Source: Tetrapyrgos nigripes (taxonomy: Eukaryota > Basidiomycota > Agaricomycetes > Agaricales > Campanellaceae). Taken from it: 64,000 bases of DNA. The stretch covers positions 1 to 64,000 of the forward strand of contig JAACJM010000254.1 in assembly GCA_013368315.1 (NCBI GenBank), in the 5' to 3' direction. The position numbers and the translations under genes were made by a program. This document shows, in pieces, positions 1 to 64,000 of the stretch. The notes beneath the pieces are model-generated. The model did not search any database and was not told the DNA's origin. It saw nothing but the letters and a program-made list of their open reading frames with translations. Within the stretch, counting starts at the first letter, position 1, and the number at the start of each line of letters is the position of its first letter.

Positions 1-470
1 GAACTCGGAGTCGGGACCCTGGATGGTAATTCCTCCGTCATTTCCATTCCTCCTAGTCCGATTGTTGCGTCTCGCTGCCAATCGAGCAGCTCGTCGTACC
101 TTCCATCCTCGTTTTGAGATGAGGAGTCAGCCATTCCCATCCCTTGAAGTCGTTCCAGGTGTTGGCTTGCAACACGGCTGGACGGTAAGGATTGAGTGGT
201 CATGCCACTGGGATGTGCAGGAAGTGAGCCACTTTGCATCTCGCTGCGGGCTGCAGCAATGCGTTGGACCAGAGAAAGAGTGCCCGTTGGGGCAACGGTG
301 TTCAGTGCTGCTCTGAGTGGTTCCCCATAGATGTGTAGGGAATCCTCGGGATTCTGGAATCTCTCCCCAAGGTGAATTCCGCACTCCATTATCTCGGCAG
401 CAGGATCCGAGGCAAGACGGTCGATAAGTGGAACAGGGGTCCTGGTGTCCTGCGATTCCTTTACACCTGA
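1..470 (-). CDS. Open reading frame running off the window edge, unrecognised
   Basis: One reverse-strand frame stays open for about 150 codons from near position 460 to the window edge. It is rich in Ser, Glu and Arg and contains the stretch LIDRLASDPAAEIMECGIHL. It lies downstream, in element direction, of the copia gag-protease remnant, so it may be the linker or a later part of that element after an internal deletion. I recognise no domain, integrase motif or reverse transcriptase motif. A host gene is equally possible, and the opposite-strand frame is shorter. Confidence 0.25.
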
Positions 471-649
471 CTCCGTCGTTGTGGAGCCAAACACACTTCC
501 GAGTTCGAAGTGTTCACCAGAGTGTCCTCGTTCCAACTGGCATCTTCTTCTTGAGCGCATTCCATATCGGCATCTGAACCGGTCTGAGTTCCGATGGAAC
601 GAGTGAATGCATTCCAGTTGTCGTTACATCCCCAGCCATCAGAAGATGA

Positions 650-1875
650 TTGGAGATTATTCCAATAGATGCGTTCCATGAGAGTGCGTTTGGTATGAGG
701 AGCCGGGAGTAAGTGGAGTGAAGGAGGAAAGATCAGGGTTGAGACATGACGACATCCTCAAGAGTAGCAACAGTCTCACCAGATGGTCTAGCGCCAATAT
801 CGTGTGCAAGGTTGATAGCTCTTTTGGTACCTGTGAAGAAGGCGTCAAAAGGCTTTTCCGTTTCCATGAAGAATGGCTACAGGAATCAACTGCAGCGGGC
901 GTGTCGACGACGGTGACTGTGTGTATCATGGAGACATATCCCCATGAATGGGATGGCTTGGCCGTGTCTCTTGGCCTGTTCGTTCTTTCCAGCTCGACCT
1001 CCTCAACGGAAATGAGCTTTTCCCTTGCCCTTTCCTTTTCCTTTTCCCTTGTTATCTCGTTAGAGCCACTGGCTCTGTTACGGCCACTGCTGCTGCCACT
1101 AGGCGCTGCTGCTGCTGCTGTTGGAAACTAGGGTTACTGTCCTTTCGCTTGACAGCTGAAAGACGGTTGCATGGCTTTCCCTGAAGGCCCCTTGAAAGCT
1201 CCTTGGCGAGATTCCCAGATATTGATAATTTCGCTTTGCAGTTCATCAAGACTTTGTCTGTCGATCTGCTGGAGAGAGCATTGAGTATACTGATTAATGA
1301 GATACTCATATCTGGGAGGGAGTTTGGAGATGATGAACATGACGATGAGGAAGTAGGAATTTTCGTCATGGAGGTGTTTGAAGAGTCGTTGTGAGATACC
1401 GGCGGTACTAACCCTATCGAAGTGCATGCGAATAAGCTCGACCACAGCACTAGGATTAGCATCGTTGGGAATGATAATGGAAGTGGCACGTTTGAAATCC
1501 GTGTAGATTGCGGAAACTCCAGGTTTCCCGTAGGTCTTCTTGAGAAAGATCCAAATTCTTTGGCAGTAGTCATTCTGAGTGTCTTCTGATGAACGGGAGG
1601 AGAAAGACGAAGCTTGATAGACCCAATGCCTTATCGTTTTTTCTCATCCCAGTCAGCCTGTTTCTTGAGAGCCGTCGCGATAGCCTCAACTTGAGCTGCC
1701 GTATCTTCAGTGGATAGAGGAGAGACGGTACTCACTTCGCATCACTAGGGTGATCAGAGCTAAGGACAGAACTAAGTCCAGTAGCCTGGAGCCAGGAGAG
1801 GAGAATGTCAGCCCAGATGTTGAAATCAACACCGGCGAAGACGGGTACAGTAGTCATCAAAACGTTGGAAGACAT
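650..1875 (-). pseudogene. Ty1/copia gag-protease remnant
   Basis: The reverse strand has an ATG at 1875 followed by a copia-type gag start (AGVDFNIWADILLSWLQATG). A UBN2-like gag core follows at about 1445-1134, including LPPRYEYLINQYTQCSLQQI and a predicted helix ending in a basic tail. Farther on (about 930-750) are pieces that resemble the copia protease start (VDSCSHSS in one frame, FMETEKPFDAFF in another). These pieces lie in different frames with stops between them, so the polyprotein is broken. The frame also contains a CAG/CTG run (about 1088-1125) that encodes polyglutamine. It sits just inside an LTR at 2171-2424, as expected for a 5' element end. Integrase and reverse transcriptase are not visible. 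Confidence 0.65.
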
Positions 1876-2170
1876 CTTTGATAGGTTCTGGGGAAAGTCA
1901 ACTGTCAGCATTTATCCATATGCAGTATAAGAAGGCAGCATTAAATGCGCCATGCGAAAGTGAAGAAAGGCAGCGATGAACGCGCCATGACAGTGACTAC
2001 TCCCCTAGATCGTCAACACTGCAGCTGGACGTAAGTCCTGCGCTGTTGGACATATTGTCAAGCCATTAAAGGCGACATAGGCTGCCATGAAGGCGCCATC
2101 CAGGTAGTATGCGAAGTCTATGGTTTGCAGCCATTGAAGGCGCTCCCAAGGGCCTTCGGGGCCCATAACC

Positions 2171-2424
2171 TGTTAAGCAGGCATGGTACGGTCCTGTACA
2201 CTACTAAACGCAGTGGCAACTACGCTACTTACCTGGGATAAGTGATAGCTTGTTAGGCTTGTTAGAGGCTTGTAGAGCGATGTGGGTTAAGTATAAAACT
2301 TGTTATTTGGAGGACTATCTACGAGTCCTTATATACCTTTGAGAAGGTACAAATACATGCAAACTAATACTAGAGTAACAATAAGATTCTATTGTACTTG
2401 ATAGTACAATGCTGGTTTCATACA
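2171..2424 (-). repeat. 5' LTR of the copia remnant (candidate)
   Basis: Read on the reverse strand, this 254-bp stretch begins TGTATG and ends CTTAACA, and contains a TATATAAGG box. It is followed at once by GGTTATGGGCCC, a sequence that commonly lies next to the LTR in fungal copia elements (primer-binding region). The gag ATG lies about 300 bp further in. No second LTR is visible, so the boundaries rest on the TG...CA ends and the downstream motif. Confidence 0.55.
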
Positions 2425-3400
2425 CTATTGTTGTACTACACTTATTGTCTATATAATCTTATTGTTCTATTTATAACTACTACTATTGTTCTACATAGTT
2501 GACGTTGATGGCTGTAACTGAATGCGCCAATTCAACAGTTAGTAGCAAAATATATAGAAGGCTATGCCACTGACTTGACTGAGGTCAGGAAGCTCATCAT
2601 CCGAGTCAAGCATGATGCACCAATGCTCGTTAATGGTGTCAATGCTGTGGGTATGCTTGTAAAAAATTTCAGACCAATCAGAAACCTCAAAATACGTCAT
2701 ATTACTGACACGTCGCGAGGTCGGTGGCCTTTACAGCCAAGTCACTGGCAAGACAGTGTCTATTTTGCGCGATATGGTTTCTTTACCACCCTTACAGTAA
2801 ATTTCAGGTCTTATATTACACAAATTTGGTCCTCTAAGACCTAAAAATCTTCACTATCAAAAAATTTTTAAGCACCCCCAAGCACTCGACCGACTGACCT
2901 CAGAGTGTACCAGTCTGCAATCCCAGACTACCCTTGATCTAGAGAGAACAGGCATATCCAGATTAATGAGTTTCTAGTATTCAAAGGCAATGACAATAGT
3001 TTTACATGGCTCAAGAGTAGCTGGAGCAACATTGAGGTAGTCTGATTGTAGCTTAAGGGTAGCTTGAGTAGCTTGAGTGGTAGCTTGAAAAACTGGTGGC
3101 CCCTCCTCAAGTGTCCCAATCTCGAGTGAGTTTGGCTAATCCTGAATCAAAATTGTATGACTGATTCTACTCATCAACACATCTGGGTACCCCACCCTTC
3201 GCGTCTTCAGTCTTGTAGCCTGGGACGAAAACGAAACACTTAACCGCACACTGCAGGACAACCTCGAGTCATTCTACCATGTTCTGGTCTATACGCACTC
3301 GGAAACTATTTGTACGAGGTGTATGGTTCGCATTATTATTGCGGAGAACATAAGAGGACAAATTTGAAGGTCCGTGATATGGGAAGTCGTACAGTGCAGA
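2425..3400. other. AT-rich gap with repeat fragment, no gene seen
   Basis: No convincing coding region is visible. The part at about 3000-3125 is made of short GTAGCTTGAG-like repeats and ends in CTGGTGGCCCCTCCTCAAGTG, an ending shared with a similar element at 5391-5553. Confidence 0.4.
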
Positions 3401-3775
3401 ATGGCCATCAAGGTCAAGCCACTCGCCGGTTTGAACCTCCTCCACTTCACGACTTCGAGGACGACATGTTCAGCACATTATCAAGACGATCCCAATCCCG
3501 ATAAATTGAAGGCATTGATGAAGTATGTGCAGAGAGACCCAGTCACCTTATGGCAGTGGCTGATGGAAGATCACTACGATTGGCGGACTAAGCAGGGGCG
3601 AGAGAAGATGGAATCCGCCGAGTGGTTTATTAAGAGGTGCGAGGAGGCATTGGAAGCCATGCACGTCCCGGAGAGTGTTGTCCCACATCAAGAAAACGAG
3701 GTTGGATTCTTCCTTGGATCGAGGATGATGGGCAGGTCAAATGGTCCCACTACAGCCCTCGTTCATCGTATGTAA
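3401..3775 (+). CDS. Hypothetical protein, possibly the last exon of a larger gene
   Basis: An ATG at 3401 opens a 124-codon frame. Its middle is strongly charged and helical (LKALMKYVQRDPVTLWQWLM and then many Lys, Arg and Glu), which looks more like real protein than a random frame. No family is recognised. Another open frame overlaps the 5' part (3310-3504), so an upstream intron is possible and the true start is uncertain. Nothing in the neighbourhood points to a function; the next gene is convergent on the other strand. Confidence 0.35.
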   Translation: MAIKVKPLAGLNLLHFTTSRTTCSAHYQDDPNPDKLKALMKYVQRDPVTLWQWLMEDHYDWRTKQGREKMESAEWFIKRCEEALEAMHVPESVVPHQENEVGFFLGSRMMGRSNGPTTALVHRM

Positions 3776-3913
3776 GTAGTCAATAAGTATTAATACGATT
3801 ATCATTACCACCTCGAGGAGTTCCCCCTCTAGCGTTACGGATACGGATACGTATTAACCATCCCCCCACCCATTGACAATTCCAATTAATATTGACCATT
3901 CAACTTGAAAACC

Positions 3914-4965
3914 TTAATCATCGTCTTCCTCTTCGGTACCCAGCGTCTCCACTGGCTCTCCAATTATTCTGAGACCCATATGAATCTCCAAACCGACCCA
4001 CATGTAAATCCGAAATCCCGAGACCACCAAAAGCATCGGCGAGCCCGTCGAGACTGTCTAAAATTGTCTCCCCCTTGATATGTTGGTGTGAGATTTTGCC
4101 AAATTGGACAGAGTGAGAACCAAAATACTGACCGTATCTGATTCTGCTTCGTTAGAATCTCTCTCTTCCTCCCAAGAAGAACCGGAGGGGTTCAACGCCT
4201 CATCAATCTCTGCCCCCAAAAGCTCGACAACCTCCATATCTTCAACGGGGCAGTAACTCATAAAGTCCGCGATGAAATCGTCCAACAGCGCCATTCCATG
4301 GTCACGGGACAAATCTCGTCCTTCAGGGCCCTTCAAGTTCATAAAGAATCTCGTGAAACTTTCGACTCCTCGTTGTTCAAAATCGGAGAGGCAAAGATAT
4401 CCGCAGTCGTCCAATTGCTTTTTGTAGGAACGCATTTCATTCGTGTATGCATAAGTGGGGAAGTCTTCTAGCTGTTCCAAGGTGATATGAGCGACGACAT
4501 CCGCGGAAGGTATCCTCCGATATATCAGAGCCTCCCTCGAGTGCTCTGCGAATGCTCGAACGTTCCGATGAATTCGATTCAAAGGTAGCAGCTGTAATTT
4601 GTTTCCCACAGAGACGTCGTAGATGCGTGTCATGTATCCGGACTTGGAAAGATAGCGAGGATTTTTATCCTCCGTATCTTCTCCCAACCACCTGGTTTAC
4701 CAGACGAATATCTCTTCTTCACCTTCACCTGCCAAAAAGCCCGGAATAGAGATTTTGTAGTTGAGAGAAAGGGCGTCTGTGCCCGACCACTGTACCAGCC
4801 CCAGTCAACGTGTGTTACTATCTCCTCGTCGATATCCAGACCGTAAAGTTGTGCTGGAGTGTTTTTATACGCTAGATGATCATCTGTGGGAGAACCCAGT
4901 GGATGGTCTATAACCCGATAGAGGACAGGATGCGTTCCAGTGGACGACGTGAACCTGAAGGGCAT
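3914..4965 (-). CDS. DUF7587-like protein
   Basis: The first exon starts with ATG at 4965. It contains the pattern YRVIDHPL..., then DIDEEIVTHVDWG, then RAQTPFLSTTKSLFRAFW, which resembles the fungal DUF7587 domain (an Arg near the start, a Ser-Thr-Thr motif, and an Arg-Ala in the next helix). After a frame change near 4640-4700 the protein continues with TRIYDVSVGNKLQLLPLNRI and SREALIYRRIPSADVV, again matching the order of that family. A clean intron (about 4060-4135, GTCAGT...TTTTAG) joins the last exon, which ends in an acidic tail (GTEEEDDD) and a TAA at 3914-3916. I could not find a GT-AG intron that repairs the 4640-4700 frame change, so either a splice site was missed or the gene is mutated. 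Function unknown. Assignment is from motif memory, not a search. Confidence 0.5.
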
Positions 4966-5049
4966 TGACGAGATGGCGGATGGTAAGAGTTGAGCGGTTC
5001 TTCTGCCCTAGCTTTTAAGTGTGGACCTTAAGACGCTATGTTCCCACAG

Positions 5050-5390
5050 CTTCAATACAGGTAGCGATTAAAGGGGTTCAGAGTGGACGTAAGATTGTCT
5101 CTGACAGTGACAGGACCGCTTGTTGTTTGTCATATTTCGATGGCGAGCTCGTAAATCTTAATTACATGGTTGCTGTATATATGTAGCCCCTGTTTCTGCA
5201 ATATTTATGTAGTACGTCGTTACGGATGTTTCCCCATCTGTTTGATTGTCCTTGCTTCCCGCTGTCATCTAACAGGATAGTCGGAATATACTTATTCTAT
5301 TGCTGCCTGAGCCTCTCGCTCTCGTGTACCGGGACTCCCAATGACTCAAGGAGATTATTTAACACTGATAGTCGCCCACAGTCCAAGTAC
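5050..5390. other. Intergenic, nothing recognised
   Basis: Upstream region of the DUF7587-like gene. No coding or repeat feature could be supported here. Confidence 0.4.
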
Positions 5391-5553
5391 TACTCAGGAG
5401 GGGGCATCTGATTTTTCAAGCAACACCTCAAGCAACTGTTGCTTTATGTTGCTTGACGTTGCTTGTCAGCTTGATTGTTGCTTGACGTTGTTTGACTGTT
5501 GCTTGAAAAGTTTGGGGGGTTGTTGAAAAGTTGGTGGCCCCTCAGGAAGTGGC
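5391..5553. repeat. Small MITE-like repeat with CAAGCAAC units
   Basis: The left side (CAGGAGGGGGCATCTGATTT) is roughly the reverse complement of the right side (GTTGGTGGCCCCTCAGGAAG). The interior is built from GTTGCTTGA/CAAGCAAC words. The right end matches the end of a similar stretch at about 3000-3125. Borders are approximate and no target duplication was established. Confidence 0.4.
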
Positions 5554-5660
5554 ACTAAGGTACGGATTATCTCCCACTGATACGGCCGATAGTCGTATAA
5601 GTACTTGATAAGCCCCAATTCAGAATGGAATGACCAATTACAGCCTTTATGAAGCAATCT

Positions 5661-6530
5661 CTAGCACAGTGGACAAAAGGACAGCTTCTGGCCATCGTTC
5701 TCTCTCTTGCAAATCATTGTATCTAAACAAATCTGGTTGGTCAAAAATAACAACAGGCAAAGGATCTGAAAATGCATCTGTATTGTTGGGAGTGTCACAG
5801 CGCCAAATGTATTGGCCAATGTTTTTTGTATTGCAGACAATCGATCCTCCTGGTCAAATGAAGAGCATGGAGTATAGGGAAAATAAAACAAAAAAAGTTG
5901 AGCCAGTTCTTCATCACTGACACTGGACAACATTTTCAACTGGGCAACAAAAAACCGAGTTAAGACAACAGACAAAAAATTAGACTTGCCTCAAATGTCA
6001 ATAGTCTCAATATGGTACTCTATATTATCATATTTTACCCACATGCTGACTGGTATAGACTCAATAAGCTGAGGCAAGTATTCCACTGATTCAAATGATT
6101 TTCGAATGAAGTCAGACACTTCAGAACTCATGAGCCAATGATAACCATCAAGCGCAGGATGAACAGCAACATACAATATCTTTTCTCCAAGCAGATGACA
6201 TACACCTTCACCAAGTCGTTGGTCTATGAACAGGCACATTGCGTGATATACATGTGCAGCTGGACTTGGCAACAGGGAGCTCTTGGTAACAGCAACGTTT
6301 TTGGTTATGAAGTTCAACGCAATGAATTGAGTGCGGAATTTTTTGGCTTGCTTTGCAGGTGCAGAGAAGTCAAGACGACAGTGTATATTGTACAGGGGAA
6401 TTACAATCAAACGTTGTAGTACTTGACATAGATTTTCGGCAGTAAGAGCTAGGAATAAAGGCCTTGCAGCAGCAGCTTGGCGAAGACAACCAGGGAGAGA
6501 AATGGCAGTACGAACGAGACTGACTGTCAC
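5661..6530 (-). CDS. Unrecognised protein-coding segment, at least two exons
   Basis: Two reverse-strand open stretches (6530-5991 and 5975-5661) follow one another. The first reads as plausible protein, for example HPALDGYHWLMSSEVSDFIR and VEYLPQLIESIPVSMWVKYD; the second contains MLSSVSDEELAQLFLFYFPY. The stop after ETIDI and the restart 15 bp later suggest an intron or decay between them. I do not recognise the family. A LINE 3' end lies just upstream (6590-7050), so the 5' part of this gene may have been lost to that insertion. Confidence 0.35.
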
Positions 6531-6589
6531 AGAACTTCATGGAATGCGAGAGAAGAAAATGATGTCATACGGAGATTCCCTTACAGATT

Positions 6590-7050
6590 CAAACTCCCCT
6601 TGGCTGAGTCGGCAGCTCCAACGGTTCGACACTCCCTCCTCCTAGACCTTCGGTCTGGAGCTGGGGATTCCTTTCTTTTGCTCAGTTTTACTTTTTCTCT
6701 GATTTCTAGTATTACTGTTTCTCTTATTTCTGGTATCACTTTTCTTGCATTTCATTCTCTCCAACTCTTGTCTGCATATTTACTACTGTCTGTGCATGTA
6801 CCTCTGCCCATGCCTGGACTGTATCCTTTGCATTGAGACCCACATCCTCTGTCTCTGTGCTGCCTTATAGCGCTTCAAGGTGGTAGACAGTCTACCCTGG
6901 TCTTCTCCAGGACATTGCCCCTATTGCCTTGTTGCTTGCCCCACCGAATCAGGAATTGATTCCACGGTTAGCTACTTCGCGCATCATTTATTGATATAAA
7001 AGTCTCAGTAGCTAGTCCAGTAGCAGTATAACCTATCTATCTATTTAGAT
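6590..7050 (+). mobile_element. LINE 3' end, upstream copy
   Basis: The part at 6835-7046 matches the 3' untranslated end of the LINE at 7051-9291 (shared words: GAGAC, TGTCTCTGTG, GGTGGTAGAC/GTGTGGTAGAC, GTTGCTTGCCCC, TAGCTAGT). It ends in a TATC-type simple repeat (7033-7046). Only the 3' end of this copy is present here, and a second LINE follows head-to-tail. Confidence 0.55.
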
Positions 7051-9291
7051 CTCTCTGACCCAAATAACTATCATGCAATCGCTCTCAAAAGCTGCTTCCT
7101 TAGGTTTGGCACCCTTCTCATCCTCCAACAACTCACAAAGGCTGCTGAGATGGACAATCTCATTCCCCCAACACAAAACAGTTTCCATGCCAGGCACCGC
7201 ACACATAACAATGTGTTCATACTGCACTCTCTCATTGAGTGTGCCCACAAAAATAATGAAACCCTCTATGTCACCTTTGTCGACATCTCTAATGCCCTCC
7301 CCTCCACCAACCACAACACTCTCTGGAACCACCTCGAGGATTTAGGTCTAACTGGCAAGTATTATGACTGTTTGAGATTGCTTTACTCCAATATGTGTTA
7401 CCGCCTTGTCCTTGGCAAGGAATCCTCTGACAACTTCAAGTCCAGCTCCGGAGTTCTCATGGGCGACCCTGCTTCCCCTATGCTGTGGAATTTATACCTT
7501 TCCACTTTCTCTCTACCCTCCCATAAACATGATATCTCTCTCAATGGCACCACAATCTCTCACTTAGAACATGCTGAGAATATGATAATCATCTCCTGCT
7601 CTGCAGTGGGTCTTCAACATCACCTCGATGCCCTACAATGATGGTGCTTTGACAACTTTCTGACTCTCAGCCCCTCGAAGTTGGAAGTCATGATATTTGG
7701 GGACACCCGCCCCCGAGTCACTGAACTCAACATTATTGAATATCTTGTTGGTACATTTGACCCTTCTCCTCCCCACTTCATTGTCAATGGCCACACTCTA
7801 CATATCACCGATCATTTCAAATATGTCGGTATTGCATTCTGTTCAGTTAAGAACGACATCTTTGCAATTGTTTATGATGAGAATTCAAAAGCGGCTACTG
7901 TTTCCTCTCACGGAATCCTTGGCACTGAACGCCTCGTTGGCACAGGCCGCCTCCCTCCCAAATCTGCAAAACAACTCTACACTGCCCTCGTCAACTGCCA
8001 CCTTATTTTTCGCTGTGAGGTAGTCCTTGACATCACTGACTCAGCTGTTCACCACCTCGAAAAAGTCCAACACACCTTCTTCTGTCATATTCTTGGTCTC
8101 TCAGACAACTCAATCCTCACTCCCCTGTACACTGAGACTGGTATACATCCCATCCATGTTCGCTGTGCTGTCTTAGCTCTATCATACCTCAGATATTTAG
8201 TTGAACTCCCTCGCAATAAGCTTGCCCATGTTGCCCTCCAAAGTCTCCTCCTTCTCCATTCCTGTAATACACCTTGCTGGCTCTCTAACCTTGACTATGT
8301 CATATGCCATCTTCCCCATCCTCCTGACAAACCCCCTCTATCTTTGCCCCAAAAATAATCCCTCACTCCCTCCAACATGACTGACCTCATCAAATAGGTC
8401 AATGATTCCTCCAGCAAATTCCTTCTCAGTCAGATTAATAACTTCAGCCACCTGAGCCTCCTACACAGTCAACTGGAACCTGTTGACCCTGACTCTGACT
8501 CTACCCCTTCATCTCTAGTTGTATTTTTCTGCCATTACTTACACTGTGTTCCTAAACATTGTCATCATAAATCACTCACTCGCCTTTTATGTGGTAACAT
8601 TTCCCCTTGGGTGTTTTGCTGCTCTCCAGGCAGAACTCATCGTCAATGATCTGCTGATTCTGCAATACATCTTACGAAATACCAGAGCATGTTCTCATAC
8701 AGTGTAACCACGTTCCACAAATCACCTATATCCACTCTACATTTCTCTCATCCATTAACCTCGATCCCCTCGCCTCTCAGTCTAATGGTCACACCCTCAA
8801 GCTCCTGAAGTGCTGGATATTCAATTGGAATTTGGTTGCCACTACCGCTGCCTTTATCCACAATGTATTCATCATTTGGAAAGATAGATGGGGTAACCTA
8901 AGGATTGACGAGCTGTGGTCAGACGAGCGGGAATAGTTCAGTATCTGTCTCCTCTAGTTCCTTATTTATTATCTCATAGATAGTCCCTCTCATCTGCGTC
9001 TTGGATTTCAATCTCTTCTATATCTATATTACTACTTACTAATGTGTCTTAGTGTGCCGTGTCATATGCTTTATCTCTTCACCTATAACGTCTCCGCTCC
9101 TTCATGTTGAGACTGCATCATACTGTCTCTGTGTCGTACTAGTGCTTCAGTGTGGTAGACGCCCTACCCTGCCTGCGAGGACAATTCGCCCTACTGCACT
9201 GTTGCTTGCCCCGCAGTTACCCATTGGGTCCACATAGTAGTTCCTTGTAGCTAGTACGGTGCGGCATATAAATTCATTCATTCATTCATTC
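7051..9291 (+). pseudogene. Non-LTR (LINE) reverse transcriptase remnant, 5'-truncated
   Basis: The frame starting near 7050 carries reverse-transcriptase blocks in order: DPNNYHAIAL, then TLYVTFVDISNALPSTNH, then GVLMGDPASPMLWNLYLSTF, then LNGTTISHLEHAENMIIIS. The last block should hold the catalytic Tyr/Phe-Ala-Asp-Asp; here it reads HAENMI, so the active site is lost. A stop (TGA at about 7639-7641) separates the next part, which continues with the thumb and C-terminal region to about 8358. After that the frame is broken. The element ends in five ATTC units (9272-9291), a typical LINE tail. The 5' end (endonuclease) is missing. Confidence 0.75.
9272..9291 (+). repeat. (ATTC)5 tail of the LINE
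   Basis: Five perfect tandem ATTC units directly after the LINE 3' untranslated region. Confidence 0.85.
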
Positions 9292-10689
9292 ACATATGAC
9301 GTCTCGATCCACTGGGGGTTTGATTCCCTCTTAATGCATGAGATCTCTTTGAAACCTTTTCAATATGGCTACATTTTTATTTCTTGCTGACTGCTTTCTT
9401 TGACTGACATTGCTAGCAGCTTCGAATTCTTCCTAGTGCCTCGGGAAGAATTGCCTCCGCTCAATGTCCTATTTCAATTTCTCTTTGCTCCCATGCCGAT
9501 CACATCTGTTTGTACCTGCTCGCACTGCTCAGTCTCGTCCAGTCATTCATCACAAAGCGAGCGAGAGCATCTGGCTCAATTGGAGAAAGTAACAACGCTG
9601 ACTCGAAGGAGAATGGCAAGGGAAAAATAGAAGAAAGCACCATGTCTAGAGAAGCTGAGTCAGAAGAAGACAATGAAGAGTTGGAAAAGCTTGTATGCAA
9701 TGAAAGGGTGCGGCAAGTATGAGGCCCCAGGGTTTACCTTGAACCAAATAGTCAGTAAATTGTATTTTCACTTCTTGTACAAACAGCTGGTGGTTCTATG
9801 TAGGTGGTTGATGAAGATAGGATGCAGATCTGGCAACAATGAGATGAAGAAGACAAAGTGAAAGTGCATGAATTGAATAGTGACAAACAGCAAAGAAAGT
9901 GAAGGAAAAGAGAAGGAATAAGGGAACATGAAACACATAGAAAAAGTCCCTGGTATATACAAAGCTAGAAGCCCCGAATTAAAAAATCGTTTACTACCCG
10001 TACCCCGGAAATGAAAAATCAATCAGAAGTGAAAAAATCGAGAAATTCTCTTCGTATCTCCTGCGTCCCTTCGTTCCCGGTGGTCAGAATCCTGTAGTAG
10101 TTATCTATAGGGTCTATCTACACTACTATGTACTTTTCATGAGGCAGGAAAATGCTGAGCATTTGCCAGATGCCAGAAATACCTAGAAAATGAAGAATCC
10201 GCGAGCGCGACAGTAGTGAAAACGGCTTGAACAAAGTCTTTTCATCTTAGGAATTGTTGGGGCCTGGTGCAACACTCCAGAGTAGCAGATAGTATTGTTA
10301 CTGGAGCTTTTCGAGACCAGGAATGGTGTGTTATGCATTCTTATCTTGCGAGAGAGGTCAAAGTGAAAAGGCATCTATCGACGCCTGCTTTTTGGTGTGT
10401 CACACGCGGGTCACATTTTTCACTTCTGCGCCAATATCCTCTCTTTCGTCGGGCCTCTACGGCTTCGAAAAGACATCATCGGGAAACTCAAGAAAGTAGA
10501 TGAATCGAAGGAGTAGGTTACATAGTAGATGTGTGTAAAATTCCTAGAGCAACGGATAAGAATTAACAAAGTCTCTCTATATCGACATTTTCTTTTTCAC
10601 TTCCGGGTAGTATAGTGAAGCGTTGAAGAGCGCAGAAAAGCATCCGATGGAAGAGGGAGGATCGATGACACATGCTTGGGAATGCATCG

Positions 10690-10760
10690 GGGAACGAGAT
10701 GACATAGCCACAGGCAGAAACCGAGTGTAAAGAACTCAGCCTCATTCTTCGGCCTCGTAA
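10690..10760 (-). repeat. TTACGAGGCC-family repeat end
   Basis: The reverse strand reads ATTACGAGGCCGAAGAATGA, then GAGTTCTTTACACTC and GTGGCTATGT. These same words occur in the same order at 23834-23905. Confidence 0.6.
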
Positions 10761-10851
10761 TACCCTTCAGTGTCTCCCCTCCCTCCAATCTCAATCTCAA
10801 TCTCTTCCTCCCCTGTCTCCCTTCCCTTGCTCATCTCCTTCTCTTCTACAC

Positions 10852-10918
10852 TATCCTCCACCCTCCTCCCCCTCCCCCCTCTTCCCCCTCCCCCCTCTTC
10901 CCCCTCCCCCCTCTCACA
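10852..10918 (+). repeat. Polypyrimidine tandem tract
   Basis: Near-pure C/T with about three tandem copies of a 16-bp unit TTCCCCCTCCCCCCTC. The frames through it give low-complexity Pro/Ser protein and are not taken as genes. Confidence 0.7.
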
Positions 10919-11650
10919 TATAGCTCTCATCCTCCGTTCCCCCAAATCCCAATTCCTTCTCCCCCCCGCCCCCCCCCTTGTCCGTCTCCTTCGCTATGAC
11001 CATAACCATCTCATCATCGTGATATCAGTACCCATGTCATGCCCCCCCTCCCCATTAATAATAACATTGTTCCAAAGAAACGTTAACCTCTGATCCCTCA
11101 GATCAGCAGTAACCGTAGAGCATGCGATGCCAGAATCCAGTGGTAGTTTGGTCGAGTGGTAGTGACGGTTTTACATTTTCATGGTCCGTTTTGCGTTTTG
11201 CGTTCTTGGACTGTAGACTTGATATCTAAACGACTCTGTTGCAGACTTGCAGTGCTCGTGGCAAGTGGACGTACGTTTATCGTAGACAACTTTTTGGCAG
11301 TACTCAGTTGGTACTTGACCGCAGCTGATACTACTAGATAGATAGACAATAATACCCACATCTACCTACACGTACAAAGAAGGCTATCTACATGAATTAC
11401 AGTGCCCATTTACGTTACCCATACCAGGTCCAGAACTGTACTATCAAACTCGTCTGGGACTCGATACTTTCCAGATTTGACACATAAACAAGAGTGTATA
11501 GGCACTCTAGCAAAGTTCTATGCTCGTCTCTCACGCAGTATGTTTAAACAGAATACGACATTTCCTATTGTGAACTTGGTAGAATGATTTTACAAAATTG
11601 AAGATTTCTATGGACCGCCGCAACCACAGAGTCCAAATCTAAAGATCCTT

Positions 11651-13127
11651 CTAAGCTGACTTCTTAGGAAGGATGGGGGACTGGTAAGGCACTCGTTCAG
11701 TCTGGCAGACCATGTTAAACATGCCGTTTGGTTGGGATCCGTCGTTCTAATCCCGCAATCGTCAGTGTAGGAATGAGCCACTCCGAAAGTTCCACTCACG
11801 ATGATGTTGTGAGGAAAGCCGACATCGAATGATGCCTGGCTATCGAGGAACTGCATCTGCTCTGGAGTCAAGGTGATAGTGAGAGCCTGAATGTTAGCCT
11901 TGAGGTGCTCAGTCTTGCGACCGCCCACAATTGGGAAGACGTATGGAGCTTTGTGCATCAAGTAGGCGATAGCAACTGCAACGACATGGTTAGCCTCTTG
12001 CACTACAAGTAGTATTCACAGACTTACTCGCAGGTACATTGCCGATACCAAGTTCTTTTCCAACTTTCTCGAGTGCATTGGATACTTTCTTCTCCTGCTC
12101 GGTACGTTTCCATCCGTTGTTGTCAAGCTTCATGTCTCGGCCCAACTCTCCGCTCTTCTCTCTGCGTTCTTCCTCAGCGTCACTGGCAGCTTTCCACTGG
12201 CAAGGACGTTCCATGGGCAGATAGCCATTCCCCATTGACGAGCCATCGGCAAGATCTCGCGTTCGAGAGCACGATCCATGACGTTCCAACTGCCCTGGTA
12301 GACGGAGAAGGGTGTCTTTCCGTGATCGCGGGCGTATTGGTTTGCCTGAGCGACAACCCATGCTGGCGTATCAGAGATACCCTGTATAATCTGTTAGAGA
12401 ATCGGGATGCAAAAAAAGAACAATGTGACATACAAGATACAAAACCTTCCCAGACATAACGAGCGCGTGAAGGTTATTCATCACTTCCTCGATAGATGTT
12501 TCGTAATCCCAAACGTGGACGTAGAAGATGTCAATATAGGAGGTACGCAGCTTCTTCAAACTGGCCTCGAGACTGAGTAGCATTGATTTATGATTATTGC
12601 CGTGATAGTTGACTTTCTGCTTGATAGTAGAATCGGCCAGTTTGTAGTTGAAGCTAAACTGGAAGATCTTCAGCTCAACGAAGACAAGAGAATCAACACG
12701 ACGCATACCTTCGTGGCAACCACCATCTGATCACGAATTCCCCGAGCTTCCATCCATCCTCCAATAAACATCTCCGAAGTTTCGTTTTGGCTATAGATGA
12801 AAGTCAGTCATCAGTTCGCTCCGGGAAAGGGATATTGCTCACTAGTTATTCGCTGTGTCGATGAAGTTGCCACCAGACTCGAAGTAGGCATCCAACAACT
12901 GGAAGCTCTGCATACAGGTGTTTCAGCGTTAAGGCGAACGGAAATCGAGAAACAAAGGACCTCACCATTTCTTTGTTCATTGTTCCCATTCCAATGGCCT
13001 CCCACTGGTCACCGATACTCATGGCACCGAGAACCAAGGGAGACACATGAACAGAGGCATGCTTTGAGAGAGCACGGTAAAGACCGAGGGGAGTAGGAGG
13101 AGTAGGAGTGCCAGTGAAGAAAGACAT
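11651..13127 (-). CDS. Aldo-keto reductase (aryl-alcohol dehydrogenase type), apparent frameshift
   Basis: NAD(P)H-dependent oxidoreductase of the aldo-keto reductase superfamily. Seven exons fit GT-AG rules: 13127-12966, 12907-12843, 12790-12709, 12658-about 12434, 12381-12028, 11975-11800 and 11746-11651 (TAG). The catalytic tetrad is visible: Asp71 (NFIDTANNY), Tyr76, Lys103 (VVATK) and His151 (IFYVHVWD). The cofactor region is represented by [12 protein letters not shown] and later [15 protein letters not shown]. The fifth exon is 354 nt, but its splice phases need one more base. The frame changes between VLASGKLP and [12 protein letters not shown] near 12190, with no intron there. So one base is missing relative to a working gene, either by mutation or by sequence error. 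It lies next to a regulator and near a terpene synthase, which suggests a role in tailoring a terpenoid. Confidence 0.8.
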
Positions 13128-13176
13128 GATGGAGAGATGGAACTTGGATGGGAACTGTCGATAAGGGTCTTTACGA

Positions 13177-13220
13177 GTTACGAGGCCCTTAAGGCCAAGT
13201 TAATTTATGTCGACCTCGCA
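13177..13220 (+). repeat. TTACGAGGCC-family repeat end
   Basis: TTACGAGGCCCTTAAGGCC followed by AGTTAA and TTATGTCG. The same order of words is found at 50846-50890, where the element end truncates a duplicated segment. Confidence 0.55.
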
Positions 13221-13482
13221 ATTGACGCCACATGCTCAGCGCTCCGAAGTCCCGAAATCAGCCGCTCAAGCTTCCAAAGCGCTAGCACGTCACTCCTGTT
13301 ACAACGACGTCTAATCTCGTCCACCACTGGTGCGGATCTTGCGTTCATCCTGCTATCAAAGAGTGTCTTGATGAGTGAGCACTGAACGAGCCAAGTGTTG
13401 AACGCATAGCAACCTAGGCTGTTCGCCAACAGAAAAACTGCGCCCAAAGTGTATGACGCGTCGATTGACAGATGTAGATACA

Positions 13483-15065
13483 AGATACGAGAATCGTTCA
13501 ACATCACCAGCACATCGTAATGATAAAAGTCAAAAATTGAACGGGTCGAAACTCGCGTCCGCCGAAGGGATATTCGCGGTATTCAGTAGCTCCCCAACAC
13601 CTGCCATGAATAAATCCCAGTCTGGGTTCGCGCTGTATCAAGGAGATTGAACTTTGAAGTCAGAGGGAAACACGATAGAAAAGAAACGCATTACCTGGTA
13701 CTATTTTGTGGTGTGCCTTTGAGAACAAAAAGAAGTCAAGCACTGTGGAAAACGTCTTTATCAAGCGAGGGTACTTTGTACTCACCAGGATTAGAAGGAG
13801 ACACAGGATTAAACGATCCATTCGCATTGCCCATCGTATCGTCAAACAAGGAAAAATACTGGCGAACGTCCGAGGAAGGCGAAGATAAAGATGAGAGCGC
13901 GTCAAAGTTAAACGCCTCGAGATAATTGAAGTTCGAATTTGACGGATCTTCTCCAGTGCCGGTAGGTCCATTGAACGAACTCTGACTGGAATTATGTATG
14001 GGAAGTTCTCCCAGTTCACGTGAATAGAAAGGAAGGTGCGTTGGACTAGGAGAGTAAATTTTTTCCGTGAACGTCGGGTTTTGGGGTGCACTGGGCCATG
14101 CACCGCTGACTGCGGGCACTTGATTCGAAGGAAGTTGTTTGGGATGATTGTCCGTGGTAGGAGCCTGTGTTATGAAATTATTTCGCGTCGGAACATCTGG
14201 AAATCCTTGAGTGCTAACCTGAGGTGGTAAGTGGCTGGCAAACATCATTACATTGAGGACGTCGCTAGGAATCATAAGCGCATGAGCACAGCATGGAGCA
14301 AGACTTTACAGGGAGCTTACACGAATCGACCAGCAAGTACATCGCTTCAAAATAATGTGAGCATCAGCCTTGTAGAAAGATAGGATAGAAAGGTACTCGA
14401 CATACTTTGGTTCGTACAAACGAAGGAGGTCGATACATTTATGAATATCCATCATCTCTTTTCTGAGATCGAACTTGATTTTCAATCGTATCGATCTGAT
14501 GAGGTTTAGCGCGAGAACAGTGGCAGAGTTAAAGAGCACGGCCTACGTATACCAGGATAACGAATTCGTCACATTCGTCAGAACACCGTAAAGAAGTAGA
14601 GAGAGAATGACAACTTACCATCAACTGTGGATGACAACGCATCGAGCGCTCCACGCAAGTCTCGCAGACGCGTAAGCACGATCTAGCTGCATTCGTACAA
14701 ATAGCCAAAGAAGGGAACGATAATATTCCAGAGCCATCCTTTGGGCGAGGTATGAAGCGCCTATGAACTGAAATTTGAACCCAGTAATACCAAGAATACA
14801 GAAGGGTGGATTGAGAGAAAAAGACCGGCTCTTGATGCTCCTTGTCCCATTGAACTAGAAGATTTTTCATGTTCTGTGAGTCTGCGAAAGGAAGGATGAA
14901 GGATGTACTTACGATGTTCCGGTATCAGACTCATCCATTGGTTCAACGCCGAATCAATCCCCATCACTGCCTTCTCGTACCACTCAATGCTCCCTATACC
15001 CATCTTGTTCCCAAGTTCAGATTTCCTCACGGAGTACTGTTCGAAAAAGCATATGCACAGAAGGC
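13483..15065 (-). repeat. Inverted duplication, arm 1 (regulator 3' half and downstream)
   Basis: This stretch is repeated in opposite orientation at 19340-21018 with high identity. An example is AATGCGT next to TACCAGG at about 13690-13706 versus 20808-20822. The similarity continues past the regulator's stop codon into the spacer to about 13483, so the copy was made at DNA level. Confidence 0.8.
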
Positions 15066-17188
15066 TTCAATCAATAGCGTCGCAAATGCACTACTCACAA
15101 TAGTTAGCTGAGCGAACCCGTATATTTCCATCAACTTCAAATATGCATTGAAGTAGGAAATTCTACACGGCTTTCCGGGCGGTTGAACGAAAGGGGGGCT
15201 ACCGTCCTCTGGCTCCCAATACTCGTCGTCACATTCAATCAAGGGTTCTACGTCAAAGCTAGAACAGAGCTTATCAGTTCTATAAGTTCAGGCAGAAGGA
15301 GACTAGAAAACGTACTCTTGAATAGACGTAGCACTCGGCCTCCCAAAAAGCGTGCTCATCCTGATATCCATGACAATCAAAGTCCAAAAAGCCCGTTTCC
15401 ACAACTCTCCTTGGACAGTAGGCCGCTTGGAGCTGATAGCATATCGCCTATGAGCTCCCTTTTCTTGCGCACGACGAATTGCCATTCCACCTATCAACCA
15501 CGCACTATCAAACCCCTTTGAGGTAGAATGCATATAAAACATCATCAACTGGTGGGCCGACCCAGCGAGCAAGAAGTCAGCTATGGAAAGAAACCAAATT
15601 ATGCGGAACAAGTCGAAAGTCACTTACGCAATACAGCTGAAGGTGCTCCAGCTCCAACGTCTGACTAAACACGAATTGATCCATCCGCACCTGACTAGCC
15701 CACCGTTCTCCTTCATTTACATCCGTACGAGATTTAGATAACAATCTAGCCCCAAGAGCGCATACTGCCAAGACGATCGCGCCGAATGCTGGATCACGAT
15801 GATGTAGACCTTCTGATATGGATTTTTCGAAGGACGGTCGATGAAGAAGAGGGCCATAGGGCTCCCATTGGATAAAGTAGACGTTTGATAGTTGGGAAAG
15901 GACGTCTTGAGAAGGAAATTCGTATGGGGGAAGGGGAGGTTGTAGTTCTGGCCGTGAGATTGGGTACCAGGATGGCCACTGTACCGTTAGAGCGTAGACG
16001 AATGATGATCAGCGTGTAAAAAGGGATAATAGTGTAAGTAGGTTCACTCACAGGTTCAGGATCCCAAAACTCAAGCCTCCTCACACTCGCAAAAATAGAC
16101 GCCCAATTCGGTAAATCAGACCCAGCAAGCTCCTTCTTATGCTCCATCGCAACCTTCATGAGCATCACATTACTCGATTCCCCGAAATGTGTCCCCTTTG
16201 GAGTGCCCAACGAAAACTCCTTGAAAAATTTGGACAACTCGTCTACACCGTCATTGTCATTGTTGGTGGGCTCTACTTGATCTAGATCTGAGTCGAGAGA
16301 TTTAGTGAAGCCCGAAGAGGCTTCGAATTCGTAAGGGAGATTTGGATTCTGGCAGACTCCGGACTCGCCGTGGGGGATACTGGACGGTGATGACTCAGAC
16401 GCAGATTGAGATCCAAGTCCAGAGTGGGGAGGATTCGAGTTCGAGTGTGACAAGTTCGAGTCCAAGTTCTCTTCACTATCACGGAGGCTGAGGATCCAAT
16501 TGTCATAATCACGAAGCTCGCGGTCCTTCTCAAGTTCTTTGATCCTATTGGCCAGTTTGATTAGGATTTCTCGAATGGACGCTTTGTCTTCTGGAATCGA
16601 AAATGGTACCGAGGGCGTTCCTTTGAGGATATTGGCAACCAGAACGTGTACTGGCTGAGCAGCTGATGTTCGGAAGGCCCTGTACGCGGACAAATAAGGA
16701 GAAGATAGAACATTAGAAGGCGCATATGAACAGTTGAGATGTAATACCCAGCTTTAGGTCCACGTTTCTGAAAAGTATCGTATCGAAGTGTAAACAACCG
16801 AGTGTGTAAATGGATGGCCGCTCACCTGTTGTGCTTTACTACGGACACAGACAATACCCAAGGTCAAGCACGAGCTACATATATTGTCGACCATTTTTTC
16901 GCTGTCACCTATCACCTCGAAAGGAAATCAATGATTAGGACCTTGTACGCGTCGAAGTCACACCACATCTATATGAGTGGTAAGATATTGTTGACTCACA
17001 GCGAACTATAGGAGTGGGTTATCAGGAGAGAAAACAAAAGGAGAAAAAAATTTAGTAAAAGCGTCCCTCCTCCGATGAACAACCTAGGAAAGAAAAAGAA
17101 TCAACGACTCACTTTTTTTGCTCCTACATTTGTCACACGCATTCTGAAGCCTTTTTTTCTTCTCTGGGCCTGGGCGAACCTCCGACAT
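13736..17188 (-). CDS. Zn2Cys6 fungal transcription factor
   Basis: Nuclear DNA-binding regulator. ATG at 17188. The first three exons (17188-17113, 17005-17000, 16908-16826) join in phase into 55 codons with a complete zinc cluster: C18-x2-C21-x6-C28-x9-C38-x2-C41-x6-C48 (NACDKCRSKK, IRCDSEKMVDNICSSC). The second exon is only 6 nt. Exon four encodes KRGPKA, followed by a coiled-coil-like region (IREILIKLANRIKELEKDRE) and a Ser-rich acidic linker. The regulatory domain (fungal_trans type) is seen at about 15980-14600 with YGPLLHRPSFEKSI and later FGRPSATSI. The C-terminus is Ser/Pro/Asn rich and ends at 13736. It reads toward the reductase on the same strand, and a decayed inverted copy of its 3' half lies near the terpene synthase. 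It may be the pathway regulator; this is inferred from position. Confidence 0.85.
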
Positions 17189-19339
17189 GGATGGTGGTGG
17201 TTTGAAGCCAAGAAGCGTTTATTTGGATGTGTTTCCGCTGCAAATACAGTGCAAATTTATGGCTCCGCGAGCCCCGGAATCAGGGGACTTGCCTCAAACT
17301 TGCCTGAGAGTACGCGTCAGTATGTAGCTACGATAATGTTTACAAAATGATATTCATCTCCGCCCAATTGAATAGACTACGTACGGTAGCTCCAAGATCA
17401 GGATTTGCGAATGAGTCATTGGCAGTCATCTTTCTCCTCGAAGTGACTCAATTGTAATTTCGGTTCCTAGCGTTGGGTTCCTAGCGAGGGATATACAGAA
17501 TCAAAAGGATGGAGTGGAACGGCAGCCATCTATGCTTGGAGAGATTGGGAAAGATACGTAGTACGCATATACGTATAGGTAGATGTAGCCGAAGTCGATG
17601 CAGTCGATGCAGATCATTCATATTGAAGCCAAACCCAGGTTTCCGGGTACTAGAGTCCACAACTTACAAGACCTCCATACAATGACGAAACGGATCTGTG
17701 ACTTTCTCTCCATTCCCTCTCGTCTCTTCTCTATACACGCCCCCAAGGCTCATCTCCGCTCGCTCCAAGTCCCTATCCAAACTCGCTTAGATCCATCATG
17801 CCGCCGTCTTGGTCTTGCGTTGTCGATCAACACGGCCTGGCGAGAGGGGAAGGGTTAACCCTACGTTAAACTGACCAACTCGGAAGCGTATTTTTGTCCT
17901 TTTTGGCTGTTTCCAAGGGAGAAGGGGACGAGAAAAAGTATGATGAAGCGAGGCAATAACGAGGCAAGGGAACTGAAGCCTGAGTGAGAGTACGTCATTA
18001 TAGAGAATCAGTACGAAAAAAAAAGAACAGGTAGTGGTCATGCAACAAGGGGAAGAAAAGCGAAAGCAAATGTGAATCATGTACATGCCTCGTCCAAAGT
18101 CAAATCCGACGGAAACTACCCATAATTTTCCTTCTTTCCCCGCCGCGCTCCATCCCCGTCCAGTCACCCACCCGCACCCAACCCCATCTTTCCATTGTTG
18201 GTCATAGTAGATAGTCGTAGTCGCAGTCGTCATGCTAAAGCACTGTCATGTCGCATCGCACCCCTCCCTTCCCTACTCCCAGCCCCCAACACTGAGGTGT
18301 GAGATTCATTATCGGGTCTGAGTTCGAGTGTTGAAGATATGTCTCGTAAATGACGCGTTTGCGGGGATGGATGGATAACGGGGGATGGACGCATATCCCT
18401 GTTGTATTTGGCGTAAGGGAGCTAAGGCGAGGGGAAAGCGGTATACAGGACCTGTTGAGGATGCTGAGGAGAATATGAAGTGGAAGGTGGGGAGGAGAAG
18501 GGTCCACTGTGGAGAGACTGAATCACGAATCAAGGAGTCAGTAAGAACTCGTAGTCGTACTCGCAGCGAGGAAAAGAGAAGCATGTAATGTTTGTGAAGC
18601 GGAAGACGCGTCATTACAATGGAAGAGTGGGAACAAAAGAGCAGAGGGAGGAAAAGAAACAAGCAACGAGAAAGGGAAGGAAAGAAAAAAAAAAGCCCGT
18701 ACCAGTGCACACACGATGCCAAGTTCTCCTCCTCCCCACCCAGTCCGTCTATAGCCTTTCGACGTCTTCGCTAGCGTCACACTTCTACATCCGGCAGCAG
18801 AACAACGCTACCCATTCGAGTTTGAAGGAAAATATCAACGTCGGCAGTTGCAGTGAAACGCTAAACGGTATTACGGTAATCACCGAAAAACTATACAGCT
18901 ATGACGTCATACAAACCTGGCTTTCCTCTGAACCAAAACAGCGACCCTCAACGTCAATATGCTCATTGGAAACGTCAAAATTTTTGATATTTGTTTAATA
19001 TCGAACCTGGAACTCCTCGCAAATCTGGAACTCGAGAGCTTATATCAAACAATCCGGTGGAAGAAACATTGAAGAGGTATGTTCCAGTTTGCCTTGAGTC
19101 ATCGATTTCGTTGTCCCTCATTGTCTTTGTCAGTTTATCTTCTTAATGATATAATGGCAAGGCTTGGTTTCCAGTTTGTTTGAATGTGCATTCAATGAAA
19201 GACCGCTACGAAATATGCTCAGGTTTTCCTCAAGCAATTCTCTCACTCGTGTCTCAAATGCCCCTCTATGCGCTTCTCTCCTACTTTGCTATGCAGTATT
19301 GTAGTACTGGCCCCAGCTCTGGGCGCATTCGCGAGGTTA
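17189..19339. other. Regulator upstream region and spacer, no gene supported
   Basis: Promoter side of the Zn2Cys6 gene followed by low-complexity purine-rich and pyrimidine-rich sequence. Short frames here show no motifs and no splice-supported continuation. Confidence 0.4.
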
Positions 19340-21018
19340 TTGATTAAAGGCTTATGTGCATAGGCTTGTTCGAACAGTACTCCGGGAGGAAACTGAACTT
19401 GGGAACAAGATTGGTATAGGGAGCATTCAGCGATAAGAGAAGGCAGTGATGGGGATTGATTCGGCGTTTAACCAATGAATGGGTCTGATACCGGAACATC
19501 GTAAGCTCATCCTTCATCAGTCTTTTCGCAGACCCAGAGAACATGAAAATTTCTAGTTCAATGGGATAAGGAGCACCAAGACCCGATCTTTTTCACTCAA
19601 TCCACCCTTCTGTACTCTTGGTATTACTAGGTCCAAATTACAGATCATTGGCGCTTCATCCCTCAGCGCTCAGCTCCCAAAGGATGGCTCTGGAATATTA
19701 TCGTTCCCTTCTTTGGTCAGTTGATCTCACAAATGTCTACTAGGCCCTTTAAGGACTCGTTCTTATGTACATAATCTGACAAGCGAGGCAGCTGTCGCTT
19801 CGCTCCAGCTTCTTGATAGCAGTCAGGAAGACGGCAGACGTAGAGGGTACAGGCAAGCAAGAGCAAACATTTTTCTTAAATCATCTATCGGGCCAAAAAA
19901 AGGGAATAGATATTCGACGCTCCTAACAAGTTTATAACGCTGCCCTGTGTGGCTGAGCTCGATAGCCTCTCCGGGTTCGGCTATGCAATTTAGATATACG
20001 TTTTTCTCCAGATTTTCTTGCTAATTTCTGGCTCGGAATCCAGTACCGAACAGTTGACAGCGCTCATTTAGGGCTCACCATCATTGGGGCCTTGTCATTG
20101 ACACACGCAATGGTGGCTCATACCTTCGTTTGTAGGAACCAATGCATGCCGAGTATCCTTATGTCCCATCTTCCTACAAGGCCGATCGCCACAATATTTT
20201 GAAGGTATCTGCTTGCTGATTCGTAAGTTCCTTGTGGCTTTCTGCTCCAGTGACACTCTCTTCATGTGCTTATGATTCCTAGTGACATCATCAATGACAT
20301 GATGTTTACCAGCCACTTACCACGTCAGATTAGCACCCAGGGATCTCCCGCTGTTCTGACACAAAATGATTTCATGAAACAGGCTCTTACCATGCCGAAC
20401 CATCTCAATCAGCTTCCTTTAAATCAAGTGCCCGCAAGCAGCGGTGTGTGGGTCTATGTACCCCAAAACCCGACCTTTACGGAAACCAATGACTCTCCTA
20501 GTCAGTGAACTCGGAGAACTTTCGATACATAATTCCAGTCAGCGTTCGTCGAATGGACCTCCTGTCACTGGGCAATTTGGACAAGATTCGTCAAATTCGA
20601 ACTTCAGTTATCTCGAACTTTGACGTGCTCTCATCTCCATCTTCACTACCATCGGGTGTTCGCCAGTATATTTGTTTTGGGACACGATGGGGAATGGGAA
20701 GAGGTCATTTGTTGTTATATCTAGTACCTTTTGATTCAGGCGTTCTTCGGTAATGCACAATGCTAATATAAGTGCTTGATTGCTCTCGAAGGCACACCGC
20801 AAGATAGCACCAGGTAATGCGTTCCTCTTTCTACCGTGTTTCTTTCTGACTTCAATCTCCTTGACACAGCGCGAACCAAGACTAGGATTCACTCATGACA
20901 AGTGTCAGTGGACAGCTACTGAATACCGCGAATACCCCAGACGCGACTTTCGACGGGTTAAAAAATTTCTGACTTTTATCATTACGATGTGCCCGGTGAT
21001 GTTGAACGATTCTCGTAC
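19340..21018 (+). pseudogene. Decayed inverted copy of the Zn2Cys6 regulator 3' half
   Basis: Forward-strand copy of 15065-13483. Recognisable pieces include LTMFRYQTHSLVKRRINPHH (about 19400-19500, as the antisense frame seen also in the parent) and MIPSDIINDMMFTSHLPRQI with PQNPTFTETNDSPSQ and a stop (20272-20508). Stops and frame changes break it, and about 350 bp of foreign sequence starting CTACTAGGCCCTTTAAGG (about 19738-20090) interrupt it. The zinc cluster and N-terminus are absent, so it cannot make a DNA-binding protein. It ends about 350 bp upstream of the terpene synthase start. Confidence 0.8.
19738..20090 (+). repeat. Inserted repeat inside the regulator pseudogene
   Basis: The sequence has no counterpart in the parent gene. 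Its start (TAGGCCCTTTAAGGACTCGT, then ATAATCTGAC) and the later CGGCTATGCAATTTAGATA resemble 43151-43235, so it is probably a diverged member of the TTACGAGGCC family. Borders are approximate. Confidence 0.45.
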
Positions 21019-21182
21019 CCTTACTCAAACGGAATGAAAATAGTTGCAGTTAATCTTTCCCAATTCTGGGCAGATTGACCCACCATATGACTCCTCTTGA
21101 CTCCTCAAATTCTGTTTCGGGGACATGCACGCCGGTTATTTTCAACATTTTTTAAACATATCGACTGTCGTTAATGCCGGTT

Positions 21183-21213
21183 CGGTATACCGATGTCGGC
21201 GGATCCATGTCCG
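21183..21213. promoter_or_regulatory. CGG...CCG motifs upstream of the terpene synthase
   Basis: CGGTATACCG (21183-21192) is a perfect palindrome of the form CGG-N4-CCG. CGGATCCATGTCCG (21200-21213) has CGG-N8-CCG. Zn2Cys6 dimers often bind inverted CGG triplets. They lie about 160-190 bp before the start codon. Binding is inferred only. Confidence 0.35.
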
Positions 21214-21285
21214 GGCCGCCCAGGCCTTACCATTGAGACCTGGCTTTTGCGGTGAGGCATTCCAAACTTAGACATGGCCAAACCG

Positions 21286-21293
21286 CATAAAAG
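21286..21293 (+). promoter_or_regulatory. TATA-like box of the terpene synthase
   Basis: CATAAAAG lies 79-86 bp upstream of the ATG, followed by a pyrimidine-rich leader. Confidence 0.45.
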
Positions 21294-21371
21294 AGAGTAC
21301 AAGAGTCCTCAACTCACATCGTCTCACCTTATCGCAACTGTGATTACTACCTACTAGATCACTCACACATC

Positions 21372-22546
21372 ATGGGCCTGCCAGTGATTACCAAGGTATG
21401 GATGGCTCTTTGCGCAATAGGATTGTTATCGCTAACGTTGTTTACAGTCCAACTTCTCGGAAGTCCAAGCTATCTATCGTTCATTTCTCGATCGCGCTGG
21501 ATTCACCTTTCCAGGACCATCCACTGAAGCTGACACCAAGCTCTACAAACTGGCCATTGAAGAATCTATCCGCATGGGTATCCCACATCCAGAGCATGGC
21601 ATCTCAGCCTTCGCTGGCGACGATATCCCAGACACCAATGAACACCTCTCGAGTCAGAAGAAGCTAAAAGCGTACTTTGGCCCCATTCTCTTCTCAGGCG
21701 TTCAAATTACCACCACAGCCTATGGACACCTCGACGACAATCCTCATCTACAAATGATCGTGGCCATCTTTACTGCGTTCGCCATATACATGGATGAAGC
21801 CCACCAGCTCGGCGCTGACGCTCAGGAAGATGTCGATCGCTTTCAAGAACGTTTTCTCTCGGGCGAGAGACATACAGATCCGGTCCTGCAGGCGGGCGAT
21901 GTTCTTCTGAAAGAGTTGTACCAATGTTTTGGGCGCATTCAAGCCAATTGCATTATTGCTGCGGCGCTCAACATGTCTACGTCTGTTATTCTGGAGGCTA
22001 CCGAAATTGAGGTGAGTCAATCATACGATTAAATAGTACGTGGCAACTAACTTGATCTTACCCGGATAATTTCAAGGTCACTGAACCTAGCTACGCCGAG
22101 TTCTACCGAAGGATGTCGGGAGTCACGGATGCCTACTCGTTTTTCGTCTTCCCTTCGAATCGGAGTATAAACCTTTCGGATTTCATACAGACAGTACCAG
22201 AGATAGGCGTCTTCCTCAATCATACGAAGTGAGTAGCCACTCAGCGTCTGGTAGCCCTGCTTTAAATGGCTGACTTCCTTTTTCAAGCGACATCCTTTCC
22301 TTCTACAAAGAAGAGAAAGCAGGGGAAGATGTGAACTACATATCTCTTTTGGCCAAATCTCAAGGAATTTCCAAGATAGACTCGTTGCGACTGGCGGTGG
22401 AAAAAGTCATCGTTGCTCACGAAAATATTATCAGGGTTTTGGGTTGTAATCAGGAAGCGTTGGATTGTTATAGAAGCTTTAGTCAAGGATACATGGCTTA
22501 CCATGTCTATGGAGAGAGGTATAAGTTGAATGAGCTGGGATTTTGA
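21372..22546 (+). CDS. Sesquiterpene synthase, trichodiene-synthase-like (TRI5 family)
   Basis: Class I terpene cyclase expected to ionise farnesyl diphosphate with Mg2+ in the cytosol. Four exons (21372-21395, 21448-22011, 22077-22228, 22288-22546) join in phase to 332 aa; all introns are GT-AG. The first metal motif is YMDEAHQ at residues 123-129 (D124, E125), which lacks the usual third acidic residue. The second motif is NDILSFYKE at 247-255 (N247, S251, E255), a good NSE triad. The length is slightly below the family norm of about 340-380. It is complete, with no stops. A TATA-like box and CGG palindromes lie upstream, and a regulator and reductase lie 4-10 kb away, which suggests a small terpenoid locus. 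The product cannot be told from sequence. Confidence 0.85.
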
Positions 22547-22699
22547 GCAGGATTCAGGAAATGGTTCAGAAGTAATCTACGTAGTCTAGTACTCCAACGC
22601 ACCAAAATAATAGTCTTGTGGTAATCTGATACTACTACTTGTACCCTAGAAATGAGAGGAAAAACGTCAAATCTTTACCGTTGTCCGGAATAATTTGCA

Positions 22700-23510
22700 C
22701 ATCTCCACGACTTCTGGTTATGCCTTGGTGACCATCGTCACGGTGTCTCTCTCCGGGACAAGTTTACCCAAAATTACCACCGGAATCCTGATTTTTTGGT
22801 CCAAGTCTGATAGAATGACATTTGGGTCTATGAGACGACTCAAGAGTGTGTGGCCGTCGTATGACCGTCGTAGAAATCCTATGTACATGTACGTACCTAG
22901 ATTCGAGCCAGAAATCACTTCTGCAAAAGCTTAATCATGATGAAAGGTCAATCATTCGCAGACTGCTTTGATTCACTTTTCATCAAACCTTTGCAGAAAT
23001 AGTGATTCGAATCCAGTACGTACCACCCCAAGTCTTTCACCCCATGAAAGAGCAAGACCAACTTCCTATGAATTTTTCTTGTTCAAGTTGCCTTTTAAAT
23101 TTCTCGGAGTCTTAGCACTAGTCGAATTGTATGTGTCTCTCCGTAGTAGTAGATACTGCGAAGGCGAATATCTACTATAAGGAAGGAAGGACCACTTTAA
23201 AGCGAGAATGCCGACTTCCGCGAACACCGGTGTACAACGACGAAAGCATACCTGCATTACTCTAGGACTTGGACTTCGAATCCTCCGGGCAATAAAATGT
23301 TTCATTCAATATCACAATTACACAAAGTAAATAGAAGAAATTGAGACAGAACCAGCTGCATAGATTGTGAATGATTCGAGTATCGTCGTCGAGAATATCT
23401 AATTCAAAGCCAAAGAATAAATATCAGAGAACATAAAGGAGGAAAGGATTGCAACGGAGTACTTACCAATGAAGAGGCCCAATGTGAGAGGATATACGAT
23501 GGGATTTGAA
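22700..23510 (+). repeat. Segmental duplication, copy 1 (spacer between DUF7729-like and membrane genes)
   Basis: The parts at 22704-23125 and 23130-23510 match 49746-50165 and about 50520-50845, and also 39208-39600 and 43770-44133. Shared words include CCTTGGTGACCATCGTCACG, GACATTTGGGTCTATGAGA and GAAAGCATACCTGCATTACT. The middle block (matching 50165-50520) is missing here. Confidence 0.8.
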
Positions 23511-23834
23511 TCAGATATGAGGAATGAGGGTCGTCCATTCTACGGTTTGATAGGCGCTGGTCGGAAGTGCGCGCAACTCCATCAGAGCGAGGATAATGAG
23601 GGTTATCCGAGCAAAGCCATAGAAAAATGGAGAGAAAAATGCAACTATCATAAGGCCTGCGCCCCACCATGTCGACTCAGGCACTTCATCTATGAACACT
23701 AGAATTATTCCCAAGACGGGAAAACAGGTTACTCCAAGAGCACATACACGCCACATGATTTGCTCTGTGTGGGATGGGAATGTGAAAGCCCATGGGATGC
23801 AGTGGATGGCCCCAAATATGACTGCGATGGATTA
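23511..23834 (-). pseudogene. Membrane-protein family fragment, 3' end
   Basis: The reverse strand encodes the last roughly 105 residues of the membrane family described at 44134-45839: MWRVCALGVTCFPVLGIILV, then FYGFARITLIILALMELRAL and the shared end VEWTTLIPHI with a stop at the same place. The match stops abruptly at 23834, where TTACGAGGCC begins. The missing middle part may be the piece at 32299-33291, which has the same orientation and starts about where this one ends. Confidence 0.8.
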
Positions 23835-23905
23835 CGAGGCCGAATGAAATGAGGGTGAGTTCTTTACACTCCATTTCCGCATGTGGCTATGTCGAATCGT
23901 ACCCT
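23834..23905 (+). repeat. TTACGAGGCC-family repeat end at a gene breakpoint
   Basis: TTACGAGGCCGAATGAAATG, then GAGTTCTTTACACTC, TTTCCGCATGTGGCTATGT. It begins at the exact base where homology to the membrane gene ends. Confidence 0.65.
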
Positions 23906-25374
23906 GCTTTTCCCGTTCACAAATTCCTAAAACTCCCGAGCTTTGGAACTGTGATTGCCGAGGTATGCCGCGTCAATGCCGCGTGCTTACTCATCAGTCA
24001 CCGCTTCCTTCTGTTCCTTCGTGAAAGTCCACCGAAAGCTCCCAAACGATCTACGTCTAAGGTATGTGCATTGTATATGGTATTCTTCATATCATAATCT
24101 TTGTATATACGTCAAAAAATCGAAATTTTTCCCATGTTATCAAAGGAAGATGTCCGTAAAAGGCGTCGCTGCGAGGCCTGCGATGTTTGAGCTGGAGTAC
24201 CCTGAGGTGTCGGGGAACCTCTTTTATTTCGTTTAGGTGTTTCTGCGTTTTTGACCCGCGGAAGCATTATGCGTTCGGGTCTTAGGATAGATCCAGGCAA
24301 ATGTACCATACATTTGTAAAAAGTCCTGATTTCATGTACTACAAGCTGGGTGGGGTCCCCGGGAGGGTAAAAAGTATAACAATAATATGTACTTTACCAT
24401 TCTGGCTAGTGATGGCCTCGATCTTGCTACGCCTCGGCGATGGCCCACACCCCTTTCATATGGAGAAATCTCTGGATCGTCGTTGTTAGCCAGCGTCATC
24501 TACAGAATGATTATCCTTCACCCGGAAGTATTTCTATCAGCCCCCTTGGACCAGAAGTACACTAGCCCAAGGTCTGCGTATCTGACTTGGGCAGAAGGAA
24601 TACGACATACCATCGGTTCCGATGGTCTATATGTAGAAAGACAAGCAAGCATGCCATAATAATGATGATGATATCCACCTACAAGGGTCACCTTTACAGA
24701 GAGATGGGTAGCTAGGAGGACAAGAATGATTTATCACAACAATTTGATTCTTGAGCACCTCGGGCCATGCATTGGGGCAAGTATAAAAGGAAAGCAGCGC
24801 AAGCAGATGATCTACATTTCAACTACATTTCTTCTTGTTCCCCTAGACACGGCCACTTCGTATTATTCGTAAAACCATACTTTACCCATAGTACTCAGTT
24901 GAAGAATAGTTCAACATATCAGAATCCAATACTCCATTGAAGGATCCAACCAGAGATCCAGCTACAGATGTAGTATGTACCTAGTCTGGAGTTTAGCGAA
25001 TAGAGGTAGGGTGAGTGAGTAGGGATGGGTAAGATGGGGGTTCTCCTTGTTGCAGATGTGAGGAGCCAAAGGTTGCGACTGCAACAAGGTAACAGCGATG
25101 CAGGTGGCGGCGATGCAGATAAGGTGGAACTAAATATGGTACGGAACGCTGTATGAATTTTACATACGAGCGCTATGTTCTGCCTAGATTATGGCGTCAG
25201 CTGAGCAGGAATTGGAGAGGCTATGTCAAACAGGCATGCCATCAGGCTCCATCATGGTCATCTGCTGTGATTCAGATATTAGGGTACCATAACTTTCTTC
25301 GCCAGTGATCTTTCCTTCCCTCCCCCCTTCACTCTCTCCATCTTGAAGACCATTTTGAATCGTTCCTCTGTCAA
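23906..25374. other. Intergenic, TATA box, no supported gene
   Basis: No family motif is visible in the short frames here. A TATAAAAGG box (24782-24790) with a pyrimidine-rich leader suggests a promoter feeding the damaged gene at 25375. Confidence 0.4.
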
Positions 25375-27495
25375 ATGGCCAAATTCTTTTCCGATGCTCG
25401 CGGCCTTTCCTTCAGCAACTCGTCAATCAGCTGCATAGCAAGAGATCAGAATATCATTTACGGGAGCCCGACAATTATCAACCACTCATACAGTGGACGA
25501 CGAAGAAACCGGGACGAGGACGATTACGCTGACGACGAAGAGGTGGAGGCGAGAAGGAAGAGATCTCGTTTGAAAGCTCTTATGGATGATGTAAGTGCGC
25601 GCTTTGCTGTTTCGTATACATATTTACCTCTCGCGCAGTTCCGTGAATTCAAGCGCAGAGACACTATGGTACTAGAGTTGATCAGTGACAAGAACTTGTC
25701 CAATAACGTGTGGGTACAACCAAGAATAGAAGCAGTCAAGATACTATCAAATGAGACAAGGAATGAGAAGTTTACATCAGTAACTTTTGAAGGCGCTTGG
25801 GCTCAAGAGGTGAGTCATGATACTAACCGCATATGGAGGTCTGCCTAATCCCAAGCGGCAGATGTGGAAATATGCCTTCAAAAAATTCTCTCAAATCCGG
25901 TAAGAGGTCTCAGAGAAGATGTAAAAGATGTAGATTAACTAGCTTGTTTCTGTATTTTCAGTTCTGCCAATAGCTGGCAACTCTTTGGGTTTACATGCTC
26001 CCAGAGCTATCCCTCTCTAATCTTCCATCATGAAGGTCAGCCTAATCACCAATATCTTATTTATTATGTTCAACAAATTTGCAGAACATGTTCCCTTCTT
26101 ATCAGGTTTTTCAAGTGCTTCCCCCATTGTGACATTTTTCCTTTTGTATCGTTACGTGAGTGTACAATTGTTGATGTTCATCGAAATTGGTAAATGACGA
26201 GATGACCTTACAGACTGTTGATATGTGCCACCTCAGAGACACTATGGATGTATTGATGCATGTGTCCGGTGAGCTGACTATCTTGTAACTGCAATGCTTT
26301 ATATACTCAGCAAGCTGAGAAAGAGGCATGGATTGTCCCTGCAAAAGCAACACTGAGCTATGGGCCACCAGCAGAGGGATTAGAGGGAGTTCACTTCTCC
26401 CTATATTGATTTTATATCAATGTTGAAGCCTTTTCCAGGATTCTTGCAGGAGAAAGTCGTGATAGATTACCTTGACACTGCTGCAGTAGAGTTTCATGAA
26501 TTCCTTGCTGATAATTCTGCTCACTTATGTGGTGACAAAGTTTTCCTCAACAACCTTACGGACATCACGACACTGGGTCAATTATTTCCAATACATATGC
26601 TGAGCGCAATTGGAGGGATTCCATTGATGCCAATGCAGTTCAAAATCTGACAGTGGTTCAAAGTCCGGCAGCAGCATGAAGATGTTGACTGCAATCTTGT
26701 GATACTGCATAATGGCTGGACACGGTTAGTTCACTGCTTCCATAACGAAGGACAGTTTTTTCTGACCTTCAGATAGAGTACAGCATCCAATTCATCAATA
26801 TATGAAAACCCTCACATGGCACGGTGACGATGTGTGTGAGTGAGTACTAAATGCATTGTGGGGAATGGGTACCTCTGACCTTTGAAAGGAGTATTGAGTT
26901 CACAGCCATAGTTGAAATTATCAAGGAATCTAAAAAGTTTCTACTCTCAAGCTGGTACTCACAAGTTCCCTGGGTCTTCAAACAGATGGGACTGGACATG
27001 GATCAGCACCTCGAGCATTTTTGCAAGTTATTATAGTCCTCAGGTTGTTAAGAATGCTAATTTGGCTACCTACCAGGGATATGCGACTGCATTGAATACA
27101 TAATAACCTTACACGGTTATTGCTTGGAGTGGAACAATTACAGCCCTCCACTCACCAAGGATATATTTGTATTCCTACCTCCTATTGAGCAAGTCGGGGC
27201 TGCCTCTTTTCGTCTCAAAGATGATCCTTTCTTGTCTTATGATGAATGCAGAGAGACAAGGATTGAGAGTAGCAGTTGGGATATTGCTGGGCTCGCTTCC
27301 CCAATTCGTAGGCGGTGCCGAGGCCGCAATTTTTATGATCCAATTACATACCCAGCTGCCTCATTTTACCAGAGGCTAAAAGGCTACGATCCTGACACCA
27401 ATGCATATGCCGCTGCCCATGGGTTTCCTATCTTTCAATTCGCACTAAATTTCAAGGAGGTTGTCATCGATTTTGTGGAATGGAAAAGTGGGTGA
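25375..27495 (+). pseudogene. Agaricomycete kinase-like family protein, broken
   Basis: ATG at 25375, followed by a glycan-free, acidic N-terminus with YADDEEVEARRKRSRLKALM. Then comes VTFEGAWAQE, an exon with MWKYAFKKFSQIR, and SYPSLIFHHEEHVPF, in the order seen in a large, functionally unknown family of Agaricomycetes (often described as kinase-like because of the 'LIF.(D/E)EL.P' region). Later pieces are DYLDTAAVEFHEFLADNSAH and CRGRNFYDPITYPAASFYQR. These lie in different frames. A stop at about 26408 and further stops between 26640 and 27120 cannot be removed by GT-AG introns I can find. I read it as a decayed gene, though some splice sites may have been missed. The family assignment is from memory of similar proteins. 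Confidence 0.5.
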
Positions 27496-28675
27496 TCTTC
27501 TATAGTCATCACGGAAAAAGTTCTCATGTCGTTTTAAGGGCATGATTCTCAAGGGGATAAGGTAATCAAAATCGGTAAGCAATTCATCACTTCAGAGATT
27601 CATTGCTGATCTTCAGCTTCATATCATTAGATCCTGATGGAGGAAAGGATGGATTTTTACTTCCACTGTTAGATGGGCATGCATCAGATTCCAGTATAGA
27701 GGAAGTCAACGAGGAGGAGGAGGTAGGGGAGTATCTTACCACAGAAATGGAGGACACTTCTTCATCAGAAGCTTCGTCAATTTGATGCCGTATTTTTATT
27801 GAAGCAGAACACCTAATGCATCAGAGAGCGTGTCACAAGAAGAGGCATTATCCATTGTCAATGCTAAGAAGTGAAGAAAGAAACAAATAAGTTGTCAAGC
27901 ATTCTGTATCAAGACCATTAACTCGATTTGAAGCAGACTTTACAAATGTGTTCTCCCCGTATTGCCCAATATGCTCCTTCTCGTCTATATGCTTGAAATC
28001 AATGAGTCACTCAACTATCTTCCAGTCGGCATCTATCTGATGGGCCATGATACCAGCAAAGCTGAAAATCATCTGACGGTTTGTCCACACATCGTGACAG
28101 TAGGGGATCTTCGAGCTTACAGCCTATGGCAAATTACAACACAAGTTATCAGAAGAAACAGAGAACGCACCATCAGTTTCTTGATCACATTTCCCCGAAG
28201 CTCTTCGTTAATCTCGTTGTATCACTGGGAAGTTTCCACTTTATCTTCAGATAGTCAAACACACGTTGAAGTGCAGGGCTCTAGGAGGACTCTAAGTTCA
28301 GATGCTAGAACACAGACTGAGCTGGGAGGAATTCTGATTATCATGATGCATCTGTACCTGAAGTCCCACTTGTAAGGCATGGGTACTATGGACAGGACTA
28401 GAGGCAATGAAGGCAAGAGCTACCAATCACGTCATCAAGGGACGGATGATACAATGTCGACACTCATCCGGCATGTACGAGTAAATGGAATTCCTTGCTA
28501 TGATCTGTTCCTGCATTGTTGGTATTCTTACTTGTTAACTTATATACTCTGTCATTCCTTGTATATTGCTATCTCAATCAAAGTTTGTACTTTAGGACAG
28601 CGTCTATAAGCAAGAATGATTGCATTGATTGAAAGTCCAGTGAAAACAACTACAAAGGGCTTGAGTCAAGACTTC
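27496..28675. other. No recognised gene
   Basis: Contains open frames at 27603-27785 (acidic end, EEVNEEEEVGEYL) and 27962-28375, neither with a known motif. They may be 3' parts of the damaged gene upstream. Confidence 0.35.
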
Positions 28676-29275
28676 ATTTTCTCATAACCTCCACGTCCAC
28701 AGGAATACTGCCTGCTTCCAAAGTCCCGTTTGAGCTACCTGGAAAGATGACCTGCATCCAGAGCTTCCAATTCACTGCTGAGGTCGGGATCGTTGGTACC
28801 TAGGGGCGAAGTTATGGCTCGTGCTTTTCAAATTTATGATATTAGAAAAACTCATGGTAGTTTTCAACTCGAACTCCACCTCGTCAGCAGGGTAGATATT
28901 CCTGGAAAGGAGATACATCGGCATGAACTCCATGGCTCTGGGCATGTTGGGGAATTCTCCCTGAAGAAAGAAATCGATGAAAGAGGGCTTGAGCTTTCCA
29001 TCGGGATAATTGGAGGGAGGATTAGTGGGCACAGTGTATGTGAGAGCCACAGTCTAGTAGAATATATGAAAGAAGTAAGTACTGGTGAGAGAATTTAGAA
29101 ATGGAACACAGCTCACATCGCCTATACCAAAAGTACTTGGAGAAACACTCACCAAACCTACATTCGAGCTGGCTTCCGAAGGTAGGTTGTCTGAGGCATT
29201 GTTCTGAATTGGACTCGCAGCAACGAGTAAGATGTAAGAAACGATAAGAAGAGCAGAGAAGTTTGAGAAATACAT
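28676..29275 (-). CDS. Small secreted protein, unknown function
   Basis: ATG at 29275 begins a clear signal peptide (YFSNFSALLIVSYILLVAAS, likely cut after AAS-P). The mature start (PIQNNASDNLPSEASSNVGL) has a possible N-glycosylation site. An intron (about 29118-29055, GTGAGC...CTACTAG) joins VALTYTVPTNPPSNYPDGKL and then SFIDFFLQGEFPNMPRAMEF. Another intron near 28845-28795 probably leads to a last exon with NWKLWMQVIFPGSSNGTLEA and a stop at about 28676, but the phase there is not fully resolved. No cysteine-rich effector pattern and no enzyme motif is seen. Confidence 0.55.
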
Positions 29276-29555
29276 CGTCGGAGTAATAAGGATTGACCTC
29301 TAGGAAATAGATGCTCAGTAAAATGACCACAGGAAGAAGAGTCTTTATACCATGGGATAATCCTCAATTCTAGGTCATACCGATATCCAAGGTCCTGAGA
29401 GCCAGACAGGGTCAGGCGCTGAGGACGAGGGCTGGGTCAGGCCCTACATAGCCACTGGACAGGGACCTTGGGGTCGGTCCGGGGTCAGGTCAGGGCCAAT
29501 GGGGTCATGGCCTGGACCGCGGCAAGACTGTCCTCGAAAGAGTCGGGAATTTCAT

Positions 29556-29781
29556 TGTCATGGGTAGCTCCCCAATCCTCCTAGCTTGTACACTCCTTAG
29601 ACCTTTTATCATATGTTAGACTACTACTCCTTTTAGTATTCTTATAAATACTTGTATCTATCGTAGTAGTTCTTTAGCCTTATCAACTCTTTTCTCTCTT
29701 TATGCCTTCATTCATGGCCTAAGGCGCCTCACTATATGAGTCCATCTACGGTTCACGAGACTCTTAGCCTGGTCCCTTACA
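29556..29781 (+). repeat. Solo LTR-like sequence
   Basis: Begins TGTCATGGG and ends GGTCCCTTACA. It shares ACTCCTTTTAG, TCGTAGTA, ATCAACTCTT and the GTCCCTTACA end with the LTR at 63461-63720. No gag follows, so it looks like a solo LTR or a decayed copy. A GGGTCAGG-rich stretch lies just before it (29405-29500). Confidence 0.5.
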
Positions 29782-32298
29782 TTCATTTCCGCCCTCAGAT
29801 GAAGGAGAAAAATTTGTCTCAGTTTACACTAACTGGAAGCAGTGCTCTATTGGCGCAAAGAAGACTGCGTTCTTAGATATTCAATGGACTCTTCTGCTGC
29901 CTAACGGTAAACATTGCATAGCGGATTCAGCACATTGCTTCATTCCATATGGTTCCCCTCGAGCTGGAGAGCCCCTTCATCCACACGCACTAGCATTCTC
30001 GAAAGATGCACGCAACCGGAGTTGTAATTAGGGGTTGGAAGTTCGTTTGTCCACTCCTACAATACAATAGATAAACGCCTAATAAGGCCTTCTTTCTGCT
30101 TCATCACAGGTACTATTGAATACCATGAACCTGGCCACCATAGCGTATTTAAATCGTTATTAATTACAGCATTGCCTTGGAGCTAAAAAAAAATGGTGTC
30201 TATCGATAGCGGAGGATCCTCGCTATTGGAAAAATATGGATGGTATTTTTATCAATGAAAGTGATTGCTCAGTGAATATTTTTCTGCGACGAGTCGAAAT
30301 TTAGCCAAAACTGGGAAGCTGGCCACGCATGAGAATATTTGTAAGCTATCAGTCCGCGTCAACGACGACGTCCATTTCTCCTCATGTTAGTCATTCATCT
30401 GTCTCTCCAGGCATGCGCAGCTATGCTATAAACATATCTCGACATATCCCAAGTGTTTTGGGATAATAAAAGACCTTATATTTCTTAACTTTCCTCTCCT
30501 CTTCTTCTAACACTACATATGCACTACTTTGTACCATGCCCCGCCTATAACTCAAGTCTATGTACTCAGAATAGCATACCAATACATAGGAATCATGATT
30601 GGAATAATCTACAGACATGGATTGATGTAAATGGCATGAAATATGTGGAAACTAGTCAGTGGTCAGACCTCATTGAGATGGGTAGTAAGCAGTGTAATTT
30701 TTGGACCTTGTCACATACTGCAATGGTGTGCTGAGATCTTTTGGGGACTTCTTTGATGGCCCTCGTAGCGTGCTGGAGTCATGATCCCTTACTACAAGTG
30801 GAATCATCAAGAGAATTAAGGTTGAGAATTGATCTAGGCAAAATCAAGGCATAATGGAGCACAGGGGCTTGGAGACCAAATGATGGTGCTGAGGACAATT
30901 TTCCAATTGAAATCTTGTAGAGAAGTATCAAAAAGTTGTTTGGAACACTATTCTGTTATTACAATTAGTACTAAGGGTCAGCGAGAAGATGGTGATATTT
31001 GGGACAAAACCTCCCAATCTCAACATCTCCTGAGTGCACGGGCTAAGGAACAATCATCATGAATCATGCTCAGTAGTCAAGATTGAAGGTCAAGTTACAC
31101 AACTACGAAGCTTTTTGGTCCCTCAAATCAGTTGCTTCCACCCAAGGCCTTCATCACTCAGCCCTTACACCAAAGGTGTAGGTGAGGAATGGAGCCTGCT
31201 CAAGCATCAGGGAAAACCCCTAAAAACAGAAAATTGCAAATTGCATGAAATAAGATGTCAAAAATGAGACTGCAAAGTTTCGTTGCACCCTGAAGTCATC
31301 TGGAGTCAGCATGCGAGGCAGAAGGTGGTGTGTTCAGCATCTGAGCAGAGAAGCAATATTCAAGCTAAGATAGGTGCATAAGGCGGGTTATTGCACAAAC
31401 AAGCAAATAGGGTGATTGCTAAAGAAGCCCAGACATAAGGGAACAAAAGGAGTACAAAATGGACAGAAACGATGCAGAGAACGACGAGATACAGCGCGAT
31501 TACATTACCCTGGGCAGTTGCTTACATAAGGATTTCCCGTAATTCCCATCAAACTTTGCCGATATCTCAATGCCCACCACCTCCCGCCAGACGAGCTTTG
31601 GTACGTGAACGAGGATTGTTTAGTAGTATTTTTTGATTTTACAAAAGCTAGCCAAAGTGTCCTGGTTCTAGAGATATTCACCAAATGGCCAGCTTCCTAG
31701 TAAAACATAGTACATAATCGAAAGGATTGCTGTGAATGAGAGAACGACTACTAATGTCAACAGAGTCAGACTTTCCTGGACCACTGTTCGTCCCCGTTGT
31801 ACTCGGAAGCGGTCCTGTTGGGTTCACTAGTCCAGGCCCAGTTCCTTCATTCGCATTTGGACTTGCACTCGCCAGAGCATCTCGGGTTGATATAGCAAAG
31901 ACAAAAGGAACAGCCATCCCAGTGACTATGGGTGCAATTGAGCTCGAGTCCTCTGTGCCTCCAGCTCCATTAAAACCTTGTATGATGTATCCACCAGCGT
32001 TGTCTGCGGTCATGGGTCGGCAATGATAGAAAAGGGGTGCTTTGATGGCTTTGGACCCAGAGGCAGAGGCGACGATGGTTGCTAGTTACATTGGACCCTG
32101 GATATTTCTTCCTTGTTCCACTCATGATGTTGACTGGAACTTCTCTGCTTTGTTGCTCTAGTGCAATTATTCTCACCTATCAACTCCAGATATTGATTAC
32201 AGGTCAATTCTGCCTATTGACTATGGCTCAACATCATTTATCGCCTCGTACTCGCCACGCGTTAGCGTTGGCCCACAACCACTTCATATGACTAAAAC
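29782..32298. other. No recognised gene
   Basis: Only short frames without motifs. It forms the right part of the 8.5 kb that separates the two fragments of one membrane-gene copy (23511-23834 and 32299-33291). Confidence 0.4.
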
Positions 32299-33291
32299 AT
32301 ATAAGCGCCAGGGGTCCTTTTTGAGGCCGGTTTGATACTGGGATTATCCGGCTCCCAAAAAGATGCTTTGGTTGAATAGCGTCCAGAGGGGGTAGGCAAT
32401 GGCTAGGAGTGGATAGTTGAGGGGAAAAGTGTGATATAAAAATTTCCAATCGGATCCTATTTCCCGACCGATTGCTTTGAACCCATCCCATATGGATCCT
32501 GCTGTACCTCCTTCCTTAGAGCTTTGATTTTGATAATTAATTTTGATCGGAAAATGGACCCTCTGAGGTTTATCCAACCAAAAGAAATATGTCCCAAAGT
32601 TGAGCAATGCGAAAGCGAGTGTGAGTATCTCAAGGTTCGTGATGGAGATTCCTTCCACACCACGAGCAATACATTGGACAATGAACCAAGCGGTCTGTCC
32701 TATGGCGAGGAGTTTGGACAGAGCGTCACTTTTTCCTCTATCCTTGATCTCGTCCTCTGTGACTGATATGAGCTTCCTCTGCAGAAGGAACTCAAGCATA
32801 CATGACGCCGATCTGTCGGGCAGTAGAGATGACGTCGGTCTGTCGGACAGTAGAGATGATGTCGGTCCGTCAGGACGGAATACTATCGAACCAACCTGCC
32901 AGTGTGTAAGCAATCACAGTTTGGCTTCAGGTAGAACGTGAGAGCTCACAGAAGCCTGCTCTTCTTTGATCTTCAAACACCCTTTGATGAATTCATCTAT
33001 TTTGTTTGCTACCGCTTTCTTCTCCGCTGGGAACCACTCCTCATCCTCGAGTGTATGCAAATACTTCTCTCCATCATATAACGCAAACCCCCCCATGACG
33101 ACGAAAAATCCGTGGGTCTTCGTCCAGTTATATTTCTCTTCAAAGTTAAAAATCTTTAGACAAATGCCAGAGAACTTGGTACTTAATATAATCACGCACT
33201 GTACTTCTTTGCGATTTTTCCAGCTGCGAACCATTGTCGCATAGCCCACAGGATAATCAGCTCCGGTACGATGAGTGCGAGAAGCATAAAC
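32299..33291 (-). pseudogene. Membrane-protein family fragment, middle part
   Basis: Reverse-strand pieces YNWTKTHGFFVVMGGFALYD (about 33150-33070) and SVTEDEIKDRGKSDALSKLL through ITNLEILTLAFALLNFGTYF match the complete paralog at 44134-45839. The copy is cut at 33291 by element E1, directly after the host word GCATAAAC that also occurs in the intact paralog. At 32299 it is cut within the region just before the part kept at 23511-23834. A short insert with a repeated SDRPTSSLL motif lies at about 32810-32870. Confidence 0.8.
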
Positions 33292-33480
33292 TATGCTGTC
33301 CAAAGTGCACTTTTATTATGCACCCGTAGAAATTCATAATCGACACCCGTAGAAATTACTATGCACCCGTAGCAATTCATACTCGGCACCCGTAGAAACT
33401 CATAGGTACGACACCCGTAGAAATTCAGAGTGGACACCCGGTATTTATTAAAGATCGAGACCCGTATTCATTTGATTTCA
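33292..33480 (+). repeat. E1 left TIR and subterminal array
   Basis: Terminal segment followed by about six spaced copies of CACCCGTAGAAATTC with small changes. Confidence 0.8.
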
Positions 33481-34583
33481 TCTGCTGACGTGGTCTCGGC
33501 TATGATGTCATTCTTGTCAGATGCGTCTCATTCCATGATCTCCAGACATTTATAGCTTCTGGAAAGGATGTTACTGTCAGTAAATTCGTTAGCTTTTAGG
33601 TCTATACTTAAGCCTAATATGTAGAGATTGTGCAAAAAATAATTCCCTGAAGAGATGCTATAATAGACTTGATATCTAGTGCTTCAAGTGGATCTGCCGA
33701 TGAGGCCTCCAAGTCATCAAATCCATGCCATATCAGAATCAATGATACCAGAACTCATTATCAGTAACACACCATATAGAGTGCAACATATGTTATTCGA
33801 GAAAGAAAACATATGAACACAAAAACGAGTGAAGTATTAATTAGTGGTTTGTATGTATAAAGGAGCGTGAAGAGTGTGCAATGGAAGGAAATGTGGATCT
33901 AGGTAAAAGTGGTAGTAGGTGAAAACTCCTCTGGACACATATGGAGAGAATGAATGAACTCAACGATGGATACTGTGGCAGAAGTGACGATCTGATCCTC
34001 AACATTCATACACCAGAATGAAATTAGACCACAGTCTGCACTGATCATGGGAACCATTTTTACAGCCTGTATTGCACCTTTGTATGTCTCATTCTTTTTT
34101 CATTCCTCAACAGGCAGTCAAACCCTGATTATTATCATTTTCATATGATGCTTTATTTGATATTTATCACTTTTTTTGAGCTTAGTGGTACACCAGAATG
34201 AAACTAGGCCACAGTCTTGTTCATAGTGAGCCACAGCTGTGTGGGAGCTCTATGATGTATCTGGATGCAATCCAGCCTATCTATCTCCTTTCTTCTTTCA
34301 CTCTACAGATCCCACATTCTAAGGTCTGCAACCAGGCCCAGGCATGATGTTCTTCACAAAGCTTAGTGGTACATGAGGCTTGGCAGTAAGTCTTATTTTT
34401 TTCCATTTCTTCTGATTCTTCCTTAGGTTTTACCCCTTTCAGGTGGAATAATCACAGGCCATTCAGTCAGTTAGGTCAATAGTGTCACTCCTGGAGTCCT
34501 GCTAGCTTAACCTATCCTGTCCAGACTGACCAACAAAATTGCAAAAGAATAACATTACATAGTCGAAATATTTATGTATAAGA

Positions 34584-37178
34584 TCACATTCCCTGCCTAT
34601 TTCGCTGTTTGCGCTGACAACTGGGCTTGTCATCATCTACAGAGTGCAAAGCAAGGTGCTTTTCTGCACTAAGTCGCCGTCTCTTGGAGGGAGGGCTGGT
34701 GATCAAAGGAGAAACAACATCGATGGGATATGAAACAGACAGAATACCTTGAATGACTGACTCATTCTTGGTTTTGATTGATTTCTTCATCTTGAAACCC
34801 TTCTTACCAATTTTGTCCAAGCCAAGGACACGCCTAGATAATCCTCAGTATTCTCGACTGACCAGCCCCTTTGAAAGGCTTCCAGGATCATACCAGCACA
34901 CAGTGAGACTGTAGAAACTAGTCAGGAAAATATTGACAGGAAAAGTCAAAATTGACTCACATAAGTTTTCCATGACTATCCTTTACCATTCGCCCATTCC
35001 CACAATACTCAAGTGGTCCAATGGCTACATCTGTGGTGTTCTTGCTTACTATATTCTTGAAAAGCTTGGATTCACGTTCGTGAGCTTCGACTATGCGAAA
35101 GCGTGAGGAGTAAGGTGGCCAGCAGCTGAGCATCATATATGATCAGCAAACACAGTGACGTCAATGGTGAAAATTGCAACACATACAGAACAAGCACTTT
35201 TCTTTCCTGTTTGTCCCCCAATTCTGAAGATAAGCAGTGACGCTGATCTGATGTAGATCGAGAATTTTGTTTGGCTTGCTTTGTGAGTACCTCTTGAAGG
35301 GTCATTGAGTACTCATTCTCCCAGTTCCTGGCAATATAGTTTATGTCAGTGTGCAATGGTAATGGCTATGAACAACATACAATGCCACCTCTGAGGTTGG
35401 AAAGGAATTTGGTGGAAAGACTGGAGTCATGGTCCAAATCTGATGGCGGTCATGATAGGAGTATGTAGGCCGAAAGAAGGCACGAGAATCATCAAACAGA
35501 GAGGTATAAACCTCTTCCAACAAATAAGTAGGTGCTCCATCACCCAGACCTATAACCAGGCTTCAGTGAACACAGTTAGTGATGAATGTCAAAAACACTT
35601 ACCACGAGATTGAAACATGTGTGTTAAGGGGTCCAAAACGCTGGGAACAGACCTGCCTAGCTGAACCCACATGCGATTACCAAACACAAGATGACCAAGG
35701 TCAGGCTGCGAGTCTGGCTTGAGTGACTTTCGAATGCGAGCGGGCTCAAAGACATCAAAAAGAGAAGCCTCATGTCCAGTTCGTACATGGAAAATTCCAT
35801 GATTCCCATCTTGGTGGATTGAATTAATGATGTGCTGGTGAATGAAGAAAGACATAGTCAGATACTGAAAGCATCAATTTGTTGGAAGAATTTACAATGT
35901 ACTTATCGATCAGGGAAGCCTCCCGAAAGGTACACTTAATGCGGTCCTTCCCATATACCACTAGCCAATCGGCGTAGTTCTTCCTCTGCTTGACTGTAGG
36001 AGCCAGCACACCTCTGTGAATGGCAGGTCGTAGAAGTTTCTCCCTGTAATTCAGGTATGACAGTGAGAGGATTGATAAGTAATGGTGCTGAGAGACTTAC
36101 CAAAGCTCTGGAGAATAAGACATATTAACAAATTCCCAATATGCAAGGCAGAGACGAGCTGTACGCGATGGACAGTCAAAAACCTCAGCCTCAGTGAGAA
36201 AGGGTGAAATTCCTGTAATGTCTGATTAAAAGAGGAGACCAGCTGTCAAATATGAAGATGTAGCGTACCAGCCATCACAAACGTCTCAAGACCAACATAA
36301 ATCCCAATGCCATGGAAGATCTTCATGTCACGCACAACCTGAATGGCCAAGACTTGATCTCTTTGACAAGATGGAGAGTTCACTCGTGCCATTATGGCTT
36401 GAGTAACTTGGTCGAGAAAAGTGAGCCACGTATGGACTGGATCTGGGATGGAGAGCTCAAAAGGAATAGGGCCACTTGGTAAATACCAGTTAGGCTGCTG
36501 CAAGTGAATATGCTAGCAAAGGAATGTGAAATTTAGCAACATACCTGAAATACATTGTCAAGCGTGACAAAAGCCAAGAAGTAGTCCTGGAATTCAAATG
36601 CAAGCCTGATACTGAATCGGCGGACCTAATGATAGAATTAGATTGTTTTGGAGTTGACCAGCAGTGTTCAATTATATGATAACTCACCTTGACTGGGAGC
36701 TTCGCAATAGATTGCAAGAATTGCTTCCAGGTATAAAGCTGTACGTTGGTATGTGTAAGAAATGCCAACTATTTGGTAATCATACATTAGTATGGAAGTA
36801 AAGCAGAAGGAAAACACATACATAGAGATTTAAAGGTCCCAACTCCATGTCTAGACCACGTGCAGTTGCACTGATTGCCTCTGGGCCTCGCAGTGAGAGT
36901 GTAGAGATAGGCGGTGGAACAGGGTTTCTACGCGTAACACGGAACACCTCGGGCCACAAAGGGGTCTGTGCACCATTGGTTCCACGTTTGTAGCGACAAT
37001 GTGGACCCAATCGCGTTACCAGACCAAGCTTGACAGCAGAACAGGAGCCGCCGGGAGCTTTCTTGCGCTCAGAGGCAGTTGGGTCCGCATGGATACCAAG
37101 AATAGGTCCAAGATTTTTATCCTGAATGGCGGATCGGATTTGTAGTGCCATACAAGTGCCTTCTCGCTGTTCAGGCAT
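34584..37178 (-). CDS. E1-encoded protein of unknown family, apparently intact
   Basis: ATG at 37178. At least eleven exons can be joined in phase with GT-AG introns, giving roughly 700 residues without a stop. Landmarks in order: a basic N-terminus with GPHCRYKRGTNGAQTPLWPE, LDMELGPLNLY, LYTWKQFLQSIAKLPVK, VRRFSIRLAFEFQDYFLAFV, NWYLPSGPIPFELSIPDPVH, VVRDMKIFHGIGIYVGLETF, NYADWLVVYGKDRIKCTFRE, IHQDGNHGIFHVRTGHEASL, FFRPTYSYHDRHQIWTMTPV, PLEYCGNGRMVKDSHGKL. The last exon has a basic nuclear-signal-like patch (SPPSKRRRLSAEKH), but its splice phase is not settled and the stop could be near 34790 or at 34584. I recognise no domain. It is the only gene in E1, so it is either the transposase or cargo. 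Sustained coding potential across many introns argues that it is or was under selection. Confidence 0.7.
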
Positions 37179-37321
37179 GGTTGAAGATGAGAGTATCAGT
37201 AAACGAACAACGCTGCAACGTGACTCGTGACTTCCTATGGTCACATGACTGGTAGAAGCGTGTATAGAAGTGGTTGAGTGCGCGGTGAGTACTAAATTTG
37301 GCTTACCTTACTAGATTAAGC

Positions 37322-37562
37322 TAGCTATATACATGAATGTGGGTGTCGACTTTGAATAAATACGGGTATCAACCTTTGAATAAAATACGGGTGTCGACTT
37401 TGAATAATTACGGGTGTCGACTTTGAATAAATACGGGTATCAACCTTTGAATAAAATACGGGTGTCAACTTTGAATGAATAATCCGGGTGTCAACCTTTG
37501 AATTTCTACGGGTCAATTGTGAATTTCTACGGGTTGAATAAAAGTGCACTTTGACCAGCATA
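37322..37562 (-). repeat. E1 right TIR and subterminal array
   Basis: Reverse complement of the left-end type. It has alternating GGGTGTCGACTTTGAATAA and ACGGGTATCAACCTTTGAAT units, then GAATTTCTACGGGT units, then the terminal segment. Confidence 0.8.
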
Positions 37563-37569
37563 ATAAACA

Positions 37570-37750
37570 TATGCTGGTCAAAGTGCACTTTTATACAACC
37601 CGTAGAAATTCACAACTGACCCGTAGAAATTCAAAGGTTGACACCCGGATTATTCATTCAAAGTTGACACCCGTATTTTATTCAAAGGTTGTACCCGTAT
37701 TTATTCAAAGTTGACACCCGTAATTAATCAAAGTCAACACCCGCATTCAT
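37570..37750 (+). mobile_element. E1-type element end (E1b), far end not found
   Basis: Starts TATGCTGGTCAAAGTGCACT at 37570, one base after the E1 target duplication, and runs outward through the same ACCCGTAGAAATTC and TTGACACCCG units as the E1 right arm. Together they make a large palindrome centred at about 37566. Its own left flank would be TAAACA (37564-37569). A matching right end followed by TAAACAGG was not seen in the window, so this copy is probably truncated. Confidence 0.65.
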
Positions 37751-37763
37751 GTGTACTATGTGA

Positions 37764-38120
37764 GTGCAGGGAAGTTTATCTTCAATATATTTTTGTTCTG
37801 GAGCAACTTTGGCCTCATTTCACTTCAGAATAATGGGGAAAAAACCCTAGAATGATAGGTGCTCTGGATGTGAAGATATCAGTTGTTTGGGTGGGTGAGG
37901 GCAAGGGTATGCAAGTGCAGGGAATTTTACCATCAATATATCCTTGTTATGGGCCAATTCTGGTCTCATTTAACTTTGGAACAAGGGGGAATGAAACCCC
38001 ATAATGATAGGTACCCTAGATCTACAGATATGAACTTTTGGGTGGGTGAGAAGGCTGATATGTGAGTGCAGAGAAGTTTACTTGATCAATTCTGGCCATG
38101 ATAGGTGGACTGGATGTGGA
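37764..38120 (+). repeat. Tandem repeat, period about 151 bp
   Basis: GTGCAGGGAA-start units begin near 37764, 37915 and 38066. Each continues with TTTA-C-TCAATATAT, GGTCTCATTT, AATGATAGGT and TTTGGGTGGGTGAG. The third copy is partial. Confidence 0.65.
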
Positions 38121-38796
38121 GCTATCAGTTTGTGCATGCATGAGGGAGTTTGTTCATAAATAAGTGACAATTTTCTATTTGACTTGGTTTGTTGTGTAGA
38201 GTAAGTTAATGAGTGACCACTTATAATAACCAATACACTTGTACAATAACTACTCAATATATCCCACAGTGCAAATGACACAAAAATATCCTTGAATGTA
38301 AAATAGTAATCGCCTTACCAGCATAGCTTGGCCTCTACCTCCAGTGAAGTGATAGAATGGGGTGGTGGGCACTGGACACTGGAGATTTGGGATGGGTGGA
38401 CCACCACGACAACAACCCAGGAGTCAAGATATATGCATGACAACGCCTTTATACGGACCACTACCGTTCCGGTTCCGGTTCCATTCTCTCATCTAGTCCC
38501 GGCTCTGGCCTGATTCATGTTCTTTAGTTCCGTAGCCCCCCTCGTTTCGGTATCCCATTCCTTTCTGTTATTGCTGTTGTCTTCTCGTTCCGATTTTGCA
38601 TTTGGCTCGCATTCGCTTCCTCTCTTAGTCTACATAGTTATTGTCCTGTGTTCACCGTCCGGTGTTGTACCTTTGCCTGTAATGTGATGCTTTGTCCTCC
38701 ATCCTCCCCTTTCTTTACAGTGCCATACACAAAGCTTGCTTGCCTCTGCCTTTTCATCCATCAATTAACTTTTTCTTTTCTTGCTCTTTTTTTATT

Positions 38797-39798
38797 TATG
38801 GGTTTTTTCCTCTTTCTTTTGACTCGGGATGTATATACCCTAGCTGGATTCTTTCTTGGGTTCGCGTTCGTTGTGCACAATATAAATGAACAATATGGCG
38901 TTACCATACACTCACTCTTTTCAACATCCTTTCCTTCTTTGCCTTTCTTTCTCTTCTCTCTTTGGGTTTAGGGTCCTCTTCACATCGCCCTCGTTGTTGA
39001 TGGAGATTGTGTTACCTTCTCTTATATGTACCCGCCTACTACAAAAGAGCCTAAGTCCGAGTCCAAGTCCTGGCCCGGATCTCCTTTCTCTTTCTCTCCT
39101 CTGCTCCTCCTCCAAGTCTGTTATCTCACTAACAGTTCCTTAGCCTACTTAAACTTGTTTATTTGTCCACTCGTCGTTTGCTCGCCTACCAATTCACAAG
39201 AACGCGACTTCTGGTCATGCCTTGGTGACCATCGTCACGGTGTCTCGGTCCGGGACAATACCCAAAATTACCACTGGAATCCTGATTTTTTGGTTCAAGT
39301 CTGATAGAATGACATTTGGGTCTATGAGATGATTCAAGAGTGTGGGGCATCATATGACTGGATCGTAGAAATCCTATGCACAAATACGTACTTCTGCAAA
39401 AGTTTGATGAAAGGTCAATCATTCACAAACTGCTTTGATTGATTTTTCATCAAACCTTTGCGGGAATAGTGATTCGAATCTAGTACGTACCACCGCAAGT
39501 CTTTCACCCTACGAAAGAGCAAGACCAACTTCCTATGAAATTTTCTTGTTCAAGTTGGCTTTTAAATTTCTCGGAGTCTTAGTACTAGTGGAATTGTACA
39601 TGTCTCTAGTGCTTCATGGTATGGTCCTTCTAACCAGTATCAGGTGTACCAGTGACCACGCAGGACAGCAGGAGTTGATTCGAATCTGACTGGTTATAAT
39701 CAATAAATATGTAAAGTACATATAAGGTTGCTTTACGCCTGGTCTTACATTGCAAGTGAGTGTCATGAGTATTGTAAGTATCAGCGGAATCATGATAA
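38797..39798 (+). repeat. Segmental duplication, copy 2 left part
   Basis: Collinear with 49346-50355, from TTTCCTCTTTCTTTTGACTC to GGAATCATGATAA. The collinearity resumes at 43615 after element E2. It includes the 3' flank of the DUF7729-like gene but not its coding body. Confidence 0.85.
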
Positions 39799-39960
39799 TA
39801 TGGAAAGCAGGAAGGGCCCGCTCAAGCAGGAAGGGCTTGCTCACTTAAGCGAGCATAAGCGCGGTGATGGAGCATAAATAAGGCAGTAGGACCCCTGACA
39901 CTTCGAGTTTTGAATAAATTATTATACATGTGCTGTTTACTCATGTTTACTCTGCCTCTT

Positions 39961-40018
39961 CGGCAGACCGAATACATTCCACAGACGTATATGGAGTCTG
40001 TGGAATGTATTCGGTTGT
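39961..40018. repeat. Hairpin inside E2
   Basis: CCGAATACATTCCACAGAC (39966-39984) is followed after nine bases by its reverse complement GTCTGTGGAATGTATTCGG (39994-40012). Flanking GCAGA/TCTGC extend the stem with small mismatches. Confidence 0.85.
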
Positions 40019-40486
40019 CTGCTAGGACGCGCGTTCGACAAACGTTCGATTGATTTTAGCCGTCAGCGGCTTATTACACATAACCCCAAAAAAGGAAATC
40101 AGGTACTCGCACGTCTTTTACATTCCTTTGTTGTTCCTCTGCATGATTTTTTTGTTCATGGTCTTTATTCTTCATTTATGGCACCTATGTCAGCTGACGA
40201 AGTACTCGGAACCCATTTTTATCCTCAGACGGCGGCCCAAAACCGCTCAGAAGGACCCGCGGGAAATCTTTCGGCAATTGCCGTACCGCACTGTAACAGG
40301 CGACACGACTTACACTTTAAGAGCCTTTGGACTCATTTTCCCCAAAATAACTCCCCTGGACATGTAGAATGGTAAATCTACATCCTACTCCTGGTCTAAA
40401 TCCTGAAAATCGCGCAGAAACATTGCAACTCAGAAGGTTAGTTCAGAAATTGAAATTGACAGATGTGGCTACTACAGGATACAGGA

Positions 40487-41326
40487 CTAGTCATCACTAG
40501 ACTCCTCATCTGAACTGAATGCCACTACTCCATCTGCTATATCCTCTTCCTCTTGATCTTCACCTAAGCCTAAGCCTCCATTAAAACCCCCCAAATAGCC
40601 TGTCTCTTCATTATATCCCAGAGGCACAAGTTCTTCAATGACATCTCCAAGGTCACACTGAAGAGCCTCACGCAATTCATTCACAAATATCTCCCTGTCA
40701 TCAACATAAGGCTGCAGACAAAGGGTCTCCACAAGGGGAATGTTAGCCTCAAACATAGACAGCAAGTCCTCATACACATTCCACACATTGTGATGAGTTA
40801 TAGTGGGTGAATCCAGCTGAACATGGTAAGCTGAGATGCAGCGCTGAAATTCAGGATCAACAAGCTGAAATACTTCATGATCAGGAGGGGCATAAAGCTG
40901 TTCAGCTCTCTTGATATAATCTCCCTCTGGATCAATCAAAACCTGCCAACCTAGGGTGAGATTACACCAATGGCTAGAACAGAATCACTCACCTTGAAAT
41001 CACATACATGGTACCCCTCTGGATGGGCATCAATATCATTAGGAGGACCATGGGGAAAAATCTTGTGTTTCTGGGCCCTTTTTGCAGTATTGTTCACAAG
41101 GTAGATCAGAACTGATCCTTAATAACCCTTAGTTTACCCTTAAGTAGATGAATGTTCTTGACATGCTACTTACACTAAAATCCTGAATTAAGTGAGTGGC
41201 CACTGAGGTGTACAATTTATAAGAAGTTACATTCTTTTGGTCATTCCTCAATATGTCTTTCAGACTCTGCTTCACCACACTTGACCATGCCTGCTGCCAA
41301 CCTGCTGCGAAGGGTGCTTTATGGGC
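40487..41326 (-). CDS. E2-encoded protein, unknown family, 5' end not found
   Basis: Three exons join in phase. The first (from 41326) reads AHKAPFAAGWQQAWSSVVKQ and then SYKLYTSVATHLIQDF. The second reads LVNNTAKRAQKHKIFPHGPP and PEGYHVCDFK. The third begins VLIDPEGDYIKRAEQLYAPP and includes WNVYEDLLSMFEANIPLVET, and ends in an acidic tail (EDQEEEDIADGVVAF, EESSDD) at 40487. The splice sites GTAAGT/GATCAG and GTGAGT fit. An acceptor precedes the first exon, so an earlier exon must exist or was lost. No domain is recognised. Confidence 0.55.
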
Positions 41327-41786
41327 CTACTTTCATAGAGCTGACTCAAAATCCAACTCATCTCACTTCCGAGCATGGTGCCTTGGCTGCATTCAGCAAC
41401 ACAGACCTGAAGGAATGGCAATACAGTTGGATGACGATGGAAAAGAAGTGCTGGATTTGAATGATGAATGATTCAGAACAGGTGCATAGCTATATCCCTC
41501 AATCCAAGTTCATTTCTAACACAAAATTAGCTCTGAAAAATGTTCCTAGTGTCAGACAGATTGGTGCCCAGAGATGGAGAGAAGCAACCACAGCTGGTTG
41601 CCCATCACCCTTGAAAAGTTATTTGGAGGTACTGTGAAGAAGCCGCTGGATGATTTTATACATCTGGGCCAGCGTCAAGTTTACAACAATGAGGTGCACA
41701 TGATGGAGCTTTTGGCAGCTGAGTATTCAGATGAGCCACCAGATGATGGGGAACTTGAGGGTTCAGGTGATGACTTTGAAGGATAA
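41253..41786 (+). CDS. Zinc-finger (BED-like) and acidic-tail frames in E2, probably broken
   Basis: A forward frame contains GALWAYFHRADSKSNSSHFR followed by AWCLGCIQQH. The Trp, Phe, His and Cys-x2-Cys pattern is like BED fingers of DNA transposases. It stops after DDGKEVLDLNDE at about 41471. About 100 bp later another frame reads NHSWLPITLEKLFGGTVKKP and ends in PPDDGELEGSGDDFEG at 41786. I could not splice the two together in phase. It may be an internally deleted transposase. Its start overlaps the reverse-strand gene by a few tens of bases. Confidence 0.4.
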
Positions 41787-43150
41787 TTCTAGGTAAGTAG
41801 TCTTGCTTGAAAATTAAGAATTAATATGCGCACTTAAGTTAAGGGTTATTAAGAGTTAAGGACTTAGCTTCAGAAATCACCCTTAATAAGCCATTAATTT
41901 CCAACACTGCCCTATATCACTCAGCTAAATTTCCCGGCCCCCTTGAAATTATCTCCTAAATTGGCAATCATAACCCTCAAACAGCACATTCACATTGTCC
42001 TTTCCCATCCTCTCCTCTCTATTTGAACAATGAATATGTATGTCAATATGTAGAGAAGGACCTATTGATGTATGTTAGGCTACATACTGTGCATACCCTG
42101 CATCCCTAGGCCTAATTAACTTGTCACACATTCCGAGGGCCCTCACCTCGATAAGTTCTTGCCATCTAGTACTACTAGGACTATGCCAAACGACATGTAC
42201 ACTAGTACTCATCAAACTCACGCCTTTTTGTTTTCTTTATTGCAGCTGTTATGACTAATCATCTTGTGGTATCGCCTGGGACAAATTTCGAGACAGAGAA
42301 GATAGGCAAATCATGGGGAGTCCTGAAACAGCGACTCCCCTGGGTATATTTCGACGTAATGAGGCTCAGCAGCGCTAAGTACAAAGTCTACACTAGAGAA
42401 ATGAAAGTGGGAGTGGAGGGCGGGTAATGCAAAGTACGCTAATAGAGACTGAGAAACTCGTGAGGACACTAAAGAAATTATAGAGCGTACCTGAGAGACT
42501 CGTGAGGGGAGATGGGGATACTGGGGACAATAGGGATGAGTTTCCCAGTGTATATGTAAGTATGTTGTGAAACTGAAAAATGTGTAACAGAGAGTCGATC
42601 TATGGTACTAAGGGGATATATTGTGATAAATTGAAATGAAGGGAGAAATCAGAAACATATAGGGGGAAATGAAACGAGATGAGACAATGGTGGCCACGGA
42701 GGCAGTGAGGTATAAGCAGTGGACGTCATGCGCGAAGGTATATCCATGTGAGACAACGAAGCAGTGGACAGCCCTGGGGTCCTGCGCGATGGATATAAGA
42801 GAGGGGAGATAAAAATTCGAGATGTACTCACAGCGATGATTAGATTTTTGTAAATGTCATTTAAAACACAATTAAAGGATGGAAAGGTGAACCGAAGTGC
42901 CACAGGAGCTCAGACAGCTGAAGACTCTTCAATTAGGATTAGGTGCGGGAGGAGCCTTCTCATCGAGGTGGATACATCTGGTGTTATCCCAGCTCTGAGG
43001 CATGGATGCAATCTAGACTCCTTCCTATTAGAGTAATTTCTCGAGCACTGTGGTCTCTAACGTTATTGTTAAAGTCAGCGACTTGAGTCTTCTTTTTCTT
43101 TTTCTCTTTCTTTTCCTCCTCGCCAAGTTAGAACATCTCATGCTTGTTCT

Positions 43151-43235
43151 ATTAGGTGCGTATTACGAGGCCCTTTAGGGTCTCGTTCTTATAATCTGAC
43201 GTTTCCGCGTATGGCTATGTAATTTGGATACCTCG
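43151..43235 (+). repeat. TTACGAGGCC-family repeat end
   Basis: ATTACGAGGCCCTTTAGGGT, then CTCGTTCTTATAATCTGAC, TTTCCGCGTATGGCTATGTA. Located inside E2 near its right end. Confidence 0.55.
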
Positions 43236-43614
43236 GCATCCGGTCTTTTTTTCAACCATGAATTAACAGCCTCTATTGCCACGCGAAGCGGTAGCCCACA
43301 AAGCCTATTACTACGTATCTACTACTCAATAATCTCTCTACTGGCACTGTATTGTCCCTGTGGAACAATAGAGATTCTCTTTCTACCCCTCCCTTGGACT
43401 ACCTGATTCCGCCACAACAGATGGACGCTGCTTGAGTGCAGCGGAGTTCTTAAATTATGAATAGGAGTCGCACATCGGAGTTTTTAAATAGAAGTTTTAA
43501 ATAAAAAGGTACATATGGTAATAGTCACACGATCCAGAGTCTCTGGGGTCTGAATGCTCGGCAATCAATTGTGGCGCGCTTATGAGCGGGCCCTTCCTGC
43601 TTTCCATATGATAA

Positions 43615-44133
43615 GCCTGCGACCGAACGACGACAATGTACTGACTCCTACTTATGATTCTGATATGAATGGAAGGAATGTGGAAGTACGTACAGGTTTC
43701 TAAGTTCTTGCTTTAAACATATCAAATTCTGGCCTAGTACTCCCGTGCGCGCAAGTGATACGATACTTACGACTCCGTAGTAGATACTGTGGAGGCAAAT
43801 TATGTACCATAAGGAAGGAAGGAGCACTTAAAAGCGAGAGTGCCGACTTCCGCGAATACCGGTGTACAACGACGAAAGCATACCTGCATTACTCTAGGAC
43901 TCGGACTTGTAATTATAAAATGTTTAATTCAATATCACAATTACACAAAGTAGGTAGAGAAAATTGAGAGAAAATCAGCTGCATAAATTGTGAATGACTA
44001 GAGTCTCATCGTCGAGAATATCTAATTCAAAACCAAAAAATAAATATCAGAGAACGTAAGAGAGGAAAGGATTGCAACGGAGTACGTACCAATGAAGAGA
44101 CCCAATATGAGAGGATATACGATGTGATTTGAA
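43615..44133 (+). repeat. Segmental duplication, copy 2 right part
   Basis: Continues the collinearity with 50356-50845 after E2 (GCCTGCGACCGAACG to GCAACGGAGTACGT). In this copy it runs on into the intact membrane gene. Confidence 0.85.
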
Positions 44134-45839
44134 TCAGATATGAGGAATGAGGATCGACCATTCTACGGTTTGATGGGCGCTGGTCGGAAGTGCGCGCAAC
44201 TCCATCAGAGCGAGGATAATGAGGGTTATCCGAGCAATGCCATAGAAAATTGGCCCAATGATCCCTCCAACTATGAGAAGGCAGAAGCCCCATGTCGACT
44301 CGTACAAGTCATCGATGAACAGTAGAAACATTCCCATGACGGGAAAACAGGTTACTACTAGAGCACATACACGCCACATGATTTGCTCTGTGTGGGATGG
44401 GAATGTGAAAGCCCATGGGATGCAGTGGATGGCCCCTAATATGACTGCGATGGATATGGCTGGAACATATAAGCGCGTAGGGTCCTTTTTGAGGCCGCTT
44501 TGATAATGGGGTTCTCCGGGTACCAAGTTGCGGCTTTGGATGAATAGCGTCCAGAGGGGGTAGGTAATGGCTAGGAGTGGATAGTTGAGGTCATGTAAAT
44601 TTTTCCAATCAGATCTTATTTCCCAACCGATTGCTTGGAACCAATCCCATACGGATCTTGCCGTACCTCCTTCCTTAGAGCTTTGATTTTGATAATTAAT
44701 TTTGATCGGAAAACGGACCCTCTGAGGTTTATCCAACCAAAAGAAATATATCCCAAAGTTGAGCAATGCGAAAGCGAGCGTGAGTATCTCAAGGTTCGTG
44801 ATAGAGATTCCTTCCACACCACGAGCAATGCATTGGACAATGAACCAGGCGGTTTGTCCTATGGCGAGGAATTTGGACAGAGCGTCACTTTTTCCTCTAT
44901 CCTTGATCTCGTCCTCTGTGACTGAGATAAGCTCTCTCTGCAGAAGAAGTTCGAGTAGACATGACGCCGATCCGTCGGGCAGACGGTATACTGTCGAACC
45001 AACCTGCCAGTGTGTAAACAATCACAGTTTGGCGTCAGGCGGAAAGTGAGAGCTCACAGATTCTTCCTCTTCGACGACCTGCTCTTCCCCCGCCTGCTCC
45101 TGAATAACCAGCTTCTCCGTTTCATCGGCCTGCTCTTCAACAGCCTGCCTCCCTTCTTCCCCAGCCTGCCGCTCCTCTTCGAAATCCAGTTGATCTTCAT
45201 CACCCTTCAGATGCCCTTTGATGAATACATCCTCCAGCTTTCCATCTATGTTGATTGCTGCCGCTCTATCCTTCTTTGTGAACCACTCCTTATCCTCGAG
45301 TGTACAAAGATACTTCTTCCGGTCATATAACGCAAACCCACCCATGACGACAAAAAATCCGTGGGTCTTCGTCCAGTTATATTTCTCTTCAAAGTTAGAA
45401 ATCTTTAGACAAATGCCAGAGAACTTGGTACTTAATATAATCACGCACCGGCGTACTTCTTTGCGATTGCTCGAGCTGCGAACCATTGTTGCATAGCCCA
45501 CATGATAATCAGCTCCGGTACGATGAGTGCGAGAAGCATAAACAGGATATTTTGAAGCGTGACAACAGCGCTGCGAACGGCAGGGTACTCGGAGTTGCTG
45601 ACAATTTCCCTCCCAGACCAACTGAATTTTCTGGGAATGTTTGGATGAATCGCAACCCAGATACAGATGAAAACCACTGCGATGCAGCTGTAAATGATCT
45701 CCTCCGTCGTCCTACAGTTGCGTTGAATATCGTTGCAATGGTCAAACCCTGACCCATCAGTGGTTGCGAAAGTGTCGTTGACGAGGACAGCGGTATCCGG
45801 CGCGAGGAGAGGACGAGCCAATGCGTACAAAATGAGCAT
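44134..45839 (-). CDS. Multi-pass membrane protein, Agaricomycete-expanded family, complete copy
   Basis: ATG at 45839 (LILYALARPLLAPDTAVLVN). The N-terminal part has an extracellular-type Cys pair (HCNDIQRNC) and then membrane segments EEIIYSCIAVVFICIWVAI and LFMLLALIVPELIIMW. After an intron near 45440 comes the family hallmark YNWTKTHGFFVVMGGFALYD. A Glu/Gln-rich insert (EEERQAGEEGRQAVEEQADE) lies before a second intron (about 45060-45008). Further membrane segments follow (ITNLEILTLAFALLNFGIYF, LYVPAISIAVILGAIHCIPW, FYGIARITLIILALMEL), ending VEWSILIPHI at 44134. The exact splice at 45440 is uncertain. This family of unknown function is common and variable in mushrooms; that statement is from memory. 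Two damaged relatives lie at 23511-23834 and 32299-33291. Confidence 0.8.
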
Positions 45840-47252
45840 AGCGGTTGTTAGTGGAGAAACAAAGTTGGGGAGGGAGGAGGGAAACAGCGCTACTTATGTC
45901 AAAGTCTCTCGGGTCTCTTTCCGAGTCGGAAAAGATTTAAGGTTTCCGAAATGTTGGAAAGCTAAGCGTTGCTTATGCGTGACAACAGCCATGATGAGCC
46001 CCGCGCGTCTTTGCCATAACGGTTCCATTCATCTCAAGCATGCATATTAACCCGATTGTATTTCCGAGCTTCTAGTCCCGTCAGGAGCTGCGTTACTTCA
46101 CTTGCCAACCGTCAACGCCATTTGTCTGGTCCCCTTGCCACGAGTTCAACACGAATCAGACCTTGAAGCTTGAAGTCTAGGATGTCGACTCCTTGTGACA
46201 GTTGGAGTAGCCTACAGGAACATGGTAGCGTAGATCTGAGTAGCTACGGCGTGAGGAAACCGAGTGTATCCTACGTTGGAACCCTAACCCTAGGCCTGAA
46301 CCCTGAACCCAACCCTCCGACTGCAAATGTCGCGAAACGCACAGATAGCAGGGAGGACTGTCAGTTTTGGACAGGAAGGCGATGAGAAAGAGTGAACTAG
46401 CTCTTCAAACAGGTGAGTAGCAGTCGTAGCCCAGATCTTTTCCACGGGTTCAAACTCCCACCCCTGTTCGTTGGCGCTCATTAGGCGCTCATCTGGAATC
46501 ACGGTCGAGACCCATCAAAGACCCATGACGTTGTTCACGGCTTCCTCGGACCAACGCGAGGCCTTTCTGTCGACAACCACAACGTCATGCAAACGTCATG
46601 CCAGCTGGCAGCGTGTCGACTCTCTCGTTTTCACTGCCAGCGTCGACAATGTCCACGCCCTATTCCTCCACTCCTCAAGCTTGCATTCGCATTGAGTACA
46701 AACCTCGAAATTCTTGTCTTCAAATCCTCTTTCGTTGTTTTAGCTCTCTTTTTCTCAGCAGCTGCAGCGTAGTCAATATAAGAGTAAAATTTTGGCTTTA
46801 TTGAACAGGCCTCGTAGCTTGCCACGCGAAGCGATGGCTTTTTACCCCAGTAACTACTACGTCGATTTTTTAACAGTGTCAGCCACAATAGTGACCTTCA
46901 TCTACTCTCCGGTTGTGTCCGAGTGGTTGTCATTGACTTTGAGCCTTTGAGCAGGGGGAGTGAAGATTCCGGAGGTTACGACTATTCCCGATCAACGGAG
47001 AAGCTTCGAAGTTCGAAGCCCTCGACCAAACAAACAAATGGGGCCAAATTAAATTTAAGACGTCGGTTGCCACGTTTCGCGCCAAATCCAAAAATAACAT
47101 TCTGGATTCCCCCTCCCCCCACGTCCAGACGCAAGTCGACCGACATCCTCTCATTCGTCTTCCTCCCAGTCTCGTTCCAGGAGGTTACTCACTCAGTCGG
47201 TTTACCACAATCCCCCCCACGCCTCCCCCTACGCCTCAAACTTCCCCTCAGC
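45840..47252. other. Divergent spacer, no supported gene
   Basis: Lies between the divergently read membrane gene and the DUF7729-like gene. It holds a short CCCTAACCCTA run at about 46280 (two telomere-like units only) and a TACGAGGCC-like repeat on the reverse strand at about 46810-46840. Confidence 0.4.
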
Positions 47253-49330
47253 ATGTACCTCCCGTACCTCTCTCACACGTATCGACCGTCTCGCGATGTA
47301 GAACCCGGATTCGGATTTAGGAAGACCTTTAGATTGGGAAGAGGTAATTTTGAGGGAGAGAGAGATGGAGGGAATGAAAGGGAGGGAGAGGAGTGCGAGG
47401 GAGGGTGGTAGTGACTCTGAGGTGGTTCATGGCAGGATGACAACAACGTAGAGAAGGAGAAGGAAAGCTGGTTTGTTAGCGAAGATTTGGGTGGACGGTC
47501 TAGTGAGTCCTTTTCTTATCAGACTATCATATTCGTACCTGACTTGTTCGTTTCTTAGAAATCGAAACAACGATGTTACTCTCTCCACCGACCTTACCCT
47601 CCGTCGTTTGGGTCCAAGGCTGTTTTACCTGAGGATGGCTACCTGTTCCCGTCTTCCGTTGACGCAGGTAGTACGGATACAAAGAAACGACGCTATCTAT
47701 GGCCGTCTTTTCTTATACCACTCGTACTCATCCTCATAGCAATGAGTACGAGGTGGGTATGCCATCCAGCCATGTTGCATTTAATTGTAGCCATTTCCTT
47801 CCCACTTCGTCTGCGTCAAATCCTTTTTCGTCTTCCCTATCAAACCAACCCGTCCCCGCAATCCCTTCCTCCACCTCTCCACCCGCACTACTGACATCCG
47901 TCCCCCAAGCCTGGGATCAATCCTCCATTCCATCAACCTTCTCTGTGCAAGGATGGTACAACTTCTTCCTCAACATGACCAACTCGGATTCTTTCTGTTC
48001 TTGTCGCTCGTTCGGAATGTTCCAAGCTTTTTCTGACTTGCCCGTTGACGCGCAGACCAATCTTACTCTGCTAAATGAGGTGCTGGGGGGAACATGTAAC
48101 CTACCTGGGCCGGATGGGTCAAATGATGAGGGCGCGAAGGACGAGTGTACAAATAGTTTGAGGGATTTGGTAGAGGAAATGATGGATAGCTGTCAGAAGG
48201 AGTGTAGAGAGAGGAATGGAATGAGATTGCTGTGCCGACTAGGGTTGGTGAGTGTCTTTTTCTTTCGCGTTTTTTTTTCTCTATTTCTCTATCTCTTCTG
48301 TCCTTTTTGTTTCTTTATTTCTTCTTCTTCGCGTTACATGACATATCCCTGACCCTTCGTTATCTATCCAGCTCTCCTCGCCTATCCCCCCCTCCTCTTC
48401 ACATCCTGCCTCCCACTATCCAATACAAACATGTACTGCTACGTCTCCTCTATCGCTCAAGGTGCCGCCGCCACATCCGACATTTATTTATACAGCCTTC
48501 CTCTAGGGGCCGGATTCCCCGATAGTGCAAAACCAAGCTGCGGGCCTTGTGAGAGAGATTTGTTGAAGACATATGAGGGGTGGTTCGATTCTACGGGTTC
48601 TGGTTCTGCTTCATCAGGTGAGTCACAACTCTAATTTCTCGTCGCCCCTCTCCCTTTCCCCACGCCATACCCATACCCATACCCATACCCATCCCTGTTC
48701 CCGCTCCCGTCGTTCTGACAGACGCACAGTCTTCACCTTTACATTATTCTTTTTCTTTCTTTTTCTTTTTTGCTAATAATTCTCATTCTTACGACAATGT
48801 AGATGCCTCTACTTCGGACCCCCAAGAAGACAATGACAATGACCCAACCCTCAGCCATCTGACACCCCGCTCTCGATGGGACTCAAAAAGACGTATGCGG
48901 ATGCAGTTGTGGAGGGGGTTTGTGGAGAAGGGTTCGTTGATAACTCTACGGGTTTGAGAGGAGCTGTCTCTTCGCAAAATAGCAGCGGTGTTATCCAACT
49001 CGGGGCGAAGGTTAGTGGTTGTTGTCGTTGGCCGGTTTGTGTGGTAGATGAGACGTGGAGAGGCGTAGAGGCATGGCGACATGGAGAGAAGGATTCGTGG
49101 GGACGGGAATTGATGAGGATGATTGTGGAGAGGGAACGTCTTTCGGATTTGGAATCTCCTCGGCATCTTGTTCATGGGTTGGGAAATGAGCCTAAAAGCG
49201 GGTTCAGGATTTGGTAGTGGGACGTTAGTGACGAATCTTGATGTGGTGGGCGTCCTGGGATTGGGACTGGTTCTAAGTACTATGTCTATGGTTCGGAATC
49301 ATACGCTGTCCCTTCCACCATCACTGGCTC
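47253..49330 (+). CDS. Membrane-anchored Cys-rich protein, DUF7729-like
   Basis: Likely ATG at 47253 (YLPYLSHTYRPSRDVEPGFG). After introns, the basic-then-hydrophobic stretch KKRRYLWPSFLIPLVLILIA (about 47670-47735) marks a single membrane anchor. The extracellular part starts with a Ser/Pro-rich stalk and contains WYNFFLNMTNSDSFCSCRSF, CTNSLRDLVEEMMDSCQKEC, CYVSSIAQGAAATSDIYLYS, SCGPCERDLLKTYEGWFD and YADAVVEGVCGEGFVDNST. This order of cysteines is like fungal DUF7729 proteins. A hydrophobic C-terminus (VVGVLGLGLVLSTMSMV) could be a GPI signal. Between 48800 and 48880 the coding frame changes without a visible intron, so the gene may carry a frameshift. An intron holds a CCATAC microsatellite. 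Its 3' flank is duplicated at 38797. Confidence 0.5.
48665..48691 (+). repeat. (CCATAC)n microsatellite
   Basis: About four CCATAC units within an intron of the DUF7729-like gene. Confidence 0.8.
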
Positions 49331-49345
49331 TGCAGTTGTTGTTTG

Positions 49346-50845
49346 GTGCGTGGTTTTTCCTCTTTCTTTTGACTCGGGATATATATATCCTAGTTGGATT
49401 CTTTCTTGGGTTTGCATTCTTCGTTTGTGCTTTACTTTGTGCACAATATAAATGAACAATATGGTGTTACCATATACTCACTGCTTTCAACATCCTTTCC
49501 TTCTTTGCCTTGCTTTCTATTCTCTTTTTGGGTTGAGCTCCTCTACATTGCCCTCATCGTTGATGGAGATTGCGTTACCTTCTCTTATACGTACCTGCCT
49601 ATTACAAAAGAGCCCAAGTCCAAGTCCAAGTCCTGGCCCGGATCTCCTTTCTCTTTCTCTCCTCTGCTCCTCCTCCAAGTCTGTTATCTCACTAACAGTT
49701 CCTTAGTCTACTTCAACTCGCTTATTTATCCACTCGTCGTTTACTAACACGACTTCTGAGCATGCCTTGGTGACCATCGTCACAGCGTCTCGGTTTGGGA
49801 CATATTTACCCAAAATTACTGCCGGAATCCTGATTTTTGGGCTGAAGTCAGACAGAATGACATTTGGGTCTATGAGATGACTCAAGAGTGTGGGGGCGTC
49901 GTAGAAATCCTATGTATATGTATGTACCTACATTCAAGCCCGTCACTTCTGCAAAAGCTTAATAAAAGGTCAATCATTCGCAAACTGCTTTGATTGACTT
50001 TTACTTATCAAACCTTTGCAGAAATAGTACCACCCCAAGTCTCTCATCACATGAAAGAGTAAGACAAACTTAAACAGGACCATCACCTAATAATGCTATG
50101 GATTTTTCTCGTTCGAGTTGCCTTTTAAATTTCTCGTAGTCTTAGTACTGGTGGAATTGTACGTGTCTCTAATGCTGCATGGTATGGTCCATTCTATCCA
50201 GTATCAGGTGTACCAGTGACCACGCAGGATAGTAGGAGTTGACTTGAATCTGACTCGTTATAATCAATAAATATATAAAGTACATATAAGGTTGCTTTAT
50301 GCCTGATCGTACATTGCAGGTGAGTCACGAGTATTGTAAGTATCAGTGGAATCATGATAAGCCTGCGACCGAACGGCCACAAATGCACTGACTAGTACTA
50401 ATGATTCTGATATGAATGGAAAGAATGTGGAAGTACGTACAGGTTTCTAAGTTCTTGCTTTAAACATATCGAATTCTGGCCTAGTACTCCCGTACACGCG
50501 CAAGTCCTACGATACGTACGACTCCGTAGTAGATACTGCGGAGGCAAATATGTACTATAAGGAAGGAAGGAGCACTTTAAAGCGAGAGTGCCGACTTCCG
50601 CGAATACCGGTGTACAACGACGAAAGCATACCTGCATTACTCTAAGACTCGGACTTCGAATCCTCCGCGCAAAAAAATATTTAATTCAATACCACAATTA
50701 CATAAAGTAGATAGAGAAAATTGAGAGAGAACCAGCTGCATAGATTGTGAATGACTCGAGTCTCATTGTCGAGAGTATCTAATTCAAAACCAAAGAACAA
50801 ATATCAGAAAACTTAAGAGAGGAAAGGATTGCAACAGAGTACGTT
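49346..50845 (+). repeat. Segmental duplication, copy 3 (uninterrupted)
   Basis: The longest collinear version of the duplicated unit: the 3' flank of the DUF7729-like gene, the spacer, and the membrane gene's 3' flank. It contains the empty site of E2. It breaks off at 50845, where a TTACGAGGCC repeat starts, so no membrane gene follows. Confidence 0.85.
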
Positions 50846-50890
50846 ACGAGGCCTTTAGCCGAGTTAACTTATGTCGTCTTCGCAACTTTT
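50846..50890 (+). repeat. TTACGAGGCC-family repeat end at a duplication breakpoint
   Basis: TTACGAGGCCTTTAGCCGAG, then TTAACTTATGTCGTCTTCGC. It is closely similar to 13177-13220 and begins where copy 3 stops. Confidence 0.6.
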
Positions 50891-52394
50891 CCACGCCTGC
50901 AGTTTCTATTGCCGGCCACTGCCATAGCCGACACCCGGATGATCAGTCTTCGCTGCCCTACGTCTTCCTTCCATCGCACTTCTAGCTATTTCTCCTTCCC
51001 CCTTTTGTATACCTCTACAAGTCCGGGCAGCTCCATGGGCAAGCGCCCTTGACCGCCAGAGCCATCAAAGATCTGACAGCTCACCAACAGCTCACCGCAA
51101 CACATGTATAGTGCAGGCCCGTTTACTGGCAAATTGGCGTCTAGGATAGACGGAATGGCTCCAGAGCACAAATTATACGGTGCTGACAGTGCGTAAATAC
51201 TTTCTTTCACTTAGGATTGAGTAACGCTGACACACTTCTCATCTCTACCTTGATTTCTGTCTTAGATCCCAACAGGCCTTCAATTTCAACGTGGTTCGTT
51301 CCAACCTTGGTTCTGGTCCACTCATTTCGGTGTTAAGGCAAGAACTGGGCATTGAGCAGAAGAACGAGGTGTGATACGGTGTTTGATATATTTACAATCG
51401 TCCTTAGTTTTGCTGTCCAATGTATCTCTCTTCCACTTTGTGTTTTGTACGTGCTCTTACTCAAGACTCTACAGACGTTGTGATATATATAAGTTTACAC
51501 TATTTTATCAGGGTTGTAACACGCACGCACTGGGACGTGTTGAGCGCTCGGATGTACTTGTTCCTAGCCATCAGTGTAGCCGCCTTATATTTGAAACTCC
51601 CCGTAGCTGCTGTCGTCGTGTACACCCCGCATAAATGCTTTATTCACCCCGTCAGTCGTCCAGCATACATTTTTCTTATACTGGGCTTCGTGATACATAC
51701 TTGGTCTTGTAACTTGGCTGCGCAGCATTCCGTATGTGCGTACTTTGAATGGGCTTTCATAAGGGTGGCATCATCGAGATTTTTATTCAGTGTGTATCCT
51801 TGCGACGAGTTTTTGAATATGTAGTTTTGTAAATCCTCCGACCTTGTATATCACCTTTCAGATCTACAATCCAGATCTTCCGATCGGAGATCCTAACATT
51901 CACCTTCGCCCATATAGCTGTCCCGGGGCTGATACTACTGCTACTCTGTTCACTTTTCCTCGTTCATGGACTCATTCTACAATTTCCAACAAGCAAGTAA
52001 GTCTACTCACCCTGAACTTTTCTCTACATATTTTCTAATCATTTTCTGCCATTCAGAGCACCTCCTTGACACTGTCCAAGCCGAACGAAATAAAATGTAC
52101 CTCAAACAGTCGAGATCGTTGACAGTTGATAAGGTACGTTCTCTACGCCTCTTCTCATCGGCGTTGCTCACGTGGATTCCTGAAAGAACAATGACCTTGA
52201 GATACGACTTTACTCAAGCCCTCATTCCTATCGCGTCACAAACCGTGAAGATTACGAATACTCTAATTCACCATTCGAGGAGACTATTTTTCGCCTACAA
52301 GGTGTCGTATACGAGCGCGAATTGCCTCCCATGACGGCAAGCAGGTGCATGCTTTTTAATGGCTTCTCACTTACTAGTTAACTGATATCTTACC
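50891..52394. other. No firmly supported gene
   Basis: A reverse frame at 50986-51210 (NLCSGAIPSILDANLPVNGP) and forward frames at 51844-52334 (YNPDLPIGDPNIHLRPYSCP) look partly protein-like. The latter may be the 5' part of the decayed gene that follows, but no consistent exon chain was found. Confidence 0.35.
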
Positions 52395-53227
52395 ACAGTA
52401 GAGCGTATGCGAAGAAGCAAGCCCCGTACCTCCGTCAGCACATCGGAATCGTAGGACTGGGTCTTCCATATATGTCTACTTCAGTGGATCAGATCTATCA
52501 AATTTACTCCAAGTTCGAGCGTTCTCTGAATGATCAAAGCCTCAACCCATGGACTGCAGACGACTCATTCGGTCCTGGCCACCTCGGTATCACTGCAAAC
52601 TGCCGCTACTTCACAGTTGGTTCCACCGCGTCCACAAAGCAATCCATACCATTCCAGAGTGGCTTCGATCCGGACGGTGTTCTTCAGTCACTCGTCACAA
52701 GCACAGTGAGACACACAGAGGATAATGCAGTGCTTTACATGAAGGCTTTGAAGTCGACTCCAAATTCAAAGTGGCGGTACTACATCTACATTTCGTTTTC
52801 TGATTGACAATTATTTTGACTTGTCTACTGCCGCAGGTACAGCGAGATTTCACCCACTGATATCTCGATTGGTGATCTTGTCGAGATACAATTTACAGTG
52901 ATGGCCATTCGATAGCGGGATAGTTCATACAAGATGGTCCTGATTCTGAGGTTGATTGCGTTGTTGGATGATTCCGTTTCGACCGTTCATACTCATTCAT
53001 ACCTTTTTGAGTGATACTTATGCTTATTTTGACCAGGCTGCATCTATTGCGCGAAACCGTACACTCTCTTCGACGAAAAAGGTACCCGTTGCGTCGCGGA
53101 GCCTTTTGAAGTGTGTTAAATATGAAGACAGTTCTGACGAAGAAGATGTTTGTGAGCACCAGCAAGTGCGCAGAGATATGGCCCGACTCAGACTTGATGA
53201 GTGCGACGATAGAAGACCCCAGTAGCC
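52395..53227 (+). pseudogene. Agaricomycete-type hypothetical protein with in-frame stop
   Basis: The forward frame reads AYAKKQAPYLRQHIGIVGLG, YQIYSKFERSLNDQSLNPWT, GPGHLGITANCRYFTVGSTA and RHTEDNAVLYMKALKS. An intron at about 52785-52838 follows, then YSEISPTDISIGDLVEIQFT and VMAIR. There a TAG (52913-52915) interrupts before MVLILRLIALLDDSV. A further exon at 53037-53225 ends in a charged tail (KYEDSSDEEDVCEHQQVRRD). The block order matches an uncharacterised protein type I recall from many mushroom genomes, where the region equivalent to the TAG is open. So this copy is probably dead. Function unknown. Confidence 0.5.
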
Positions 53228-53435
53228 ACAGCATAGAATCACAGTACATAATTACATTGTCGAAGTTTTTGGAATTACATCATTGATTATGTTTGCCACA
53301 TGACAACTTCAAAAATTTTTTTGAGTGACGCAGATTGGCCTGACCACAACCCTCATGATACACCGATGCTGTGGGTGATAATCATGGGCAAATCTATCAA
53401 AAAAACTTTACACACATCACACTCATGTCAAAATA

Positions 53436-53705
53436 CGCTTCTCCTCCATTCCTTCAGGCGCGTTCTCCTGATTCGGTTACAATCACATAGGGAGACGATA
53501 GACCCTATCTGCGCTTAGTGAAAATTCTTTGTCACTTATCCAACCCATGTCATCAGGCCCTGGCCATCAAGCTTCTTCCTCCATTCCTTCAGGCGCGTTA
53601 TACTGATTTGGTTACAATCACATAGGGAGACAATTGACCCTATCTACGCTTAGTGAAAATTTTTTGTCACTTATTCATCCCATGTCATCGGGCCCTGGCC
53701 ATCAA
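53436..53705 (+). repeat. Tandem duplication, two copies of 135 bp
   Basis: CCTCCATTCCTTCAGGCGCG occurs at 53443 and again at 53578. The two units are about 95% alike and each ends GGCCATCAAGCTTCT. Confidence 0.85.
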
Positions 53706-54067
53706 GCTTCTCTTCTTGGAATGGAGACACCTCCTTTCTGATCACGCATACTAGAAGCTCTCTCATATCAGAGCGGGCTTCAAATTCTTGGGAACATATG
53801 GAGTGTACAAATCCCGACAGATTTCTCGGGGATTTTCTACATTCCAGTGTCGTTTCCAATTCATTCTCAATTTGCGTGTTGGTCGCTCACTAAAAGTTGA
53901 CTAACGTCAACCAGCTGTGGAATAGTACACGCACAATTTCCATCTTTGTAGGTCAATGTGATGGTTGCAATGATGAGGTTCTCACTCCTCTCGATCTCAG
54001 TTTTTATTCTTGCATCCGCATAAATACTAAAACTGTCTCTGTGCTTTCCTCAGCACCTCCCTAACTC

Positions 54068-54880
54068 ATGTCTCATACGCCAAAGGCTGCCAAGAAACCT
54101 TGTCCTGAGAGTTTCGACGTCCCCGACTCGGAAGACGATGCTCGCACTCCTCGCCGTTCACCACGAAAGTAAGTCTTAGCCTGGATGTTAGGGTCTATTA
54201 TACTCATGCGGAACTCTAGGCGATTGAGAGCACTGTCTTCCCTCCCGACACCAGTCCCAGCCACCCCAAAACGGGCGCGAGCAGCGACTAAGCCTCCCGA
54301 CGCTCCGAAACGAGGAAAAAGGTAATAGCTAATTTTTCTCATTCGCTACTGTGGTTTGTTTAATGTCTCTTATAGCCATGCGAAAGCTTCTGTCGAGGCT
54401 ACTACCCAGTACGACATTTCAGGTATCCGCAGGCCGTGCCGTTCATTGATCCCAAACCTGTTAATGTAGGCCTCTCTCAAACCTTTCAGTCACGCCAACA
54501 TTGTATGTACTGGAATGTACATGATCAACTCTCGACTAACCAGTATTGATTTTTCTAGACTTGCCCAACACCTGCCTCCTAGATTTGGTCCGAGGTAAGT
54601 ACTATTTGCTACTCCTTTCAAGCCTGTTTCTTAGTCTGCTTGACGGTTTCTCTACAGCGTAATGGACGGGTAAGTGCAGGCTTCACGACTCGCTATGCTA
54701 CTAGGCTTATACTCTCAGTCTAAACTACAGTTACCCGGACTTGTCTCCAGCATTCCAGTATGCCCCACCCAGCTACAACGGATTGTGCGTATGATTGATA
54801 TATTTTCTAGTTTGATCTCATCGCAACTTAGCGTACCGTATACCTATACTTTCACTGCCGACACTGCTCATGCTCCTCTC
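54068..54880 (+). pseudogene. Host gene, 5' part, split by element E3
   Basis: ATG at 54068 (MSHTPKAAKKPCPESFDVPD). Very short exons are separated by small introns. The N-terminus is basic and Ser/Pro rich with nuclear-signal-like patches (RTPRRSPRKRLRALSS, TPKRARAATKPPDAPKRGKS). The last exon before the insertion ends TYTFTADTAHAPL at 54880. The frame continues without a gap at 61264 (ATDTPSSSSTLPTSNATEED) when E3 and one CCTCTC copy are left out of account. Family unknown; a nuclear role is suggested only by composition. Confidence 0.6.
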
Positions 54881-55015
54881 TATGAGCCGCCGATTGGGAA
54901 AGTATTTAATTATACCTTCGCGCACAATGTCCGACCTTCGCACGGAATACTTGACCTTCGCACAGAATACTTGACCTTCGCGCATAATGCATGACCTTCG
55001 CACACATTGATGTCT
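54881..55015 (+). repeat. E3 left TIR with subterminal array
   Basis: About four units of the form GACCTTCGC(A/G)C(A/G)(G/C)AATACTT follow the terminal segment. Confidence 0.85.
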
Positions 55016-55362
55016 GACCTTTGCGTTGATGTTAGACTTGCATATTTGAATATCTATACTTATTCTCTCTAGATTTGAGGGCTAAAAGCCCGTTCCAGCT
55101 GTATTCAGCGTTGATTCAGCCAACCCTAACCAAGTGAACACTCGATATAGATTGCTGATAGATTGCTGAAAGATGCGGCAAAGAATATTTGGAGGATTTA
55201 GATAAGTGATGGTGTAAGTACGTTGAGTAGATATACTAGTAACAGAGTCTGTGAATTAATGAGGCATTAAGATGAATGATAATTAGAAAGAGACCATGTA
55301 AGTAAACGAGTGCAAGGAGTGGCTAGATATAGTGAACGAAAATTAATAGTGTGAACTAGAGA

Positions 55363-57160
55363 CTAAAATACGAGAGTCCAGTATGAAATTACCAAGAATA
55401 CCAAGTCAAGCTCGGACCAAAGCCAGTCATTTGCGGAAGACCAGACATGTTGGGAATGCTGTTCCATCTGAGGGTCATGCTGATAGACGTCGTCAGCCGC
55501 CTCGCTCGCTGAATTGACCTCATCAGGCAGATCAGGGGCTGTGTTGTCAGGAACGGCCTCACTCAGGCTCTTACCGTCGTCGTCATCAACTTCGATGACA
55601 TCTATAAGTAAAGGCAACAGCGATCAGTAACAATCTGAGGAATATAGATTTGCAACCTACCATTATTGGATTGACGTGATGTTGAATTGGGTTCTGCATC
55701 ACTGTCCAAGCTAGTAGCAGTGCTGAGACGTGCTGAAGCTATGGGGAGATCCTTGTCAGCGTCTATGGTCTCAAAGGAAAGTGGCTGGGGACCTACCACG
55801 TGTCAAACGACGACGCTTTGTTGGTCGCTCTGACTCTACTTCAGCATTCTCACCCTCCTCATCGCTAACAGCATGATAGCGGCGCTTCTTGATTGGTATG
55901 AGGGCTTGGGTGTTGGGATCGTCGGAATCTTCAATACTGCCGCCATCACAAGACTCATCACCACTAGCTTCTTCATCGCCAGAGTCGCTGAAGTCGTCAT
56001 CGCCGGATTGGGAGTTGTCTCCAAGCTTCCACGAGCTCAAGATCTTCTTAGGGATAGGTGATATCGTTGCTGGAAAAAAAAAAATGGTGTTAAAATAGTG
56101 AATTAACGACAATAGCATGCAGACTATAATAATGACTCACCAATCACAAGAACACTGTCAATAAATGCCTCACGCGAGGTCCGACTACGCTCATGAACAT
56201 CCTTGCCGGTCAAATCACCGTCGTCAGGCATAATGACAAATTCTCCCTTGTTGCGTGTGCAGACAAAGAAGGATGGGGTCTCTCCAGTAGTCTCGAGGTA
56301 GGTGAATACATCAGGAAAGTGTTCCTCGTAAGTGGCAAGAAGCTCGTCTTGCTGCATGTCCTTGCGAAAGCCAAAGCCGTCGTGACTTGTCTTGACGAGA
56401 CCACGTCGTGTTAAGGCAGCGAGAGAAGCCTTGGAGGGCGTCTTGCGCCATACAACATCAGACACCATCGTTGATGGCCGAATAAGCGGGTGGCGATCCC
56501 GATGAGTCTTTGATGCCTGTATAAGAGAAATATATCAGCGAAAGCAGCTTTAAAAACTACAAAATCTGAGACATGCCTTCACAAGGCCCACAGGTATCGT
56601 CATGAGTGTCCTGACCTTGAATTGGTTGAAACGGGGTGCTTTAGCCTTGAGAAAGAATGAGAGATGTTAGGTATGTGTTCTTTGTAGTCAGTGTTAAACT
56701 CACAGGGGTTGTGGACGTGGATTTCTTTGAAGGCCCTTGCTGCTTCGAGCCACTGCTCCGAGTCTTGCCCTTGAGCCCTTTACTTGTCTCTTTAATGGCA
56801 GTTGCAAGCATTTCGTTGTCATTGGTGGTCGAGACCGGTGGGGTTGAGCTGACGAGGAGATCAACCATCTCACGATGGGAACGGCCGTTGAGATGGCAAA
56901 AAGCCTCCATGCTAGGTCCAGCAGTAGGTACATCATCGTCGGAGTCTTCAATCAGATCTGCAACAGATTGGGATGTTGGGTTGTCGTGTTGGATGCGCAG
57001 GATGGAGGGGACTTCTTCTTCAGATGTAGAATCTGCAGCTTGGTGGCGTGAAGAACCTGGCAAATGTGAAGTGGTAGGGCGTCGTGTTCAAGGTTTCCGA
57101 TGGTTGGTGTTTCGAGGTTTATTGGTTTTCTTTCGTCGTTTGTACATGAAAGGAACGTGA
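55363..57160 (-). CDS. E3 gene A: acidic, nuclear-like protein, unknown
   Basis: Reverse-strand multi-exon gene. Pieces in order: GSSRHQAADSTSEEEVPSIL and DLIEDSDDDVPTAGPSMEAF (57060-56930), AKAPRFNQFKVRTLMTIPVG (about 56640-56580), ASKTHRDRHPLIRPSTMVSD through FGFRKDMQQDELLATYEEHF and GEFVIMPDDGDLTGKDVHER (56510-56150). Then come an acidic stretch (DNSQSGDDDFSDSGDEEASG) and a basic bipartite-type signal (ERPTKRRRLTRG) at about 55810, and more acidic exons to about 55363. Introns are GT-AG. The start codon is uncertain: an ATG at about 57148 (YKRRKKTNKPRNTNH) would need a further intron. The mix of acidic and KRRR segments suggests a chromatin- or DNA-associated accessory protein; this is inference. 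Confidence 0.55.
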
Positions 57161-57369
57161 TGGTGGTTGAGAAAAGAAATGCGACCGTGTCAGACCACAA
57201 ATCAGGTCGCTCAAGTTCCGTCCGTTACTCTTCACATTTTGAGCTTCTTTCAATATAATGTGATGTGATATTCCGCTTCAAATGTCCAATAGAAAGTTCT
57301 ATTATTAGCAAGCTCTCATCGAGAATATTCTAGCAAGTACAACTACTACAAAGAATGCAGGGGGCGACA

Positions 57370-58576
57370 CTATGTTGCAGAAGAGATAGGTACTGTCATT
57401 GGGCCCCTAGGAAGCAAGGAAAGAACTCGGTTACACGCAGCTTCTTTGGTCTCCTTATCCAAATCAAACTTTCCGGAATTGATGATGCGAATGATCACAG
57501 CATCCTTGCACCCTTCCGTCACTCCAGGAAACGTCATCTCCTTGATCATCTGAAGACCCTTTGCAAAGGTAGGATCATTGGGGAATGGTCGAAGAAAAAC
57601 CGGCGAAAATTTCGTCAGCCAACCTTCATGCCAAGCCTTGTTACACCGAGAATCTACGTGTTTGGGCCTGAAAAAGGGACAGAGAACATCGCCCTGAAGC
57701 AATGATGGAGGCGTTGAAGCCATCAGCTCACGCTCCTGAGAAATGCGCACATGAGCCTCAACAATAATGGAATAGACGATGGGAAGCTGATATGTGCTTT
57801 CTTTTTCTTCCTCCGAGTAAAAATTCATCGGAATCCCAATAAGCTGAGGAACAAAACGCTGAATCCAACAGGGAACACCCTCCTGGCAAGCTAGCAGGAC
57901 TTTTTCCCATTTGTTAAGCTGGTGATAGTCGGAAAGTTGTTCAACTGCATGCTCCATTCCGCCCAATGACACAAACTGATTGGAAATCTTGAGGAGTCCA
58001 ACGTAATAAGGGATATAATCCTCCGATCTGGCCTCCAGTTTCTTCCAGCCTCTGAGAAAAATCAGCATCAACGAGGACACAATAAAAAGGAAGGGATACA
58101 AACACTTTCTTGATGTAATCCAAGAATGGATAAAACTGCTCCTTCTTGACAGTCGGCCCCATGTAAACAGGATCGTCGAAAGTGCCTTTAGCAGCTGATG
58201 GCAGTGAGAAAAGATCTTGAAATCCCTCCGAGACATCCGTGACACGACTTAGATTCAGACTAACCACCTCGTCCTCAACCTATGCATGTACAAAGAAACT
58301 GCACGTTCAACACATATTAGACTCAAATTGAATTCAAGTGCTTACTCGAATACATATGTTCCGATTCTGGTCACAGTATTGGTGATTTACTTTGAATCCT
58401 TGAGAAGTTACGAATGGATAGTGGTCAGATGAAAGTAGGTTGTCACCAAGTGGAGTCGGAATCATGATGTCTTGATGAGAGACTGGGGGCCGTTGACGGT
58501 GAGAGTTTACCACACAATTTATGTACCCATGATCAGCACTTATGGTAAGCTCGTGCCTAACACATGTTTCCCTCAT
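57370..58576 (-). CDS. E3 gene B: unknown protein
   Basis: Possible ATG at 58576 (RETCVRHELTISADHGYINC, then DNLLSSDHYPFVTSQGFKVN). An intron (about 58345-58280) leads to VVSLNLSRVTDVSEGFQDLF and KGTFDDPVYMGPTVKKEQFY. A second intron (about 58110-58055) is followed by LEARSEDYIPYYVGLLKISN, QLSDYHQLNKWEKVLLACQE, CWIQRFVPQLIGIPMNFYSE and GKFDLDKETKEAACNRVLSL, with a stop at 57370. No frame breaks are evident beyond these introns. I recognise no family. Its start would overlap the start of the divergent transposase gene (shared CATG at 58574-58577), so one of the two starts may lie elsewhere. Confidence 0.5.
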
Positions 58577-60746
58577 GTCACTACCACCACTGCCGATTCC
58601 TCGTCATCGTTCAAGTCAACCCGCCAACGTTGTCCAGGCTGACCAGACTTTACGTGATATATACCGATCAGCAATTAGCGTGCTTTCACTGCCAAGTATC
58701 GATCCATGGCGCACTGAGTATCATCTGCAGACCATTGCCCGTGATGCTGTTCCTTTACTCATCACAGTTGAAGATTCGTCTGGAAGTTCCGAGCTGAAGA
58801 AGTGGGTGTATGAATGTGCAGAGGAATTTGGAGCATTATGTATTAGGCTAGCAGAGGCTGGTGCTCAACCGTACGTTTCCTTACTGTAAAATACACTCAA
58901 TTGTTACTTACTTCATCTTTACTGCCAGGGACGAAGAAAATCCAAATATACATTTTATCAATCCTGTCACCACTGTTCGTACTGGAAAACGAGGCCAGCC
59001 TCGCAAGGTCATCGATCCATCGTATCTCTGTAAGGCCATGAATCCCAAACGTCGCATTCCCATCACAGTTCTTGCAAAGGCTTTGAAAGTCTCTACGAAA
59101 ACAGTGACGTCATCTCTCAAGCAAAATAACATCAACTACAAGCCTTCCAGAATCTCTGATCGACAATTGGACGATGTCGTCAAAACCTTTCAACAGAAAA
59201 AGCCACGTTCAGGGGAGCAATATCTGACTGGGTACTTGAGGCGAAGTGGTCTAAAGGTTCAGAGGCAAAGGATACGGGAGTCTGTGCGGCGTGTCGATAA
59301 ACTAGGCCATGCGCTTCGCTTACAGCAAAAGCGGAAGATCGAGCGAGTACCCTACATGGTCTCTAGGCCAAATGCTCTTTGGCATATTGATGGCCATCAC
59401 AAGCTGATTCTCTGGGGCATTGTGATTCATGGTTGTGTTGATGGATTCTCCAGAAAGGTAAGCCGATGTCTTTCAAGGCAGTTGTGATTTGATGACATGT
59501 TTTGAATTATGAGGTCACTGGGCTTCAAGCAAGTACTGATAATAGAGCATCCACTGTTCTCAGGATGTTTTCATGTGCTGTAAACAGGTACGGATGGCCA
59601 TCACGTGTGAGAGGAGATCGAGGAGGAGAGAACCGTGATGTATCAGTAGTGATGATTCTCCATCGTGGTCTTAGAAGGGGAAGTTTTATTTGGGGGTCAT
59701 CAACTCACAACACTCGTATTGAAAGGCTTTGGGTTGAAGTTGGAACTCAGTTTGTTCGGGCATGGAGAGCATTCTTCTTCCGTCTAGAAAGGAGACATTA
59801 CCTTGACAGAAAAAATCCCCATCATCTTTGGCTTCTGCAATTCTTGTTTCTTGACACTATAAATGATGACTGCAAGGAGTTCCAAAAGGACTGGAATGCC
59901 CATCCTATTTCAGATCTTGGTCATGGTAGAAGCCCTAATGTGAGCTGATTTTTATTACTGTCCTCATGCTACAAGTCTTGTCATAAATTTCAGGATCTCT
60001 TTTTTCTTGGCCAGCTAAGACATGGCATTTACAAAGATGACTGTGAAGGGTGCTCTCCTGAAGAGATAGCCAGATCATATGGTGTCTATGGCACTCCTAT
60101 ACACCACCATGCACATCAAACAGGAGCTGGACATTCATCAGATGAGGAGTCTGAATCAGAAAGTGATTGTGAAGGTGAATATTTACCACAAATTTCTGTA
60201 TGTATTATGGAAATTAACTTGAGGTGTATCTGTCCAGAATGGTATGGAATAGACGATGAAACCAATTCAGGTAAGTAAACAATTTTGGATATGGTTCTTC
60301 TGTAATAAAATTTAATTTAGCTGATTCCTGGTATGGGATTGGAGGTGAAGCAGATGATGTAGAGGTACAGGCACAGTTTGAGTCTGGTCAGTCCAAATAT
60401 ATCTTTTTGATACATCTTACCTTACAAAATATGTGATTTTGGTGCAGACAATGAATCATATCAGGCAGTTGATGCTCCTGATCATTCAAAACCTTTTGAT
60501 CAAAAAAGGATGATGGTATTTACAAATGCATTGGCCCAGATGTGGGAAGAAGGTCGTGTACCATCAGGATATGGTCTCTTGGAAGATGAATTGGGGGAGG
60601 ATGGGTATCCTGGCCTCGAGACAATTTCAACAGGACGAAGTGGCTCAAAAACACTGGATATTGTGCTACCTCATGTAATATGGAAGCCTCGGGCTGAGCT
60701 TTGGGTCACAGCGTTGTACTTGATGGACAGGCTTCTGGAAATGTAA
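58575..60746 (+). CDS. E3 transposase: integrase-core DDE protein, 609 aa
   Basis: Likely catalyses cutting and joining of E3 ends in the nucleus. Seven exons (58575-58870, 58929-59457, 59514-59939, 59994-60174, 60238-60270, 60321-60386, 60448-60746) join exactly in phase with GT-AG introns to 609 residues. The N-terminal part has a helix-turn-helix-like region (PITVLAKALKVSTKTVTSSL, about 143-162). The integrase core has D253 (ALWHIDGHHKL), D310 (SRVRGDRGGEN) and E345 (STHNTRIERLW), with 34 residues between the last two. After the core come KNPHHLWLLQFLFLDTINDD and HPISDLGHGRSPN, then an acidic tail and a C-terminal segment (LDIVLPHVIWKPRAELWVTA). This protein type is often annotated 'integrase core domain protein' in mushrooms and has relatives in animals (from memory). 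All key residues are present. Confidence 0.88.
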
Positions 60747-61120
60747 TTATATTATTCTAGTTTGTATCTAACAAGGTGTTGACACTAGTTAATTACTGAG
60801 GTATGAGACTGGCTATAAGAAATTGAATCTTAAAGATTAAGGTGAAATTGTCAGATCTTGTTCTTCAACTTGAGTGTGGGAATGACTGTGAACTCACCTT
60901 CAAGATACCCCTGAATCAGCAGTAGGCTTCCCTGAAGCCAAGCGTCATTTTTCTGATGAAGATAATACTCCAGGAAATACCAGAAAATAGTCTAGTAAGA
61001 GAAAAGCCAGCCACAACATGATACAAGACTCAGAGCGGCACATGCTGATATGAGCACAGCTTTCTGCATATATCAGGAACATATCTATTGGTAAGTCTAA
61101 AGGCAGGACACAGAATCAAA
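60747..61120. other. E3 3' spacer
   Basis: Non-coding region between the transposase stop and the right TIR; nothing further is recognised. Confidence 0.4.
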
Positions 61121-61257
61121 TGTTGGACATTGTGCGCGAAGGTCAGGCATTATGCGCGAAGGTCAAGTATTATGTGCGAAGGTCAAGTATTATGCGCGAA
61201 GGTCGGACATTGTGCGCGAAGGTAGAATTTGAATACTTTCCCAGTCGGTGGCTCATA
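61121..61257 (-). repeat. E3 right TIR with subterminal array
   Basis: Reverse complement of the left TIR: five GCGCGAAGGTC-type units, then TTTGAATACTTTCCCAGTCG and GTGGCTCATA. Confidence 0.88.
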
Positions 61258-61263
61258 CCTCTC

Positions 61264-63264
61264 GCTACTGATACCCCATCTTCGTCTTCTACTTTGCCCA
61301 CTTCAAACGCCACTGAGGAGGATAATTTACGGTTCGTCTCTCTGTCTGCCTCGAAGATCATATAATGTGTTGATCGCATTTTAGAACTTTGAAATCTATG
61401 CAAGTCATGGCTCATGTTATGTGCTGATCATGATGGCTCACGAGTCTTACAGTGTCAATGAAATTCGGAAACCAGATACACTGTTCTACGCGTTGTACGT
61501 GGTCCATTATCATTTATTACTGACCCGCTCACCTCTTTGTCTCATATAGACAATGTCTTTACCACTTGTAAGTCACTTAGCTTATGCATTCCCTTGGCAC
61601 AGGCTCTTAAGGCAATGTGAAATTCTCCAGTCTCGATGACGCTATCCCTAATCTCCCAGAACAAGCGCTGTGAGTCTGTCATGTACCCTATAACAAGTCT
61701 CTAGGAGCTCATTTTGCACTTTGCAGTCAAGCACTGCCTCTCGTCCCAAACTCGCTCACCGATAAAGTGACTATGTCTTTCGTTAAAGAGTTGTATGTCA
61801 GTATATCTTTTCCGAATTATTTTTACACTCACTTCTATTTAGATTCCACACCGACCACGATCTGGATCTTATTTGGGAATCAGCGAAGTTGTTCTTAACC
61901 CGAGCACAGTTTGATGAGCTTGTGATGTACGTCTTGTTAAATACTCCTCTCTCGCTTTATCTCATATTTTAAGAACCAGCCGTCGTGTAAACACTTTGAA
62001 AGAACGCGTAGATAATCCTCAAGCTGCAAGCGGAGTGATAGTACCAACTGATTGCACGCCACTGTATGTTCCTCTGTAAAACCATATGTGATTACTATCT
62101 GAAAATTTTTTTGACAGCACCAGTACCGTTCTGGTCCCGGCGACATTCCCTGTGACTCCAGAGACACCGTCTCCATCGAAGTCTTCCAGTGCTCTTTCTA
62201 AAATGCCGTTGGTCACCACCCCAAACATGTCGCCATCCTCTCCATCAAACGTTCAGGTCGACGATCAGCAGCTTCCAAGATTGTCATTTGCTCAACGCTT
62301 AGCAAGACACAATATACCGCTGCCTGTTGCAAGAGATAACCAAACGTTGTCCACACCTGTGTAACAGCTTTGGATATATACTGATCATACGACAATTTGA
62401 TAGTGCGTTGCCAAACGTCTGTCAAGTCACAAAGGCAAATTTGCAGGACGATCTGCTTTTGTGTGAAGGCTTTGACTACGGCTCCTTACCACCACTGATG
62501 TGCGTCATCCCCTATGATTGGTAGCTCAGTACTAACGAATAAATCAGGGCGGGTAAGTTGATTTCTTGGTCATCAACCTTAGTCCGTAAAGGGAATCTCA
62601 AATTCTCTGAATGGGCCTGTACACTGCCCGATTCCGTCTCAGTGGGGTGAGTACTTGCGTTATCCAGGCTGTTCAGCCACTAATACACTTTAGCTTTCTG
62701 ATCACCTTTTTCAAATTCGATCGATACGAAATTATGTCAACCTTGCTCGCATTAACCCTCGAGACCTTGCCGCCTTCTCTGGCCATTCACTCAACTCAAT
62801 CTGAAATGTACTTTATGTCCGATCACCTCCAGAACCCGCTATCAGTTTATTCCCTATATCTGTAGAAGCATCCTCATTAGTAGGGTACGCACAGCTAAAG
62901 GGCAAGGATCTGAGAAGGTATCACAAGCTGGACAGTATTCTTCATTCCCAGGATGCCGATCGTGCGATCGCAGTTATCAATATGGTACTTGGAGAGGGAA
63001 AGAATGAAATGGCAGCAGAAATTGTCTCAGATGTGCTTTCCTTTTCCACTCGAGTGGAAAGCCCAAATCCTCCAGCTTGTAAGTTCGCTCACTTTTATTA
63101 CATCCTCCGAGTTATCGCTAAGCATTTACTGTCATTTTTTTAGCATCCTCCCCCAGTGCAGATCGTGTGTATTCGGCGGCTACAGCAAGTTCTTCTACCG
63201 CAACCAGCTCTAATTCCTTCTCATTACCATTTGATGCATCAGGTTTGTGCCAAATTACATTGTA
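61264..63264 (+). pseudogene. Host gene, 3' part, split by element E3
   Basis: Continues the exon broken at 54880 in the same frame. Many short exons follow, with VNTLKERVDNPQAASGVIVP, TSTVLVPATFPVTPETPSPS and RLSFAQRLARHNIPLP. Then comes a helical C-terminal part: GNLKFSEWACTLPDSVSVG, FLITFFKFDRYEIMSTLLAL, DADRAIAVINMVLGEGKNEM. The end is Ser/Thr rich and stops at about 63264 (LPFDASGLCQITL). The insertion separates it from its promoter, so it is probably not expressed as part of the original protein. Confidence 0.55.
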
Positions 63265-63460
63265 AATGGCTCAAGATTGACCTTCCCTTAGTTCCAGTCT
63301 ATGACGCCACTCAAGCTGCAGAAAAGTTTGATGTCAACTCAGACCTTCCCGCTATTGACACCATCTTACCACGCTGGAGCGGTGAGGTTCCACATGGATC
63401 CCTTGCCGTTGTCGGTTCCAGCATCTCTGCTTATATACTTTAATATTTTTGACCCACAGA

Positions 63461-63720
63461 TGTGTAGTAGTTAACTCTCCTTATTCACTCTCCTCACTCT
63501 CCTTACTCACATCTCCACTTTCCTCTACACCTTAGACACTCCTCGACTCCTACTTCGACTCCTACGCTCCTTCCTGGTTCTATTTTCGTCATATTACTCC
63601 TTTTAGCATTAGTATTTATACTTAGACTTTTCGTAGTATTTTCCTCAGTCAAATCAACTCTTATTTTCTATCTAAAGTTGTCTTTAAGTCTACTTAAGGG
63701 ATTATTCCAAGTCCCTTACA
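63461..63720 (+). repeat. 5' LTR of an LTR retrotransposon (Ty3/gypsy-like candidate)
   Basis: Begins TGTGTAGTAG, ends GTCCCTTACA, and shares its internal words and end with the solo LTR at 29556-29781. It is followed by a leader and a gag-like frame. Confidence 0.55.
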
Positions 63721-63809
63721 GTTTGATTTGACTTCTTTTTGAAAAAATTGGCTCAACTTACTCTCTTTTACGCCCTCTCATCTCTCTCTCACGCTACTCC
63801 TATTCCATC

Positions 63810-64000
63810 ATGTCCCAAAACTGGACGTATTACGACACTCCAGCTCCCTCCTTCGATCCCCACACCGGTGCAGATACCACTGCTCCCGCTGTTGATCCCA
63901 ACACACCTGCCAATATCAGCTTTGCTGAGTACGTTGCCATTGGTGAGGCCATCGACGCCATCAGAGATCTACCACCACCACTCTCGATGACATTCAAACT
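63810..64000 (+). CDS. Gag-like protein start, runs off the window
   Basis: ATG at 63810 begins an open frame (SQNWTYYDTPAPSFDPHTGA, then FAEYVAIGEAIDAIRDLPPP) to the window edge. Its place 90 bp after an LTR and its low-complexity start fit gag of a Ty3/gypsy-type element. With only 63 codons visible and no capsid or zinc-knuckle motif yet, this is tentative. Confidence 0.45.
   Translation, partial: MSQNWTYYDTPAPSFDPHTGADTTAPAVDPNTPANISFAEYVAIGEAIDAIRDLPPPLSMTFK

Follow-up and report, generated by a model that had tools for sequence, protein, structure and literature searches.

At positions 54881–61257 of the window, a 64-kb stretch of contig C249 of Tetrapyrgos nigripes, lies a transposon, E3, bounded by terminal inverted repeats of 143 and 141 bp, respectively, which are identical at 127 of 144 alignment columns. 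The left repeat (54881–55023, plus strand) starts TATGAGCC, and the right one (61117–61257, minus strand, aligned to the left arm) ends in GGCTCATA; over the outermost 29 nt they match at 26 positions, compared with a maximum of 18 among 20,000 random window pairs. Each repeat carries a sub-terminal array of five ACCTTCGY units at 20-bp spacing. In the left array (54914–55001, plus strand) the units, candidate transposase-binding sites, begin at 54914, 54934, 54954, 54974 and 54994, and in the right array (61136–61223, minus strand) their complement is found at 61136, 61156, 61176, 61196 and 61216. Elsewhere in the 64 kb there are 3 and 2 further occurrences in the arrays' orientations. The element is flanked by perfect target-site duplications, CCTCTC, at 54875–54880 and 61258–61263. 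The inverted repeats with their unit arrays and the CCTCTC duplications had been described in an earlier, sequence-only reading of this DNA, and all were present where it had placed them. That reading had also identified the transposase gene, and had overlooked two genes on the minus strand between the left repeat and the transposase, here called gene 1 and gene 2.

When the organism's own genome (98.5 Mb in 587 contigs; 40 of 74 candidates scored) was searched at the DNA level, at least 66 matches to E3 came up. Among the matches listed, three run from end to end: E3 itself, C74:69421–75850 and C11:767432–773802, the latter two being 97–98% identical to E3. All three possess the same TA..TA termini, TATGAGCC..GGCTCATA, and all three are flanked by 6-bp duplications, namely CCTCTC (E3), CACTAC (C74) and TTCTCG (C11). 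Substitutions per aligned site amounted to 0.85% between E3 and C74, 1.39% between E3 and C11, and 1.15% between C74 and C11. Copies with different 6-bp flanks, which the sequence-only reading had suggested looking for, were thus recovered, and with two more full-length copies in hand its counter-case, that there would be no other TIR-bounded copies, fails.

When the flanks of E3 were used as queries, copies of them with 97–99% identity were located on contigs C132 and C165, the left and right flanks overlapping by 6 bases. Both of these copies have one CCTCTC and no element, and are therefore empty sites, lying in paralogous copies of a repeat. E3 itself sits within this further repeated unit, which had escaped the first reading. 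The left edge of the unit, at window position 50843, is common to C249, C132 and C165, and on the right the unit extends to near 63462 in C249 and C165, with C132 diverging about 40 bases earlier; C132 also lacks approximately 0.8 kb further left (query 175–991), away from the junction. The single CCTCTC at both sites and the overlap of the flanks indicate that E3 entered one of the three nearly identical repeat copies and duplicated 6 bp of it.

The transposase gene is specified by the plus strand and comprises seven exons, at 58575–58870, 58929–59457, 59514–59939, 59994–60174, 60238–60270, 60321–60386 and 60448–60746 (including the stop codon), with GT..AG at all six introns in E3. Its 609 codons include D253 (59389–59391) in exon 2, and D310 (59616–59618) and E345 (59721–59723) in exon 3. 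This is the gene that the sequence-only reading had proposed, with no frame break, and its frame is open in all three full-length copies. The exon joins are predicted ones, resting on conservation and on public predictions: the first 608 residues of P0001, for the C74 copy, agree with the model, while P0002, for E3, follows it for 488 residues, up to and including exon 5, and differs thereafter.

Pfam analysis of the transposase placed rve and rva_4 (residues 241–427) over the cut-off, which upholds the integrase-type core proposed earlier. Profiles of IS481 and IS3 matched at 6.9e-13 and 2.1e-12, respectively, which is below their cut-off. The predicted structure contains an RNase H-type DDE core resembling those of retroviral integrases, and no CxxC or HHCC zinc domain was found upstream of it, in residues 1–252. 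Among 120 listed homologues, two carry a precomputed helix-turn-helix domain. The transposase alone gave no match to solved structures up to E 1; as a profile it returned four rows (E 0.14–0.73), two of them Mos1 over residues 90–181, and these were set aside.

Gene 2 extends from 58576 to 57370 on the minus strand, divergent from the transposase, and is modelled as 362 codons in three exons. The first (58346–58576) has a tentative start codon and shares two bases with transposase exon 1, the second (58104–58279) has a tentative splice donor, and the third (57370–58051, including the stop codon) is uninterrupted in E3 and C74, with one stop codon in C11. Gene 1 follows it on the same strand (55355–57147) in about six exons, at 57147–56704, 56645–56577, 56516–56141, 56069–55797, 55761–55661 and 55601–about 55355, the last two being tentative; its second intron starts with GC in E3. 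This gene is interrupted in all three full-length copies: in E3 by a stop codon at codon 20 (57088–57090), which is a sense codon in C74 and C11, in C74 by a one-base deletion, which may be a sequencing error, and in C11 by a 38-base deletion and a further stop. With gene 1 broken in 3/3 copies and gene 2 in 1/3, none of the three has all its genes open.

Neither gene 1 nor gene 2 had a Pfam match over the cut-off, and the sub-threshold rows (SAUGI, DUF5867, DUF7399 and Paramyxo_C) were treated as chance. Gene 2 recalls fungal BTB proteins; Pfam and profile comparison did not support this likeness (hhalign against host BTB proteins gave E-values of 0.24 and 0.12), and BTB membership was kept as a hypothesis only. 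A gene 2 alignment matched the solved structure 4ozs ("Alpha solenoid protein") with E 1.7e-4 and 23.8 bits, no stretch of which passes alone, and five other rows (E 0.06–1.3) were not used; nor was a structure model of exon 3 alone, with a pLDDT of 34.5. Gene 2 was also run against protein sequences, both by itself and as a three-homologue alignment. Nothing was matched, not even a T. nigripes protein; this does not speak for rarity, since the database depends on gene prediction and the genome itself encodes homologues. One of the two unnamed proteins is possibly of BTB type, and the other appears by eye to be charged and nuclear-looking.

Searching the genome with the transposase (72 of 261 candidates scored) revealed at least 51 loci. 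Matches to gene 2 (E up to 1) were found at 20 loci, every one of them adjoining a transposase match; ten are E3 and the group related at 75%, and ten are diverged (C51, C77, C68, C22, C281, C170, C178, C324, C8:378k and C45). Gene 1 homologues (E < 1e-3) adjoin seven of the ten diverged loci, the remainder being C178, where gene 1 reached E 0.1 only, and C22 and C45, which had none. The other 31 of the 51 transposase loci, some of them fragments, yielded nothing for gene 2 even up to an E-value of 1. In all six diverged loci that were fetched (L029–L034) gene 2 and the transposase point away from each other as in E3, and gene 1 differs from its E3 arrangement in lying downstream of the transposase on the same strand; the order of the genes has changed. 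The elements on C51 and C77 have TATGG..CCATA ends and 6-bp duplications, TATGTA and CCTCTC, respectively. Since every gene 2 match adjoins a transposase match, genes 1 and 2 look like parts of the transposon. Two other E3 matches, on C42 and C502, have the same join, between E3 positions about 560 and 5481; both are broken up by other sequence, and an internal-deletion derivative that transposes is not claimed.

Coding constraint was assessed by comparing E3 with four B copies (about 75% identity) at CpG-safe sites. In the transposase, third-codon positions differ by 24–26% and first and second positions by 6–10%; for transposase and gene 2 taken together the ranges are 24–28% and 6–12%, and for gene 1 they are 25–29% and 13–23%. 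Introns of the three genes differ by 27–29%. These differences point to coding constraint on all three genes, least on gene 1, with the figures blurred by decay of the B copies themselves.

In its features E3 corresponds to the IS3EU/GingerRoot type: a 6-bp duplication, TA..TA termini and an IS3/IS481-related DDE transposase lacking HHCC. The available text of PMC10045372 gives TA..TA ends and usually 6-bp duplications for complete IS3EU families, and an integrase-like transposase without HHCC. We therefore regard E3, with high confidence, as a recently inserted, full-length cut-and-paste transposon of this type in T. nigripes. The assignment goes by features and profiles. The chief competing placement, in Ginger2 or another integrase-like superfamily, might appeal to the resemblance of the transposase model to retroviral integrases and to the sub-cut-off scores of the IS3 and IS481 profiles; it is very improbable given the 6-bp duplication, the TA..TA termini and the lack of CxxC before D253, all of which fit IS3EU/GingerRoot, and the same text gives Ginger2 duplications of 4 or 5 bp and Ginger1 duplications of 4 bp (PMC10045372).

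Bacterial IS481 and IS3 offer a further comparison. The transposase profile is similar, and the 6-bp duplication is that of most IS481 members (PMC10045372, in its available text), but E3 scores far below the family cut-offs and has introns and long inverted repeats with arrays. With the structures of retroviral integrase, TnsB and IstA the E3 transposase shares, as a model only, the RNase H-type DDE core; against the aligned solved structures the core has 10–18% identity, so that the likeness is one of fold only.

Within the IS3EU type E3 is a variant by virtue of its gene set, since the available text of PMC10045372 describes IS3EU/GingerRoot by its transposase and E3 has three genes. A close parallel is to the TET+ IS3EU elements of rusts and Tuber; the rust elements, in what is available of Kojima 2025 (PMC12730594), carry TET/JBP and alpha-kinase genes and have TAYGG..CCRTA ends. 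E3 shares with the TET+ elements the 6-bp duplication, inverted repeats longer than 30 bp, TAY.. termini and extra genes beside the transposase, one partner being oppositely oriented. Unlike those of the rusts, its genes 1 and 2 have no Pfam match to TET/JBP dioxygenase or alpha-kinase, and its end sequence, TATGAG, has a different fifth base from the rust TAYGG, to which the related C51 and C77 ends do conform. The gene set was not described in the literature surveyed on IS3EU, on BTB with transposons, on BTB in Agaricales and on mushroom integrase transposons; Repbase may hold an entry. IS3EU has been recorded in the repeat annotations of Ganoderma leucocontextum and Phlebopus portentosus, as far as the available text of PMC8955403 and PMC12411881 goes.

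These features permit a scheme of transposition to be proposed. The transposase would bind the 20-bp sub-terminal units via its helical N-terminal region, pair the two ends, cut at the TA termini and join them to the target with a 6-bp stagger, repair of which would generate the duplication. Genes 1 and 2 may provide accessory transposon functions, and copies would decay after insertion, mostly by C-to-T changes at CpG. The mushroom Marasmius oreades belongs to the same family as Tetrapyrgos. In its monokaryons new TE insertions and excisions have been recorded, involving hAT, LINE and Mariner elements (PMC9674265, available text).

E3 moved recently. The sequence-only reading had called it recent, with an intact DDE transposase, and had pointed to IS3EU as a superfamily that makes 6-bp duplications. 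A recently arrived IS3EU-type element whose transposase is intact is supported by the two copies with different duplications, the two empty sites, the fold and the profiles. The reading's further inference, that E3 could still move, has to be weighed against the interruption in all three copies of gene 1, which may or may not be needed. Continued mobility is possible and unproven, with transposase frame and ends intact and gene 1 broken. A serious contender, which we rate at somewhat under an even chance, is that E3 is a relic that has become immobile through loss of gene 1 or CpG-methylation silencing. The gene 1 lesion is different in each copy, and when private substitutions were polarised by the majority of the three copies, C-to-T changes at CpG made up 21/34 in E3, 12/19 in C74 and 36/54 in C11. 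CpG observed/expected, which is 0.65–0.73 in the full-length copies, drops to 0.29 and 0.44 in two of the B copies and stands at 0.84 in the element on C51. This pattern fits methylation-linked decay, as we infer it. Yet E3 itself has a ratio of 0.70, near the 0.74 of the window as a whole, each of the three full-length copies retains an intact transposase frame and both its ends, and DNA transposons may be complemented in trans.

Were the extra genes chance passengers, as captured host genes or another element inside E3, one might expect what is seen in part: no named family for either, gene 1 broken in every full-length copy, and 31 of 51 transposase loci without a gene 2 match. We consider this unlikely in view of the 20/20 gene 2 loci adjoining a transposase (with gene 1 beside seven of the ten diverged ones), the codon-position bias in both genes and the divergent orientation of gene 2 in all six diverged loci fetched. 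As a tentative further reading, to which we give rather less than even weight, E3 may stand for a mushroom lineage of IS3EU that moves with a conserved set of three genes, the two unnamed proteins co-evolving with the transposase and being required either for transposition or for evading silencing by the host.

What began as a guess from raw sequence is now an element defined by its copies, target duplications and empty sites, and its host genome carries at least 51 transposase-matching loci. If the extra genes are needed, IS3EU would join those eukaryotic transposons that require more than a transposase.

E3, the IS3EU-type DNA transposon at 54881–61257 of the window, lies within a larger repeated unit of approximately 6.2 kb, which comprises window positions 50843–54880 and 61264–about 63462 and contains an open frame that is split by E3. 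A search of the genome revealed copies of this unit in contigs C132 and C165, both with 97–99% identity, together with partial copies at about 65–81%. No terminal inverted repeat (TIR) or target-site duplication (TSD) was recognised for the enclosing unit. The public protein predicted at E3, D9758_017251 (P0002), joins the E3 transposase to sequence past the right TIR (61264–63462), a fusion with the flank which is likely to be a misannotation.

CCTCTC is the TSD at two independent insertions, namely E3 and the diverged related element in C77. The other TSDs were CACTAC and TTCTCG at the full-length E3 copies in C74 and C11, respectively, and TATGTA at the diverged element in C51, giving five sites in all, too few for a test of target preference. 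Within the transposase gene of the C51 element there is a 672-bp repeat (L029:4042–4713) with more than 30 genome copies at 95–98% identity and a self-match on the opposite strand; perhaps this is a small non-autonomous element. Another repeat, of approximately 420 bp, occupies window positions 46430–46851, with 21 other copies (93–99%) among the genome matches listed. Directly past the window end, L040 (C249:64001–67500) contains long open frames; on inspection by eye, they resemble the gag and reverse transcriptase frames found in LTR retrotransposons of the Ty3 type.

An identical internal deletion of E3, joining about position 560 to 5481, is present at L009:4397–5504 and L010:3642–4687. 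An element of approximately 2 kb at L017:8–2024, the 6-base flanks of which differ from each other on the two sides, is bounded by TATGAGGC..CCTCATA and contains arrayed units similar to CGACCTTTGCATTTGATGTC; it is probably a non-autonomous relative of E3.
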